Part shown: one piece after another, positions 1 to 53,544 of the stretch
Position numbering within the stretch: position 1 is the stretch's first letter
Layout: each line of letters begins with the position of its first letter
Assembly (NCBI GenBank): GCA_026991575.1
Contig: JALXBF010000114.1
Coordinates: forward strand, 1-53,544
Length of the DNA stretch: 53,544 bases
Direction of reading: 5' to 3'
From: Planctomycetota bacterium
GTDB taxonomy: Bacteria > Planctomycetota > Planctomycetia > JALXBF01
Notes under the pieces: model-generated
Seen by the model: only the letters and a program-made list of their open reading frames with translations
Database searches by the model: none
Told to the model about the DNA's origin: nothing
Translations under genes and position numbers: made by a program

Positions 1-2
1 CC

Positions 3-584
3 AAGCGGGCTCGGCGAACCGAAGCAGGCAGGATCGCGTTTGACTCCGCCACGTTGACGGCCATCCCTTACTACGCCTGGGCTCACCGCGACGTGGGTGA
101 GATGCTCGTCTGGCTGGCGTGCACGCCGGAGACGGTGCGGCCTAAGCCGGTGCCGACGCTGGCCAGCCGTAGCCGGCCCAGCGCATCGCATACCTGGGTA
201 AACGACACGGTCACGGCTTTAAACGACCAGCTCGAGCCCACCAGTTCCTCAGACCACAGCATCCCCCGCCATACCTGGTGGGACCACCGGGGAACGCGGG
301 AGTGGGTACAGTACGACTTCCCGGAGCCCACGGTGGTGCGCGAAGTGGCCGTGTACTGGTTCGACGACACCGGCATCGGACAATGCCGCGTGCCACTACG
401 GTGGGAGGTGCTCTACCGTGATGGCAACCGGTGGAAACCGGTTCGGAACCTGACGCCGTACACGACGGAGAAGGATCGCTACAACGTGGTTCGCTTTGAG
501 CCGGTGAAGACCGAAGCACTGCGGATCGTCGTCCAGCTCAGGCCGGGCTTTAGCGGCGGAATCCTTGAGTGGCGGGTCAAGTGA
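3..584 (+). CDS. C-terminal part of a GH127 (DUF1680)-like glycoside hydrolase with a discoidin-like tail
   Basis: The frame is open through the left edge, so only the last 193 residues of a larger protein are present; the TTG at 54 is an internal codon, not the start. The segment LTAIPYYAWAHR followed by GEMLVWL matches the end of the catalytic barrel of GH127 (beta-L-arabinofuranosidase, DUF1680) proteins as I remember them. After a short linker comes about 120 residues of beta-rich sequence (WVQYDF, VAVYWFDD, LRWEVLYRDG, LRIVVQ) typical of a discoidin/F5-8C-like carbohydrate-binding fold. The likely role is release of arabinofuranose or a related sugar from plant polysaccharide. The next gene begins 6 bases downstream, but a functional link is not evident. 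Substrate specificity cannot be judged from the fragment. Confidence 0.75.
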   Translation, partial: KRARRTEAGRIAFDSATLTAIPYYAWAHRDVGEMLVWLACTPETVRPKPVPTLASRSRPSASHTWVNDTVTALNDQLEPTSSSDHSIPRHTWWDHRGTREWVQYDFPEPTVVREVAVYWFDDTGIGQCRVPLRWEVLYRDGNRWKPVRNLTPYTTEKDRYNVVRFEPVKTEALRIVVQLRPGFSGGILEWRVK

Positions 585-590
585 GCGATC

Positions 591-2375
591 ATGCCGGAGC
601 CGGCCGGGACGAGCAGTGAGACGACGTCGGGTGCCCGCCGCTACAGCAAGGCTCCGGCTGCAGCCTGGCTTGCTATTGCGGCAGCGGCCATGCTCACCCT
701 GCTTGCCCTGTGGCCGGCACCTGTGCTTGCGCTCGGAGGCGCTGTGGTGCCGGCCGGGTTCTGGATGCCGGAGCGTGTGGGCCGAGTCCGCATCGTCTTG
801 GCGGCATACGCCGCGGCGCTTGCTGTGGTTGGGCTCCTGCGGCTGCGTCTACCGCCGGCCCATCCGGCTGTCCGGCCTGCCGCTCATTTTCTCCAGCCGG
901 CGCGCGTGTGGGCCGTGGCCGGCCTGTTGGTCCTTGCTGCAGCAGCGGTCCGGGGACGCTACGTGAATGCCCCTCTCGACTACGACGAGGCGTACAGCTT
1001 TTTGCATTACGCCCGCGGTTCGCTGCTGGAAGCCCTGGCACGTTACGACTCCACCAACAACCACCTGCTCAACAGCATGTTCATGTGGCTTGGGCATCGG
1101 CTCTTCGGTCCGAGCGAGTGGGCACTGCGGCTGGCGGCGTTCTTGCCCGGCATCCTGCTGCCGGGGCTCATCTACCTGGCTGCCCACCGGCTGGGCCAGA
1201 CGGTCGGTGCCCTTGCGGCCGGCTTGATCGCGGTATGGTCGCCGGCGCTGGTCGAGTATGCCACGAATGGACGGGGGTACTCGTGGGCAGCGGCGGCCAC
1301 TGCGGCTGCTGTGATTGTCCTGGCGCGCAACGGGCTGGGGAGTCGTCGCGATCGACTGTTGCTTACCTCGGCCGCCGTCTCGGCGCTATGGGCCGTGCCG
1401 GTGTGCCTGCCACTGGTGTTCGGACTGGCCGTGTGGCTGGTGCTGGCACGATCGTCTGAGCCGCTCGCGCCGCGTTTGCGCGACGTGCTGAGCTGGCTGG
1501 TGGTCGCGGGCATGGTGGGCGCGGCCTTGTACGTGCCTGGGTACGTTGCCCTGGGCTTACACGCAGCACGCAACCCGTTCGTACAGCCGCTGGCCCCGTC
1601 GCTGTGGCTGGTTCGTTTCCCACTGGCGGTTGCCGAGGGGTTGGGAATCAGCCTGGTGGAGCTACCTATGGACGGCGTGGCGGCCAAGCTGCACGGGGGG
1701 GCCGTATCGGTGTGGCGGGACTGGATTGCACACGGGACGACCGTGACCGCTGCGATTGCCGCATACGTGCCGGTTGCCGCAGCGCCGTTGCTCGTGCGCG
1801 ACAGGCGGCGGTGGTTGCTGCCGGCGCTGTTGCTGGCGGGCTACCTGCTTTTGTTCGCAGCCGCTCGGCTGGCGCCCCCGCCGCGCGTGTTCGTGCCGAT
1901 GCTGCCATTGCAGCTGCTGCTTGTCGGTGCTGTGCTGGATGTGCTGCTGAAGCCTTTAGCAGACAGCCGAGCGTTTGTGGCCGGGCTCACGAGCGTCGTT
2001 CTCCTGGCCACGGCTGGCTTCTACGCCGCCCGGCCGTTGCCGTACCGGCCGAGCGTTCAGTGCTGGCGGTTGGATGTGCCTGAAGCCGTGGGCATCGTGA
2101 AGCAGCATGCACACGGGGCACCGTTCTGCGTGCTTGCGTCGCTGCCGGCCGACATGCCGCTGCGCTTCTACCTGGAGCGGTCCCGGCTCAACTGGCGCTG
2201 GGGGGCAGACCGGGACTGCGGGCAGTGCTTCCTGCTGTGGCTCGGGGCTACCGCCGTTGAACAGGATGCGGTGCGGCGCGATCCGGTGCTGCGCAGCCAC
2301 GCCGACGAGCTGGCGCGGCGGCGGCCGGTCATGCTGACCAAGCTACGCCGAGCGGTCCTTTACCGCATGGATTGA
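591..2375 (+). CDS. Polytopic membrane glycosyltransferase, GT39/ArnT-like
   Basis: The 594-residue protein has a short polar N-terminus and then roughly a dozen hydrophobic segments rich in Leu, Ala and Val. The acidic motif DYDEAYS at residues 130-136 lies in the first external loop, where GT-C enzymes that use polyprenyl-phosphate sugars carry their catalytic Asp/Glu. A second conserved-looking stretch (NGRGYSWAAA) is typical of the same superfamily. About 130 soluble residues close the protein. The inferred role is transfer of a sugar from a lipid carrier to lipid or protein outside the cytoplasmic membrane. No Shine-Dalgarno sequence is visible before the ATG, so it may be translationally coupled to the preceding gene. 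The gene converges on the next one. Confidence 0.75.
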   Translation: MPEPAGTSSETTSGARRYSKAPAAAWLAIAAAAMLTLLALWPAPVLALGGAVVPAGFWMPERVGRVRIVLAAYAAALAVVGLLRLRLPPAHPAVRPAAHFLQPARVWAVAGLLVLAAAAVRGRYVNAPLDYDEAYSFLHYARGSLLEALARYDSTNNHLLNSMFMWLGHRLFGPSEWALRLAAFLPGILLPGLIYLAAHRLGQTVGALAAGLIAVWSPALVEYATNGRGYSWAAAATAAAVIVLARNGLGSRRDRLLLTSAAVSALWAVPVCLPLVFGLAVWLVLARSSEPLAPRLRDVLSWLVVAGMVGAALYVPGYVALGLHAARNPFVQPLAPSLWLVRFPLAVAEGLGISLVELPMDGVAAKLHGGAVSVWRDWIAHGTTVTAAIAAYVPVAAAPLLVRDRRRWLLPALLLAGYLLLFAAARLAPPPRVFVPMLPLQLLLVGAVLDVLLKPLADSRAFVAGLTSVVLLATAGFYAARPLPYRPSVQCWRLDVPEAVGIVKQHAHGAPFCVLASLPADMPLRFYLERSRLNWRWGADRDCGQCFLLWLGATAVEQDAVRRDPVLRSHADELARRRPVMLTKLRRAVLYRMD

Positions 2376-2396
2376 GCAGCGTGGAAGGGAAGCTAC

Positions 2397-3662
2397 TCAC
2401 TGCAGGGGCCGTGCCGCACGGGCAGCGTCGCGCCCCAGACGATCCATGAACCGGCACATGTCCCGATCGAGCTGTTCGATGTTTGTCCCGAAACAGAGCG
2501 CGAAGTCCCTGAGCCGTTCCTCTTCGGAGTAGCCCTGCAGCACCTTCCGCTCGACCATCTTCTTCAGGTACTTCTGAAACTGTCTCGGGCGTCTCTCGGC
2601 CAGGTAGTACGTCAGAGCCCACGCTTCAGAGTACGCCTGCAGCACGTTGGCACCCTCCTTGAACGGCTCATCACTTGCCAGCAGCAGGACGATCTGACCT
2701 TCGGTCCGGTCGGCCCGATGTTTCTGAAAGGTTTCCCACCGCCGGTAGTTGAACGCCGGCTGGCCTGTGCCGGTGCCGTTCGCAGCAATCGCCGGGGATT
2801 CAAAGTACATAGCCAGTCCTTCCAGCAGCCATTTGGGATAGGCTGCGTACCGCTTCAGGAAGCCGGTGTTGTACACAAGCTGATGGGTGGCTTCGTGGAA
2901 CAGGGTGCTCAGGTTGTGCCAGTCGTTTTCCGCTTTGAGGCTGAAAGCAACGCGGTTGGATTCCAGTGAGTAGTAGCCGGCAAACTCCGGTGCGATGTCC
3001 CGGATACCGTCCATGCGCGCGTAGGACTCGAAGTCTTCGCGCTTGTCGAAGAGCAGCAGGACCAGGGGGAAGGGGGGGCGAGCCAGCGGCAGCCCACGCC
3101 GACTCGCGAAACGGCAATACGCCGCGTAGTGACGCTTCAGCAGCCGGCAGAGCCGACGGGTCGAGTCTCGATCGGCCGTGCTCCCGACCAGCCACGGGCC
3201 GGTTTTTGTCCAGCGGAACCGCCAGGGTAGTTCACGTTGCAGCTGCTGGCGCACTTCGTCGGCCGACATCGGCTGAAACGGGGTGTTCAGCGTGTAGACA
3301 CCGTTTAGCTCCCGGGTGGGCACGATCGTCAGGCTGCCGTCACGCTCGAGCACGATCAGGTGGCCGCCAGCCAGGCCCCAGTCCAGACCGGTGAGTTTCA
3401 TCGATTCGGTGACGACGCGAACGTGCTGCAGGGAAGCCAGGAACCCAAGCGACGGTCGAGCGGACCGGCCTACCGGAGCTGCCGTCCGAACGGGCCGGGA
3501 GACGGTGGACGATTTCAGAACCCACCGTACGGTGCCGCTTCGGGGCGATGCAACGCGAGGTGCTTTTTCCCTGGGGTCGCGGGCATTGAGCGAGCGGGCC
3601 TGGCACAGAAGCGACAAGAAGGCAGTGGCGAGCGCTACGAGCCAGTAGCTACGTCTTGCCAT
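2397..3662 (-). CDS. Secreted DUF1570-type gluzincin metallopeptidase-like protein
   Basis: The reading frame is open upstream to 3908, but that extension overlaps the neighbouring DUF72 gene. The ATG at 3662 is followed by a clear signal peptide (MARRSYWLVALATAFLSLLC), so it was chosen as the start, giving 421 residues. The motif HEATH at residues 256-260 followed by WLLEGLAMYFE (Glu281) fits a gluzincin zinc site with two His ligands and a downstream Glu. DUF1570 is a family I associate mainly with Planctomycetes; its substrates are unknown to me. It is the last gene of a minus-strand run with DUF72 and gamma-glutamyltransferase, 100 bases after DUF72. Peptidase activity is inferred from the metal site only. 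Confidence 0.75.
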   Translation of the reverse strand: MARRSYWLVALATAFLSLLCQARSLNARDPREKAPRVASPRSGTVRWVLKSSTVSRPVRTAAPVGRSARPSLGFLASLQHVRVVTESMKLTGLDWGLAGGHLIVLERDGSLTIVPTRELNGVYTLNTPFQPMSADEVRQQLQRELPWRFRWTKTGPWLVGSTADRDSTRRLCRLLKRHYAAYCRFASRRGLPLARPPFPLVLLLFDKREDFESYARMDGIRDIAPEFAGYYSLESNRVAFSLKAENDWHNLSTLFHEATHQLVYNTGFLKRYAAYPKWLLEGLAMYFESPAIAANGTGTGQPAFNYRRWETFQKHRADRTEGQIVLLLASDEPFKEGANVLQAYSEAWALTYYLAERRPRQFQKYLKKMVERKVLQGYSEEERLRDFALCFGTNIEQLDRDMCRFMDRLGRDAARAARPLQ

Positions 3663-3762
3663 TTTTGCCCCCGTTGCTGGCGATCGGTGCAGCCGACGGT
3701 GCGATGTGCCTGCTACGGAAGCATAGCTCACGATCTGGCCGGCGTCGGTCACCGCAGGCCAC

Positions 3763-4476
3763 CTACCGGTGCCGGAGCAGCGTTCGGAAAGCCAGGGCAT
3801 CGTCCCACATGGAGACGTTGTTGAAGAAGCAGTATGTGGTGCGGGCACGGCAGAGCCGGAGCAACCGTTGCAGGTCGTCTGGCGTGTACCGATAGCGGTA
3901 GCCACCAATGCCGTGGAGGCGGAAGTAATTCAGCTTTCGATGCACCGGCGTTCGCTGGAACGGATCAACGACATGGATTAGTTGCAGTTCCCGGCAAAGC
4001 TGGCGGACCAGATCATCCGTCCACCCCTCACCACGCGGCTCCCAGCCGAAGAGCAACCCGCCGCGATCTAAGCGGCCAAAAAACTTCCTCAGGTTGGCGA
4101 TGTGTTCGTCGGTAGGCGTGAACCGGGCCGGACACTGGAAGAGCACGACGGTGGCCCGCAGGGTGGTGGCGGCCTGTTGGGTTCGATGCCATGCGTTCCA
4201 GACCACGGACGTGTCGCGGAAGAAGCCGGCCAGGGCCCGGTCTGCAGGCGGCAGCTTGGAACGGCGATACGTGGGGCTGTCCGGCGGGTGCGTGATGGCC
4301 TGGTAGGCTTTCACGGTGAACTCGAACGTTTCCGGTGCCTCGGCGCGCCAGCGGGCAAGCGTCTCTGGCTGCGGTGGTTCGTAGAAGGTTTGCTGTACCT
4401 CAACGGCGTCGAAGCTCTCGTAACAGCGGTGCCGCGCCTTTGGGAAGCCGCACGTGCCAACAACGATACGTGCCAT
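3763..4476 (-). CDS. DUF72 (YecE-like) TIM-barrel protein
   Basis: The 237-residue protein begins MARIVVGTCGF and contains F-x-V-K-A-Y (EFTVKAYQAITH), the WEPRGEGW segment and the late LNYFRLHG and TYCFFNN elements that mark the DUF72/YecE family. The family folds as a TIM barrel and has no firmly assigned reaction that I know of. The ATG at 4476 lies 15 bases after the gamma-glutamyltransferase stop codon, so the two are probably cotranscribed. The protein has no signal peptide or membrane segment and is expected to be cytoplasmic. The length is normal for the family. Confidence 0.85.
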   Translation of the reverse strand: MARIVVGTCGFPKARHRCYESFDAVEVQQTFYEPPQPETLARWRAEAPETFEFTVKAYQAITHPPDSPTYRRSKLPPADRALAGFFRDTSVVWNAWHRTQQAATTLRATVVLFQCPARFTPTDEHIANLRKFFGRLDRGGLLFGWEPRGEGWTDDLVRQLCRELQLIHVVDPFQRTPVHRKLNYFRLHGIGGYRYRYTPDDLQRLLRLCRARTTYCFFNNVSMWDDALAFRTLLRHR

Positions 4477-4491
4477 AGCCCGTTGCCCTCA

Positions 4492-6201
4492 TCAGAAGGC
4501 CAACGCGCTGCCTTCGATCCGCCGGTCCGCCTCGCCGATGAACAGTCCACTGCTCGGATCGATCATGGCTGAGTGTGCATCGCCGATGCGGCGCACCGGC
4601 ACCAGGCGGTGGCCTCTGGCCTCCAGCGCCCGGCGTAGCTGTTCCAGTTGCTCCGCGCGCTCGTACAACACTCGGTCCGGCATCCATTGGTGGTGCACGC
4701 GGGGAGCATCGACGGCCGAGCGCAGCGACATGCCAAACTCTAGAACGCCGAGCGTGATCTGGAACGAAGTGTTGATGATGGTACGACCGCCGGGGGAGCC
4801 GGTCAGCAGGAACGGCTTGCGATCACGCAGCACAATCACCGGCGTCTGCGAGCTCAGCATCCGCTTGCCTGGCTGCAGCCGGTTGGCCGGCGTGCCGATG
4901 TTGCCTGAGCGATCCGTACGGCCCGGCGTCCAGTTGAAATCGGTCATCTCGTTGTTCAACAAGAACCCACCCCCTTTGACCACCACAAGCGAGCCGTAGC
5001 TGTCCTGGAGCGTGTACGTGTTGGAGACCGCAAACCCCGAACGATCGGCCACGACGAAGTGGGTCGTGCACTTCGATTCGCTTCCGGTAAGGATGTCGGC
5101 GCCGAGTTCGTCGGACGGCGTGGCGCGGTTGAGGTCGATCGTTGCAGAGAGCCGCTTGAGGTAGCCGGGGCTGAGCAGCCGGCGCACGGGCACATGGACA
5201 AAGTCGGCATCACCCAGATAGCGCGCTCGGTCCAGATAGGCACGCCGCATGGCCTCGATCATCACGTGCAACGTATTCGGGTGCCACCGCCCCCACTTGC
5301 GGAGCGCGTAGGGCTCTACGAGCTTCAGCATCTGGCCGAGCACGATGCCCCCCGAGCTGGGCGGCGGTGGTCCGTAGACTTCGTAGTCACGGTAGCGGAC
5401 CCGGATCGGAGGACGAATGTGGGCGCGATAGCCGGCCAGATCCTCAGCGGTGATCAGCCCGCCGCCTCGGGCCATCTCCTCCAAGATGAGCCGTGCGATT
5501 GGCCCGCGGTAGAAAGCGTCCGGGCCGTGCTCCGCCAGCAGGCGCAAAGTGTTGGCCAGATCGGGCAGCCGCAGCCGATCACCCGCTTGCCACGGCCGTC
5601 CGTCCGGCCTACCGTAGACCCGTTTCATCTCAGCAGACGCTTCCGGATGCTGGAGGATGGCGTTTAGTGACCGAGCAAGCGGGGCACGGACCTGGAACCC
5701 TTCTTCTGCCAACCGGATGGCCGGCTCAAGCAGGCGGGCCCATGGCAGGGAGCCGAAGCGGCGGTGCGCAAGTGCGAAGCCCCGCACCGTGCCGGGCACG
5801 CCCACCGACAGATGCCCTCGGCTCCGAGCCGTGAAACCTCTCATCCGCTCGTAACTGGCGGCCCGAGGCGCGGTCTCGCGATATTCGACCGTGTACACCT
5901 GGGCGGACTGCGGATCGTACACCATCATGAAACCGCCGCCGGCCAGGTTCCCCGCGGCTGGAAATGTCACCGCCAGGGCAAAGCCCACGGCGATGGCTGC
6001 ATCGACCGCGTTGCCGCCGGCTTTCAAAATCTCAATGCCGGCAGCGGTCGCTTCAGGGGACACAGAGACGACCACACCGTTCCGCCCGCGGGCCTGCAGC
6101 GCCTGGTGCGAGCGATCCCCCGGCTCTGCGCCGACACGGGCCGGGACCATGAACACGTCGAGCACCAGCACAGCCAGCAATGCGATTCCGAATCGATTCA
6201 T
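4492..6201 (-). CDS. ggt: Gamma-glutamyltransferase (glutathione hydrolase)
   Basis: This is an N-terminal-nucleophile hydrolase made as a precursor that cleaves itself into two subunits and removes the gamma-glutamyl group of glutathione and related amides. The ATG at 6201 was preferred over an upstream one at 6297 because a GGAG ribosome site precedes it and a signal peptide follows (MNRFGIALLAVLVLDVFM). The large-subunit signature GGNAVDAAIA, NLAGGGF and the PPPSSGG segment are all present. The autoprocessing Thr is Thr379 in CTTHFVV, aligned with E. coli Thr391 of TTHY, and LLNNEMTDF follows as expected. The length of 569 residues is typical. It is expected in the periplasm. DUF72 follows closely. 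Confidence 0.93.
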   Translation of the reverse strand: MNRFGIALLAVLVLDVFMVPARVGAEPGDRSHQALQARGRNGVVVSVSPEATAAGIEILKAGGNAVDAAIAVGFALAVTFPAAGNLAGGGFMMVYDPQSAQVYTVEYRETAPRAASYERMRGFTARSRGHLSVGVPGTVRGFALAHRRFGSLPWARLLEPAIRLAEEGFQVRAPLARSLNAILQHPEASAEMKRVYGRPDGRPWQAGDRLRLPDLANTLRLLAEHGPDAFYRGPIARLILEEMARGGGLITAEDLAGYRAHIRPPIRVRYRDYEVYGPPPPSSGGIVLGQMLKLVEPYALRKWGRWHPNTLHVMIEAMRRAYLDRARYLGDADFVHVPVRRLLSPGYLKRLSATIDLNRATPSDELGADILTGSESKCTTHFVVADRSGFAVSNTYTLQDSYGSLVVVKGGGFLLNNEMTDFNWTPGRTDRSGNIGTPANRLQPGKRMLSSQTPVIVLRDRKPFLLTGSPGGRTIINTSFQITLGVLEFGMSLRSAVDAPRVHHQWMPDRVLYERAEQLEQLRRALEARGHRLVPVRRIGDAHSAMIDPSSGLFIGEADRRIEGSALAF

Positions 6202-6370
6202 CACGAATCTCCGTCGCAGGGCGCTACAGCCGTGATACGCTTTCCCGTGTGCTACGATTTCCCCCTGAAGTATTCGTGCCCCACTTCCCGACGACACATC
6301 GCTTTCACGCCGTTGCCTGATCCCTGCCGTAAGCCCCCCCCCGGCGAGGCATGTTGCTACCGGCGCGCCT

Positions 6371-7273
6371 TTAGGGTTGCCGGTTTAGTTCGCGCAGCTT
6401 CCGCGCCAGGGCGCGGACGTGCTCCGGGCCGGCGCCGCAGCATCCCCCCACAAAGCCGGCGCCCAGCGCCAGCCAGGTTCCCAGCTCGGCCGCGAACGCC
6501 TCGGGACCGATCGGATAGACAAGCCGCTTGCCGCTACGCCGTGGCAGTCCCGCATTCGGCTTGGCCCACCAGCGGCCCTGACCCAGCGGTTGCAGCTGGC
6601 GAAGCAACCGGGTCATCTCTGTTGGACCGACGCAGCAGTTCGCACCGGCGGCATACACCGGGTAACACAGCGCCGCTTCCAGCACGCGTTCTGCTCGCCA
6701 GTTGTCCAACGTCACGAAGCCGTCGCCCGTGCGGCGGAAGTAACAGCTCACGACCAGGGGGATGTCTGCTGGGATGAGCGGAGCGACCGCCTCGATGGCC
6801 GCGATCGTCTCCTGGGCGGTGGGCATGGTTTCCAGGACGATGGCGTCGCAGCCGGCATCCAGCAGAGCACGAGCTACTTCCCGGTACGCATCCGTGACGA
6901 CCGACCAGTCGGTCGAACCTGCCCGGTGAGCGTAATAGGCGATCGGCCCGATGCTACCAAGCACCCGAGCGCGTCGGTCGGCTGCATGGCGCGCCAGTTC
7001 TACGGCACGGCGCCACGTGGCGGGCAGTTGGCGTTCGTAGCCGAGTTCTCTAAAGCGGAACCGATTTGCCCCGAATGTATTGGTGGTGACGTACTCGGCT
7101 CCGGCCAACACGTAGGCTTCATGGAGTCGTAGGACCTCGGACGGAGCGTGCAGCGCGAGGAGCTCGGCTGCCGCTGGTGGTGTCGACGTCACTTGGTAGC
7201 GGGTCAGCAGGAGGCTCGAGACGCCGCCGTCGAGCAACTGGACCCGGTCGCAGCTGTTGCGGCGTTCGGTCAT
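6371..7273 (-). CDS. Homocysteine S-methyltransferase family protein
   Basis: A 300-residue zinc-dependent methyltransferase with the fold of BHMT and the MetH N-terminal domain. It begins with LLDGGVSS, carries TNTFGANRFR at 64-73 and places the zinc cysteines at GANCC (213-214) and GGCCG (278-279), the usual spacing. The family moves a methyl group from a donor such as S-methylmethionine or betaine to homocysteine, producing methionine. No cobalamin-binding domain is attached. The methyl donor cannot be read from the sequence. The gene precedes gamma-glutamyltransferase by 169 bases on the same strand; both touch sulfur amino-acid metabolism, which may be coincidence. No strong ribosome site is seen. 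Confidence 0.88.
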   Translation of the reverse strand: MTERRNSCDRVQLLDGGVSSLLLTRYQVTSTPPAAAELLALHAPSEVLRLHEAYVLAGAEYVTTNTFGANRFRFRELGYERQLPATWRRAVELARHAADRRARVLGSIGPIAYYAHRAGSTDWSVVTDAYREVARALLDAGCDAIVLETMPTAQETIAAIEAVAPLIPADIPLVVSCYFRRTGDGFVTLDNWRAERVLEAALCYPVYAAGANCCVGPTEMTRLLRQLQPLGQGRWWAKPNAGLPRRSGKRLVYPIGPEAFAAELGTWLALGAGFVGGCCGAGPEHVRALARKLRELNRQP

Positions 7274-7326
7274 CGTCGCGGCCGATGGCGCTGTTCTGTG
7301 GCTAGCCGGCGGTGTGGTTGGTACGG

Positions 7327-7355
7327 TTTAAAGGTCGGATTCCTTCGGTTATAGT
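7327..7355 (+). promoter_or_regulatory. Candidate sigma70-type promoter upstream of floA
   Basis: TTTAAA at 7327-7332 and TATAGT at 7350-7355 are separated by 17 bases in the gap before floA. The -10 match is 5 of 6, the -35 match is weak. It would start transcription about 65 bases before the floA ATG. Confidence 0.3.
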
Positions 7356-7427
7356 TCAATGGTTCGAAGGACGTCGTTCCGGACCGATGCACCGCAGAGA
7401 CCGCCGTAGGGCATTGGAGTAGTCTCC

Positions 7428-8519
7428 ATGACCACTCACCATGTCATCTTCTGGCTGCTTGCCCAGCAGGGTATGGGGTGGTCCACCCCGCTGATCGTTC
7501 TTGGCGTGCTCTTGGTCATCGTGGGTGTGTTCATCCTGGCCCTGGTGCTCAAGTTCCTGAATCTTTACATCCAGTCGCTGACGACGCGAGCCGGCATCGG
7601 CATGTTGGATCTCATCGGGATGTGGTTGCGGAAGGTGAATCCCCATGAGATCGTGCGTGCCAAGATCATGGCTGTCCAGGCGGGGGTGCCGGTGGAGACG
7701 CGTCAGCTGGAGGCGCATTACCTGGCCGGTGGCCGGCCGCTGATGGTGGTCCGGGCGCTGATTGCTGCTCATCGGGCAAGCATCCCGTTGACGTGGAACC
7801 GCGCGGCGGCCATCGACCTGGCGGGCCGCGACGTCCTGGAAGCGGTGCAAACTTCTGTGTATCCGAAGGTCATCGACTGCCCGGACCCGTCGAAGGGTAA
7901 GGCGATGCTGGAAGCGGTGGCCAAGAACGGCATTCAGTTGCGGGCCAAGGCGCGCGTGACGGTGCGGGCCAACCTGGACCGGCTCATCGGTGGCGCTACG
8001 GAGGAGACGATCATTGCGCGGGTTGGTGAGGGGGTGGTCAGCGCGATCGGCTCGGCTGAGACGCATTACGAGGTGTTGGAGAACCCGGACCGGATCTCCA
8101 AGGCGGTGCTGGCCAAAGGGCTGGATGCCCAGACCGCCTTCGAGATCGTGTCCATTGACATTGCTGACGTGGACGTGGGCGAGAACATCGGCGCACGCCT
8201 GCAGGCCGAGCAAGCGGAGGCGGACATGCGGACCGCCCGAGCACAGGCGGAGGCAGCGCGGGCAAGGGCGGTGGCACGCGAGCAGGAGATGAAGGCGCTG
8301 ATTGCGGAGAACCGGGCCAAGGTCGTGCTGGCTGAGGCTGAGATCCCGAAGGCAATCGCTGAAGCCCTTCGCGCCGGCCGACTCGGCGTGCTGGACTACT
8401 ACGCACTGCGCAACATCCAGGCCGACACGGCAATGCGGTCCGCGATCGCCGGCGGTCCGGCCGGGGGCACAGGAGCTGACAGCTCCCAGCCACTGACCGG
8501 CGACAGACAAGAGAGCTAG
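7428..8519 (+). CDS. floA: Flotillin-like protein FloA (SPFH domain)
   Basis: The 363-residue protein has one N-terminal membrane segment at about residues 22-45, then an SPFH domain with [18 protein letters not shown] and [12 protein letters not shown], both diagnostic of FloA (formerly YqfA, UPF0365). The C-terminal half is an Ala/Glu/Arg-rich coiled coil ([19 protein letters not shown]), as in flotillins. FloA scaffolds ordered membrane microdomains and is known to work with NfeD-type membrane proteases. A GGAG site lies 9 bases before the ATG. A membrane-tethered hypothetical protein follows after 39 bases, and an NfeD gene lies 1.6 kb further on, so the functional pair is nearby although interrupted. 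Confidence 0.93.
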
Positions 8520-8558
8520 CCGCAGCGACCGCCAAGCCTGCAACAAGGGAACGGACTT

Positions 8559-9236
8559 ATGGGCTGGGAATGGCTAATCGTCATGATCGTGATGGCGATC
8601 TTCGGGCTTCTGGGTCAGTGGCTGGAGGCCCAGAAGCGGGAGCAGGCTCGTGGTGGGCGGCAGCGGCGACGACCAGCTCCCCAGCCGGTTGACCGGCCCG
8701 AGTCGATCGATGATCTGCTGCGCGACATCCTTGCCAGAGAGGCTCCGCCGGCCAAGGAACCCGCTAAGCCATCCCCGCCAGCCGGCCGCCCTGTCCCGGG
8801 CACGCCGCAACCGCCCGGGACGCGGGCGCCACGGCGCCGCCGGCGGCCTACTGCCGCCCGACGGCCCAAGTCGGCACCGCCGCAAGCCAAGCCGGTGCCA
8901 ACGATGGCCGAAGTCAAAGAGGCCGTCCGTGTTGACACTGCGGAGCTTCTCGCCGGCTTCAGAGAGGCAGGCCAGAAGGATCTCAGCGGTGCGTTCCCGG
9001 CAGGGGAGGACCTGGGCCGGCGGAGGCCTGTGGTCTCTGGGGAGCTGCTCGCGGGCATTGCGCGGGACGTACGCCGGCAGTTATTCGCTCCGGACAAGCG
9101 GCCACTCATCCAGGCAATCGTGCTCTACGAACTGCTGAGACCACCCGTCTGCGTACGCGACCATGCCCTGCCGGCGCTTCGCCCTCTGCCCACGCCGTTG
9201 TTGCCGCCGCCTGCTGCGAGTGAGGGGTGGTTGTAG
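8559..9236 (+). CDS. Hypothetical membrane-tethered protein downstream of floA
   Basis: I do not recognise this 225-residue protein. It opens with a hydrophobic helix (WLIVMIVMAIFGLLGQWL, residues 4-21), continues with about 100 residues of Arg/Pro/Ala-rich, probably disordered sequence, and ends with a short amphipathic region LIQAIVLYELLRPP that looks like a conserved motif ending in a Pro-Pro pair. The AAGGGAACGG stretch before the ATG could serve as ribosome site. It is only 39 bases after floA and very likely cotranscribed, so it could be a microdomain partner, much as yqfB follows floA in Bacillus, though I see no sequence similarity that I could claim. Confidence 0.6.
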   Translation: MGWEWLIVMIVMAIFGLLGQWLEAQKREQARGGRQRRRPAPQPVDRPESIDDLLRDILAREAPPAKEPAKPSPPAGRPVPGTPQPPGTRAPRRRRRPTAARRPKSAPPQAKPVPTMAEVKEAVRVDTAELLAGFREAGQKDLSGAFPAGEDLGRRRPVVSGELLAGIARDVRRQLFAPDKRPLIQAIVLYELLRPPVCVRDHALPALRPLPTPLLPPPAASEGWL

Positions 9237-9257
9237 TGGCGGCCGCTTCAGCCCGAG

Positions 9258-9935
9258 CTAGTCGCACTGGCATTCACCCCGCAGGCCTTCGAGCCCTTCG
9301 CGCACCAGCCAGGGCACCATCAGCAGGGCCGCCACCGGATCAGTCCACCACCAGCCAAACGCTGCGTTGCCTGCCAACCCAAGGAAAAGCGTCAGCGACA
9401 GATAGGCACATGCCAGCGTCTCTTTTGCTTCCGCACGCAGCGCCCGGCTGCCCAACTCGTCGGCACAGCGCAGCTTTGCCCATGCTACCAGCGGCATCAC
9501 AATCAGCGAGAACAGTGACAGAGCGATACCCAGCCAGGATTCTTCCGGGGCTTGGCCGCCCAGCAGCACGTAGAGCGACTGGACGGTGACGTAGGCTGCC
9601 AGTGCCAGGAAGGTTATGCCCACGATCCGGTGCACCCGACGTTCCAGTCGCTCGCTACTTGCCTCTAACTCAGGCCGCAACAAAGCCTTGATTCGGGGCA
9701 GCACGGCAAAGGCAGCCACCGCTTCGATCATGCTGTCCAGTCCAAAGCCCACCAGTACGATGCTGGCAGCGCGAATGCCGAGCCAGACGGCAAGCGCCGC
9801 CTCGGCCAGGTTGTACGCCAGCGTCACGGTGACAAGCCACCATGCTCGCCTGGCGTAGGTGACCGTTTTCGAGGAGGGCACGACGGCAGTAATGGCGCGA
9901 TCTCCGGTCTGTTCGGCACACGTTTGCCGTGCCAC
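9258..9935 (-). CDS. Cation diffusion facilitator-like transporter
   Basis: The 225-residue protein has about five or six membrane helices. The pairs GFGLDSMIEAVAA (after the second helix) and EAKETLACAYLSLTL (fifth helix) replace the HxxxD metal sites of classical CDF proteins with Asp/Glu residues; I recall a branch annotated only as cation transporter that has exactly these motifs. It lacks the C-terminal cytoplasmic domain of full-length CDF proteins, but ends in CQC, which might bind metal. A GTG at 9935 was taken as start; the ATG codons further in would remove little. It lies on the opposite strand between floA and nfeD and is divergent from nfeD. Confidence 0.78.
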   Translation of the reverse strand: MARQTCAEQTGDRAITAVVPSSKTVTYARRAWWLVTVTLAYNLAEAALAVWLGIRAASIVLVGFGLDSMIEAVAAFAVLPRIKALLRPELEASSERLERRVHRIVGITFLALAAYVTVQSLYVLLGGQAPEESWLGIALSLFSLIVMPLVAWAKLRCADELGSRALRAEAKETLACAYLSLTLFLGLAGNAAFGWWWTDPVAALLMVPWLVREGLEGLRGECQCD

Positions 9936-10138
9936 GGCGGTGGCCGTGGCCGCCTCTGGGCGAGCAAGGCTACTCGGTTCCGGTTGCCCCTGCGGTGCGC
10001 ATCTGCTCGGGCGGTGCGACGGTGTTATCTTACGTGGCGGGTATCGGTCCGTGCCGGCATCATAACGCCCGTCCGCGACCGACCACCGGCTCCAGCCGCT
10101 TAGAATGGAACAAACCGCTCAGGAGCTGGCCAAGCCAC

Positions 10139-12382
10139 ATGGGACGGAACAGGTCGGAACCAAGCCGGAGGGGGGGCTTCGGGACTGCGGCGCAGCTTGC
10201 CCTTTGCGTGCTCGTAGCGGTCTGGACTACGGTCGCCACGGCTGCTGCTGCCGCTGCCCAGGAGACTGGTCACAAATCGGGCGAGGCGAAGAAGGAGCCA
10301 ACAACTGGTACATTCATCACGATCCGTGGCCCGGTCACTGGTCGAACGATTGCCTATCTCCGCGCCCGTCTGCGTGATGCGCTGCAGGGCGGTGCCGAGC
10401 TGATCGTGCTGGCCGTGCACGGTAGCGGCGACAGCGAGTTCGAGGAGTGTTTGAAGGCGGCACGGATCATTGCTGGGGTGCAGGGTGCGGTGACGGTGGC
10501 GTATGTGGAAGGCGAGTTGGGTGGCCATGAGTTGATGCTTGCCCTGGCGGCCGATCGTATCGTGCTCCACCCTAACGCGACGTTGGGCCCGATCCTGTCT
10601 CGCCGCGAGCCCCCCGGCATCGTGCGCATCTATCGGACGGCGTACGATGAGCTGCTGAAGCAGAAAGGGCGCGATGCGTTTGTGCCGGTCGTCCGCGCCA
10701 TGATCGATCCATCGGTGCGGTTGCTGTATGTGAAGGTCGCCGAGGGAAACCGGGGGCTTCTGGTTACCGATAGCGACCGTGACCGGGTGTTGGCGGGCAA
10801 GACGATCGTTTCTTCTGATGTCATTGTCGATGTCAACCAGCTGCTCAAGCTCGACGCTCGCCGCGCGCGGCTGTGGGGTCTTGCTGAGGCGCTCTACGAA
10901 AGCCGGGAGGCGGTGGCCGAAGCGTACGGCCTGCCGCTGGAAGTAAGCCGGCGCGAACGGAAACTACTCGACCGCGTTGTGGCCGCGCGGGTCGAGGTCA
11001 GCGGGGTTGTGGACTACCGGATGCGCGATTACCTGCAACGCACGTGTCGTGAGTTGCGCAGCCGCGGTGTCAACCTAATGTTCTTTGTGATCGACAGCCC
11101 GGGAGGGCTTGCGTTCGTCGGTTTGGAGCTTGCGCATTTCATCGACAAGGACCTGACAGACGTGTTGTCGGTTGCGTACATCGAGGGCGAGGGACTCAGT
11201 GCCGCGGCGTTCATTGCCTTCGGCTGTGACGAGATCGTCATGAGTCCGCACGCGCGGCTGGGCGATTGCGGCGTGCTGGAGGCGGGTTGGGGCGTCGTGC
11301 GCTATGCCCCGGAGAAAGTGCTCACGGACGTCAAGCAGCAGCTTGAGCTACTGGCAAAGTCCAACGGTTATCCAGTGGCCTTGATGCATGCGTTTGTGGA
11401 CAAGGACATCGTGGTTGTCGAGGCGTTGAACCGGCGCACCGGGGCACGAGGGTTCTTCCGCGTGGATGAGCTGGACAAGAAGCGGTGGCAGGTCATACGC
11501 ACGGTGAAGCGGAAGGGCGAGTTCCTGGAAGTGGACGCCGAGAAGGCGATCGAATATCGGCTGGCGGTCGCAACAGCCGGTAACTTCGATCAGCTGTGTG
11601 AACTGTATGGCGTGGATCCGGCCCGCGTCATCCGCGCGTCACCCACCTGGATCGATGCCCTCGTCTACTGGCTAACCCGCCCGTTCGTCCGCTTCTTGCT
11701 GATGACGATCGGCATCATCGCGCTGTACACCGAGCTGAAGCTACCAGGCATTGGACTGCCGCTGATCATTTCCCTGATCTCGTTCACCTTGCTGTTCTGG
11801 AGCCTGGTGTTGCATGGGACGGCGACCGCGCTGGAGATTCTTCTGTTTCTGCTCGGCATCGTGCTCATCGCGGTTGAGATTCTCTTGGTGCCCGGTGCCG
11901 GGGTCTTTGGGGTATCGGGCCTGCTGCTGGTCGTCGTGTCGCTGATCCTGGCCAGCCAGAGCTTCCTGTGGCCGGCCAACGAGGCGGAGTGGAATGAGCT
12001 GTTGACGAACATCATCGCGGTGGCGGGCAGCATCTTCACGGTCTTATTGGGTATGGCCCTGCTGGCCCGCTTCTTGCCCGGCATCCCGGTTCTCGGACAT
12101 CTTGCGCTCGAACCCCCCACGCCAGCACCCGCGACAGGCCCCGCAGCCGAACCGGGCACCGGCTCGGCCTCGCCTGGGGCCGCTACGGTGGGTGCGGAGC
12201 TTGTCGGTGCGGTCGGAGTGGCACTGACGCCGCTGCGTCCAGCCGGTCGGATCCGCATCGGTGAGGAGCTCTACGACGTGGTCACCAGGGGGGAGTTCGT
12301 GGAGGCGGGCCAGAGTGTGCAGGTGGTTGAGATTCAGGGGAATCACATCGTCGTCCGCCCGATCCGGTCAGCTGGTGCTTGA
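10139..12382 (+). CDS. nfeD: NfeD-family membrane serine protease, long form with two ClpP-like domains
   Basis: The frame is open from 9929, but the ATG at 10139 is followed by a basic and then hydrophobic signal segment (LALCVLVAVWTTVATAAAAA), and AGGAG lies 13 bases upstream, so it was chosen (747 residues). Two ClpP/crotonase-like repeats follow. The second has FFVIDSPGG and EGEGLSAAAFIAFGCDEIVM, with the serine of the SAAAFIA segment as probable nucleophile. Four or five membrane helices occupy about 515-650, and a beta-barrel NfeD domain (VGVALTPLRPAGRIRIGEELYDVV) ends the protein. NfeD proteases act with FloA/stomatin proteins. The first protease repeat lacks an obvious Ser motif (ELGGHELMLALAADRIVLHP), so it may be structural. 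Confidence 0.85.
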   Translation: MGRNRSEPSRRGGFGTAAQLALCVLVAVWTTVATAAAAAAQETGHKSGEAKKEPTTGTFITIRGPVTGRTIAYLRARLRDALQGGAELIVLAVHGSGDSEFEECLKAARIIAGVQGAVTVAYVEGELGGHELMLALAADRIVLHPNATLGPILSRREPPGIVRIYRTAYDELLKQKGRDAFVPVVRAMIDPSVRLLYVKVAEGNRGLLVTDSDRDRVLAGKTIVSSDVIVDVNQLLKLDARRARLWGLAEALYESREAVAEAYGLPLEVSRRERKLLDRVVAARVEVSGVVDYRMRDYLQRTCRELRSRGVNLMFFVIDSPGGLAFVGLELAHFIDKDLTDVLSVAYIEGEGLSAAAFIAFGCDEIVMSPHARLGDCGVLEAGWGVVRYAPEKVLTDVKQQLELLAKSNGYPVALMHAFVDKDIVVVEALNRRTGARGFFRVDELDKKRWQVIRTVKRKGEFLEVDAEKAIEYRLAVATAGNFDQLCELYGVDPARVIRASPTWIDALVYWLTRPFVRFLLMTIGIIALYTELKLPGIGLPLIISLISFTLLFWSLVLHGTATALEILLFLLGIVLIAVEILLVPGAGVFGVSGLLLVVVSLILASQSFLWPANEAEWNELLTNIIAVAGSIFTVLLGMALLARFLPGIPVLGHLALEPPTPAPATGPAAEPGTGSASPGAATVGAELVGAVGVALTPLRPAGRIRIGEELYDVVTRGEFVEAGQSVQVVEIQGNHIVVRPIRSAGA

Positions 12383-12592
12383 GCCGGACCGGATCCCAAC
12401 CTGGCTCCCGCCCAACGCCGCCACCCTCGGGCATCTTCCTCGGAAGAGGACCGCGTACGCCGGGTTGTCTCGATCGGTTGGTGCGCTGATCAATACGATC
12501 GCGCGCGCAGGATCGCTGGCTAGCTCTGCCGCCGGAGTCCGGCCTGGCTCGGATCTGCCTGCCAAGAGGCGAGCCGCCGATGGAGGGTGCCG

Positions 12593-13342
12593 ATGAAGGT
12601 TCTGCCCGTGCTGGATCTCAAAGGGGGCAAAGCCGTGCACGCGAAGGGGGGAGCACGCGACCGTTACGAGCTTGTGCACGGGGTCTTTGGCGACGGGAGC
12701 GACCCGGTCGCTCTGGCCGAGCGCATCCGCCGGCGGCTTGGCCTCGAGGAGCTCTACGTCGCCGACCTGGACGCACTGCAGGGGCAGGGCGATCAGAGCA
12801 GCATCGTTGCTGAACTGACCAGCCGCGGTTTCCGAGTCTGGCTGGATGCGGGGGTGCGCAGTGCGGCGGATCTTGCCCGTGTCGCGGCCGCTCAACCCGC
12901 CGTGCTGATCTTTGCGCTGGAGACCGTCCCAGACCGGCAGCGCACGGCCGAGTTGCGCCGCCAGTGGCTTGCAGATTATGCCCCGGAAGAGGGGGATGTG
13001 GCCTTCAGCATCGACCTCCAGGCCGGCCGGCCGGTGCCCAATCGGTTCCTGCAGGAGGCTGACCCGGTGGCGGTTGCTCAAGCCGCACGGGCGATTGGTT
13101 TCCGCCACCTGATCCTGCTGGACCTGGCCGCCGTCGGATCGGCCCGCGGCATTGCGGCTGCAGCGCTGGTGGCGCCGATCCGAACACACTGCCCGGAGGT
13201 GCGGCTCTATGGCGGCGGGGGTGTGCGTGGCCCCGAGGACCTGGCCGTTGCCTGCCGGGCCGGTTTTGACGGCTTGCTGATTGCAACTGCTTTGCACAAC
13301 GGGCAAATCGGTCGCGACAAGCTACAATTGCTGGAGACGTGA
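12593..13342 (+). CDS. HisA-related TIM-barrel protein
   Basis: The protein begins MKVLPVLDLKGGKAVHAKGG, like HisA/HisF, and retains ELYVADLDALQG and VRLYGGGGVRGPEDL, but the substrate loops differ from true HisA (phosphoribosylformimino-AICAR-P isomerase). No histidine gene is nearby. Relatives of this kind (the HisA-like group in methanogens, methylotrophs and Planctomycetes) are found with genes for tetrahydromethanopterin-linked C1 metabolism; this is from memory and the function stays inferred. The ATG at 12593 sits 6 bases after GGAGG and is preferred to the GTG at 12587. The length is 249 residues. It lies 105 bases before the WXG100-like gene, so cotranscription is possible without implying a shared function. 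Confidence 0.75.
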   Translation: MKVLPVLDLKGGKAVHAKGGARDRYELVHGVFGDGSDPVALAERIRRRLGLEELYVADLDALQGQGDQSSIVAELTSRGFRVWLDAGVRSAADLARVAAAQPAVLIFALETVPDRQRTAELRRQWLADYAPEEGDVAFSIDLQAGRPVPNRFLQEADPVAVAQAARAIGFRHLILLDLAAVGSARGIAAAALVAPIRTHCPEVRLYGGGGVRGPEDLAVACRAGFDGLLIATALHNGQIGRDKLQLLET

Positions 13343-13447
13343 CGAACGATCGGGCGGAATGCCGGTCAATCTCTGGCACGACCAGCGATACCGGCTCGGT
13401 AGCGGGCGTCAGCACGCAGTTCGGCAGGCCCGTTCGGGGAGAGCACG

Positions 13448-13720
13448 ATGCCCCAGGCGATTGTCGACCCGGAAGAGCTGCGCCGCTTTGCCCAGCGGCT
13501 CAGGCAGTTTAACGAACAGCTGCAGCAGCAGATGGCCACGCTGCATGCCCAGCTGAGGGATCTCGGTGCCACGTGGCGCGACCAGGAGCATCGCAAGTTC
13601 ATGGAGGAATTCGAGCAGACGATGAAGGCCCTGCAACGCTTCGTGCACGCGGCGGAGGAGCATATTCCGTTCTTGCTACGGAAGGCGGAACGGGCTGAGG
13701 AGTATCTGCAGCAGCGGTAA
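13448..13720 (+). CDS. WXG100-like small helical protein
   Basis: The 90-residue protein is predicted to be two helices with a turn at LGATWRDQEHRKF (Trp43). Size, central tryptophan and the following F-x-x-x-F match the WXG100/Esx fold, but the glycine of WxG is an Asp (W-R-D). Esx proteins are dimeric substrates or components of type VII secretion. I see no C-terminal YxxxD/E secretion signal. GGGGAGAG precedes the ATG. It starts a set of four genes ending in an FtsK/EssC-like ATPase, which supports a role in a secretion-like machine. Alternatively it could be a structural subunit of a complex that does not export anything. Confidence 0.7.
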   Translation: MPQAIVDPEELRRFAQRLRQFNEQLQQQMATLHAQLRDLGATWRDQEHRKFMEEFEQTMKALQRFVHAAEEHIPFLLRKAERAEEYLQQR

Positions 13721-13769
13721 CGACGACGATGCCCGCCGCCGGATGGGGCCTCTGCGCGGTGAGAAGGTC

Positions 13770-14342
13770 ATGGCCCGGAACCAGGCTCACGTAGCGTCGA
13801 TTGAGGCGTTGGAGGACTTTCGGGGCAAGGTGGCTGCCTTCTGCGAGCTTGCCCGCAACACGGCGGAGCTGGCGTTGCTGGAGGCGCGGAAATTCGAGAA
13901 CGCCCTCGCTGACGAACAACGCTACTGGGTTGCCCGGTTGAAACGGCTGGAAAACGAGCTTGCGCTAGCCAAAGCAGAGTTGCATCGCGTTCGACTGGCC
14001 ACGCCCAGGGGTGAGACCCCACGCGACGGCGACGTACGACTCGTCATCCGCCGGATTAACGACAAGATCGCGCATGCGGAAGCCGCACTGCGCGAGCTGT
14101 CAGCACTGCGCAGCGCAGCCGCAAGCTGCCGCGAGAGCCTGCGCAAGGAGCTGGCACAGCTAATCGAGCTCGTAGGCAAGGAGCCGGTACCGGCAGTCCA
14201 ACGACTCACCGCCCTGCTGGACCGTCTGACGCAGTACCTGGCCGTTGCGCCGCCGCAGACCGGTGCGACGACTCAGGGAGTTCGCCATGGTGCAGAAGAG
14301 AAGGGGGGCGGCGAGGGAGGGGAATCGCATGGCGGCGCTTGA
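13770..14342 (+). CDS. Coiled-coil protein of the WXG100/FtsK-like locus
   Basis: I do not recognise a named family. The 190-residue protein from the ATG at 13770 (preceded by GAGAAGG) is almost entirely helical with heptad-like Leu/Ala spacing (LARNTAELALLEARKFENAL, RVRLATPRGETP turn, then INDKIAHAEAALREL). There is no signal peptide or membrane segment. The last 25 residues are Gly-rich and low in complexity, and overlap the next gene. Being sandwiched between two WXG100-like genes suggests a chaperone, a spacer or an LXG-like partner. The overall shape, long antiparallel helices with a linker, also resembles the helical N-terminal regions of type VII substrates, but no toxin domain follows. 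Confidence 0.65.
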   Translation: MARNQAHVASIEALEDFRGKVAAFCELARNTAELALLEARKFENALADEQRYWVARLKRLENELALAKAELHRVRLATPRGETPRDGDVRLVIRRINDKIAHAEAALRELSALRSAAASCRESLRKELAQLIELVGKEPVPAVQRLTALLDRLTQYLAVAPPQTGATTQGVRHGAEEKGGGEGGESHGGA

Positions 14343-14562
14343 ATCGGAAGCAACCAAATTGAAACGCGCTTTGACGGATCTGCGCCACCATTGGGAGGAC
14401 CTACAGCCGATCTGGCGCGACCGGGCGTCGCGCAGTTATGAGCAGGAGCTGTTGGAGCCGCTGATCGAAGCCACCGAACGCGCGATCCGTGCACTGGAAC
14501 AGGCCGCGGCCATGCATGCCCGACTGCGCGAACGAATCCGGCAGCTGCGCGAACAGGGTTGA
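14329..14562 (+). CDS. Second WXG100-like small helical protein
   Basis: From ATG 14329 (GGAGG 8 bases upstream) the product has 77 residues; an alternative ATG at 14287, with AGGGAG 6 bases upstream, would give 91 residues and put the key tryptophan at position 43, the same place as in the first WXG100-like protein. The helix-turn-helix centre reads LQPIWRDRASRSYEQEL, again W-x-D rather than W-x-G, followed by an aromatic residue. The gene overlaps the coiled-coil gene by 14 bases and lies 30 bases before the ATPase gene. Two such proteins in one locus recall the EsxA/EsxB heterodimer. The shared W-R-D motif suggests the two are paralogues. Confidence 0.68.
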   Translation: MAALESEATKLKRALTDLRHHWEDLQPIWRDRASRSYEQELLEPLIEATERAIRALEQAAAMHARLRERIRQLREQG

Positions 14563-14592
14563 GCACGACAGGAGAACTGTCCCTAAGTCGGT

Positions 14593-17500
14593 ATGGCCAC
14601 GACCCACGACCTCTTACAGCCGCTACACACGTCTGTGCTCGAGCTGATCGAGCAGTTCCGGTCGCTCGTGGCCTGGCGGCATGCACGCGAACGAGAGCTC
14701 CAGCGGCAAGCGCGTGAGAGCCAGGAGGCGCTTGCCCGCGAGCAACGTCAACGGACACGGAACATCGTCCGGCGGGTGGACGCGGCCATCGAGCAGCTAC
14801 GGCAGCGCGATGCCGAGCTGCGCGGCAAGGTGGCCGAGATTGAACGCCGCTATCACGCCCAGTTCAAAGAGCTGAAGCAACTGCTCAAGGCGCGGTACCG
14901 GCAGTTCCACCGTGCCGTCGAGCAGGCTCGTAAGTCCTACCGGGACGCCGCCTGGGAATCGACCACGATCCATGAGGCGACCAAGACCGGTGTCCGGGCC
15001 GACCTGGAAACCTACGGTAGCCAGCTCGAGGTTCTCGGCCGGCGGGCCGCGGCTGTCCGAGAGCACGCCATGCGGATTGCCGCGGACTGGTCAATCCCTC
15101 AGCTGGACGTCCCCGAGCACGGCCGCCCGCCTGCCGAAACAGCAGCCAAGCTCCGATCTGACCTGACCGCCGCCCAGGACCAGGCTGACGACCTCTTGCA
15201 GCGGGCCGGTTCGTGGCCTCGGCTGGGCACGGCCGGATGGCTGGCACTGGCCATCGGAGCATCGGTGGCCGTGGCAGTGACGGTAGCCGTCGGGGTCACG
15301 GTCCGTTGGCTGCCCGCTTTGCTGGGCTTTCCCCTGGTGCTGGTGCTGCTTGCAGGGTTGGCGTACCTAGTTCACTGGGTCGTACAGCGCAACCGCGTGC
15401 GGCGACTGCTCTGCGAAGCGGTGTCACTGGCCGCCTGGGTCGAGCGGAACCTGATTGCCTGTCGCCGCATGATGGAGTTGGAGGGACAGGAGCGGATCCG
15501 GCGCGATGCAGAACGACACCGCAGCGAGCTGAACCGGCTCCGGGCCCGTTTGCGTGAGGAGCTGCTGGCTGCACGCGACCGTTACCGCGCCGAGGGCCGC
15601 CGCATCCGCGACGGTGAGCTGCTGGACTTGCGCCGCATCCAGAGCGAGTTGCTCACGGCCCGCCAGGAAGTCGATGGCTTCCTGGAGCGGCGGCTGGCCG
15701 AGCTGCGTCGGGGGCGGTCGCGCGAACTGTTGGCCGCAAAGGCGTGGTACCGTGACCAGCAACAACGACGCCGCCTGCTGGCCGAGCAAGCACGCCGTGA
15801 TCTGGCAGCAGAGTTCGCCAGAAAGCTGCACTCGCTGCGCAACGACACCGCGAAGCTCTGGCAGGCCTGCCGGGAACGCTTCCCCGTGTGGCATCGGTTC
15901 GTGCCCGAACGGTGGCAACCAGCCGAAGAACCGGCTGAGTACGTGTTCATCGGACAAATGGACTACGACCTCATCGAACACGCCGGGGCACGGGAGGGGT
16001 GGTTTGCCGACCGGGCTGATGCCTGCTTTTGCCTGCCAGCGCTCGTGCCACTGCCGCCATCGGGTGCTCTTATGCTAGACGTCCCGCCGCAGCGCCACCG
16101 TGACGCAGTTGGCTGGCAGCGAAACTTCATTGCGCGTTACCTGCAAGCAGTGCCACCTGGCCGCTTCCGCCTCCTGCTGCTGGACCCGGCGTTCCTGGGG
16201 GATCCGTTCTCCGGACTCATGCACCTGGCCGACTATGATCGCAGCGTCGTGTCGGGCCGCATCTGGAGTGAGCCGCGGGCGATCGATCAGCAGCTGGAAA
16301 GGCTCCAGGAACAGCTCGAGACCGTAATCCAGGCATTCTTACGCGATCGGTTCGCCACGTTACGCGAGTACAACCGATCGGCAGGGGAGGTTGCCGAACC
16401 GTACCGCCTGGTGGTGCTGACCGACTGCCCCGACTCGCTGCCGGAGTCCGCTCTGCACCGGCTCCACGCGATTGCCACGAACGCGACCCGCTGTGGTGTC
16501 ACGCTGCTGCTATTGCGGCCGGCGCGCTCCTCGCCGCTTGGGGCGGTTGAGGAAGAGGTGCTCGGGCCCGTTTCGCTCAGCGGTCAACTTGACTACCCGC
16601 AACTCCGCTTCGACGAAGTCGCTGGTGAGCGGCTGCCACCTGTGGAACTGGAAGCGGCACCGCCCAGCGAGCTCTTCACCCGGCTGGTGCACCGGGTTGG
16701 GGCACTGGTTGCCGAAGCGGGCCGCGTGGAGGTGCCCTTTGAGCGGATCCTCCCTGAGCCTGCACAGTGGTGGCAAGCTTCCACACGCGACGGCCTTGCC
16801 GTGCCCCTGGGGGTAATCGGGGCGCAAGCCGTGCAGGAACTGCAACTCGGCCGCGGTACCGCACAGCACGTGCTCGTGGCGGGGCGCACCGGCTCGGGCA
16901 AGTCTAACCTGCTTCACGTGCTGATCACCTCGGCAGCACTCAAGTACAGCCCGAACGAATTGCTGTTGTATCTGGTCGACTTCAAGAAGGGGGTCGAGTT
17001 CAAAGCGTACGCCAGCTACGAGTTGCCACATGCTCGGGTGGTAGCGATCGAGAGCGAACGTGAGTTCGGCCTGAGTGTCCTGCAACAACTCGATCACGAG
17101 CTGCAGCGACGCGGTGAGCTGTTCCGCGCGGCCGGAGTCCAGGACCTGCCCTCCTACCGCAGGGCACGCCCCAATGAACCGATGCCCCGGATCCTGCTGA
17201 TCGTGGACGAGTTCCAGGAGTTCTTTGTCGAGGACGATCAGATTGCCCAGCAGGCTTCGCTGCTGCTGGACCGGCTCGTGCGCCAGGGACGTGCCTTCGG
17301 CATGCATGTGCTACTCGGGTCGCAGACGCTTGGCGGGGCATACTCGCTTGCCCGAAGCACGGTCAGCCAAATGGGTGTACGCATCGCGCTGCAATGCAGT
17401 GAAGGCGATGCGCATTTGATCCTGAGCGAGGACAATCCGGCGGCGCGCCTGCTGAGCCGCCCGGGCGAAGCGATCTACAACGACGCCAACGGACTGGTGG

Positions 17501-18498
17501 AAGGCAACCGGCGGTTTCAGATCGCGTGGCTGCCGGCGCCGGTGCGCGACCGCTACCTGGCCGAAGTGCGCCGCTTGGCGGAACAGGCACAGTGGCATCG
17601 CGACGTCCCGATGCTGGTCTTTGAGGGCAATGTGCCGGCCGATCTTGCTCGCAATGATGAGCTTTCCGATCTGCTTGCTCGACCCTGGCAGCCGGACGCT
17701 CCGCAACAGGCGCTGCAACTCTGGTTGGGTGAGTCGGTCGCGCTGCCGAGGCCGGTTGCGGCAATGCTTGAACCGCGCGCCGGTAGCAATCTGCTGCTGG
17801 TCGGCCAGGATGCGGTCGGTGCAGCCGGTATCCTGGTCTCCTCATTGCTGAGCGCAGCGGCACAGCGACCGCCTGCCGGCAGCGATGGGCTACGCATCTA
17901 CATCGCCGACGAAGCGGCTCCTGAACGTTGCCACCGCCAGCTCTGGCGCCAGCTCGCAGAGTTCCTGCCCCACCAGGTCGAGCTTCTTGGCTCCGGGCGG
18001 GCCGTCGAGGAGCTCGTGCTTCGGCTCGCCGACGAGCTGGACCGTCACGAGAGCGACGGTGCGGTAACGCTCGTCGTTCTCTATGACATCGCGCGGATCC
18101 GCGCCCTGCGGGCCGCCGATGAGCTGTTCAGCTTCACGGACACCGGGGGGCAGGACGGCGCAGACGTGTCGCGTCGCTTCCGCAAACTCTACGAGGAGGG
18201 GCCGGAGCGAAACGTGCACCTGCTGGTATGGTGTGACACGGCGGCTGGTGCCCAGCGGGTCTTCGGCCGCAGCGGGGTGCGAGAGTTTGGCCTGCGGGTC
18301 GTCTTCCAGATGAGCGCCAACGACTCCACCACCTTGATCGACTCCCCGGCCGCAGCCAGGCTGGGGGTGTACCGGGCGCTGTTCTACGACGAGGACCGAG
18401 GGACGCTGGAGAAGTTCCGACCGTATGCCGTGCCGGAACTGGTACAGCTCAAAGAGCTCGCACGGCGCATTGCCGCCCGCTTTGCGGCGGAGAGGTGA
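14593..18498 (+). CDS. FtsK/SpoIIIE (EssC/EccC-like) membrane ATPase
   Basis: The 1301-residue protein has N-terminal coiled coils (about 20-120), two membrane helices (about 210-265), a second coiled-coil stretch (285-400) and then FtsK/SpoIIIE-type modules. The central module is intact: Walker A GRTGSGKS at 764-771, Walker B RILLIVDEFQEFF with Asp872-Glu873, and a typical SQTLGG sensor. A further module near 1060-1290 has a degenerate P-loop (VGQDAVGAA) and Walker B, as non-catalytic modules of EssC/EccC often do. Such ATPases drive type VII secretion and bind Esx proteins. A plain DNA translocase is less likely because the gamma domain is missing and WXG100-like genes lie directly upstream. 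Confidence 0.85.
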   Translation: MATTHDLLQPLHTSVLELIEQFRSLVAWRHARERELQRQARESQEALAREQRQRTRNIVRRVDAAIEQLRQRDAELRGKVAEIERRYHAQFKELKQLLKARYRQFHRAVEQARKSYRDAAWESTTIHEATKTGVRADLETYGSQLEVLGRRAAAVREHAMRIAADWSIPQLDVPEHGRPPAETAAKLRSDLTAAQDQADDLLQRAGSWPRLGTAGWLALAIGASVAVAVTVAVGVTVRWLPALLGFPLVLVLLAGLAYLVHWVVQRNRVRRLLCEAVSLAAWVERNLIACRRMMELEGQERIRRDAERHRSELNRLRARLREELLAARDRYRAEGRRIRDGELLDLRRIQSELLTARQEVDGFLERRLAELRRGRSRELLAAKAWYRDQQQRRRLLAEQARRDLAAEFARKLHSLRNDTAKLWQACRERFPVWHRFVPERWQPAEEPAEYVFIGQMDYDLIEHAGAREGWFADRADACFCLPALVPLPPSGALMLDVPPQRHRDAVGWQRNFIARYLQAVPPGRFRLLLLDPAFLGDPFSGLMHLADYDRSVVSGRIWSEPRAIDQQLERLQEQLETVIQAFLRDRFATLREYNRSAGEVAEPYRLVVLTDCPDSLPESALHRLHAIATNATRCGVTLLLLRPARSSPLGAVEEEVLGPVSLSGQLDYPQLRFDEVAGERLPPVELEAAPPSELFTRLVHRVGALVAEAGRVEVPFERILPEPAQWWQASTRDGLAVPLGVIGAQAVQELQLGRGTAQHVLVAGRTGSGKSNLLHVLITSAALKYSPNELLLYLVDFKKGVEFKAYASYELPHARVVAIESEREFGLSVLQQLDHELQRRGELFRAAGVQDLPSYRRARPNEPMPRILLIVDEFQEFFVEDDQIAQQASLLLDRLVRQGRAFGMHVLLGSQTLGGAYSLARSTVSQMGVRIALQCSEGDAHLILSEDNPAARLLSRPGEAIYNDANGLVEGNRRFQIAWLPAPVRDRYLAEVRRLAEQAQWHRDVPMLVFEGNVPADLARNDELSDLLARPWQPDAPQQALQLWLGESVALPRPVAAMLEPRAGSNLLLVGQDAVGAAGILVSSLLSAAAQRPPAGSDGLRIYIADEAAPERCHRQLWRQLAEFLPHQVELLGSGRAVEELVLRLADELDRHESDGAVTLVVLYDIARIRALRAADELFSFTDTGGQDGADVSRRFRKLYEEGPERNVHLLVWCDTAAGAQRVFGRSGVREFGLRVVFQMSANDSTTLIDSPAAARLGVYRALFYDEDRGTLEKFRPYAVPELVQLKELARRIAARFAAER

Positions 18499-18549
18499 GC
18501 GTGCGAACGGCAGCTAGTCAGAGTTGGTTCCGGCGGGCTCGGTGCGGGA

Positions 18550-18566
18550 GCGGCTTCGGGAGCCGC
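18550..18566. terminator. Weak bidirectional hairpin between convergent genes
   Basis: GCGGCT at 18550-18555 pairs with AGCCGC at 18561-18566 around a five-base loop. It lies between the ATPase gene and the convergent nuclease gene. There is no T-run, so it may only be a weak terminator. Confidence 0.3.
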
Positions 18567-18567
18567 G

Positions 18568-18969
18568 TCAGTCGGAACTGAGCGACTGTTCCAGCACGTG
18601 CTCTTCCACGTAGATCGGCACGCCAAGCGTCACGGCGATCGCGATGGCGTCGCTGGGGCGGCTGTCCACCTCGATCAACTCGCCGTCGCGGCGGATCATG
18701 AGCTTGGCGTAATAGGTATGGTCCCGCAAGTCGTGGATGTAAATGTGCTCCAGTTCGCCGCCCATGCTCTCGATCACGTTCGTGACCAGGTCATGAGTAA
18801 GCGGGCGTGGTGTACGCAGTCCCTTGACCCGTCGATCGATGGACACGGCCTCGAACAGCCCGATCACGATCGGGAAGGTACGTTCTCCGCCCACCTCGCG
18901 CAGGTAGATGATCTGCTGCTCCCAGAGCTCGCTGATCACAATCCGGCAGAGTTCCATCTGGACCGCCAC
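18568..18969 (-). CDS. Bifunctional nuclease family protein (BFN/DUF151)
   Basis: The 133-residue protein matches the BFN/DUF151 family throughout: FPIVIGLFEAVSI near the start, RPLTHDL in the middle and the hallmark EVDSRPSDAIAIAVTLGVPIYV near the end. Family members have been reported to carry DNase and RNase activity, or to serve as small regulatory domains; physiological targets in this group are unknown. A GTG at 18969 is taken as the start because GGGAGA lies 8 bases upstream; ATG at 18957 would shorten the protein by four residues. A TATAAT element lies 60 bases upstream on the same strand. It is probably monocistronic. Confidence 0.88.
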   Translation of the reverse strand: MAVQMELCRIVISELWEQQIIYLREVGGERTFPIVIGLFEAVSIDRRVKGLRTPRPLTHDLVTNVIESMGGELEHIYIHDLRDHTYYAKLMIRRDGELIEVDSRPSDAIAIAVTLGVPIYVEEHVLEQSLSSD

Positions 18970-19028
18970 GACGTGCTCTCCCGCAGTGCGACCACTGCAT
19001 CAGCCATGCGTGCATCTTCTTGTAGGTG

Positions 19029-19034
19029 ATTATA
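19029..19034 (-). promoter_or_regulatory. Candidate -10 element of the bifunctional nuclease gene
   Basis: On the minus strand the sequence is a perfect TATAAT inside an otherwise G+C-rich gap, about 60 bases before the GTG. The -35 position (GCCGAG) does not match, so the call depends on the -10 alone. Confidence 0.35.
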
Positions 19035-19251
19035 AAGCCGACGGGTTCGGACTCGGCGCCACTGGCACTGGCCCGGACGCGTATGCCTGATCGTCTCGAT
19101 GGGCCGACTCGCGCCACCGGGTACGATCGCCCGTACGTCGGAATCGGTCTCGGGGGGGCACATCGGTCGGATCCTCTAGCCAGCCAGGTGAGAACCGAAC
19201 CGGTAACGGTCGTGGCCTGCGCGGTGGCGGAACGAACACGGAACAAGACCG

Positions 19252-19296
19252 AACCGCCCCGTACGGCTGGACCGCGGGAAGGCCTAGGGCGGTTTT
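19252..19296 (+). terminator. Terminator- or attenuator-like hairpin in the leader of the carbohydrate operon
   Basis: AACCGCCC at 19252-19259 is exactly complementary to GGGCGGTT at 19287-19294, with a 27-base loop, and the right arm runs into TTTT C. This is an eight-base-pair stem followed by a short T-run, located about 50 bases before the GTG of the oxidoreductase gene. The long loop weakens the case for a simple terminator. Confidence 0.35.
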
Positions 19297-19319
19297 CGCT
19301 ACGATAACGGGTCGTAGCG
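19297..19319. promoter_or_regulatory. Inverted repeat, candidate operator before the carbohydrate operon
   Basis: CGCTACGA at 19297-19304 and TCGTAGCG at 19312-19319 form a perfect 8-base inverted repeat with a 7-base spacer, 24 bases before the GTG. Its size and symmetry suit a dimeric repressor site; in RNA it would form a stable hairpin close to the ribosome site. No regulator gene is adjacent. Confidence 0.45.
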
Positions 19320-19343
19320 TTTGACCGCATGGAGTGATCACCC

Positions 19344-20465
19344 GTGCCCAAACCACTGAATGAAGTCCGTGTGGGGCTGATCGGAGCCGGAGCGGTTGCC
19401 GGGTACGTGCACGTGCCGGGCCTGCGGGTGGCCGACGCGGCGCGGCTGGTGGCCATTGCCGACGAAGATCGCTCCTTGCTGCAGCGACGTCGGGACCAGT
19501 GGGCTGTGGAGCGGCTCTACACGGATGCGTCGGACCTGATCGCTGATCCTGCCATCGACGCCGTCATCATCGCGACGCCGAACTACTTGCACGCCCCCCT
19601 GGCGGTCGCCGCCGCACGGGCGGGCAAGCACGTGCTGTGCGAGAAGCCGCTGGCGCTTAACCTCGACGAGGCGATCCAGATGGCGCGCGCGGCCCATGAG
19701 GCCGACGTCTGTCACATGACCGCGTTCACGTACCGGTTCGTGCCTGCGATGAGGTTCTTGAAGCACCTGATCGACAGCGGTGAGCTCGGTACCATCCGTC
19801 ACTTTCGCTCGCAACGGTTCCAGGACTGGGCAGAGACAAGCCTCGGCTGGCGGCAATACCGCCGGCTGGCCGGCAGCGGCGAGCTGGCGGACATGGCGTC
19901 TCACCGGATCGACTTCGGCCACTACCTCGTAGGACGCATTGCCGAAGTGTGCAGCGGGCTAAAGCAGTTTGTGCCCCGCGACCGCACGGCCGATGGCCGC
20001 CCGGTACCGCCGTCGGATACGGACGACTGGGTGGCGTTCATCGGTATCTTCGAAACTGGGGCAACGGGGGTCTGGGAGTGCACCAAGCTTGCCAAGGGCC
20101 GCGGCTCGGGCGCCACGGGCCACGATTTCGTCGAGGTCAACGGCAGCCGCGCTTCGGCCATCTATGAGCTGCGCCATCCGTACCGCGTGCTGTTGGGCCG
20201 GGCTGGCGAGTCCTACCGTGAAGTGGCCGTGCCGGACGAGTTTCTGAAGCATCCCCAGGCAAACCGCGATCCGCGGGCTGGCGATCCAGGCCAGGTGTGG
20301 CGGTGGGATGAGGACGTTGAGTTTATCGCAGCAATCCGTTCCGGACGCCTGCCTCAGCCGTCCTTCTTCGACGGCGTACGGTGCCAGGCCGTCATGGATG
20401 CCGTCCTCCAGTCATGGCAAGAGCGCCGCTGGGTGGAAGTGCCTCCGGATCCGTTCGCTAGCTGA
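19344..20465 (+). CDS. Gfo/Idh/MocA family oxidoreductase
   Basis: The 373-residue protein starts with a Rossmann NAD(P) motif (VRVGLIGAGAVAGYVHVPGL), followed by VIIATPNYLHAPLAVAAARAGKHVLCEKPLAL, whose EKP lysine is the usual catalytic/nicotinamide residue. MASHRIDFGHYLVGRI carries the conserved HxxD-type substrate segment. These enzymes oxidise or isomerise sugars, inositols or their amides. Start GTG at 19344 with GGAGTG upstream. The next gene begins 7 bases after the stop and three further genes follow closely, so this heads an operon for an unidentified, probably plant- or polysaccharide-derived sugar. It is cytoplasmic, with no signal peptide. Confidence 0.92.
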   Translation: MPKPLNEVRVGLIGAGAVAGYVHVPGLRVADAARLVAIADEDRSLLQRRRDQWAVERLYTDASDLIADPAIDAVIIATPNYLHAPLAVAAARAGKHVLCEKPLALNLDEAIQMARAAHEADVCHMTAFTYRFVPAMRFLKHLIDSGELGTIRHFRSQRFQDWAETSLGWRQYRRLAGSGELADMASHRIDFGHYLVGRIAEVCSGLKQFVPRDRTADGRPVPPSDTDDWVAFIGIFETGATGVWECTKLAKGRGSGATGHDFVEVNGSRASAIYELRHPYRVLLGRAGESYREVAVPDEFLKHPQANRDPRAGDPGQVWRWDEDVEFIAAIRSGRLPQPSFFDGVRCQAVMDAVLQSWQERRWVEVPPDPFAS

Positions 20466-20472
20466 ACGCGCA

Positions 20473-21294
20473 ATGGCCGTGAAACGCTTCCCGTTCCTAC
20501 AGCATCCGGTACTGCCCGCTTGGGATGGCCACTGCCACCTGAACGGATGCCCGGGCCGTACCCCGACCGAACGAATGCACTGGCTGCTGGAACACGCCGC
20601 TCGGCTGGGCATCGAACGCGTCATCGTCTTCATGGGTTATCCGTTCGTGTATGACCCGGATCCTGCAGAGTTGACGCGTCAGAACGACCAAGTCCTGCAG
20701 GCGCTGGAGCACTGGCACGACCGGGCCCTGGGCTATTGTTACGTGTCGCCCAAGTATCCGGAGGCGAGCATTCGCGAGATCGACCGCTGCGTCCGCGACG
20801 GTCCGATGGTTGGCATCAAGCTCTGGGTAGCGGAGCGGTGTACGAGCCCTGGCACGGCGGAGATCGTCGAGCATCTGAGCCGCTACGGAGGCGTTGTCTT
20901 CCAGCATACGTGGCTGAAGGCGACAGGTAACCTGCCCGGCGAGAGCACTCCCGAGGACCTGGCCGCGCTTGCCCGCCGCTTCCCGCAAGTTCCGTTCATA
21001 TGCGGACACGCGGGGGGGCAGTGGCGGCTCGGGCTACATGCGGTGCGATCCACAGCGAATGTCCTGGTTGAGACCGCGGGAGCTGATCCGGTCGCCGGGT
21101 TTGTGGAGCGAGCCGTGGACGTTGTCGGTGAGCATCGCGTTGTTTATGGCAGCGACGCAGGCGGTCGGTCCTTCGCTTCGCAGCTGGGCAAGGTTTACGG
21201 GGCCCGCCTGAACATGAACCAGAAACGACTCATCCTGCGTGAGAACCTGCGCGCGGTGCTGCGGCCGATCCTGGAGGCAAAGGGACTGGACTGA
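20473..21294 (+). CDS. Amidohydrolase family (amidohydrolase-2) protein
   Basis: The frame is open upstream within the oxidoreductase gene, but the ATG at 20473, 7 bases after its stop, gives a normal 273-residue protein. AWDGHCHLNG at the N-terminus supplies the HxH metal pair; FICGHAGG gives the His of strand 6, and VYGSDAGGRSF the Asp of strand 8, completing an amidohydrolase-2 (PF04909-type) metal site. Members act as hydrolases or decarboxylases on lactones and aromatic acids. With a Gfo/Idh/MocA dehydrogenase upstream, a sugar-lactone hydrolase is a fair guess. No ribosome site is visible, which fits translational coupling. Confidence 0.85.
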   Translation: MAVKRFPFLQHPVLPAWDGHCHLNGCPGRTPTERMHWLLEHAARLGIERVIVFMGYPFVYDPDPAELTRQNDQVLQALEHWHDRALGYCYVSPKYPEASIREIDRCVRDGPMVGIKLWVAERCTSPGTAEIVEHLSRYGGVVFQHTWLKATGNLPGESTPEDLAALARRFPQVPFICGHAGGQWRLGLHAVRSTANVLVETAGADPVAGFVERAVDVVGEHRVVYGSDAGGRSFASQLGKVYGARLNMNQKRLILRENLRAVLRPILEAKGLD

Positions 21295-21361
21295 GCGCGG
21301 TGTCGGCCGACTCATGGCCCACTGCTGCGGTGCCCGCCGTACTTGGCAAGAGTTCGCAACC

Positions 21362-22126
21362 ATGCAGCTGATCGATGTCAACGTCTGGCTCGATTACCCC
21401 TTGCCCGGATACGAAGCCGAAGGAGGGCCGGCTGCCGAGCGGCTCCGCCAGCTCGCCGCAATGGGGATCATCGAATGCTGGGCGGGTAGTTTTGCGGCAC
21501 TGTTTGCGCCCGATCCTGAGCCGGCGAACCGCGAGCTAATCGCTACGTGTGCCGGCTGGCAGCGGCCGCGCGTTCGGCCTGCGGTAACGGTTAACCCGAC
21601 ACTGCCGGAGTTGGACCGCCGGTTCGCTGATCTGGCCCGCGCGGGGGTTCGGATCGTCCGGCTCTACCCGCCGGCGCACGGCTATGACCTTGCGGACGAA
21701 CCGTTCTGGCAGGCCGTCACTCTGGCAGCCAAGCAACGCATGGTGGTTCAGGTGGTATGCTCCGTGGAGGATCGCAGAACGCAGCCTCCGTCGGTAAACT
21801 GGCCCCTGGTTGATCCCACGCCGCTGAAGGCAGCGGCGGCTCGGCTAGCGGCGCCCGTCGTGCTCCTGAATTGTCCCGCTCGCCGCTACGGCGATCTCCT
21901 CCCGGGCGTGCGGAACGTGTTCGTGGACACGGCGATGCAGGAAGGTGCCGGCGTGCTGGCGAGGCTGATCGAACAGATCGGAGCCACGCGACTGTTGTTC
22001 GGCAGCTACTCGCCGGTCTTCTACACCGCCAGCAACCTGCTAAAGCTGATCGAATCACCCCTTCCTGAACGGCACCTTCGGGCCATCGCCTACCACAATG
22101 CCCGCCGATTGCTTCAGTCACAGTGA
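21362..22126 (+). CDS. Second amidohydrolase-like protein of the operon
   Basis: The ATG at 21362 gives 254 residues. The fold pattern follows the previous gene (RPAVTVNPTLPELDRRF, VRIVRLYPPAHGYDL, LLFGSYSPVFY), but the metal residues are largely missing: the N-terminal HxH is replaced by DVNVW, and the strand-8 Asp of GSD is a Tyr in GSYS. It is therefore a diverged amidohydrolase-2 homologue, probably not a conventional metalloenzyme. It may be a partner subunit of, or a pseudoenzyme paralogous to, the protein encoded 67 bases upstream. Such short TIM-barrel pairs occur in several planctomycete sugar operons, as far as I recall. The downstream glycoside hydrolase gene follows after 10 bases. 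Confidence 0.75.
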   Translation: MQLIDVNVWLDYPLPGYEAEGGPAAERLRQLAAMGIIECWAGSFAALFAPDPEPANRELIATCAGWQRPRVRPAVTVNPTLPELDRRFADLARAGVRIVRLYPPAHGYDLADEPFWQAVTLAAKQRMVVQVVCSVEDRRTQPPSVNWPLVDPTPLKAAAARLAAPVVLLNCPARRYGDLLPGVRNVFVDTAMQEGAGVLARLIEQIGATRLLFGSYSPVFYTASNLLKLIESPLPERHLRAIAYHNARRLLQSQ

Positions 22127-22136
22127 GGTGGGTTCG

Positions 22137-24824
22137 ATGTGCCGCACACCGTTCATCGCATCGCAGCATCACCGCTGTCTGCTCGCGGCGTTGATCTTGT
22201 CTCTGGTGAGCGTCAGCAACGGGAACGCTCAGGATGACTATCCGGACCTGTTTCCGTTCGTTCTGCCATGGGACGATGCGTCCGAAGGACCGACCAACTT
22301 GGCTCGATGGAATGCATGGACCGATCGCTCCATGCCCCGCGTACGTGTGACCGAGGATGGTCATTTTGCGATCGGGAATCGGCGAGTCCGCTTCCTGGGA
22401 GTGAACCTTTGCTTTGGAGCATGTTTTCCGCGGAAGTCGGCCGCCGAGAGGATCGCGGCACGCATGGCAAAGTTCGGGATCAACGTCGTGAGGTTCCACC
22501 ACATGGACACACGGAGGTATCCCCACGGGATTATCCGCAGCGACAGTGCTTCCAGCCGCGAGCTCGAGCCGGAAGCGCTTGATCGACTCGACTATCTGAT
22601 CGACTGCCTGGCGCGGCACGGCATCTACACGAACCTGAACCTGCTCGTCGGACGTCGCTTCAACCGACACGATGGCTTGCCGGCTGCCATCGAAGAAGTC
22701 GAGTGGAAGGATCAGCACGTGATCGGTTTCTTCGACGACCGCTTGCTCGCGTTGCAAAAAGAGTATGCCGCGAAACTGCTGCGGCACCGCAATAGGTATC
22801 GTGGCAGACGGTACGCGGAAGACCCGGCGATCGCGTTCGTGGAAATCATCAACGAGAACGGGCTGGTACATGCCTGGCTCGGCGGCCGACTGGACCGGAT
22901 TCCTGAAGAGTTTCTGGGGCTATTGCGTTCGCGCTGGAACGCCTGGTTGCGCCGCCGATATCGGTCCACCACGGAGCTAGTCGCTGCGTGGCGGGTGCGA
23001 AGCGATCCGTTGGGCCGGGAACTGCTGACGGCAACGCGCTGGCTCCTAGAGCGGCACGACGGGGCGCAGGCTGAATCGAGAAGAATCCGCACCAAGGTGG
23101 CGGGACGCTTCATGCCGGCACTGGTGGTTCGGGTATTCCGTCAAGGTACCGCCAACTGGCACATCCAGCTGACACATCCTGGTCTGTCGGTCCAACCGGG
23201 GCGACCGTACACGCTGTGCTTCTGGGGCCGGGCCGATCGGCCTCGCACCGTGCAGTTGGCGGTGCGGCAGGCGCATGCGCCATGGCAGGAGCTGGGCTTC
23301 AGTTCCACCATCGAGCTGGACGCTCAGTGGCGCCCGTACCGGTTCGCCTTTGTGCTGAACCGTGCTGATCCCAACGCGCGGCTCGAACTGAGCGGGCTCA
23401 ATCAAGCGGGGGCCCGGTTCTGGTTTGCTGCCCTTTCGCTCCGCGAAGGTGGCACGGTGGGTTTGCCGCCAACGGCCCGGCTCGAGGATGGTACGGTGCC
23501 ATTGGTGCTACGCAGGCAGCGCGGACAGTTCACACCAGAAGCGCAACGCGACTGGATACGGTTTTTGTGGCAGCTTGAGGATGAGTACTGGCGCGAAATG
23601 GCACGGTTCCTAAGGGAAGATCTTGCCGTCCGGTCGCTGCTAACCGGCACGATCATCGGGTGCAGCACGCCTCACTTGCAAAAGCGTTTCGACTGGATCG
23701 ACACGCACGCCTACTGGCAGCATCCGGTTTTTCCCGAGCGCCCCTGGGATCCGGAGAACTGGTTTGTGCCCAACTTGACCATGGTCAATGACGCCCAGGC
23801 CGGCACACTGTCGCGGCTCGGGCTGCGGCGGATTGCACGCAAGCCGCATGCAGTCAGTGAGTACAACCACCCGGCGCCGAACACGTACTCGGTGGAGGCA
23901 TTCCCATTGCTGGCTGCGTACGCAGCACTTCAGGATTGGGATGCGATCTATGGATTCAACTATGCGTCGCGTGCCGACGATTGGGACAGCCGGGCGATCC
24001 GGGGTTATTTCACCATTGACCAGCACCCCGGCAAGATGGTGACGTTGCCGGTTGCCGCGGCACTGTTTCGGCGGGGCGATGTGCGACCGGCTCGGCAGCG
24101 CGTCCTGGTGGGCTTGTCCGAAAGGCAAGAGCGTGCGTTGCTTGTTGACGCCCGCCCCTGGCAGTTGGTGCACGCCGGCTTGCTTGGCGTCGAGCCGCAG
24201 GCCGTCTTACGGCACCGGGTCCAACTGGATCTGACGGCCGCGGGCGAGCGGGCAGGACAGCTCAGCGGAGCGGCACGCGGCCGGACGGTGCAGGCTGATA
24301 CGGGTGAGCTGCTCTGGGATCGTCGCCGGCCTGACCGTGGCTATGTCCTGGTCAAGACGCGGCGAACGAAGGCAATCATCGGGTTCGCTCCGAAAGCGGT
24401 GGACCTGGACGGCGTACGGATCGAGGCGGTCAGGAGCATGCAGCGCGGCTGGGCTGTCCTTGCGCTGTCGGCCCTGGATGGTGAGCTACCTGATGGCCGT
24501 GGGCCGCGGGGCCCGTTCCGGGCGCTGTTGGTTGCGGTCGGGTTGGTGCAAAACAGGGGGATGCGCTGGGTGGTCGACCCGCGGCATGACCCGCTGCATG
24601 CGAGCCTGGGGCGGCACTGGGGTGGGCCGCCGACATTGGTGGAGGGCATTGAAGGAAGGCTGTCCCTGCCGGCGGCAGCGGGCGCCGGTCGGTATCGCGT
24701 GTACGCCCTCGATGAGCGGGGTGGTTGCCGCGACGCGTTGCCCGTTGACCGGACCGGCGACCGGGTGACTTTTGAGATTGGGCCGGAGCACCGCACGTTA
24801 TGGTACTTGGTCGAGTTGCAGTAG
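22137..24824 (+). CDS. Secreted clan-A glycoside hydrolase-like protein with inserted carbohydrate-binding module
   Basis: The ATG at 22137 follows GAGGTGGG and starts a signal peptide (LLAALILSLVSVSNGNAQ), giving 895 residues. The catalytic barrel has GVNLCFGACFPRK and FGINVVRFHHMD early, EIINENGL with Glu240 as probable acid/base, and, much later, HAVSEYNHPAPN with Glu575 as probable nucleophile, the layout of clan GH-A (GH5/GH42-like). A beta-sandwich insert at about 325-440 (YTLCFWGRAD, FWFAALSLREG) resembles a CBM4/9 module. The C-terminal 250 residues are beta-rich accessory domains. It probably releases the sugar handled by the three upstream gene products. The exact GH family cannot be assigned by eye. 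Confidence 0.8.
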   Translation: MCRTPFIASQHHRCLLAALILSLVSVSNGNAQDDYPDLFPFVLPWDDASEGPTNLARWNAWTDRSMPRVRVTEDGHFAIGNRRVRFLGVNLCFGACFPRKSAAERIAARMAKFGINVVRFHHMDTRRYPHGIIRSDSASSRELEPEALDRLDYLIDCLARHGIYTNLNLLVGRRFNRHDGLPAAIEEVEWKDQHVIGFFDDRLLALQKEYAAKLLRHRNRYRGRRYAEDPAIAFVEIINENGLVHAWLGGRLDRIPEEFLGLLRSRWNAWLRRRYRSTTELVAAWRVRSDPLGRELLTATRWLLERHDGAQAESRRIRTKVAGRFMPALVVRVFRQGTANWHIQLTHPGLSVQPGRPYTLCFWGRADRPRTVQLAVRQAHAPWQELGFSSTIELDAQWRPYRFAFVLNRADPNARLELSGLNQAGARFWFAALSLREGGTVGLPPTARLEDGTVPLVLRRQRGQFTPEAQRDWIRFLWQLEDEYWREMARFLREDLAVRSLLTGTIIGCSTPHLQKRFDWIDTHAYWQHPVFPERPWDPENWFVPNLTMVNDAQAGTLSRLGLRRIARKPHAVSEYNHPAPNTYSVEAFPLLAAYAALQDWDAIYGFNYASRADDWDSRAIRGYFTIDQHPGKMVTLPVAAALFRRGDVRPARQRVLVGLSERQERALLVDARPWQLVHAGLLGVEPQAVLRHRVQLDLTAAGERAGQLSGAARGRTVQADTGELLWDRRRPDRGYVLVKTRRTKAIIGFAPKAVDLDGVRIEAVRSMQRGWAVLALSALDGELPDGRGPRGPFRALLVAVGLVQNRGMRWVVDPRHDPLHASLGRHWGGPPTLVEGIEGRLSLPAAAGAGRYRVYALDERGGCRDALPVDRTGDRVTFEIGPEHRTLWYLVELQ

Positions 24825-24940
24825 CGGCGAAACGAGCCGGTGACAGCTACCGTGGGTTCTTGGCGATGTGGCCTTGTTGCTGCGGCGCACGCGGTGTGGG
24901 CGCTCTACCCCGGTAGCTACCTCCGGTTCCCCTGACGCGG

Positions 24941-25495
24941 TCATCGGCCCGGAATGGGGTTTTCCGGAGCAGTAGTGTTGTCGTTGCGGAGCAAGTCCAG
25001 GTAGGCCACGCCAATCCGCGGCTCCTGGGCCAGTCCGAGCTGCTGCAGCAGGAGTTCGGTTTCCGCACGCGCCTGGGCTACCGCGTCCGGTCCGTCGCCG
25101 ATGGCCGTTTCCAGTTCGATGAACTGCCCCAGACCGTCGACGCGATCTAAGTGGATTCGCGTCCGACGGATAAGGTAGACAGTGCGTGTCTTGCGCACGA
25201 TGCCTTCCAGCGGCAGGCAGCAGAGCAGAACGCGCTTGAGCTGTTCGGGGGTTGCGGTCCGATAACTGTGATACTCAGAGATACGGGCCGCGGGCGTGTC
25301 AGGTCGATGGTACGCGATTAGCTCGGCGGTTGCGGGTGGTTGGATACGGAGTTTCAGGCGGCCCGCCGGTACGGCGAAGAAGTAATCCTCCTGGTGCAGA
25401 TCGGCGGCACGGTGCGCCAGTGAGTCGAGCGTCTGTTGCACGGTCTGGAACTGCTCGTGGCTGAGGCGGATTTTGACTTCGTTGTTGCGTGGCAC
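24941..25495 (-). CDS. CYTH domain protein (class IV adenylate cyclase / thiamine-triphosphatase-like)
   Basis: The 184-residue protein opens with NEVKIRL, a variant of the ExExK signature, and continues with the alternating charged strands of a triphosphate tunnel: RLKLRI, AELIAYHRP, RTRIHLDRVDGLGQFIELE and a final YLDLL. The nearest type is the class IV adenylate cyclase branch. CYTH enzymes cleave or cyclise triphosphates with divalent metal. GTG 25495 lies 7 bases after GGAG. The gene is divergent from the nitrate reductase operon. The first Glu of ExExK is Asn, so activity needs testing. Confidence 0.82.
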   Translation of the reverse strand: MPRNNEVKIRLSHEQFQTVQQTLDSLAHRAADLHQEDYFFAVPAGRLKLRIQPPATAELIAYHRPDTPAARISEYHSYRTATPEQLKRVLLCCLPLEGIVRKTRTVYLIRRTRIHLDRVDGLGQFIELETAIGDGPDAVAQARAETELLLQQLGLAQEPRIGVAYLDLLRNDNTTAPENPIPGR

Positions 25496-25984
25496 TGCAG
25501 CACTCCTGAGTGAGTGTCCTGGCCGAAGCGCCCGTTACGGCGCGCCGCGCGCACGGGTTCCCGCACGGTTCCGTCCTGGACACGGGCGGCCGCAGCGAGT
25601 ATCGTACCGAGAATGCGGTGGGCTGTCAGAGCGTGGTCAGCCGGCGCGCTGCAGAGAACGTCGGCTGTGCTTCTTCGACGCGCGCTGTGCAAGCCGGTGT
25701 GCGGAAGCGAGCCGCGCCGGGATCCCGGACGCAGGCGGCCATCGTGGCCGAGTGCTTGCGGGGGGGCCTGGCGCATGGCCGTGGCGGCGCGTCGGTGGCC
25801 GCAACCGAAGCAGGGGCAATGACCGACGGTCGGCAGGCGCGGACTTGGGCTCGCTGCCCCGCGTGCGGGCTGTTGGAGCGCGAGCGTCCGTTCCTGGTTG
25901 GCACAAAGCTTGCTGTCAGCCCATGTGAGCTTATGTCGGCGGGTTGGGTGTGAGCCTGGTGGGCTGTGCCCCAAGGGAGGCGCC
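25496..25984. other. Divergent region before the nitrate-reductase operon
   Basis: No convincing gene is seen in these 489 bases; a possible 147-codon frame (25510-25953, plus strand) has no recognisable sequence. The promoters of the CYTH gene and of napA must be here, but I found no clean -35/-10 pair and no FNR-type palindrome (TTGAT-N4-ATCAA). Confidence 0.6.
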
Positions 25985-28318
25985 ATGGCAGTAACGCGGC
26001 GAGAATTCCTCGGAAGCACGTTGGCTGCGACGGCGGCGGCGACGGCATCAACCAGTCTTCTGGTCAGTTGTGCCCAACAGCAAGAAGACCTCAAACGCAT
26101 CGACCTCTCCGGAGTGACGTGGAAGAAGGGGGTGTGCCGTTTCTGCGGTACTGGCTGCGGCGTGTTAGTCGGGGTCAAGGACAATCGCGTCGTGGCCGTG
26201 CAGGGCGATCCGGAGAATCCCGTCAACCGTGGCTTGCTATGTGTGAAAGGGTACCATGCGCCGCTGATCCTCTACGGCGCGGACCGGCTCACAAAGCCGT
26301 TGATCCGGCGCAACGGCAAGTTGGAACCGGCTAGCTGGGACGAGGCGCTTGACCTGATCGCAACCCGTTGGAAGGAGATCATCGAGAAGCACGGCCCGGA
26401 TGCCGTGGCGTTCTATGGGTCGGGCCAGTGGACGATTGAAGAGGGGTATGCGGCGCTGAAGCTGATGAAAGCGTGCATTGGCACGAACAACATCGAGGCC
26501 AATGCGCGGCTGTGTATGGCCAGTGCCGTGATGGGGTTCATGACCACGTTCGGCTCGGATGAGCCGATGGGCTGTTACGACGATTTCGAGAAGGCCGACG
26601 TGTTCGTCTGCTGGGGGAACAACTCCGCGGAAATGCACCCCGTGTTGTTTTCACGCATGACCATGGCGCGCGAAACGCGGCAGGGGGTTCGCCTGGTCGA
26701 CATCGCGCCGCGCCGAACACGCACCAGCGAAGTGGCCGACCTGTTCGTACAGATCCGGCCGCACACCGACTTGGCACTGGCTAACGGAATAGCCTATCTG
26801 CTGGTCCATCGCGGTTATATCGACCGCGAGTTTATCGAGAAGCACGTCGTGTTCAAGCGAGGCAAGACAGACATCGGGTACGGGACGGAGGACGGGTTCA
26901 AGTTCAAGGATCAGCCAGAGCGGATCACGTTCGACGAGTACGTGGCCTTCCTCGATGACTACAAGCCGCAGCGGGTTGCTGAGCTGTGTGGTGTGAAGGT
27001 GGCACGGATCGAGGAGCTCGCCCAGATTTATGGCGACCCGGCCACGAAGGTCGTTTCGTTGTGGTGCATGGGGGTGAACCAGCACGTCCGTGGCACCTGG
27101 ATGAACAACCTGATCTACAACCTGCACCTACTCACCGGCAAGATCTGTAAGCCGGGCAGCAATCCGCTGTCGCTCACCGGACAGCCCAGCGCGTGCGGCA
27201 CGGTGCGCGAGGTGGGAACGTTGTGCAATCGGCTTCCGGCTGACATGCTGGTTACCAATCCAGAGCATCGCAAGAAGGCGGCCGAAATCTGGGGCATTCC
27301 CGAGGAAAAGATCCCCGCTAAGGTCGGCTATCACACCGTGGAGATGTTCCGGGCGCTGGACCGGGGCGAGATCAAGTCGATCTGGATTCAGGTCACAAAT
27401 CCAGCTCAGACTCTGCCCAACGCGTCCCGGTACATCGAGGCAATGAAACGTCCGGACACGTTCATCATCGTTTCGGATGTCTATCCGACCGAGACGACCG
27501 AGGTGGCCGACGTGGTGTTGCCTTCTGCCTTGTGGGTGGAGAAGACGGGACTGTACGGGAACACGGAGCGGCGCACGCAGCACTGGGAAAAGATGGTTGA
27601 CCCGCCTGGAGAAGCGAAGCCGGACGTGTGGCAGATTGTCGAAGTGGCCCGTCGGATGGGCTACGGTCACATGTTTGACTTTGGTGGCAAACCGCTCGAG
27701 GAGGGGCTATTCGAAGAGTACCGCAAGTTCACACTGGGGACCGGCAAAGACCTGGCTCCTTATGAGGTCTACAAGCGCGTCCGCGGTCTGCGCTGGCCGG
27801 TGGTCAACGGCAAGGAGACGCCGTACCGCTACGTCGAGGGCTATGACCCGTACGTGCCGAAGGGTGCTGGGATCAGCTTTTACAAGAACAAGAAGGATGG
27901 CGGTCGTGCAGTGATCTGGGCGCGGCCGTACGAGCCGCCGGCCGAAGAGCCGGATGAAGAGTATCCGTTCTGGCTGACCACGGGCCGGGTGTTGGAGCAC
28001 TGGCACACCGGCACGATGACACGGCGCGTGCCTCAGCTCTACCGGGCTGTGCCGGAGGCGTATTGTGAGCTTCATCCGGACGATGCTCGGGAACTGCAGA
28101 TTGCCACCGGCGATCTCGTCAGGGTTGTGTCGCGGCGCGGGTCACTTCAGTTGCGCGCGAAGGTTGGCGGTCGAGGTACGCCGCAGCGCGGCATGGTGTT
28201 CATTCCGTTCTTTGATGAGGAGAAGTTAGTCAACCTGCTTACCCTTGACGCCTTCTGCCCGATTTCCAAGGAGCCGGACTACAAGAAGTGTGCGGTGCGG
28301 GTGGAGAAGGTCGGCTAG
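25985..28318 (+). CDS. napA: Periplasmic nitrate reductase catalytic subunit, NapA type
   Basis: The ATG at 25985 follows GGGAGG and begins a Tat signal (TRREFLG, then a hydrophobic run ending LLVSC). The 777-residue protein binds one [4Fe-4S] cluster through Cys51, Cys54, Cys58 and Cys86, the exact NapA spacing, with the electron-relay lysine at 88. The molybdenum ligand is Cys177 in NARLCMASA, the NapA motif, which excludes Ser-type DMSO reductases. FGSDEPMGCYDDFEKAD and the TGKICKPGSNPLSLTGQPSACG segment are also NapA-like. It reduces nitrate to nitrite in the periplasm with electrons from a c-type cytochrome. No napD or napF assembly gene is in the window. Four electron-transfer genes follow directly. 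Confidence 0.93.
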   Translation: MAVTRREFLGSTLAATAAATASTSLLVSCAQQQEDLKRIDLSGVTWKKGVCRFCGTGCGVLVGVKDNRVVAVQGDPENPVNRGLLCVKGYHAPLILYGADRLTKPLIRRNGKLEPASWDEALDLIATRWKEIIEKHGPDAVAFYGSGQWTIEEGYAALKLMKACIGTNNIEANARLCMASAVMGFMTTFGSDEPMGCYDDFEKADVFVCWGNNSAEMHPVLFSRMTMARETRQGVRLVDIAPRRTRTSEVADLFVQIRPHTDLALANGIAYLLVHRGYIDREFIEKHVVFKRGKTDIGYGTEDGFKFKDQPERITFDEYVAFLDDYKPQRVAELCGVKVARIEELAQIYGDPATKVVSLWCMGVNQHVRGTWMNNLIYNLHLLTGKICKPGSNPLSLTGQPSACGTVREVGTLCNRLPADMLVTNPEHRKKAAEIWGIPEEKIPAKVGYHTVEMFRALDRGEIKSIWIQVTNPAQTLPNASRYIEAMKRPDTFIIVSDVYPTETTEVADVVLPSALWVEKTGLYGNTERRTQHWEKMVDPPGEAKPDVWQIVEVARRMGYGHMFDFGGKPLEEGLFEEYRKFTLGTGKDLAPYEVYKRVRGLRWPVVNGKETPYRYVEGYDPYVPKGAGISFYKNKKDGGRAVIWARPYEPPAEEPDEEYPFWLTTGRVLEHWHTGTMTRRVPQLYRAVPEAYCELHPDDARELQIATGDLVRVVSRRGSLQLRAKVGGRGTPQRGMVFIPFFDEEKLVNLLTLDAFCPISKEPDYKKCAVRVEKVG

Positions 28319-28374
28319 CGTCGTATCCCTGCCTGGGTCCGGTTCGTGTCGGGCTGTTGTGAGGAACGATACCG

Positions 28375-28974
28375 ATGAAACGGTCCTGGCTGGAGTGGCT
28401 GCACAAGCGAGATCCCAGAGCGACGCGGATGTTGGCTGTTGTGGCCGTGATCGCCGTGGCAGTTGCCATGGTGATGGTCGGCTGCGGTCAGTCGGGCCAG
28501 GAGGAGGTCACGGGGCGGTTTCGCGCTGACTTGCGGGCTTACTACGGTGCGCCCCCCGTGATTCCGCATCCGGTGGAGGCACTGGGACGCGGCAACTGTA
28601 GGGCTTGTCACGAGCAGGGGCTGATCTATCAGGGGCAGGTGGCGGTGGCCCGGCCGCATCCGTATGTGGGCGAGTGTCGGCAGTGTCATGTGGAGCAGTT
28701 GCCGGTGGAGCCCAAAGTGAAGAACAGCTTTGTTGGGTTGGCCGAGCCGGAGCGGCTGCCGCGGGCCTATCCGGGCGCGCCTCCGCTGATCCCGCACGAA
28801 ACACGCATGCGGGCCAACTGCACCGCGTGCCACGGCCCCCGGGGCCATCCGGAGCTGCGGACACCTCACCCGCGCCACTGGACCGAGTGCATGCAGTGCC
28901 ATGTACGGCCCGAGCCAGGGGTGGAACCGCCCGTGGTGAACAACTTCGCCACGTTGTGGGAGGCGACTCGATGA
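28375..28974 (+). CDS. Tetraheme c-type cytochrome, tandem NapB-like
   Basis: A 199-residue membrane-anchored protein with one N-terminal hydrophobic segment (21-36) ending in GC, possibly a lipoprotein. It has four heme-binding CxxCH motifs at Cys75, Cys101, Cys149 and Cys172. The two halves repeat each other: YGAPPVIPH then NCRACH and ECRQCHV, and YPGAPPLIPH then NCTACH and ECMQCHV. APPLIPH with paired CxxCH is the signature of NapB, the di-heme small subunit, so the gene looks like an internal NapB duplication. It probably passes electrons from the Rieske/cytochrome b proteins to NapA, in place of both NapB and a cytochrome c1. It is 56 bases after napA, and its stop overlaps the next ATG. 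Confidence 0.85.
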   Translation: MKRSWLEWLHKRDPRATRMLAVVAVIAVAVAMVMVGCGQSGQEEVTGRFRADLRAYYGAPPVIPHPVEALGRGNCRACHEQGLIYQGQVAVARPHPYVGECRQCHVEQLPVEPKVKNSFVGLAEPERLPRAYPGAPPLIPHETRMRANCTACHGPRGHPELRTPHPRHWTECMQCHVRPEPGVEPPVVNNFATLWEATR

Positions 28975-29453
28975 GTGACGAACCGATCAAAGAGCCGACA
29001 ACGGGTGATGAGCAGCCCAGTCGGCGAGGGTTTGTTACGACGGTGCTGATGCTGGCCAGCCTGGTCGCCAGCTACGGCCTTGGGCTGGTTTATTTCCTCC
29101 GCTTCCTCGTGCCGCCCATTCGCTGGCGCCGTCGGGAACTGTTCGTGACCACCGTCGACCGGGTGCCGTCGGATCGTGCTCTGGTCTGGGTCGGTCCGGA
29201 TGGGCAGGAGGCGCTCATCTACAACCTCAATGGCGAAATCGTTGCCTTCTCCAACGTCTGCCCGCACCTCGGTTGCCACGTGCACTACCGCCCCAGCGAA
29301 CAACGGTTCGTGTGTCCGTGCCATCAGGGGGTATTCGATCTGGAGGGCAACCCGATCGCCGGGCCGCCGGCCGAGGAGAACACCCCGCTGAAGCGATACA
29401 ACATCGTGGTGCGTGGCAACGCGGTGTACCTGGAAATCCTGGAGGAAGCCTAG
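28971..29453 (+). CDS. Rieske [2Fe-2S] protein of a cytochrome bc-type complex
   Basis: The ATG at 28971 overlaps the previous stop codon (ATGA). The 160-residue product has a Tat-like N-terminal anchor (SRRGFVTTVLMLASLVASYGL) and the Rieske cluster motifs CPHLGCHV and CPCHQGVFD, each giving one Cys and one His ligand, with disulfide cysteines present. FDLEGNPIAGPPAEENTPL is the usual Pro-loop. It would take electrons from quinol together with the cytochrome b encoded one base downstream. The length is close to b6f/Bacillus-type Rieske proteins. Its electron acceptor would normally be cytochrome c1 or f, which is absent; the tetraheme protein is the natural substitute. Confidence 0.92.
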   Translation: MSDEPIKEPTTGDEQPSRRGFVTTVLMLASLVASYGLGLVYFLRFLVPPIRWRRRELFVTTVDRVPSDRALVWVGPDGQEALIYNLNGEIVAFSNVCPHLGCHVHYRPSEQRFVCPCHQGVFDLEGNPIAGPPAEENTPLKRYNIVVRGNAVYLEILEEA

Positions 29454-29454
29454 C

Positions 29455-30495
29455 ATGGCCGGTTGGTGGGCACGACATGTACCGATCAACCAGGAGACCG
29501 TGCGGCACTTTACCAGCGAGCCGGTGCCGTATCACCTGCGCCGCTGGTGGTGGTGCCTCGGGGGGACTCCCGCCTACCTGTTCGTGGTCATGGCCACGAC
29601 CGGCATCCTGATGACCTTCTACTACGTGCCCCGGCCTCCGGAGGCGTACTACAGCGTCCAGCGGATCACCGAGGAGGTGCCGTACGGCTGGTACATCCGC
29701 AGCGTCCACCGCTGGGCTGCCAACCTGATGATCATCACGGTTATCCTGCACATGATGCGCGTCTACTTCACCGGCGCGTATCGCTGCCCGCGGGAAATCA
29801 ACTGGATGATCGGCGTCGGCCTCTTAGTGACCACGCTGCTATTCGGCTTCACAGGCTATTCGCTCATTTACGAGCAGCTTTCCTACTGGGGGGTAACCGT
29901 AGCAAGCAATCTGATGGAGGCCACCCCGCTGATCGGCCCATGGCTGGCAAGACTGATCCGTGGCGGCGCCGAGGTGGGCGAGACGACGTGGGTCCGTCTG
30001 TTCGTGTTCCACATCGGAGTGCTGCCCACGATCATGACGATCCTGCTCATCTGTCACTTCACGTTGATCCGGCTCCATGGCGTGACACCGTACCGGTTTC
30101 CCGACGAGCCCGAGGGTAAGACGTATCCGTTTTTCCCGGACCACGTGCTGACGGAGCTGGCCATTGGCGTGTTCCTCATGTTTCTGCTCACGTGCCTGGC
30201 CTGCATTTTCCCGGCCGAGCTTGGCCCGATCGCCAATCCGCTCGTGACTCCGGAGCACATCAAGCCGGAGTGGTACTTCTATTTCACGTTCCGGCTGTTG
30301 AAGCTCATGGGACTGACCTGGGCGGTTCTCACGTTGGGCTTCATGCTGTTCATCACACTGCTCTGGCCGTTCATCGACGCTGCGATCCGAAAGTACTGGC
30401 CCGAAAGCGAGCTGAGCGTGTACATCGGCATCGCTGCGGTCGTGCTGCTGTGCGTCATGACCGTGTGGGAGGCGATGGAAGGGACCGTGTTCTGA
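29455..30495 (+). CDS. Cytochrome b (b6/subunit IV fusion) with heme-cn cysteine
   Basis: The 346-residue protein joins a b6-like N-terminal half and a subunit-IV-like C-terminal half. Heme b ligands are His85/His99 and His186/His201, with b6 spacing of 14 and 15. Cys34 in WWWCLGG aligns with Cys35 of cytochrome b6, the residue that holds the extra covalent heme (cn/ci) in b6f and Firmicutes complexes. The quinol-oxidation loop PEWY is at 271-274. Eight or so membrane helices are expected. The ATG is one base after the Rieske stop. Together these two genes encode a quinol-oxidising core, inserted here in a nitrate-reductase operon. Confidence 0.92.
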   Translation: MAGWWARHVPINQETVRHFTSEPVPYHLRRWWWCLGGTPAYLFVVMATTGILMTFYYVPRPPEAYYSVQRITEEVPYGWYIRSVHRWAANLMIITVILHMMRVYFTGAYRCPREINWMIGVGLLVTTLLFGFTGYSLIYEQLSYWGVTVASNLMEATPLIGPWLARLIRGGAEVGETTWVRLFVFHIGVLPTIMTILLICHFTLIRLHGVTPYRFPDEPEGKTYPFFPDHVLTELAIGVFLMFLLTCLACIFPAELGPIANPLVTPEHIKPEWYFYFTFRLLKLMGLTWAVLTLGFMLFITLLWPFIDAAIRKYWPESELSVYIGIAAVVLLCVMTVWEAMEGTVF

Positions 30496-30565
30496 GGACG
30501 CCGCGGTCTGTGGTGGATGCCGCTCCGAGAAAACCGTCACCCAGCGGGCTGAGTGGAGGGTCCGA

Positions 30566-31963
30566 ATGAGCCTGCGTGTGAAGCAACTGATCGTCGCCGT
30601 GCTGAGCCTCTTCTTCCTGGCCTCGCTGCTGATTGTAGCGTGGATCGAAGGTGGGAAACAGCGAGCAGGAGGCAAGCCGCGCATCGTGGTAACGGGGGTT
30701 AACGAGCAGTGCGTCAGTTGTCACGAGGACAAGACGCCTGTGATCGTGGCCCAGTGGAAAGACAGCGTGCATGCCCAGAAGGCAATAGGCTGCTATGAAT
30801 GTCACCAGGCTGAGGAGGGCGAACCCGACGCCTTCCGGCACGAAGGCCACATCATCGCGACGATCGTGTCTCCGAAAGACTGCGCCCGGTGCCATGAGAA
30901 GGAGGTGGCCGAGTTCACGGCCAGCCACCACGCACGGGGAGCCCAGTTCGTCGGGTCGTTGGACAACATCTTGGGCGAGATCGTCGAGGGGCCACTTGCT
31001 GCGCAGAACGGCTGCTGGCAGTGCCATGGCTCGCCAGTTCGTTTCCTACGCGACGATGCAGGCAACATCCTGAAGTATGAAGACGGTCGTCTGAAGTTCG
31101 ACCCTGCAACCTGGCCCAACACGGGCATCGGCCGGATCAACCCGGACGGGTCCAACGGCTCGTGCACCGCTTGCCACTCACGCCACGTGTTCTCCAAGGC
31201 GATGGCGCGTCAGCCGGAGGTGTGCGGCAAGTGCCATATGGGGCCGGATCACCCGCAAATCGAAATCTACTACGAATCCAAGCACGGTATCGCGTTCAAG
31301 ACCCGCATCGACGAGATGAACCTCGATTCGGACAGCTGGGTGCTGGGCAAGGACTACACGGCAGCGCCGACCTGTGCTACCTGCCACATGAGTGCGACAC
31401 GAAACCAGCCGGTCACTCACGACGTCGGCGCCCGAATCAGCTGGACGCTGCGACCGGTGGTGTCCAAGAAGCTGGAGAACTGGGAACAGAAACGGGAGGC
31501 TATGAAGGACGTCTGCAACCACTGCCACTCGCCCAGCTTTGTCAATGCGTTCTATGACCAGTTCGACGCAAGCATCGAGCTGTACAACAAGAAATTCGCC
31601 ATCCCGGCGCAGAAGATCATGGACGCGCTCCGCAAGAAGGGCAAGATCACGCCGACACCATTTGATGACGAGATCGAGTGGACGTTCTTCCTGCTCTGGC
31701 ACCACGAAGGCCGTCGGGCTCGTATGGGCGTCTCGATGCAGGGCCCGGACTATACCCAGTGGCACGGCTTCTTCGAGCTGGCCCACCGCTTCTACTTCGA
31801 GTTGATCCCGCAGGCCAAGGAACTGGCCGAGGGGGACGAGGAGTTGATGCAGCTGATCGCGGACATCGAGAACGCCCCAGAGCACCGGTGGAAGAAGGGC
31901 GGTCTGGACAAGAAGACGATCCAGCAGATCCAGAAGTTCTACCAGGAGCGCTACGGCAAGTAG
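30566..31963 (+). CDS. Octaheme c-type cytochrome of the hydroxylamine oxidoreductase (HAO) family, membrane-anchored
   Basis: The 465-residue protein has an uncleaved-looking anchor (about residues 8-26) and eight CxxCH sites at Cys49, 76, 107, 150, 200, 220, 270 and 317, the HAO number. The heme-4 region (NGCWQCHGS) is where HAO binds its catalytic heme, and the helical C-terminus has LLWHHEGRRARMG and GPDYTQWHGFFE, typical of the family. HAO-type enzymes oxidise hydroxylamine or hydrazine, or in reverse reduce nitrite; whether the heme-crosslinking tyrosine is present needs an alignment. Next to NapA, a nitrite reductase forming ammonium (or hydroxylamine) is most likely. GGAGG lies 8 bases upstream. 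The gene closes the operon; a terminator follows at 31994. Confidence 0.9.
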   Translation: MSLRVKQLIVAVLSLFFLASLLIVAWIEGGKQRAGGKPRIVVTGVNEQCVSCHEDKTPVIVAQWKDSVHAQKAIGCYECHQAEEGEPDAFRHEGHIIATIVSPKDCARCHEKEVAEFTASHHARGAQFVGSLDNILGEIVEGPLAAQNGCWQCHGSPVRFLRDDAGNILKYEDGRLKFDPATWPNTGIGRINPDGSNGSCTACHSRHVFSKAMARQPEVCGKCHMGPDHPQIEIYYESKHGIAFKTRIDEMNLDSDSWVLGKDYTAAPTCATCHMSATRNQPVTHDVGARISWTLRPVVSKKLENWEQKREAMKDVCNHCHSPSFVNAFYDQFDASIELYNKKFAIPAQKIMDALRKKGKITPTPFDDEIEWTFFLLWHHEGRRARMGVSMQGPDYTQWHGFFELAHRFYFELIPQAKELAEGDEELMQLIADIENAPEHRWKKGGLDKKTIQQIQKFYQERYGK

Positions 31964-31993
31964 CTGCTGGCGCACGGAACCACACCCGACCCC

Positions 31994-32028
31994 ACGCCCT
32001 GCTGTGGCCGCGCAGTGGGGCGTTTTCT
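31994..32028 (+). terminator. Intrinsic terminator after the nap-HAO operon
   Basis: ACGCCC at 31994-31999 pairs with GGGCGT at 32018-32023, supported by inner TGC/GCA pairing, and is followed by TTTTCTT. It ends the run of five cotranscribed redox genes. Confidence 0.7.
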
Positions 32029-32057
32029 TGTGTGTCCGCCGACGCTCGGCCTATAAT
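32028..32057 (+). promoter_or_regulatory. Promoter of the pseudouridine synthase gene
   Basis: TTGTGT at 32028-32033 and a perfect TATAAT at 32052-32057 are 18 bases apart. The site starts inside the T-run of the preceding terminator and would initiate about 30 bases before the ATG at 32096. Confidence 0.5.
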
Positions 32058-32095
32058 GCGGCGAAACTCACCGAAACACACATGCCCCGATCCCC

Positions 32096-33256
32096 ATGAG
32101 CCAGAGAGAATTGCCGAGGGACGAGGCGCGCGAGGAACTGGTCGACGAGGCAGAACTTGCCCAATTGATGGAAGCCGGTCCGGCAGCGCCTGTTGAGAAG
32201 CTGCGCGACGCTCTCGGGCAGGCCCCTGCCGGCCGCCGCTACGACGGAGCCCTGAAGTTCGAATTCACCGTCAAGCTCCGTTCCCAGGGGAAGCGGCTCG
32301 ACCAGTACCTCGCCGAACGTCTCGGCCAGTACAGCCGCTCGCTGATTCAGAAGGTGATCAAGGCCGGCGCGGTGGAAGTCAACGGCCGAGCCGTGCGCCC
32401 CAGCTACGCCATCAAGAAAGGCGACCACATCAGGCTGTGGTTGCCGGAGATTATCGAGCAGTTGCCCGTGCCGGAGAACATCCCGCTGGACATCCTCTAT
32501 GAGGACGAGCTCTTCGTCGTGGTCAACAAGCCGCCCGGCATGGTCGTGCATCCCGCGAAGGGACACTGGCGCGGCACGCTCGTGAACGCACTCCGGTACC
32601 ACTTCGAGAATCTCAGCGGCGTCTCCGGTCAGCACCGACCCGGCATCATCCACCGACTCGACCGGGATACCAGCGGCGTGATCGTCGTCGCCAAGGACGA
32701 CCTAGCACATGTGGACCTGGCGCTACAGTTCGAGCACCGCAAGGTGTACAAGGAGTACCACGTGCTGGTCTGCGGTGAGCCGGACCGCGACAGCGACTAT
32801 ATTGAGCAGCCGCTGGGCCCGCATCCCACGCACCGTGAAAAGATGGCCATCCGTCGCGTCGAGGACGGCGGCAAGCCGGCCAGGACCTTCTATGAGGTGA
32901 TCGAACGCTTCGATGGCTTTGCGTACGTGAAAGCCGTGCCGCACACCGGGCGAACCCACCAGATTCGCGTTCACCTGGCTCACATCGGCTGCCCCGTTCT
33001 TGCGGACTACGCCTACGGGGGCCGTCGCCAGCTGCGTCTCAGTGAGCTGGAGGGGCGCGAGTGCGACCTGGCGGAGGATGAGATCTTGATTGAGCGTCAG
33101 GCGCTGCACGCCTACATGCTACGCTTGCGCCACCCACGCACCCGCGCAATGATGGAATTCGTGGCGCCGCTTCCTGAGGATTTCCGCCGCACCCTTGAGG
33201 CACTGCGCCGCTACCGGCCTAGCACACATCGTGGCCGCCGTCGCCCGCGCACGTAA
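32096..33256 (+). CDS. RluA/RluD-family ribosomal RNA pseudouridine synthase
   Basis: The 386-residue protein has a 50-residue charged N-terminal extension, an S4 RNA-binding domain (RLDQYLAERLGQYSRSLIQKVIKAGAV region, followed by VNGRAV) and the RluA catalytic domain. The catalytic Asp lies in HRLDRDTSG; KPPGMVVHPAKG, TGRTHQIRVHLAHIG and YGG follow in family order. The usual job of RluD is isomerisation of uridines in helix 69 of 23S rRNA; RluA/RluC alternatives cannot be excluded. The C-terminus is slightly longer than E. coli RluD and ends in a basic tail. It has its own promoter and is not part of the upstream redox operon. Confidence 0.9.
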   Translation: MSQRELPRDEAREELVDEAELAQLMEAGPAAPVEKLRDALGQAPAGRRYDGALKFEFTVKLRSQGKRLDQYLAERLGQYSRSLIQKVIKAGAVEVNGRAVRPSYAIKKGDHIRLWLPEIIEQLPVPENIPLDILYEDELFVVVNKPPGMVVHPAKGHWRGTLVNALRYHFENLSGVSGQHRPGIIHRLDRDTSGVIVVAKDDLAHVDLALQFEHRKVYKEYHVLVCGEPDRDSDYIEQPLGPHPTHREKMAIRRVEDGGKPARTFYEVIERFDGFAYVKAVPHTGRTHQIRVHLAHIGCPVLADYAYGGRRQLRLSELEGRECDLAEDEILIERQALHAYMLRLRHPRTRAMMEFVAPLPEDFRRTLEALRRYRPSTHRGRRRPRT

Positions 33257-33736
33257 GGGCCCTGTGCCGACTGCACTCCGACCGGCCGCCCGGCCCCGGA
33301 GCTCCCAGAACCCGCGGCCCGCCGAACGCTGTGGGCAGACGGCTGCACGACGCGCCGCCGGGGGTGGTTTGCATCGGGCCGAAACCGCGCTCGTCCCGAA
33401 ATGGTCCGGCACCGAGGTACCGGGCTCTCACGCGAGGTGGCAGTTCAGCGCAGCTGGCCAGACCAACAGCCGACCCTGCCGCACACAGTGCATCCGCTCT
33501 TCATGGTTCACTCTGCGCCGGCATGACGCGATGTGCCGATCGGTACGAGCCGATTGCCAGTATCTACAAGCTGGCTAGAAGACATGTGGCTGGCGCAGCC
33601 GGCAGGATGCACGTTCCAGGTCAGGAGTCCCCCGCACCGCAAGCAGGCAGGGGTGGCTATCGGTCACCGCCACGGCGCGGGGGTATTGTGTTCACCTCTC
33701 GATTCGGCTCGGATATGTCTACCCATCGGTTGTACG
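33257..33736. other. Intergenic region between pseudouridine synthase and ABC ATPase genes
   Basis: The two flanking genes converge. I see no gene, tRNA or clear terminator in these 480 bases; they are G+C-rich with short imperfect repeats only. Confidence 0.5.
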
Positions 33737-35260
33737 CTACGTGGGGCTAAGGATGTTCGTGGCTGCAGCCATGATTTTCTCTTCCGTGGCCTCCTCGCGC
33801 GTGAACTCGGCCGTCTTCCGACCCTCACACAGCACGAGGATCCGATCACAGACGGCCAGCAGTTCGGGCAGCTCGCTGGAGGTCATCACAATGCCAAGGC
33901 CACGGGCTGCGAGCCGGTCCATCAGCACGTAGATCTCAGCCTTCGCACCCACGTCTATACCGCGCGTCGGCTCATCAAGCAACAGCAATCTTGGCCGGGT
34001 CAACAACCACCGTGCCAGGATGCACTTCTGTTGGTTGCCGCCACTGAGGCTGGTGATCGGGGCTTCCGGCCCGGCGTGCTTGATGTTCAGCTCGTCCGTG
34101 GCCCGCTCGACCAACGCCAGCTCGGCCGTGCGCCGCACCACACCGGCAGCGGCCACCTCGCGCAGCGCAACCAGCGTGATGTTCTCGCGGACGGTCATCT
34201 CCGGGAAAAGCCCGTACCGCTTCCGGTCCTCGCTGACGAACGCAATACCGAGCTGGATCGCGTCCTGGACCGAACGGATCTGGACCGGCCGGCCGCTGAG
34301 CCGAATCGTCCCGGTGGGCGGCACTTCGGTAGCCCCGAAGATGGCTTCCAGCAGTTCCGTGCGGCCAGCACCGAGCAGGCCAGCGACGCCAAGGATTTCG
34401 CCACGGCGAAGCTGAAACGAGACATCCGCAACCCACGGGGAACCGTTGGCCCGCGGTACGGGCAACGTGAGCTCTTCGACTTCGAGCAGGACGTCACCGT
34501 CGCCAGACCGATGAACCATCGAGACAGCCTCGATGTCGCGGCCGACCATCCATGAGACAACCTGTTGCGGAGTGGTTTCAGCACGCGGAACGGTCCGCAC
34601 AAGCTGCCCGTCGCGCAGGACAGTGATCCGATCGGCGATGGAGAAGACCTCATCCATCTTGTGCGAAATGTACAGGACGGCGACGCCGTGGTCCTTGAGC
34701 TCGCGGATGACGCGGAAGAGCTTCTGGACCTCTGCCTCGCTAAGCGCCGAGGTCGGTTCGTCCATGATGAGGATGGCAGCGTCGAGGTTGAGTGCTTTGG
34801 CGATTTCGACCAGTTGCTGGTCGCCGACGCGAAGGTGGCGGACGGCGGTTTCGGGCTCGATTTCAGCGCCCAGTCGCTCGAAGAGCTGCGCAGTGCGGTG
34901 GTTCATGGCCGCGTCGTCAAGCAAGCCGAACGGCTTGCGGAGCTCGCGGCCCAGAAAGATGTTTGCCGATGCGGAGAGATCGTCAACGAGGTTGAGCTCC
35001 TGGTAGATGATGGAGATGCCGTGCTGTTCAGCGTCACGGGTGCCGGAGAACCGGACCGGTCGGCCGCGAATGATGATCTGGCCCTCGTAATCGGTGATCG
35101 CCCCGCTGAGGATCTTCATGAGCGTGGATTTCCCGGCGCCGTTCTCGCCGACGATCGCGTGCACTTGGCCCGGGTAGACCTCCAGCGTCACACCGCGCAG
35201 GGCTACGGTGCCTCCGAATCGTTTGGTGATGGCTCGGGCGACGAGTATCGGCTCAGCCAA
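33737..35260 (-). CDS. Sugar ABC transporter ATP-binding protein (RbsA/MglA/XylG type)
   Basis: The 507-residue protein has two ATPase halves, the fused architecture of the RbsA/MglA class. Half one has Walker A GENGAGKST at 38-46 and Walker B ILIMDEPTSALS; half two has the degenerate P-loop GLLGAGRTE (Arg for Lys) typical of the class, the signature LSGGNQQK and LLLLDEPTRGIDVG. It energises import of ribose, galactose, xylose or similar sugars. TTG at 35260, with GGAG 9 bases upstream, is the first start and gives the standard length. No permease or binding-protein gene is adjacent, so the transporter is incomplete here; partners must lie elsewhere. Confidence 0.9.
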   Translation of the reverse strand: MAEPILVARAITKRFGGTVALRGVTLEVYPGQVHAIVGENGAGKSTLMKILSGAITDYEGQIIIRGRPVRFSGTRDAEQHGISIIYQELNLVDDLSASANIFLGRELRKPFGLLDDAAMNHRTAQLFERLGAEIEPETAVRHLRVGDQQLVEIAKALNLDAAILIMDEPTSALSEAEVQKLFRVIRELKDHGVAVLYISHKMDEVFSIADRITVLRDGQLVRTVPRAETTPQQVVSWMVGRDIEAVSMVHRSGDGDVLLEVEELTLPVPRANGSPWVADVSFQLRRGEILGVAGLLGAGRTELLEAIFGATEVPPTGTIRLSGRPVQIRSVQDAIQLGIAFVSEDRKRYGLFPEMTVRENITLVALREVAAAGVVRRTAELALVERATDELNIKHAGPEAPITSLSGGNQQKCILARWLLTRPRLLLLDEPTRGIDVGAKAEIYVLMDRLAARGLGIVMTSSELPELLAVCDRILVLCEGRKTAEFTREEATEEKIMAAATNILSPT

Positions 35261-36093
35261 CGGTGGCGGCTCCGCGTGGCAATCGTGGAAATCTCAAACA
35301 GCACGAGGGTGTTTGGCAATCGGCGGTGCGGCGCGCAGGCGTTGCTGCCCGTCACCTTGTGGCGGTCGCGCGAAACTCGGACCCACTCTCAGCATGCTCC
35401 GGTTCAACACGGCGCCACAGCACCCTGTGCCGCATCATTGTAGCGCACGCGTTCAGTCGCATCGGCATGAGTGTCCACCCCACGGTCCAGAGCGGTTGGA
35501 CGAAAAACGAAGAGCACGACGCTCGCGGCCGTCCGTCACCGTGGCGGGCAAGCAAAGCAAGTCGGTGGCCGGCGGCCGGCTTGCGGAGGCCGACGGATGA
35601 GGCGGGGTGCAAACGACGGGGGAGGCGCGGAGAAGCGGAATTGGCTCACGGCTTGCGAACGTGTTGCCCCAGTTGGCCACGACAGGGCCTGGCCCTGTCT
35701 TACGGAAGCTGGGCAGGGAGAATTCAGCCGTTCCTCGCGGATCGCCCTCAGGCACGGGCTGCCCACGCCGGCTAGCAGCATGGCGTTCCGGGACCGTGTT
35801 CGCAGAGGCTTGATTGCAGTCGTCGTGGGACCGAACCGCTGTTGTCGCGATCGCTGGTCCGTGGTATGCACGAGCTGAGTCGGGGCGCGGGCCACGGGCA
35901 ACAGGTTCAGCACGCTGTAGGATCGCGGCGATGGTGCCGGTGACGGCCGCGGTTGCCCAAGTGCGATGCGCCTGGCCAGCGCGATAGTGCCCCATCGAGC
36001 AACATCCGTGGAATCGCGCGCGGCAGCACAACTGCGGCCTGCGACGGCTGGCGACTTCAGGCGGCGTGGCGGTCGGACGGAAAAGCCCAAGCA
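35261..36093. other. Divergent intergenic region, 0.8 kb
   Basis: Long frames exist on both strands but none looks like a protein. On the minus strand TACAAT (35442 down to 35437) could be a -10 box for the ABC gene, with no good -35. No repeats of note. The start of the glycosyltransferase gene lies at the right end without a strong ribosome site. Confidence 0.5.
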
Positions 36094-38040
36094 ATGCCCC
36101 TTGAAACCGCTCGATACATCTGGCCTTACGCGATGCTGGCCGCAATCGCCGCGGCCCTGCTCCTTCCCTCTCTGCATCAACCGCTCCTGGAAAACTACGT
36201 CGACCGACAGTGCCACACAGCGATGGTTGCCCGCAACCTGTTGAGGGGCGGCAGCCTGCTCTACCCGACGATCGACGTAGGCCCTTTCCCCGCGTACTAC
36301 ATGCTCGAGTTGCCGCTCTATCCCTGGCTCGCAGGCTGCCTGCATCGCCTGACACCGCTACCGCTGGACGCTGCAGGCCGGCTGGTGTCCTGCGTGGCCA
36401 CCATCGCCGCCACAGTTCTGCTGTTCGACCTGCTCCGCCGGAGCCACAGCGTCTACGCGGCTCTTTCGGCCTGCATCCTGGTGGTTACGACCCCTGTTGT
36501 GCTCCGCTATGGCCGTGCGTTCCAGCCGGACGCCCTGCTCCTGTTTTGCCTGGTACTCTCGGTGTGGGCGGCACACACGCGTGGGCCTATCCTGGGCTGG
36601 GCCTCTGCGGCCCTGGCCATCCTGCTCAAGGGCACCGCGGCGTGGATCGTGCTGGTAGTCGGCATGTGCCGGCGGGCGAAGGGGGATCGGTGGCCGCGGA
36701 TCGTTGCGGCGGGCGTGGTTGCCTTCCTGCCGGCAGCCGCGTGGTACCTGCACGCTGCGGCGGTTTCTCGGGCCACAGCGGCAGGGGTGTCAGCGGATTT
36801 CTGGGCGCTTCACAAGTGGCTGCCGCTGCATGGACTCGGTGTCGGGTCCGTGCTCGGCGAGCTTCTTTATCGACTCGGCTGGCGGAGCTTAGGGCCGGCG
36901 CTGTCTGTTGCGGCGATAGGAGGGGTCGTTCTCGGCTTGCACCGGCGGGTGCTGCCGACGTGGGCATCGTACTGGGCAGCCGGCTTGGTGACGTTTGTCC
37001 CCGTTCTGCTTCGGAAGGCGGACCATGAGCACTACTACCTGGTGCTCCTGCCAGCGGGGGCTGCCGCAGCGGCCGTCCTAGTTGACCGGCTGCGCAACCG
37101 GGAGGGGAGCTTGGGGAAACTGGTCTGGCCGGTGGCGGCCGGGCTATGCAGCGTGGCAGTTGTGGTTGCGGGCCGGGTGGCGTGGTCAACCCGTCAGGTG
37201 CCGAACGAATGGCGGGACGTGTTGGCGGCGGCAGCCGAACTGCGGCGGCTGACCCGGGCAGAAGAGCTCGTCGTCGGCCATTCCTCGGTGCTGTTCTATG
37301 CGGATCGGCGCGGTTACGCCGTCGCGCACCGGCCCGCGGACATCCGCCAGTGGCTGCTGAAATGGGGGCAGGAGGGCAGGCGTCTGGTACAACTTGCGGA
37401 GCAGCGAGCTGGTAGGCCCGGAGGGCACGCGGCATCGCTCGTGGCGCCCGACGTAGCCCGCCGCACCGCACGGGTCTCAAGTTCGGCGAGGACCGTTGGA
37501 TGGGGGAGCATGTCAGCGCCACCGCTAGGCGCGGCGGGCCGAACCGGGCTGAGCCCGTACGTGCTGTTGGAGCTTTATGCTCGGCATGGCGCGGTTGTGC
37601 TCGTGGAGCTGGACCGCAGCGTGGCTCTGGTGCCGGGTGGCCAGGCGTATCTTGACAGCCTGCATCGCCGGTACGCGGTGGTGAAACGGAAGCCGGGTGC
37701 GTACGTGGTCGTGCGGTTGCGCCGGGTGTCGCACCTAGCGGCGCGCGCGCCACGGGGCGCAACAGGATCAGCGCCCGACGGATTGGCGTCAGGACGTCAA
37801 CTCGATGTCATGCATGATGTTACTGATTCCAGAGGCGTCACGCACGCCGGCACGGACTTTGCCATGATGGCCCGGTACCTCCGCCGGCGCGGCGTCACCG
37901 CGACCGGCCCCTGGAATGTGGCCGCGAGAGCTGCCGTCGACGCGGACTGCTCCGACTGCGCTCGGCGCTGGACCTGCCAAGGAGGTAGCTCACGAGCAGG
38001 CTGTTATGGCCGGGGCCGGCCCGGTGGCCCGGCCGACTGA
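36094..38040 (+). CDS. Polytopic membrane glycosyltransferase, GT39-like
   Basis: The ATG at 36094 is followed directly by a membrane helix (YAMLAAIAAALLLPSL); the frame is open further up but that stretch is low in hydrophobic content and looks non-coding. ENYVDRQCHTAMVARNLL (residues 33-50) with Asp37 is the first external loop of PMT_2/GT39-type enzymes, and GPFPAYYMLELPLYPWL follows. About ten membrane helices are expected. From about residue 560 to 648 the sequence is Arg/Gly/Ala-rich and unlike a membrane or enzyme domain; it may reflect a lost stop codon or a frameshift near 37740. The sugar donor would be a polyprenyl-phosphate sugar. The acceptor is unknown. Confidence 0.72.
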   Translation: MPLETARYIWPYAMLAAIAAALLLPSLHQPLLENYVDRQCHTAMVARNLLRGGSLLYPTIDVGPFPAYYMLELPLYPWLAGCLHRLTPLPLDAAGRLVSCVATIAATVLLFDLLRRSHSVYAALSACILVVTTPVVLRYGRAFQPDALLLFCLVLSVWAAHTRGPILGWASAALAILLKGTAAWIVLVVGMCRRAKGDRWPRIVAAGVVAFLPAAAWYLHAAAVSRATAAGVSADFWALHKWLPLHGLGVGSVLGELLYRLGWRSLGPALSVAAIGGVVLGLHRRVLPTWASYWAAGLVTFVPVLLRKADHEHYYLVLLPAGAAAAAVLVDRLRNREGSLGKLVWPVAAGLCSVAVVVAGRVAWSTRQVPNEWRDVLAAAAELRRLTRAEELVVGHSSVLFYADRRGYAVAHRPADIRQWLLKWGQEGRRLVQLAEQRAGRPGGHAASLVAPDVARRTARVSSSARTVGWGSMSAPPLGAAGRTGLSPYVLLELYARHGAVVLVELDRSVALVPGGQAYLDSLHRRYAVVKRKPGAYVVVRLRRVSHLAARAPRGATGSAPDGLASGRQLDVMHDVTDSRGVTHAGTDFAMMARYLRRRGVTATGPWNVAARAAVDADCSDCARRWTCQGGSSRAGCYGRGRPGGPAD

Positions 38041-38231
38041 GCACGCCGATGATCACGGAACCACGGGTAGTGCATAACGCGTCGGTGGGGCAAGTTCCGC
38101 AGGGCTGTGGCCACGGTGGCAGCCCCTGGGTGGAGGCGGTCGGTGGCGTCTCGATGCCCCGGGGACTGTCACACATTGAGAGCTTCGACCACTACGGCCA
38201 ATGAACACGAGTGGCAGGGCCGGAAAACGAC

Positions 38232-38260
38232 TTGAAAACCGGCTATGGACCTGGTAGACT
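38232..38260 (+). promoter_or_regulatory. Candidate promoter in the gene-free kilobase
   Basis: TTGAAA at 38232-38237 and TAGACT at 38255-38260 have a 17-base spacer, matching sigma70 at 5 and 4 of 6 positions. It points into the segment with nested helices. Confidence 0.4.
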
Positions 38261-38266
38261 GCGTAG

Positions 38267-38590
38267 TCCTGAAGGGTGCGTGGGGCGAGGAAGACGAGGC
38301 AGGTTGGCGTGGTCGCTGACGCTTCTGAGCCAGAGGGACCTGCTTGGGACCCACCACGGATGGCACTCCCAAAAGTGCCCTGTACTCCCCAGCACCAACG
38401 AGTGCTCGTGTGAGGCCGACAGGACGCAGATGGGTGCTTGCGCGAGCGCGCGTGAAGCTGGGAGGTTTGAGTCGGAAGCGAAGATGTGGTAATTTAGAGA
38501 AAGCGGCTGACCCCGAAGGGGGGCGGTGTCCGGTTGACGACGTAGGTTTGGGCACCGCGCAGTGGCCGGAGCCGCCCCCTCTTCTTGTGT
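38267..38590 (+). ncRNA. Candidate structured noncoding RNA, about 320 nt
   Basis: The segment can fold into a multibranch structure. A closing helix pairs GGTGC/GGGG (38275-38279, 38282-38285) with CCCC/GCACC (38387-38390, 38392-38396). Inside it, GCAGGT plus TGGC (38299-38308) pair with GCCA and ACCTGC (38328-38343), and GGCACT (38362-38367) pairs with AGTGCC (38374-38379). At the 3' end GGGGGCGG (38519-38526) pairs with CCGCCCCC (38572-38579), followed by TCTTCTTG, like a terminator. A promoter-like site lies just upstream. It lacks the universal RNase P (GAGGAAAGTCC) and tmRNA motifs, so I cannot name it. The pairing was found by eye and could partly be chance in G+C-rich DNA. Confidence 0.35.
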
Positions 38591-39095
38591 AACCAGGGCT
38601 GGACGAACGAACGGACGCTGACCAGCTTGGGCAACAGCCCGCCAGAACGGACCAATATCCTGCCCCTCGGGTACGGCATTTCCGACCCGCTCCACAGCAG
38701 TGGCCTCGTCTGTGCCCGCGTACGCCGTTAGCGAAGGTTTCGCTTAGGCTCCTTATCGTGGCTACGTAGAGACATCGCGGCGAGGCGCAGCAAGGCCTAG
38801 CGTCGGGCCATTCTCAATCCTCACGCTCCGGCACTCCGATCACCCAACCGCCCAGCGCCCTTGCCACCCGTTTGGAGCCATCAAGTGAGGCTTCCGAGCA
38901 GTCGTATCAAAGCGGCCCAGGGCGGCCGAATTCGTGGGGCGAATGCGTCATCGGGGTAGAACACGCAATCGGTATGTGCGTGCAACCCTTCCGTTTCTGG
39001 GGCTCCGTCGGTCGGAATGACCGGCGTGGTCCGTTCGCTCCATCGAGACGATCGGACCAAGAGTTGATCTCGGGGGGGTAGAGCGGCGGGAACGT

Positions 39096-39992
39096 TCAGG
39101 CACCGGGTAGCTTCTGGCAGTGGGTGAGGATCGCGTCCTGTAGCGCCAGGACGGCGCCGCTTTCGAGTCGGTGCTCCGGCCGGACCAGCACTAGCGTGCG
39201 AACCGTCTGTGGGCGCGTCACCCGCTTGTAGACTACCCCGGCCACCCTGTCCGCCTTTGCCGCCATCTCTGGCACGAGTGAAACGCCCAGTCCCGCCCGC
39301 ACGAGTCTCTGCACAGTCAGCAGTTGCGCGCTTCGGCACCGAACCATGGGCGTGTAGCCAGCCTGGGTGCACAACTCCAGAATCTGGCGGCCCAGACAAT
39401 GGAGCTCGGAAACCAGCACGAACGGCTCTCGCTCCAGGTCGGACAGCGCGATCGAACGCTTCCTGCTCAACGGATGATCCGATCGCAACGCCACCAACAG
39501 CGACTCAGCAAACAACGGCTCCACTCGCAGCCCGGGCTCGTCTACTGGATCGGCCAAGATGGCCAGGTCCAGCTCACCGACTCGGCAGGCATCGAGCAGG
39601 TTCTCGGTCAGATCCTCATGCACGCTCAGTTCGGCTCTCGGAAACTGCCTGCAGAAGCGGCTGATCAACGGCGGCAACAGATAGGGTGACACGGTGGGAA
39701 TCGCGCCCAGACTTACCCGGCCACAACCGTACGCGCCATGCTGATGAACTTCCTCGTACATCGTGGCCGCGAGGCGCAGAAGCTCGCAGGCTCTTCGGTA
39801 CAGCGTCTCGCCAGCCGGCGTCGGCCGGACAACCCGACCACGGCGTTCCAGCAGCTTTGTGCCGCACTCTCGCTCCAGCTTCTGCATCTGCTGGCTCAGT
39901 GCCGGTTGCGAAATATGACACCGGGCAGCCGCGCGCGTGAAGCTTTTCTCTTCAACCACTGCAACGAAATACTGCAACTGATAGAGCTCCAT
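39096..39992 (-). CDS. oxyR: OxyR-like LysR-family transcriptional regulator
   Basis: The ATG at 39992 gives 298 residues; an upstream extension was rejected because MELYQLQYFVAVVEEKSFTRAA is the standard LysR start. The winged helix (residues 1-60) has SQPALSQQMQKLE, and the effector domain follows. Cys199 and Cys208 in HCLGRQILELC match E. coli OxyR in both spacing and numbering (HCLRDQAMGFC), the pair that forms a disulfide on peroxide exposure, so peroxide sensing is likely. It is divergent from a di-heme peroxidase gene 552 bases away, the classic arrangement for a regulator and its target. Other LysR roles remain possible if the cysteine match is fortuitous. Confidence 0.85.
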   Translation of the reverse strand: MELYQLQYFVAVVEEKSFTRAAARCHISQPALSQQMQKLERECGTKLLERRGRVVRPTPAGETLYRRACELLRLAATMYEEVHQHGAYGCGRVSLGAIPTVSPYLLPPLISRFCRQFPRAELSVHEDLTENLLDACRVGELDLAILADPVDEPGLRVEPLFAESLLVALRSDHPLSRKRSIALSDLEREPFVLVSELHCLGRQILELCTQAGYTPMVRCRSAQLLTVQRLVRAGLGVSLVPEMAAKADRVAGVVYKRVTRPQTVRTLVLVRPEHRLESGAVLALQDAILTHCQKLPGA

Positions 39993-40547
39993 GACACATG
40001 CCCTTTGCGTTCTGATTGCGACGCATTCTAACGGACCGCTGCTCATAGGCGACACTGCCCAGGCTCTTCAGGTGCCGTTCTGAGCACGCCTGCAACCGTG
40101 GCACTGCCCGGCGCACGCTGGCTGCCAATCGTGCACGAAGGTGGATGTGCCAACGCAGGTCTCGCACAGCCGCGGACAGTGTCGTTCTGCAGCTCGACGT
40201 CGTGTCTATTATGCGATTCGTTTGCCTGCGCCCAGGCTGCGCCCCCTAGCAATCTGCAAACCACCCTGGCGTCTACAGGATGCCGAATAACTGCCTACGG
40301 TGAAGAGCGGCAGTCGTTATCGACAACTGCGTCGCCATCGATGTTCCGAGGGGCGTACCGCTTGTTGGGCGGCCGCATTCTGTCAAGGCGGAGTTGATGG
40401 CTGGCTGTCTCTGTCCGGAGACGCTGCAAGACATCGCCCCATCTATAAGTAATTCTTCGCTTCTTCATCACTCGTTCTTATTTGACTGCACGGTCCGAGT
40501 AGTTAGCATACGGACAGTGTGACTTCATAGGTTTTGGAGGATACATG
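39993..40547. other. Divergent regulatory region between OxyR-like and peroxidase genes
   Basis: Part of this region, particularly 40430-40540, is more A+T-rich than the rest of the window. It contains a hairpin-like repeat (ACTGCC at 40290-40295, GGCAGT at 40309-40314) and the promoter listed separately. I could not find a full four-part OxyR site (ATAG-N7-CTAT repeated). Confidence 0.55.
40482..40509 (+). promoter_or_regulatory. Promoter of the di-heme peroxidase gene
   Basis: TTGACT at 40482-40487 and TAGCAT at 40504-40509 have a 16-base spacer in an A+T-rich stretch, about 30 bases upstream of the ribosome site GGAGG at 40536-40540. Confidence 0.5.
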
Positions 40548-41978
40548 ATGCTCACTACCAGCTTTCGCGCCGGAGTCTTGGTCAAGGCGGTTGCCTGCGC
40601 CGGTCTGCTGCTGCTGCGACCTTCATCTGGGGCGGCTCAGTCCAAGGTTGCACCGCCTCCGCCACCGAGGGGCAAGACGAGCTATGCTCCCGTAGCACGG
40701 GGGGTGTCGTTCGATCGTATGGTGGCCCACTTCAGGCGGCTGAAACCGAAGGTGATGGCAGCGCACATGAGGCTCCTGATGGAACGCTATGACCTCAGCG
40801 ACAGGCCGTCGCCGGATGTCACGATGTCCGGAGGCAAGCCGATCCAGGTGGGGGTTCGAGTGAAGCTGCCGGATGGGGTGACTTGGGAGCAGCTCAGCCG
40901 AATGACACCGGAGGAGATTCGGCGCCAGGGACTGTGGCCTAAGGGGTTTCTGCCTCTGCCGCACCCGAACCATGATGAAGGGGGTATGCTGTTTCCCGCG
41001 CACCACATCGCCGAGCTGAAGCGACAGACGGGCCGCGACCTCACCAGGTTCGATCTCGACTTCGACCTCCCGGCACACCTCTTGCCGGAGTATCCGCCGC
41101 CGATGTATCTAACGACCCGTCCGGACCTGGGCGACGTGAGTCAGGGGAAGCTGGTCACACTGGCGAACTATTATGAGCTTTTCAACGGAATCCTGAACCC
41201 GAAGCAACTGGAAGGGCTGCGTCTTCTGGTGACGCCGTTCCCTCAGCAGCAGTTCAACGCCACGGGAGACCGCCGCTCCCTAAAGCCGCATCGCGGAGTC
41301 TCGTGTTTCGATTGCCACGTGAACGGCCACACCAACGGTGCAACCCACCTCGTTGGCGACATCCGCCCGCAGGCGTTTCGGCACCGGATCGATACGCCGA
41401 CGCTGCGAGGCGTGAATATTCAGAGGCTCTTCGGATCGCAGCGCGCGCTGAAGAGCGTCGAGGACTTCACCGAATTTGAACAACGCGCGGCTTACTTCGA
41501 CGGCGATCCGGTGATCGCGACGAAGAAAGGGGTGAACGTGCTTGAGCGTGGCAGCCAGGTGCATTTCATGGCTGAGTTCCAGGCCATTCTGGCGTTGCCA
41601 CCCGCTCCGAAGCTGCGCTGGGACGGCAAGCTGGATCCGAAGAAGGCGACGCCATCGGAACTGCGCGGCCAGGAACTGTTCTTTGGGAAGGCTCGGTGTG
41701 CTGAGTGCCATCCCGCCCCGTACTACACGGACAACCTCATGCATGATCTGAAGACCGAACGCTTCTATGAACCGCAATGGGTTGGCCGGCGATATGCGGC
41801 CGGGGATGGCCCGATCAAGACCTTCCCGCTCCGCGGAATCAAGGACTCGCCACCATACCTGCACGACGGCCGGCTGCTGACCCTGGAGGATACCGTCGAG
41901 TTCTTCAACTTGGTCCTGGAGCTGAGGTTGACGGCCGAGGAGAAACGCGACCTGGTCGCATTCCTGCGATGCCTCTGA
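40548..41978 (+). CDS. Di-heme cytochrome c peroxidase-like protein
   Basis: Two ATGs (40545, 40548) follow GGAGG; the second has the better 7-base spacing and gives 476 residues. A signal peptide (VLVKAVACAGLLLLRP) directs it to the periplasm. It has two heme sites: CFDCH (Cys253) in the middle and CAECH (Cys384) toward the C-terminus. FPLRGIKDSPPYLHDGR and LEDTVEFFN are typical of the CCP/MauG superfamily. A 240-residue N-terminal region precedes the first heme and is longer than in classical CcpA, so it may be a specialised branch. The inferred role is reduction of hydrogen peroxide with electrons from small cytochromes, or a MauG-like oxidation. A perfect hairpin terminator follows. Confidence 0.83.
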   Translation: MLTTSFRAGVLVKAVACAGLLLLRPSSGAAQSKVAPPPPPRGKTSYAPVARGVSFDRMVAHFRRLKPKVMAAHMRLLMERYDLSDRPSPDVTMSGGKPIQVGVRVKLPDGVTWEQLSRMTPEEIRRQGLWPKGFLPLPHPNHDEGGMLFPAHHIAELKRQTGRDLTRFDLDFDLPAHLLPEYPPPMYLTTRPDLGDVSQGKLVTLANYYELFNGILNPKQLEGLRLLVTPFPQQQFNATGDRRSLKPHRGVSCFDCHVNGHTNGATHLVGDIRPQAFRHRIDTPTLRGVNIQRLFGSQRALKSVEDFTEFEQRAAYFDGDPVIATKKGVNVLERGSQVHFMAEFQAILALPPAPKLRWDGKLDPKKATPSELRGQELFFGKARCAECHPAPYYTDNLMHDLKTERFYEPQWVGRRYAAGDGPIKTFPLRGIKDSPPYLHDGRLLTLEDTVEFFNLVLELRLTAEEKRDLVAFLRCL

Positions 41979-42021
41979 GGTTGGCCGATACCGAGCTGTC
42001 ACCATCACGACCATGCACGCT

Positions 42022-42065
42022 CCCCTCTGACGCGGCGGCTTTCGGTGCCGGCCGCGTCAGAGGGG
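42022..42065 (+). terminator. Perfect hairpin terminator after the peroxidase gene
   Basis: CCCCTCTGACGCGGC (42022-42036) and GCCGCGTCAGAGGGG (42051-42065) form a 15-base-pair perfect stem with a 14-base loop. No T-run follows, so it may act with Rho or in both directions. Confidence 0.6.
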
Positions 42066-42421
42066 CATGCTCGTAGCGGCGCGGGTCTGCATCATTCCAC
42101 GTCCACTGCTGATCAGATCCTCCAAAGCCGAACGCAGCGGAGGTCGGGCCGTTGCGACTCTCTACGTGCTATTGCCCTTCGCATGGCTAGCCGTCGCGTT
42201 CGCAAACGCGGAGGGCAAGCGGTGCGCGGCGACTCGGATTACCCGGTCCCTACTGTCCGTTGCCGGGGGGGCTGCGCCGTGGCGGCCCTGTTGGCGATGG
42301 CTTACGGGGTTGCAGGTCGCTTGCTTGCCGACGGGAGGCGTACCCGGTGGCGAGAAGGTCCATAGATCGGGAAATGGCCTCGACAGAGCCACCCGTTGAT
42401 CGCCGAAGCGATGGGGATGCG
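42066..42421. other. Convergent intergenic region
   Basis: These 356 bases separate the peroxidase terminator from the end of the monooxygenase gene. Small frames exist, none recognisable. No RNA gene or repeat was seen. Confidence 0.5.
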
Positions 42422-42721
42422 TCAGCCCAGGTCCTTTGATCGGCCGTAGACCTGATGCCGCGGGCGGTTCCGCAGAATGGATTCGCGCCCCCAGGCGGTG
42501 GTCTTGCGAAACGCGTCGCTATGGATGAAGTCCAGGAACGCTTGCTCGCTGTCCCACTCGCTTATGATCGCATACGAATTGGGATCATCGACCCGTTTGT
42601 ACAGGAACGACTGCTTGTGCCCTGGGGTCTGGTTCAGGACCGCCAGCACCTCCTGAAACTTCTGCTCGAACTGTTCGTTCTTTCCGGGGATCACGTCGTA
42701 GTACATCCCGACAGTAACCAT
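42422..42721 (-). CDS. Antibiotic biosynthesis monooxygenase (ABM)-domain small protein
   Basis: The ATG at 42721 has GGAGG 7 bases upstream and yields 99 residues; the longer frame is not needed. The ferredoxin-like fold is visible: VTVGMYYDVIPGKNEQFEQKFQEVL, then FLYKRVDDPNSYAIISEWDSEQAFLDFIHSDAF. ABM/Dabb proteins are dimers that degrade heme, oxidise quinone-like compounds or simply protect against them. The residues do not decide the substrate. It lies 65 bases downstream of the RND exporter gene on the same strand and may be its operon mate. There is no signal peptide. Confidence 0.85.
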   Translation of the reverse strand: MVTVGMYYDVIPGKNEQFEQKFQEVLAVLNQTPGHKQSFLYKRVDDPNSYAIISEWDSEQAFLDFIHSDAFRKTTAWGRESILRNRPRHQVYGRSKDLG

Positions 42722-42786
42722 GTGCAGACCTCCATTGGCGAGCCCGGCGCGGCGTTGCTCGGGCAACGCGACAAAGTCGCCACCAC

Positions 42787-45072
42787 CTACGCGGAACGGG
42801 GTTCTTCGCTGGACGCAGCTGCAGTTGCCGCTGTATAGCCTTGCACAGCCTGAACCGAAGCTTTTAGCCGTCGCCACCCTCGGTCACATAGGTCCAGCAG
42901 GTCGAGCAGCAGGACCAGGTCTCCGGCCAGCGCTGCGACCATGGCCACGCTGGCGAGCAGACCAAAATGATACAACGGTTTGAACGGCGAACTCAGGAAC
43001 AGGGCAAAACCGACCACTAGGACAAGGCTGGTTAGCACGATCGGTCGACCAGTTGCCACGAGTGCTTCCCGGCGCGCCGCGAGCGGTTCCAGGCCACGGC
43101 GGCGGTGATGGTGGTAGTGGGCAAGCAGGTGAATGGTATCGCTCAGGGCGATGCCCAATGCGATCGTGGCTACCATGGCCGTGCCGGAATCCAACGGCAG
43201 ATCGACCCACCCCATCAGCCCGAACACGAGCGCGACCGGGAAAACGTTTGGCAGGAACGCCGCGGCCGACAACGGTACGGACCGGAACAAGACCAGGCAG
43301 ACGATGCCGATCACAACGGCGGCCGTGGCAAGGCCGCGGATCAGCCCCAGCACGAGCCCTTCGGACAGGACTGCAATCTGCGCAACATTGCCCGCCACGA
43401 TGCAACGGAATCGATCGGTAGGGAGCAGACCCCGGACGTGATCGACCAGGTCGCGAAAGCCGTTTTCGTCACTACGGCACATGAGAGTCACGCGCACTGC
43501 TTGCTGTCCCATGCGGTCGACAAGCCATCCGCTGAACACGGACTGGAATGCCTGGAAGCGGCGCAGGTTTCTGAGTGTGAAGCCACCGGCTGCCTCGGCC
43601 AGCCCGATTGAGGAGACGACCTTCAGAATCTGCGGGTGCTCCAGCTTCTGCAGCAAGTCGCGCACGGCGCGAATGTCGTCAGCGTCCCTGTGGCCGTCGC
43701 GCGGAACCAGGCACAGCTCGAGGCTGTAGATGCCGAAGCCGTGGCGGTCCAGATGATCCAGCGCGCGGGCGATCGGGTCGTCCGCGTGCACGAAGCTGAA
43801 TGGATCGGTGCTGACTCGGATCCTGGTGGCACCCAGGAAGCAGAGGGCAAAGCCGGCCACAAACGCCGCAAACCACCACCCGCGACGCCGGGTCACCGTG
43901 ATCAGATGCAGACGGAGCGTCCTGGTCGTGAGCAGGCGCGCAGACCGCGCCCCTGGAACGGGCAGCAGAGCCCAGACCGCAAAGGCAGCGACCACGGCGA
44001 GCATTGCCCCGATGGCCAGCATCGCGCCGAGCTGCCGGATCGGTTGTAACTCATTGAAAAGAAGCATGGCAAAGCCTGCGGAGGCTGTCACGGCGGCTCC
44101 GAGACAGGGCAACGCAACCAGGTTGGCGAACTCCGCCACGCGCTCGCTGTGTTCCAGGTGATCGAAGCTGGGGCTGTGATGACAGATGTGGATTGTGGTG
44201 ACCAGGACGAGAATGACAACTAAAGCTGGGCCGGCCATCGTGACGACATCCAGCGGCCAGCCCAGCAGCGCAGCCAGTGCCAGTAGCACGCTGGTTGCCC
44301 AGCCCGCTGCCAAGGTGCACAGAAGCGGTGCTCGGAGCGTGCGGTAGACCACGTAGAGGCTGACGAGCGTCACCAGCCACGACGCGGGGAGGGTCGTTGC
44401 GAGCACTTCGCGCGCCATCTGCTCCAGGCGGTGTTGCACTACAATCCCCCCGACAAGAAACGTTTCGATCTCCTCGGGCACCAACTCTGCCAGCGCGCGC
44501 CGAACTCCGGCCACGACCTGACGCCGCCTCTGGTCCCGCTCACCGGCCGGGAATTCCGCCAGCTCCACGTAGCTGACCAGCGTGCGACCGCAGCGATCGA
44601 AGAGGGCCCCAAGATAGAGGCCGTAGCGGTCCTGATCGGCGAGAAGCTGCGTTAGCGGAGTCAGCTCGACCTGGTCGGTTACCAACGACAGGTCATAGAC
44701 TCGGCGGACGCCGTCGATGGCAAGCAACGCCGCACGCAGCCGCCTCAGTAGGTAGATGTCCTCGTCTCGGACCGGCCGGGAGAAGTGGAGCGCAATGGCT
44801 AGCGTGTCGCCAACCGGGAAATGGCGGGCGAACTCGTCCCAGGCTGCCTGCAAACTTGCCGGCGTCCAACGCTCGGGTGAGTCGTTCACCTCCAGGGTCG
44901 CGATCAGCGCAAGCGACGTGGCGAACGTGACGGCTAGAAAGGCCACCAAGCCTAGGCGGTGGTGCAACAGACACTGGAGCACAGCCACCAGTGCTGCGCC
45001 CGAGCCATACCGCTGGGCCACCGTACGCTTCGCCGCTCCCACTGATGCTATCCCCAGTTGCCGAACTCGCAC
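42787..45072 (-). CDS. RND/MMPL-family exporter
   Basis: The 761-residue protein follows RND architecture in two repeats: one membrane helix near the N-terminus, a large external domain (about 70-250), a bundle of five to six helices, then a second external domain and a second bundle. The Asp/Ser-rich helix segments (GIALSDTIHLLAHYHHH) resemble the proton-relay helix of hopanoid- or MMPL-type RND exporters, and GPALVVILVLVTTIHICHH is the equivalent in the first half. Such proteins export lipids or hydrophobic compounds. The GTG at 45072 has a poor ribosome site; a GTG further in (near 45021) may be the true start. It is divergent from the NamZ-like gene. Confidence 0.8.
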   Translation of the reverse strand: MRVRQLGIASVGAAKRTVAQRYGSGAALVAVLQCLLHHRLGLVAFLAVTFATSLALIATLEVNDSPERWTPASLQAAWDEFARHFPVGDTLAIALHFSRPVRDEDIYLLRRLRAALLAIDGVRRVYDLSLVTDQVELTPLTQLLADQDRYGLYLGALFDRCGRTLVSYVELAEFPAGERDQRRRQVVAGVRRALAELVPEEIETFLVGGIVVQHRLEQMAREVLATTLPASWLVTLVSLYVVYRTLRAPLLCTLAAGWATSVLLALAALLGWPLDVVTMAGPALVVILVLVTTIHICHHSPSFDHLEHSERVAEFANLVALPCLGAAVTASAGFAMLLFNELQPIRQLGAMLAIGAMLAVVAAFAVWALLPVPGARSARLLTTRTLRLHLITVTRRRGWWFAAFVAGFALCFLGATRIRVSTDPFSFVHADDPIARALDHLDRHGFGIYSLELCLVPRDGHRDADDIRAVRDLLQKLEHPQILKVVSSIGLAEAAGGFTLRNLRRFQAFQSVFSGWLVDRMGQQAVRVTLMCRSDENGFRDLVDHVRGLLPTDRFRCIVAGNVAQIAVLSEGLVLGLIRGLATAAVVIGIVCLVLFRSVPLSAAAFLPNVFPVALVFGLMGWVDLPLDSGTAMVATIALGIALSDTIHLLAHYHHHRRRGLEPLAARREALVATGRPIVLTSLVLVVGFALFLSSPFKPLYHFGLLASVAMVAALAGDLVLLLDLLDLCDRGWRRLKASVQAVQGYTAATAAASSEEPRSA

Positions 45073-45170
45073 TCCTAGAGTGTTCGTCCGTGACGGTCTA
45101 TTCTAGGGTACGGTCCCCTGGAAGGCGTCTTCGCCCGTTGGACCTCCCCCCGCGCGACGGAGCTGTGACG

Positions 45171-46343
45171 ATGACCCTCTTCGGTGTTGAACAGTTGCTG
45201 GCCGAACCGAAGCGCTGGATCAGGCCAGGATGCCGTTATGGCTTGGTGTGCAACCAGGCCTCGGTGACCCACGAGCTTGAACACAGCCGGATCGTCCTGC
45301 GCAGACTCCTTGGTGATCGCCTGGTCCGCTTGTTCTCGCCGCAGCATGGCTTCTTTGCCGAGGAGCAGGACAATATGATCGAGTCGCCGCACAGGACCGA
45401 TCCGGTCACCGGGCTGCAGGTCTACAGCCTCTACAGCGAGACACGTCGCCCTACTGCCGAGATGCTCGAGGGGCTGGACGTCCTGCTGGTCGATCTCCAG
45501 GACGTCGGGACCCGGGTCTATACCTTCGTTTCAACGCTGATCGAATGCATGTTTGCTTGTGCCGACGCTGGCATCCAATTGTGTGTGCTTGACCGGCCGA
45601 ACCCGATCGGGCGAGCATGCGAAGGGCCGGTTCTGGCAGATGCCTACCGCTCCTTTGTCGGTTACCTACCGGTGCCGCTGCGGCATGGCATGACGATCGG
45701 CGAGCTGGCTTTGATGGCCAGGGACCATTTTCACTTGAACGTCTCCGTAGCGGTCGTTCCACTCGCCGGCTGGCATGGTCAGGACTGGTGGCAGGCACCG
45801 TGGCCGTGGGTCCTGCCTTCGCCGAACCTTCCCACGCCCGAAAGCTGCCTGTGCTATGCGGGAACCGTGTTGCTTGAGGGCACCTGCCTGTCGGAGGGCC
45901 GCGGGACGACGAAGCCGTTCGAGATCATCGGGGCACCGTTCGTGGATCCATACGCGTTGATCGACGCGGTCGGGGGGCCCAGACAGCCCGGTTGCACGCT
46001 GCGAGCTCACTACTTCGTGCCGACCTTCAACAAGTGGGCCGGCCGTCGCTGCGGCGGGCTGCAAATCCACGTTCTCCACCGCGACCGCTTTCGGCCGTTT
46101 GAGCTAACGGTGCGGCTGCTGGACGCCGTGCGAACGCTGTGGCCCGATGAGTTTGCTTGGGCCAGCCCCCCGTACGAATACGACTATGAGCGTCAGCCCA
46201 TCGATCTGATCGCCGGAACCGATCGCCTACGGCATGCACTTGAAGCGGGCACCACCGACGCACTGCTGAGCGAACTGACGACGGAGAATGACGCTTTTCG
46301 GGCACGGCGAGCCCACTATGAGCTCTACTCTCCGTCGTGTTAG
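45171..46343 (+). CDS. DUF1343 / NamZ-like exo-beta-N-acetylmuramidase
   Basis: The ATG at 45171 (GGAG 8 bases upstream) gives 390 residues. The family signature is clear: YGLVCNQASVTH, FSPQHGFFAEEQDNM, SLYSETRRPTAEML, LLVDLQDVGTRVYTFVSTLIECM, CVLDRPNPIG and EGTCLSEGRGTTKPFEIIGAPF. DUF1343 enzymes of the NamZ type remove terminal N-acetylmuramic acid from peptidoglycan fragments. There is no signal peptide, so it may work in the cytoplasm during cell-wall recycling, although many relatives are exported. Its substrate in Planctomycetes is not established to my knowledge. Confidence 0.9.
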   Translation: MTLFGVEQLLAEPKRWIRPGCRYGLVCNQASVTHELEHSRIVLRRLLGDRLVRLFSPQHGFFAEEQDNMIESPHRTDPVTGLQVYSLYSETRRPTAEMLEGLDVLLVDLQDVGTRVYTFVSTLIECMFACADAGIQLCVLDRPNPIGRACEGPVLADAYRSFVGYLPVPLRHGMTIGELALMARDHFHLNVSVAVVPLAGWHGQDWWQAPWPWVLPSPNLPTPESCLCYAGTVLLEGTCLSEGRGTTKPFEIIGAPFVDPYALIDAVGGPRQPGCTLRAHYFVPTFNKWAGRRCGGLQIHVLHRDRFRPFELTVRLLDAVRTLWPDEFAWASPPYEYDYERQPIDLIAGTDRLRHALEAGTTDALLSELTTENDAFRARRAHYELYSPSC

Positions 46344-46482
46344 CCAACGCCATGCCCGCATGCTGGGATGTAGCCTGCCGTAGGGCGTCGGCACGGTCAT
46401 CGCCGTCCGGCAGCGACGGGGACCAACGGCCGGCATGCCACCCGAAGCGACGGGCTGCTTTCCGGGCTACGTGCGACACGGC

Positions 46483-46501
46483 CCTGGCTGAAGGGGCCAG
46501 G
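46483..46501 (+). terminator. Hairpin between convergent NamZ-like and secreted hypothetical genes
   Basis: CCTGGC (46483-46488) and GCCAGG (46496-46501) form a six-base stem around a seven-base loop, with no T-run. It lies in the 164-base gap between convergent genes. Confidence 0.3.
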
Positions 46502-46507
46502 CTGGAG

Positions 46508-47338
46508 CTACGGCTGACGCCGCGCGACAGGCAATTGGATGTTCTGACGCAGACGCCCCGTAACCGTCATGCGGCTATCGTCACCGGCGAACCCAGTAAC
46601 CTCGTCCCGGATCGCATAGTCCGTACCGATGATCCGTCCCGCTGATAGATCAAACGATACCGTCCCACTGAGCCGGAACTGAGCCACTAGCGACCGAGTG
46701 CGAGCGTCCACTGCATCGGCCAGCTCAGTCCGCACTGCGATCTGGGCCAGGTTACCCGTGACCGCCTTCAGCGTGCACTGCTGGCGAAACTTGACGGTGT
46801 TTCCAGACCCGGCCGACAAGGGCAGCGGCATAGAGAACTCGTGTATCCAGCTGTCACCCACTGTGACGGACCGATCAGGCAGACGCACGAAGAACAGTTG
46901 CACGTTAATCGCCGCTCCCTGGACGTCGGGCTGGAGCCGCTGCCAGTCGACAATCTCACCGGTGGGCGCGATGGTGAAGCGGGCAAGCGGCTTACCAACC
47001 AGTTTGGCCAGCGGGTGCTGGGTGTCCTTGGACGAATCGATCATGATCTCGTTGCCGCTGGGCAACTTCGCATGGATGCGAATGTCCTGGACACGTAGGA
47101 CAAGGGTGGCCGCAGTGCCGGTTGCCTGTTCGACGTGCAGTTGCCAGGTGCTACGCGACTCACTCGTGTACTGCTGCTGTTTGCCGCCGGCTGTCTGGTC
47201 AACCTTCAGTTCGTGTTCGATGCGGTAACGGTAGCTATCGCCCGGGGCGAACCGGTAGCGGAGCGTGACGGACTCCTGAGCAAGGGCTAGTGTAGGAAGA
47301 GCAAGAACAATGGCAAGAAGCAGTCGCAGTGGGCTCAC
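46508..47338 (-). CDS. Secreted hypothetical protein (DUF6263-like)
   Basis: The 276-residue protein begins at a GTG preceded by AGGAGG and has a signal peptide (SPLRLLLAIVLALPTLALAQ). The rest is beta-rich with LRYRFAPGDSYRYRIEHEL, a central LARFTIAPTGEIVDWQ, and VGDSWIHEF; this layout recalls DUF6263-type lipoprotein-like domains common in Planctomycetes and Bacteroidetes. No catalytic motif is visible. Its role is unknown; an outer-membrane or periplasmic binding function is a guess. It is the first gene of a minus-strand pair, if the small gene at 47395-47814, 56 bases upstream, is cotranscribed. Confidence 0.7.
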   Translation of the reverse strand: MSPLRLLLAIVLALPTLALAQESVTLRYRFAPGDSYRYRIEHELKVDQTAGGKQQQYTSESRSTWQLHVEQATGTAATLVLRVQDIRIHAKLPSGNEIMIDSSKDTQHPLAKLVGKPLARFTIAPTGEIVDWQRLQPDVQGAAINVQLFFVRLPDRSVTVGDSWIHEFSMPLPLSAGSGNTVKFRQQCTLKAVTGNLAQIAVRTELADAVDARTRSLVAQFRLSGTVSFDLSAGRIIGTDYAIRDEVTGFAGDDSRMTVTGRLRQNIQLPVARRQP

Positions 47339-47394
47339 GGTCGGCCTCCTTTCCTGTTCGGGCAGGGACCTCAGTGCATTGCAGATGCGTTCCG

Positions 47395-47814
47395 TCAGGA
47401 AACCGGTGCGTTCGCGTAACTGGCAACAGGGGGAAAGCGCCAGGCGTTGACGTCGACGACGGCCAGGATCGCGAACAATTCGTTCCGTGGCAGGTTGCGG
47501 TCTTGGGCTCGGATGAGAATGTCCAGATTCTCGGCGCCGGTCTGGAGCTGTTCGATCAGCCAGTCGACCAGCTCAGGTTGCACGGGGCGGAGCCGTTCGG
47601 CAACACCGAAGCACTCGTCGCCGAACTCCGTGTAGTACTTCATGCCTAAGACGTGTTCCACCATCCGTGCTCGCACGAAACCGCGCCAGTACTTCTGGAA
47701 CCATTCATCGATCGCGGCGGGACCGGCGTCGTAGCCAAGCTTTTCGCTGACGATCCACTTGTACCGGTCTGCCTCGGCGTACGCCGCGCCCATCAAGCTT
47801 TCAGGCATGGCCAT
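47395..47814 (-). CDS. Conserved-looking hypothetical protein
   Basis: From the ATG at 47814 the product has 139 residues. I do not recognise the family. The sequence is soluble, mostly helical, with a well-ordered core (DRYKWIVSEKLGYD, DEWFQKYWRGFVRARMVEHVLG) that has the balanced, aromatic-rich composition of a real protein, unlike the alternative frames in this area. There is no signal peptide, metal site or membrane helix. It precedes the secreted hypothetical gene by 56 bases on the same strand. Confidence 0.6.
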   Translation of the reverse strand: MAMPESLMGAAYAEADRYKWIVSEKLGYDAGPAAIDEWFQKYWRGFVRARMVEHVLGMKYYTEFGDECFGVAERLRPVQPELVDWLIEQLQTGAENLDILIRAQDRNLPRNELFAILAVVDVNAWRFPPVASYANAPVS

Positions 47815-48449
47815 GGGCCACCGGCTCCCATCTTCTGCATCGCAACCCTGCACCCGTTCACCTGGAGCTCCCGCAGATTACAACCATGCTAACCACAGGG
47901 GGACGATCTGGCAACACCAGTTCGCATCGATCCGCCCCAGCTCTACCGCATCCCAGCTAGCCCGGGGGAATTCCCGCCACGACTCCCCGCGACTCGCCCG
48001 GCAACCGGCGTGCAGCAGCGGCAACTGCCTTGCCACCGCGAAGGCTTCTCCCGGTGCCATTCTCCGGCAAGCTGGTTCGACCGGTGAGTCAGAAACGTCA
48101 CGCGGAGTGTCGACGGTGCGGTCGTTGGCGGGCAGAAAGCTGTGCTCGGGATGCTACTGGCCGCACCGCCAGAGCCGGAAAGCTCCTAAGCCAGCGCAGG
48201 CAGTCGGCCCACAGCTGACGCGCGGGCTTCATACCAGGCACCCGGAACGGTACCCGGACCGCGACCCAGCGGCGGTCCGGATCAGCTCCGCGCCCGCGAC
48301 GATCTTGAACACGTCACCTTGGCCGACCGGGACGGTCGACCGTACGGCGTTTGTCAGGCGGTTCGGCCCGATCAGGGCAATCCAGTCAGGGCAGTCGCGG
48401 TGGGGGGCTGCATACGATTAAGGGCTGGCAGACACGGAGGAGAAAGACC
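47815..48449. other. Divergent intergenic region, 0.6 kb
   Basis: No gene is seen. It contains a 12-base perfect palindrome, ACGGTCGACCGT, at 48332-48343, a possible protein-binding site about 100 bases before the M3 peptidase gene. The ribosome site of that gene (GGAGG, 48436-48440) is at the right end. Confidence 0.5.
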
Positions 48450-50168
48450 ATGGCGCTGACGCCCGACGCTCTCCAAAAGGAATTCCCGCCTCGGTTCGTC
48501 CGAGCCGACGACGATTTCGGCAACTGGGACCGGATCGAGCCCTACTACAGCTCACTGGCTCAACGACCCATCAACTCTGTAAAGCAGCTCGAGCAATGGC
48601 TCGAAGACTGGTCCGAACTGGAAGCTTACATCTCCGAAGAAGGTGCACGCCGGTACATTGAGATGACTTGCCACACGGATGACGAGACGAAGCGGAAGCG
48701 TTACCTGGAATTCGCCGAGAGAATCGAACCGGCCGCCAAAGAGGCTGCTCACCGGCTCAAGAGCCGCTACGTTACGCTCAGCCAGCGCGGTCAGCTGCCC
48801 CGGCCGCGGTACGAGGTCCTGGACCGGCTTGTACAGCGCGATGTCGAGCTGTTCCGTGAGGAGAACATTCCGCTGGAAGTACGCGAAGAGCAGCTCGGCA
48901 CCGAATACCGGCACATCTGCGGCAACATGACCGTCGTCTACCGTGGGAAGGAACACACGCTCCAACAGATGGCTCGATACCTGGAAGAGCCCGATCGGGC
49001 TGTGCGCGAGGAGGCCTGGCGGCTCGTCGCTGAGCGACGATTGCAAGAGCGGGAACGGTTCGACGAGCTGTTCGACCAGCTCCTTGACCTGCGGCACCAG
49101 ATCGCTCGGAACGCCGGCTTCGATAGTTACGTCCAGTTCCGTTTCAAGCAGCTTGGCCGCTTCGACTACACGCCCGAAGACTGCTTCCGGTTCCATCAGG
49201 CAGTCGAACACGCAGTCCTGCCGCTGTTGCGGAAGCTGCAGGAAGACCGCCGACGGCGGCTTGGCGTCGATCGGTTGCGTCCCTGGGACCTGGCCGTTGA
49301 TCCCGACGGCAAGCCCCCGCTACGGCCGTTTGAGACTGGGGCCGAGCTAGCGGAGAAGACGGTTCGAGTCTTTCGCCGATTGGATCCGGTGCTCGGTGAG
49401 ATCTTCGACGCCATCCGTCACCGTGGGCTGTTGGACCTGGAATCGCGTAAGGGCAAAGCGCCTGGGGGCTACCAACAAACGCTGAACGCCTCGCGGCTGC
49501 CGTTCATCTTCATGAATGCAGCCGGGCTCGACCGCGACGTCACCACGCTGCTTCATGAGGCCGGCCATGCGTTCCACACGGTTGCCTGTCGGGAGGATCC
49601 CATCCTGGCGTATCGGCATGCCCCAATGGAGTTTTGCGAAGTGGCGTCCATGAGTATGGAACTCCTGGCAGAGCCGATGCTGGATGAGTTCTATGGTCCG
49701 GAGGACCTGGCCCGTCGGACGCGCCGGCATCTGGAAGGCATCGTCAGCATTCTGGCATGGATCGCACAGATCGACGCGTTCCAGCACTGGCTGTACACCC
49801 ATCCGGGCCACTCGCACCAGCAGCGCGTTGCGGCCTGGTTAGAGCTGGATGAGCGGTTTGGTCCCGGCATTGACTGGACCGGTCTTGAGGATGTCCGCCG
49901 GCACTACTGGCAACGCCAGCTTCACTTGTTCGAGCATCCGTTCTACTACATCGAGTACGGTATCGCCCAGATCGGTGCGCTCGGCCTGTGGCGACAGGCC
50001 AAGGAGGATGCCTCCGCTGCGCTGGCTCGGTACAAGCAGGCGCTGGAGCTGGGAGGGTCGCGGCCGCTACCGGAACTGTTTGCCGCGGCCGGACTAGCGT
50101 TCGAGTTCACGGAGCATGCGCTGGCACCGCTGATGGAGCAGGTCGAAGCCGCGTTGCAGCCGGAGTGA
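48450..50168 (+). CDS. M3-family oligoendopeptidase (PepF/thimet type)
   Basis: The ATG at 48450 (GGAGG 9 bases upstream) gives 572 residues, normal for PepF-like M3 peptidases. The zinc site is H369-E370-A-G-H373 in TLLHEAGHAFH with the third ligand Glu397 in FCEVASMSMELL. The N-terminal helical region (EQWLEDWSELEAYISEEGARRYI) and the C-terminal LYTHPGHSHQQR and HLFEHPFYYIEYGIAQIGAL segments are typical. The enzyme cuts short peptides in the cytoplasm, and no signal peptide is present. A homologous group in Planctomycetes is common. No neighbours suggest a special substrate. Confidence 0.92.
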   Translation: MALTPDALQKEFPPRFVRADDDFGNWDRIEPYYSSLAQRPINSVKQLEQWLEDWSELEAYISEEGARRYIEMTCHTDDETKRKRYLEFAERIEPAAKEAAHRLKSRYVTLSQRGQLPRPRYEVLDRLVQRDVELFREENIPLEVREEQLGTEYRHICGNMTVVYRGKEHTLQQMARYLEEPDRAVREEAWRLVAERRLQERERFDELFDQLLDLRHQIARNAGFDSYVQFRFKQLGRFDYTPEDCFRFHQAVEHAVLPLLRKLQEDRRRRLGVDRLRPWDLAVDPDGKPPLRPFETGAELAEKTVRVFRRLDPVLGEIFDAIRHRGLLDLESRKGKAPGGYQQTLNASRLPFIFMNAAGLDRDVTTLLHEAGHAFHTVACREDPILAYRHAPMEFCEVASMSMELLAEPMLDEFYGPEDLARRTRRHLEGIVSILAWIAQIDAFQHWLYTHPGHSHQQRVAAWLELDERFGPGIDWTGLEDVRRHYWQRQLHLFEHPFYYIEYGIAQIGALGLWRQAKEDASAALARYKQALELGGSRPLPELFAAAGLAFEFTEHALAPLMEQVEAALQPE

Positions 50169-50501
50169 AACGATCCGCAACATCGAGCAGTAAGCGCCCC
50201 CTTGTTCCACAGGACGCTGGCTACCCGTCACCTCGCCTCGACCGGACAATGCCGCGCGATCAACGCCGGTGTACGCCCACTGGGTTCGATCGGACGAAAA
50301 CTACGTACACGCGGTCGCGTCGACCCGCCGGTGCGCATGAACGGGAACGGTCATAGACGCTAAGCCATGGCGTGACCACAACAGGGAATCACGCCCACTG
50401 TGGTCGCGCGATCGAGGGCGATCGTGCACAGGGGCGGCCGGGGGTCCTTTGTGCGTCTCCTATGATGATAATGCAGCGAGCAGACTGGTGCGGCCCCCGA
50501 G
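50169..50501. other. Intergenic region with an inverted repeat before the diadenylate cyclase gene
   Basis: GACCACA (50374-50380) and TGTGGTC (50399-50405) form a seven-base inverted repeat with an 18-base spacer, extended by CG/CG after one mismatch. It may be a terminator for the M3 gene or an operator. TATGAT near 50461 is a possible -10 box. No gene is seen. Confidence 0.5.
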
Positions 50502-51548
50502 ATGGCAGATCCGCGGATCAAACAACAACTTGTCAAGCTGCTGGAAGCAGCCGGCATGATCGCCAACTCGGTCCGCGCCCGGGCCGTGGTGGTCCTGAGC
50601 CAGGGCGAGTTGGACTGGAAGGCCGTGCGCGAGCACTTCCCTTCGGACGTCCTCCTGCTAGTGGCCTGCCCGAGCACCAGGCTGCCCGGCAGACCGGATT
50701 CAGAGGACGGCTCATTCGAACGGTACCGTATCCGCTGGGTGCAGATGGAGGACGTCGACCTTCCCGTCGAAGAGCAGATCACATCAACGCTGCTAGAAGC
50801 CGTAGCCAATGAGTTCGTCCAGAGCGGTGACACTGTGGTGATCCTGTACGCCGCATTCAACCCCGATGACATCGATACGCTAAGCGTGGTGCGACTTAGC
50901 GAGCGGCTCCAGCGGTTCACGGCCCGCGACCTGGAACGACTTGAAACCAGTGTTCCTATTTCGACGATCGGCCTAGTCATCGACCTGGCGTTGGAGATCG
51001 CTCGCGAAGGTCGCGAAGGGAAGGCAGTGGGCACGATGTTCGTGGTGGGCGATGTGGACAACGTCCGCCAGTTCAGCAAACCGATGGGACTCGACCCGTT
51101 TGCGAAAGTGCCCAAGCGGGAACGGAACATCAAAGACCGGCGGGTGCGGGAGGACGTTAAGGAATTAGCCCAGCTGGACGGTGCATTCATCATCGACAAC
51201 GAGGGCCACGTCGTCGCGTCCCGTCAGTGGATCTCTGCGCCTGCGGAGCGGCTGACGCTCAGCAAGGGCCTCGGTTCACGCCACTGGGCTGCCGCTGCCA
51301 TCTCCAAAGCGACCAAAGCGCTGGCGATTACCGTCAGCCAGTCGACCGGCACGGTGCGCGTTTTCCAGGATGGTGAGGTGGTGCTGAGGTTGGAGCCGAC
51401 CAAACGGCGTGTGCTGAAGTGGCAGGAGTTCGAGTACGAGCCGCCGCTGGAGCGACTGCGACCCCACGAACAGCCACGCCCGTCGACCCGCGGCCGAGAC
51501 CGAACCGAGTCGGCGATTCGGTCCCGCACTTCAAGGCGCAGCGGTTGA
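50502..51548 (+). CDS. DisA_N-domain diadenylate cyclase-like protein
   Basis: The 348-residue protein carries a C-terminal DAC domain with LDGAFIIDNEG (Asp226-Gly227-Ala228) and GSRHWAAAAIS (Arg260-His261), the two catalytic motifs that bind ATP and make cyclic di-AMP. The first 200 residues are an alpha/beta region that I recall in planctomycete relatives but cannot name (IGLVIDLALEIAREGREGKAVGTMFVVGD is near its end). The second motif reads RHW rather than RHR, which may lower or change activity. There are no membrane helices, unlike CdaA. The last 35 residues are Arg/Pro-rich and probably disordered. It would control c-di-AMP, and so osmolyte and potassium homeostasis. Confidence 0.85.
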   Translation: MADPRIKQQLVKLLEAAGMIANSVRARAVVVLSQGELDWKAVREHFPSDVLLLVACPSTRLPGRPDSEDGSFERYRIRWVQMEDVDLPVEEQITSTLLEAVANEFVQSGDTVVILYAAFNPDDIDTLSVVRLSERLQRFTARDLERLETSVPISTIGLVIDLALEIAREGREGKAVGTMFVVGDVDNVRQFSKPMGLDPFAKVPKRERNIKDRRVREDVKELAQLDGAFIIDNEGHVVASRQWISAPAERLTLSKGLGSRHWAAAAISKATKALAITVSQSTGTVRVFQDGEVVLRLEPTKRRVLKWQEFEYEPPLERLRPHEQPRPSTRGRDRTESAIRSRTSRRSG

Positions 51549-52260
51549 CCTGCTCGGGAATCCATTGGGCCTCTGGGGATAAGCCATAAACCATTCGCAG
51601 ACGCCGTAGCCGACGGCTCGCAAAAGTAACGCGCGACACGCCTGGGATAATGACTTGGAATCATGGGCGAGCGGAGGGTCTCTCTAGCCCGCACGGGCAA
51701 TGTTGGTCGCGCGGCGCCGGCGGCGCTGACCAGTGCTCTTCATCGTTCCTTTGCCTGTACCGTGTGCGGCTATGTCCTGACCGCGGCACGGTCCGGCTGC
51801 CCAAGATGTTCCAACGTGGAAATAAGCGCGCCGGGGAGGGGCCAGACCCGCTACCTGGCGTGGGCAGGGAAACCATGCCCGCGATGGCTCGGATGCCGAT
51901 GGCCGAGTGTGTACGCCGATGCGGTGAGGGGCTGCCCGGCCGTCGGGAACACGAAACAGAACGAGACAGCAACGGCGCGATGCGGGTGTTGTTCTGTCTG
52001 GCTTGTGTCAAGACCGTAGCCCCCGGCCGACGGCCCAAAGGGACTGCGCAACGTCGAGTGCGCAGGCACGCTACGTGGGCGCGCAGCCGGGCAGCGCGGT
52101 TCATTGCCCCTGTCTGCAGCTAGCGCGCTGGCCGGCGGTCGGACACTAGGCGCGTGCCCAGGGCCGGCAGTGCACCGTACTATAGCTTGATCGAACACAG
52201 CGGCAGGTTACTTCCTGAACCGCGCATGCTGCCTATCGTGAACCGCACACCAGCCGACTC
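51549..52260. other. Intergenic region of 0.7 kb with one doubtful small gene
   Basis: Apart from the doubtful zinc-ribbon frame at 51663-52019, nothing is recognised. No repeats, RNA genes or clear promoters were seen. Confidence 0.45.
51663..52019 (+). CDS. Doubtful small protein with rubredoxin-like zinc ribbon
   Basis: This 118-codon frame has a segment FACTVCGYVLTAARSGCPRC (residues 29-48) with two CxxC pairs and the CGYV knuckle of rubredoxin-like domains. The remaining sequence is low in structure and could be non-coding. No ribosome site precedes the ATG. It is listed because the spaced cysteine knuckle is unlikely in random G+C-rich sequence, but it may be chance or the remnant of a gene. 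Confidence 0.3.
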   Translation: MGERRVSLARTGNVGRAAPAALTSALHRSFACTVCGYVLTAARSGCPRCSNVEISAPGRGQTRYLAWAGKPCPRWLGCRWPSVYADAVRGCPAVGNTKQNETATARCGCCSVWLVSRP

Positions 52261-53544
52261 GTGAGCGCACCGGTGCTGGCAGAACTGCGACCGCTTCGCC
52301 TTCTGCGAACAGGTCCACTGTTCGCCGCTGTTCTGGGTCTGCTGGCCACAGCAACTTTCCTGACCAAGGCGTTCCACATCGACGATGTGCTGTACCTGGA
52401 AGTGGCCCGTCAGATTCTGCGACGGCCCTGGGATCCTTACGGCGCAACGGTCCGCTGGGAGGAAGAACCGGAAAGCCTTTTCGATGCCGACTTCAATCCA
52501 CCGGGCTGGAGCTACGTGCTGGCTGCAGCGATTGCGGTGGCCGGCGAACGAGAGGTAGTGCTGCACCTGCTTGAGGGTACCTGTGTTGTGGCGGCAGCCA
52601 TCGGGCTCTGGCAGCTTGCCCGCCTCTATGGCGTGCGTCCGCTGCCGGTGACGGCCACCGTCATCCTCGGACCGGCATTTCTGCCCGGGTACAACGTGAT
52701 GCTCGAGGGCCCGCTGCTTGCCCTGCTGGTTTGGTGCACCTATGCGGTCGTCCTAGCCGTGCGGGAGGCGTCCTGGCGGTGGGTCCTAGTCGGTGCGGTT
52801 CTGGCTGGCGTGGCCGTGTTCGTGAAGTACACGGCTGCCGTGCCGCTGGGTGTCCTCTGGCTCTGGGCGCTCCTGCGTCGATGGCGTGCGAGCGTCTTCA
52901 TGCTGGGCCCGGTGCTTGTCCTCCTGGCCTGGTCCGCCTGGAGTTATGCCGTGTACGGCCGGGCGCACCCGTTGACGATCCTCGCGCGAGCTCAGACTTC
53001 GCAGCGCGTTCCCGAGGGCATCCGCCTCTGGGAGACGTGGGGGCGGGTCCACGGGACGCTCCGTGCCTATGGTGGCGTTACGTTCCTGGCGCTGCCGGCC
53101 CTGGTACTGTTTGCCCGCCGGAACCCGTCGGCGTTTCTGGTCGTGCTGTTGACGGCGACAGTCCTGTCGTGGGTTGCCACGCAGGATCTAGAGATCCGCA
53201 CCCGCAGTAAAGGCCAGGGCCTTCGTCGCGGAGCACCGCTGCTGTACAGTCCCTATACCTATGCTTATGGCTTCGCGTTCCTTGGGACAGCGGCGCTGGC
53301 GGGTGTTGCTGCCACGTACCGGCTGCGCTTCTCGAGCCCGTCCGATCGAACCGACGATGCACTCGAATGCGGCGGAACCGCTTCGGCCGGTGCGGTGCCG
53401 CTTCCCACCGGCGGCGGCCCCCAGCCACTACCTGATGGACCGTCTAGCGGCCGAGCCGACGCGCCGTCCGAAGCGGCAGGCGATCCGCCGACTCGACAGC
53501 CCGGCGATGGCGTCGGACCGTCCCGCGAAGCCGACGAGCTGACG
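52261..53544 (+). CDS. Polytopic membrane glycosyltransferase, GT39/ArnT-like, cut by the right edge
   Basis: The frame starts at GTG 52261, the first start codon after a stop at 52216, and has no stop before the end of the window, so the gene is partial (428 codons seen). The first helix (LFAAVLGLLATATFLTKAF) is followed by HIDDVLYLEVARQIL, the acidic GT-C motif, then by NPPGWSYVLAA and LEGPLLALLVW, the typical order in PMT_2-type proteins. Six or more membrane helices are seen to about residue 360. The last 70 visible residues are Pro/Gly/Asp-rich and disordered, perhaps a linker. The enzyme should use polyprenyl-phosphate sugars; its acceptor is unknown. Confidence 0.75.
   Translation, partial: MSAPVLAELRPLRLLRTGPLFAAVLGLLATATFLTKAFHIDDVLYLEVARQILRRPWDPYGATVRWEEEPESLFDADFNPPGWSYVLAAAIAVAGEREVVLHLLEGTCVVAAAIGLWQLARLYGVRPLPVTATVILGPAFLPGYNVMLEGPLLALLVWCTYAVVLAVREASWRWVLVGAVLAGVAVFVKYTAAVPLGVLWLWALLRRWRASVFMLGPVLVLLAWSAWSYAVYGRAHPLTILARAQTSQRVPEGIRLWETWGRVHGTLRAYGGVTFLALPALVLFARRNPSAFLVVLLTATVLSWVATQDLEIRTRSKGQGLRRGAPLLYSPYTYAYGFAFLGTAALAGVAATYRLRFSSPSDRTDDALECGGTASAGAVPLPTGGGPQPLPDGPSSGRADAPSEAAGDPPTRQPGDGVGPSREADELT

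What the first reader, a model, noticed from the sequence alone, without database searches (positions are those of the whole stretch)
13448..18498. Type VII secretion-like locus with W-x-D variants of WXG100 proteins
Two small two-helix proteins with a central Trp flank a coiled-coil gene and precede an EssC/EccC-like ATPase. Both small proteins read W-R-D instead of WxG and share an aromatic shortly after. Other core T7SS genes (EccB, EccD, EccE, YukD, EsaA) are absent. This could be a minimal or distinct diderm version of the system.
Basis: partly seen in the sequence, partly recalled or inferred. Interest (0 to 1): 0.62.

Follow-up and report, generated by a model that had tools for sequence, protein, structure and literature searches.

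The report
W-x-D type VII-like cassette in planctomycetes
A planctomycete carries a compact, widely inherited four-gene set that looks like a stripped-down relative of the type VII protein secretion machine of Gram-positive bacteria, and relatives of its coiled-coil gene elsewhere carry DNA-cutting toxin-like domains, so it is probably a protein-export device that has not been described as such in this phylum.

Summary
At 13448-18498 lie w1 (WXG100 hairpin), cc (coiled coil), w2 (second hairpin) and an EccC/EssC-like ATPase. It is a conserved cassette: 65 loci keep the order w1-cc-w2-ATPase on one strand, and in 392 Planctomycetota genomes w1 and ATPase co-occur almost perfectly (59 both; 3 and 1 alone). 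W-x-D is the family rule (w1 66/66, w2 78/78). The ATPase has three FtsK-like modules, only the middle one with Walker motifs (102/102), a membrane hairpin, and T. curvata EccC as best structural match. YukD, EccB and EssB are absent.

It is not unprecedented: H. pylori HP0062 reads W-R-D beside an FtsK-like gene, and CoCoNuT-associated EssC-like operons share the plan. New here: the phylum-wide stand-alone membrane-anchored form, W-x-D as a signature, and cc as a modular carrier (nuclease-like tails in Chloroflexota and Rhodococcus; a colicin-type nuclease plus SUKH immunity at the same position in a Helicobacter plasmid).

Most likely a T7SS-like exporter in which w1 and w2 escort cc to the ATPase (about 0.6). 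Secretion is inferred. It fails several defining T7SS features, so I call it T7SS-like: a new variant of a known kind.

The parts
13448..13720 (+). w1: 90-aa WXG100-type helical hairpin with W-R-D turn; most conserved of the three small proteins
   Evidence: Pfam WXG100 48.5 bits; 66% mean column identity over 38 relatives; best solved relative H. pylori HP0062, E 4.6e-12
13574..13582 (+). W43-R44-D45 turn of w1
   Evidence: W and D 66/66 in relatives
13743..14342 (+). cc: 199-aa coiled-coil protein (probable start 13770); conserved ~160-aa helical domain plus a variable tail
   Evidence: family in 60 of 392 Planctomycetota genomes, one copy each; model pLDDT 91.7, two long helices plus a third
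14329..14562 (+). w2: 77-aa second helical hairpin with W-R-D turn; overlaps end of cc
   Evidence: family W and D 78/78; profile match to w1
14413..14421 (+). W29-R30-D31 turn of w2
14593..18498 (+). EccC/EssC-like membrane ATPase: coil - two TM - coil - three FtsK-like modules
15241..15387 (+). predicted transmembrane hairpin of the ATPase (residues 217-265)
   Evidence: hydropathy; exactly two TM hits in the first 500 residues in 80 of 102 relatives
15880..16692 (+). degenerate first ATPase module (about residues 430-700), no Walker A
   Evidence: 0/102 Walker A; fold model
16759..17328 (+). active middle ATPase module (FtsK_SpoIIIE, residues 723-912); Walker A GRTGSGKS at 16882-16905
   Evidence: Pfam 113.8 bits; Walker A and B 102/102
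17650..18462 (+). degenerate third ATPase module (about residues 1020-1290), no Walker A
   Evidence: 0/102 Walker A; fold model

Best explanation
A minimal type VII-like protein export machine. The ATPase is anchored in the inner membrane by its helical hairpin and probably forms a hexamer like other FtsK/EccC motors, with one working ATPase module and two regulatory or binding modules (modules shown; oligomer inferred). w1 and w2 fold as W-x-D helical hairpins (w1 by homology to solved structures; w2 by profile) and pack along the long helical hairpin of cc, as the two Lap hairpins are proposed to do with LXG toxins (inferred). The ATPase recognises this complex and moves cc, with or without the hairpins, out of the cytoplasm (inferred). 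In relatives cc carries a nuclease-type tail, so the machine can deliver toxins; in the window and most Planctomycetota the tail is short and low in complexity, so there cc is probably an exported structural or adaptor protein, or an escort for cargo coded elsewhere (inferred).
For: Order and strand w1-cc-w2-ATPase in 65/65 complete loci. Genome-level co-occurrence of w1 and ATPase 59/3/1/329, Fisher p 3e-65; cc matches almost the same genomes, one copy each. Where the ATPase is elsewhere, w1-cc(-w2) can still stand together (L123, L125, L136). w1 is WXG100 by Pfam and closest to HP0062 and EsxB/EsxA structures. ATPase fold: T. curvata EccC cytoplasmic domain top hit, E 1.4e-32 over 958 alignment columns, ahead of EssC and FtsK; TM pair as in EccC/EssC. 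cc domain fused to ParB-like or restriction-nuclease-like tails in Chloroflexota and ParB-like in a Rhodococcus plasmid. A Helicobacter plasmid holds w1 - coiled coil with WHH/colicin-DNase (over cut-off) - SUKH immunity (over cut-off) - small protein - ATPase. Two hairpins plus one long helical cargo domain resembles LXG-Lap1-Lap2 (PMC9600955).
Against: No secretion data. No outer-membrane or other envelope component is conserved with the cassette. No YxxxD/E export signal (0/65 w1, 2/78 w2). In the window and most relatives cc has no enzymatic tail. The nuclease readings of the Chloroflexota tails are from sequence motifs, with only one weak sub-threshold ParB_N match. The ATPase of several Chloroflexota and plasmid homologues has no TM.
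Confidence: 0.6

Rival explanations
1. An intracellular conflict or stress machine: the ATPase is a motor that works on nucleic acid or on the coiled-coil protein inside the cell, in the setting of CoCoNuT and TerY-P operons, and nothing is exported.
For: Nearest described operons are embedded in restriction/defence loci (PMC11090510); Caballeronia homologue sits with VWA, CARF, PP2C and kinase genes; several homologous ATPases lack TM; PADLOC SspH and mad8 models hit the active module.
Against: The Planctomycetota ATPase mostly has a TM pair; no defence genes are conserved around it; a SUKH immunity gene beside the nuclease in a relative implies a toxin that also threatens kin; the fold matches EccC over all modules.
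Confidence: 0.22
2. An export system without toxins: w1, w2 and cc are structural surface or envelope proteins of planctomycetes, and the toxin-bearing versions are a derived use.
For: One copy of each gene per genome and no arsenal; 61 of 74 cc tails are short and Ala/Pro/Ser/Glu-rich; w1 far more conserved than w2 and cc.
Against: Only about 15% of sampled Planctomycetota genomes have it, so it is not part of the common envelope plan.
Confidence: 0.13
3. A DNA translocase or cell-division factor of the FtsK/SpoIIIE type with accessory coiled coils.
For: FtsK_SpoIIIE domain; Foldseek matches to the FtsK motor.
Against: FtsK model scores 26 bits against 131 for EccCa; no gamma domain or FtsK membrane domain found; EccC structure matched over all modules; partner is WXG100.
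Confidence: 0.04

Closest known systems
Helicobacter pylori HP0062 / HP0066 ('WXG100 secretion system' gene group)
   Same: HP0062 is the best solved relative of w1 and also reads W-R-D; clustered with an FtsK/SpoIIIE gene and an HNH/EndoVII nuclease
   Different: HP0062 is reported as a homodimer; the sequence of HP0066 itself was not examined here. A cat Helicobacter plasmid homologue has a shorter ATPase without the N-terminal coil-TM-coil part and a nuclease-bearing cargo
CoCoNuT type III-A associated EssC-like ATPase / WXG100 operon (PMC11090510)
   Same: three ATPase modules with only the middle one active, long N-terminal coil, two WXG100-like proteins, coiled-coil protein
   Different: described as lacking TM, with a nuclease-bearing coiled coil, and embedded between VWA genes of a restriction locus; the window version is stand-alone, has a TM pair and no nuclease
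T7SSb (EssC, EsxA, LXG toxins with Lap1/Lap2)
   Same: membrane EssC-type ATPase, WXG100 hairpins, possible two-hairpin plus long-helix cargo complex
   Different: no FHA, YukD or EssB; W-x-D not W-x-G; one competent ATPase module
T7SSa (mycobacterial ESX, EccC)
   Same: EccC is the top structural match; paired hairpins
   Different: no EccB, no above-threshold EccE (EccD and mycosin not searched); no YxxxD/E signal; long N-terminal coil
T7SSc-T7SSj (PMC11217815)
   Same: ATPase plus WXG100 as the two shared parts
   Different: reported only from Bacillota and Actinomycetota, with four NTPase domains and mostly with a ubiquitin-like subunit

Membership tests
Type VII secretion system (ESX/Ess) | EccC/EssC-type FtsK-like ATPase | tested here: met
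   EccCa 131 bits (below the equivalog cut-off); Foldseek top hit EccC E 1.4e-32
Type VII secretion system (ESX/Ess) | ATPase anchored by two TM helices | tested here: met
   hydropathy only: TM hits at 217-235 and 247-265 (a third marginal hit at 477-495 lies in the first ATPase module); exactly two hits in 80/102 relatives
Type VII secretion system (ESX/Ess) | four NTPase domains, at least two competent | tested here: not met
   three modules; Walker A only in the middle one, 102/102 versus 0/102 and 0/102
Type VII secretion system (ESX/Ess) | WXG100 protein encoded with the ATPase | tested here: met
   w1 Pfam WXG100 over cut-off; w2 under cut-off
Type VII secretion system (ESX/Ess) | W-x-G motif at the hairpin turn | tested here: not met
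   W-x-D in 66/66 w1 and 78/78 w2
Type VII secretion system (ESX/Ess) | C-terminal YxxxD/E export signal | tested here: not met
   0/65 w1, 2/78 w2
Type VII secretion system (ESX/Ess) | ubiquitin-like YukD/EsaB subunit | tested here: not met
   no match in own genome
Type VII secretion system (ESX/Ess) | subtype membrane subunits (EccB, EccE, EssB) | tested here: not met
   no EccB, no YukC/EssB, EccE sub-threshold only
Type VII secretion system (ESX/Ess) | ATPase-dependent secretion of the WXG100 protein | not testable with these tools
   needs a culture experiment
WXG100 protein family (w1) | Pfam WXG100 match over curated cut-off | tested here: met
   48.5 versus 27.3 bits
WXG100 protein family (w2) | Pfam WXG100 match over curated cut-off | tested here: not met
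   15 bits; only 5 of 39 relatives match even weakly; profile similarity to w1 only
CoCoNuT-associated EssC-like operon | three modules with only the middle one active, long N-terminal coil | tested here: met
   paper description
CoCoNuT-associated EssC-like operon | no TM in the ATPase; coiled coil fused to D-ExK nuclease; between VWA genes | tested here: not met
   TM pair present; cc tail without nuclease; no VWA/TerY neighbours
FtsK DNA translocase | FtsK gamma DNA-binding domain and N-terminal membrane domain | tested here: not met
   no such Pfam match; FtsK equivalog 26 bits versus 1566 cut-off

The most novel reading that the evidence does not exclude
The W-x-D hairpins, the cc carrier and the single-motor ATPase define a separate branch of type VII export that is spread over diderm and other phyla (Planctomycetota, Chloroflexota, Campylobacterota, Betaproteobacteria, Deinococcota, an Actinomycetota plasmid), works with only four proteins, and uses cc as an interchangeable toxin carrier, in some Chloroflexota-like loci beside membrane-anchored sensors, one of which is diversified by a retroelement.
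Probability: 0.4. Interest if true: 0.75.

Novelty: new variant of a known kind. Interest (0 to 1): 0.58.

Why it matters
Type VII secretion is treated as a system of Gram-positive bacteria and mycobacteria. A four-gene, phylum-wide relative in diderm planctomycetes, with an invariant change of the family motif and only one working motor module, would show what the irreducible core of the machine is. It also makes testable how W-x-D and two hairpins replace the known W-x-G plus YxxxD/E signal, and it gives HP0062/HP0066 of H. pylori, for which the papers read here give no tested function, a comparative setting.

Tried and rejected
Pfam/NCBIfam names alone: EccC/EssC equivalogs are well below cut-off, so filing as T7SSa/b was rejected. 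PADLOC hits (SspH, mad8 on the shared motor fold; Cmr6/PtuB on w1) are shared-fold or coiled-coil matches with no matching neighbours; rejected as defence-system calls. cc against Pfam, PDB sequences and PDB folds gives only generic coiled-coil matches (best Foldseek E 0.02). A fifth conserved gene was sought by all-against-all clustering of ORFs in 110 loci; apart from antisense and frame-shifted shadow ORFs none was found. Rfam on 12-20 kb: nothing. Literature search for T7SS or WXG100 in Planctomycetes: no description found in the held library. The phage collection gave only partial FtsK-like matches, none over 80% of the ATPase.
Full report
Where it is. The window is contig C114 of a 191-contig, 98% complete genome of 4.96 Mb. 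The phylum is Planctomycetota, inferred because relatives of the ATPase are dominated by named planctomycetes. No other member of its order is held.

The observation. Four ORFs on the + strand make up the finding: w1 13448-13720, cc 13743-14342, w2 14329-14562 and the ATPase 14593-18498. w1 passes the Pfam WXG100 cut-off; w2 does not. Both turns read W-R-D, and both have an aromatic at W+8, the position of Tyr51 in ESAT-6, which packs with Trp43 there (PMC3935865). The profile of the w2 family aligns to that of w1 across exactly this turn.

It is a conserved cassette. A collection scan gave 297 stretches encoding a relative of the ATPase, of which 80 loci were kept, plus others from whole genomes. 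With profiles built from the window proteins, 65 loci hold all four genes, always in the order w1-cc-w2-ATPase and on one strand. Clustering every ORF of 110 loci found no fifth conserved gene; the remaining large clusters are antisense or frame-shifted shadow ORFs of the ATPase. Some loci have the ATPase alone. In three such genomes checked, w1 and cc (twice with w2) stand together elsewhere (L123, L125, L136); in five others w1 has neither beside it. Over 392 Planctomycetota genomes the ATPase (62, leaving out six weak matches) and w1 (60) share 59 genomes, p 3e-65. cc is found in 60 genomes, one copy in each. Three of the four genomes in which w1 and ATPase disagree are only 61-80% complete. 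So the parts are functionally linked even where they are not physically linked.

W-x-D is the signature. In w1, Trp and Asp are invariant in 66 of 66 sequences, and in w2 in 78 of 78; the x is nearly always Arg in w1 and free in w2. The w1-like proteins of the plasmid homologues fetched later also read W-x-D: W-Q-D in Caballeronia and Deinococcus, W-G-D in a cat Helicobacter, W-K-D in Rhodococcus. w1 is much more conserved (66% mean column identity) than cc (44%) or w2 (40%) and has further invariant residues near its C-terminus, K79, A80, Y86 and L87. The YxxxD/E export signal of T7SSa is absent.

The ATPase. Three FtsK-like modules follow a long coiled N-terminus with a membrane hairpin. Walker A is present in the middle module in 102 of 102 relatives and absent from the other two in all. 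AlphaFold2 on residues 430-1301 gave pLDDT 82.7 and pTM 0.76. Foldseek against the PDB ranks the cytoplasmic domain of T. curvata EccC first (E 1.4e-32, 958 columns), then EccC/EssC ATPases 2-3, then single FtsK motors. TM-scores are about 0.4 over the whole chain, as expected if module packing differs. EccCa scores 131 bits and FtsK 26.

The coiled-coil gene. cc is predicted with high confidence (pLDDT 91.7) as two long helices and a shorter third; no specific fold match was found. Its ~160-residue domain is constant and its tail is not: 61 of 74 tails are at most 90 residues and rich in Ala, Pro, Ser and Glu. Phycisphaerae loci carry an Imm33-like domain (one over the Pfam cut-off; others below). 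Chloroflexota loci carry a ParB-like domain or a tail with the motif pattern HGFDR...ESK, which I read as a PD-(D/E)XK-type nuclease (motif readings, with only one weak sub-threshold Pfam ParB_N match). A Rhodococcus plasmid homologue has a ParB-like tail and a significant cc match, E 2.3e-7. In a Helicobacter plasmid from a cat the same position holds a coiled-coil protein ending in a WHH/colicin-DNase domain, followed by a SUKH immunity gene, a small protein and the ATPase. Its coiled coil does not match the cc profile, so that comparison rests on position, size and coil. In all these the variable domain sits on the coiled-coil protein, which points to cc as cargo or carrier.

Mechanism. Shown: the four proteins, their linkage, the predicted folds of ATPase and cc, the hairpin family of w1, the single competent motor. 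Inferred: that w1 and w2 bind cc, that the complex is recognised by the ATPase, and that cc is exported. The analogy is LXG-Lap1-Lap2, where two small helical proteins escort a long helical targeting domain (PMC9600955). What crosses the outer membrane is unknown; no candidate is conserved with the cassette. The main rival is an intracellular conflict machine, because the nearest described operons lie in CoCoNuT/TerY-P loci (PMC11090510) and because several homologous ATPases have no TM.

Comparison with what is known. HP0062 of H. pylori (3FX7) is the top solved relative of w1 and reads W-R-D; a review noted this, the ESAT-6-like features and the FtsK neighbour (PMC3397514). H. pylori pan-genome work named a WXG100 secretion system gene group and called WxG plus FtsK genes, with HP0062 and HP0066 as examples, a minimal T7SS set (PMC4978471). 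The CoCoNuT paper describes EssC-like ATPases with three modules of which only the central is active, a long coil, two WXG100-like proteins and a coiled-coil nuclease (PMC11090510). T7SSc-j are from Bacillota and Actinomycetota (PMC11217815). The window cassette is therefore a variant of a kind that has been glimpsed, not a new kind. It fails tested T7SS features (W-x-G, YxxxD/E, YukD, EccB, EssB, second motor), so I do not file it as T7SSa-j; it plausibly works like one. By the loosest published definition (an FtsK/SpoIIIE ATPase plus WXG100 substrates, PMC4010439) only the secretion itself is left untested.

Limits. MAG taxonomy labels, especially for Chloroflexota and the unnamed bacterium of L115, are as deposited. 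Genome searches used a sample. EsaA and EccD were not searched genome-wide. TM calls are hydropathy only. The profiles used to find w1, w2 and cc were iterated on the same loci, so their bit scores are not independent evidence; the order, strand and genome-level co-occurrence are. The literature library lacks most subscription papers, so Anantharaman 2012 (TerY-P) is known here only through the papers that cite it.

Noticed in passing
L115 (CAIXPS010000172.1) 1917-4743, between w2 and the ATPase: A diversity-generating retroelement inside a homologous cassette: coil-TM-FGE-sulfatase protein, reverse transcriptase, and a 113-nt repeat (2981-3093 at the gene end, 4631-4743 as template) whose 18 mismatches all fall on template adenines, P about 1e-10. 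Suggests a hypervariable membrane sensor tied to this system.
   Followed up: yes
L096 3431-7490; L061 2-1726: Other Chloroflexota loci put coil-TM-WD40 proteins (two copies), or a kinase-like/coil-TM protein and an FGE-sulfatase protein, just before a soluble short form of the ATPase, as if the membrane coil had been split off and fused to sensors.
   Followed up: partly
L078 3568-4521 (also L155): A 317-aa protein with a w1-like WXG100 domain (over the Pfam cut-off) and an extra C-terminal domain of unknown kind lies directly before the normal w1.
   Followed up: partly
L062, L084, L094, L099, L104, L109: Phycisphaerae cc proteins end in a shared ~180-aa domain that resembles Imm33, usually an immunity-type domain, here fused to the coiled coil (three of the six scanned: L062, L104 below and L084 over the Pfam cut-off).
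   Followed up: partly
L016, L069, L085, L107: Several ATPase-only loci stand just downstream of a gene for a DksA/TraR-like zinc-finger protein (ending CVSCAEKLERQFSY); the identity is from reading the sequence.
   Followed up: no
L147 and L156 (Singulisphaera acidiphila): Two cc-w2 pairs in one genome, one with and one without w1 beside it.
   Followed up: no
window 9929-13342 and 18568-18969: Flanking genes are an NfeD-type membrane protein with a ClpP/S49-like part, a HisA-like protein and a bifunctional-nuclease-domain (BFN) protein; they are not conserved with the cassette.
   Followed up: partly
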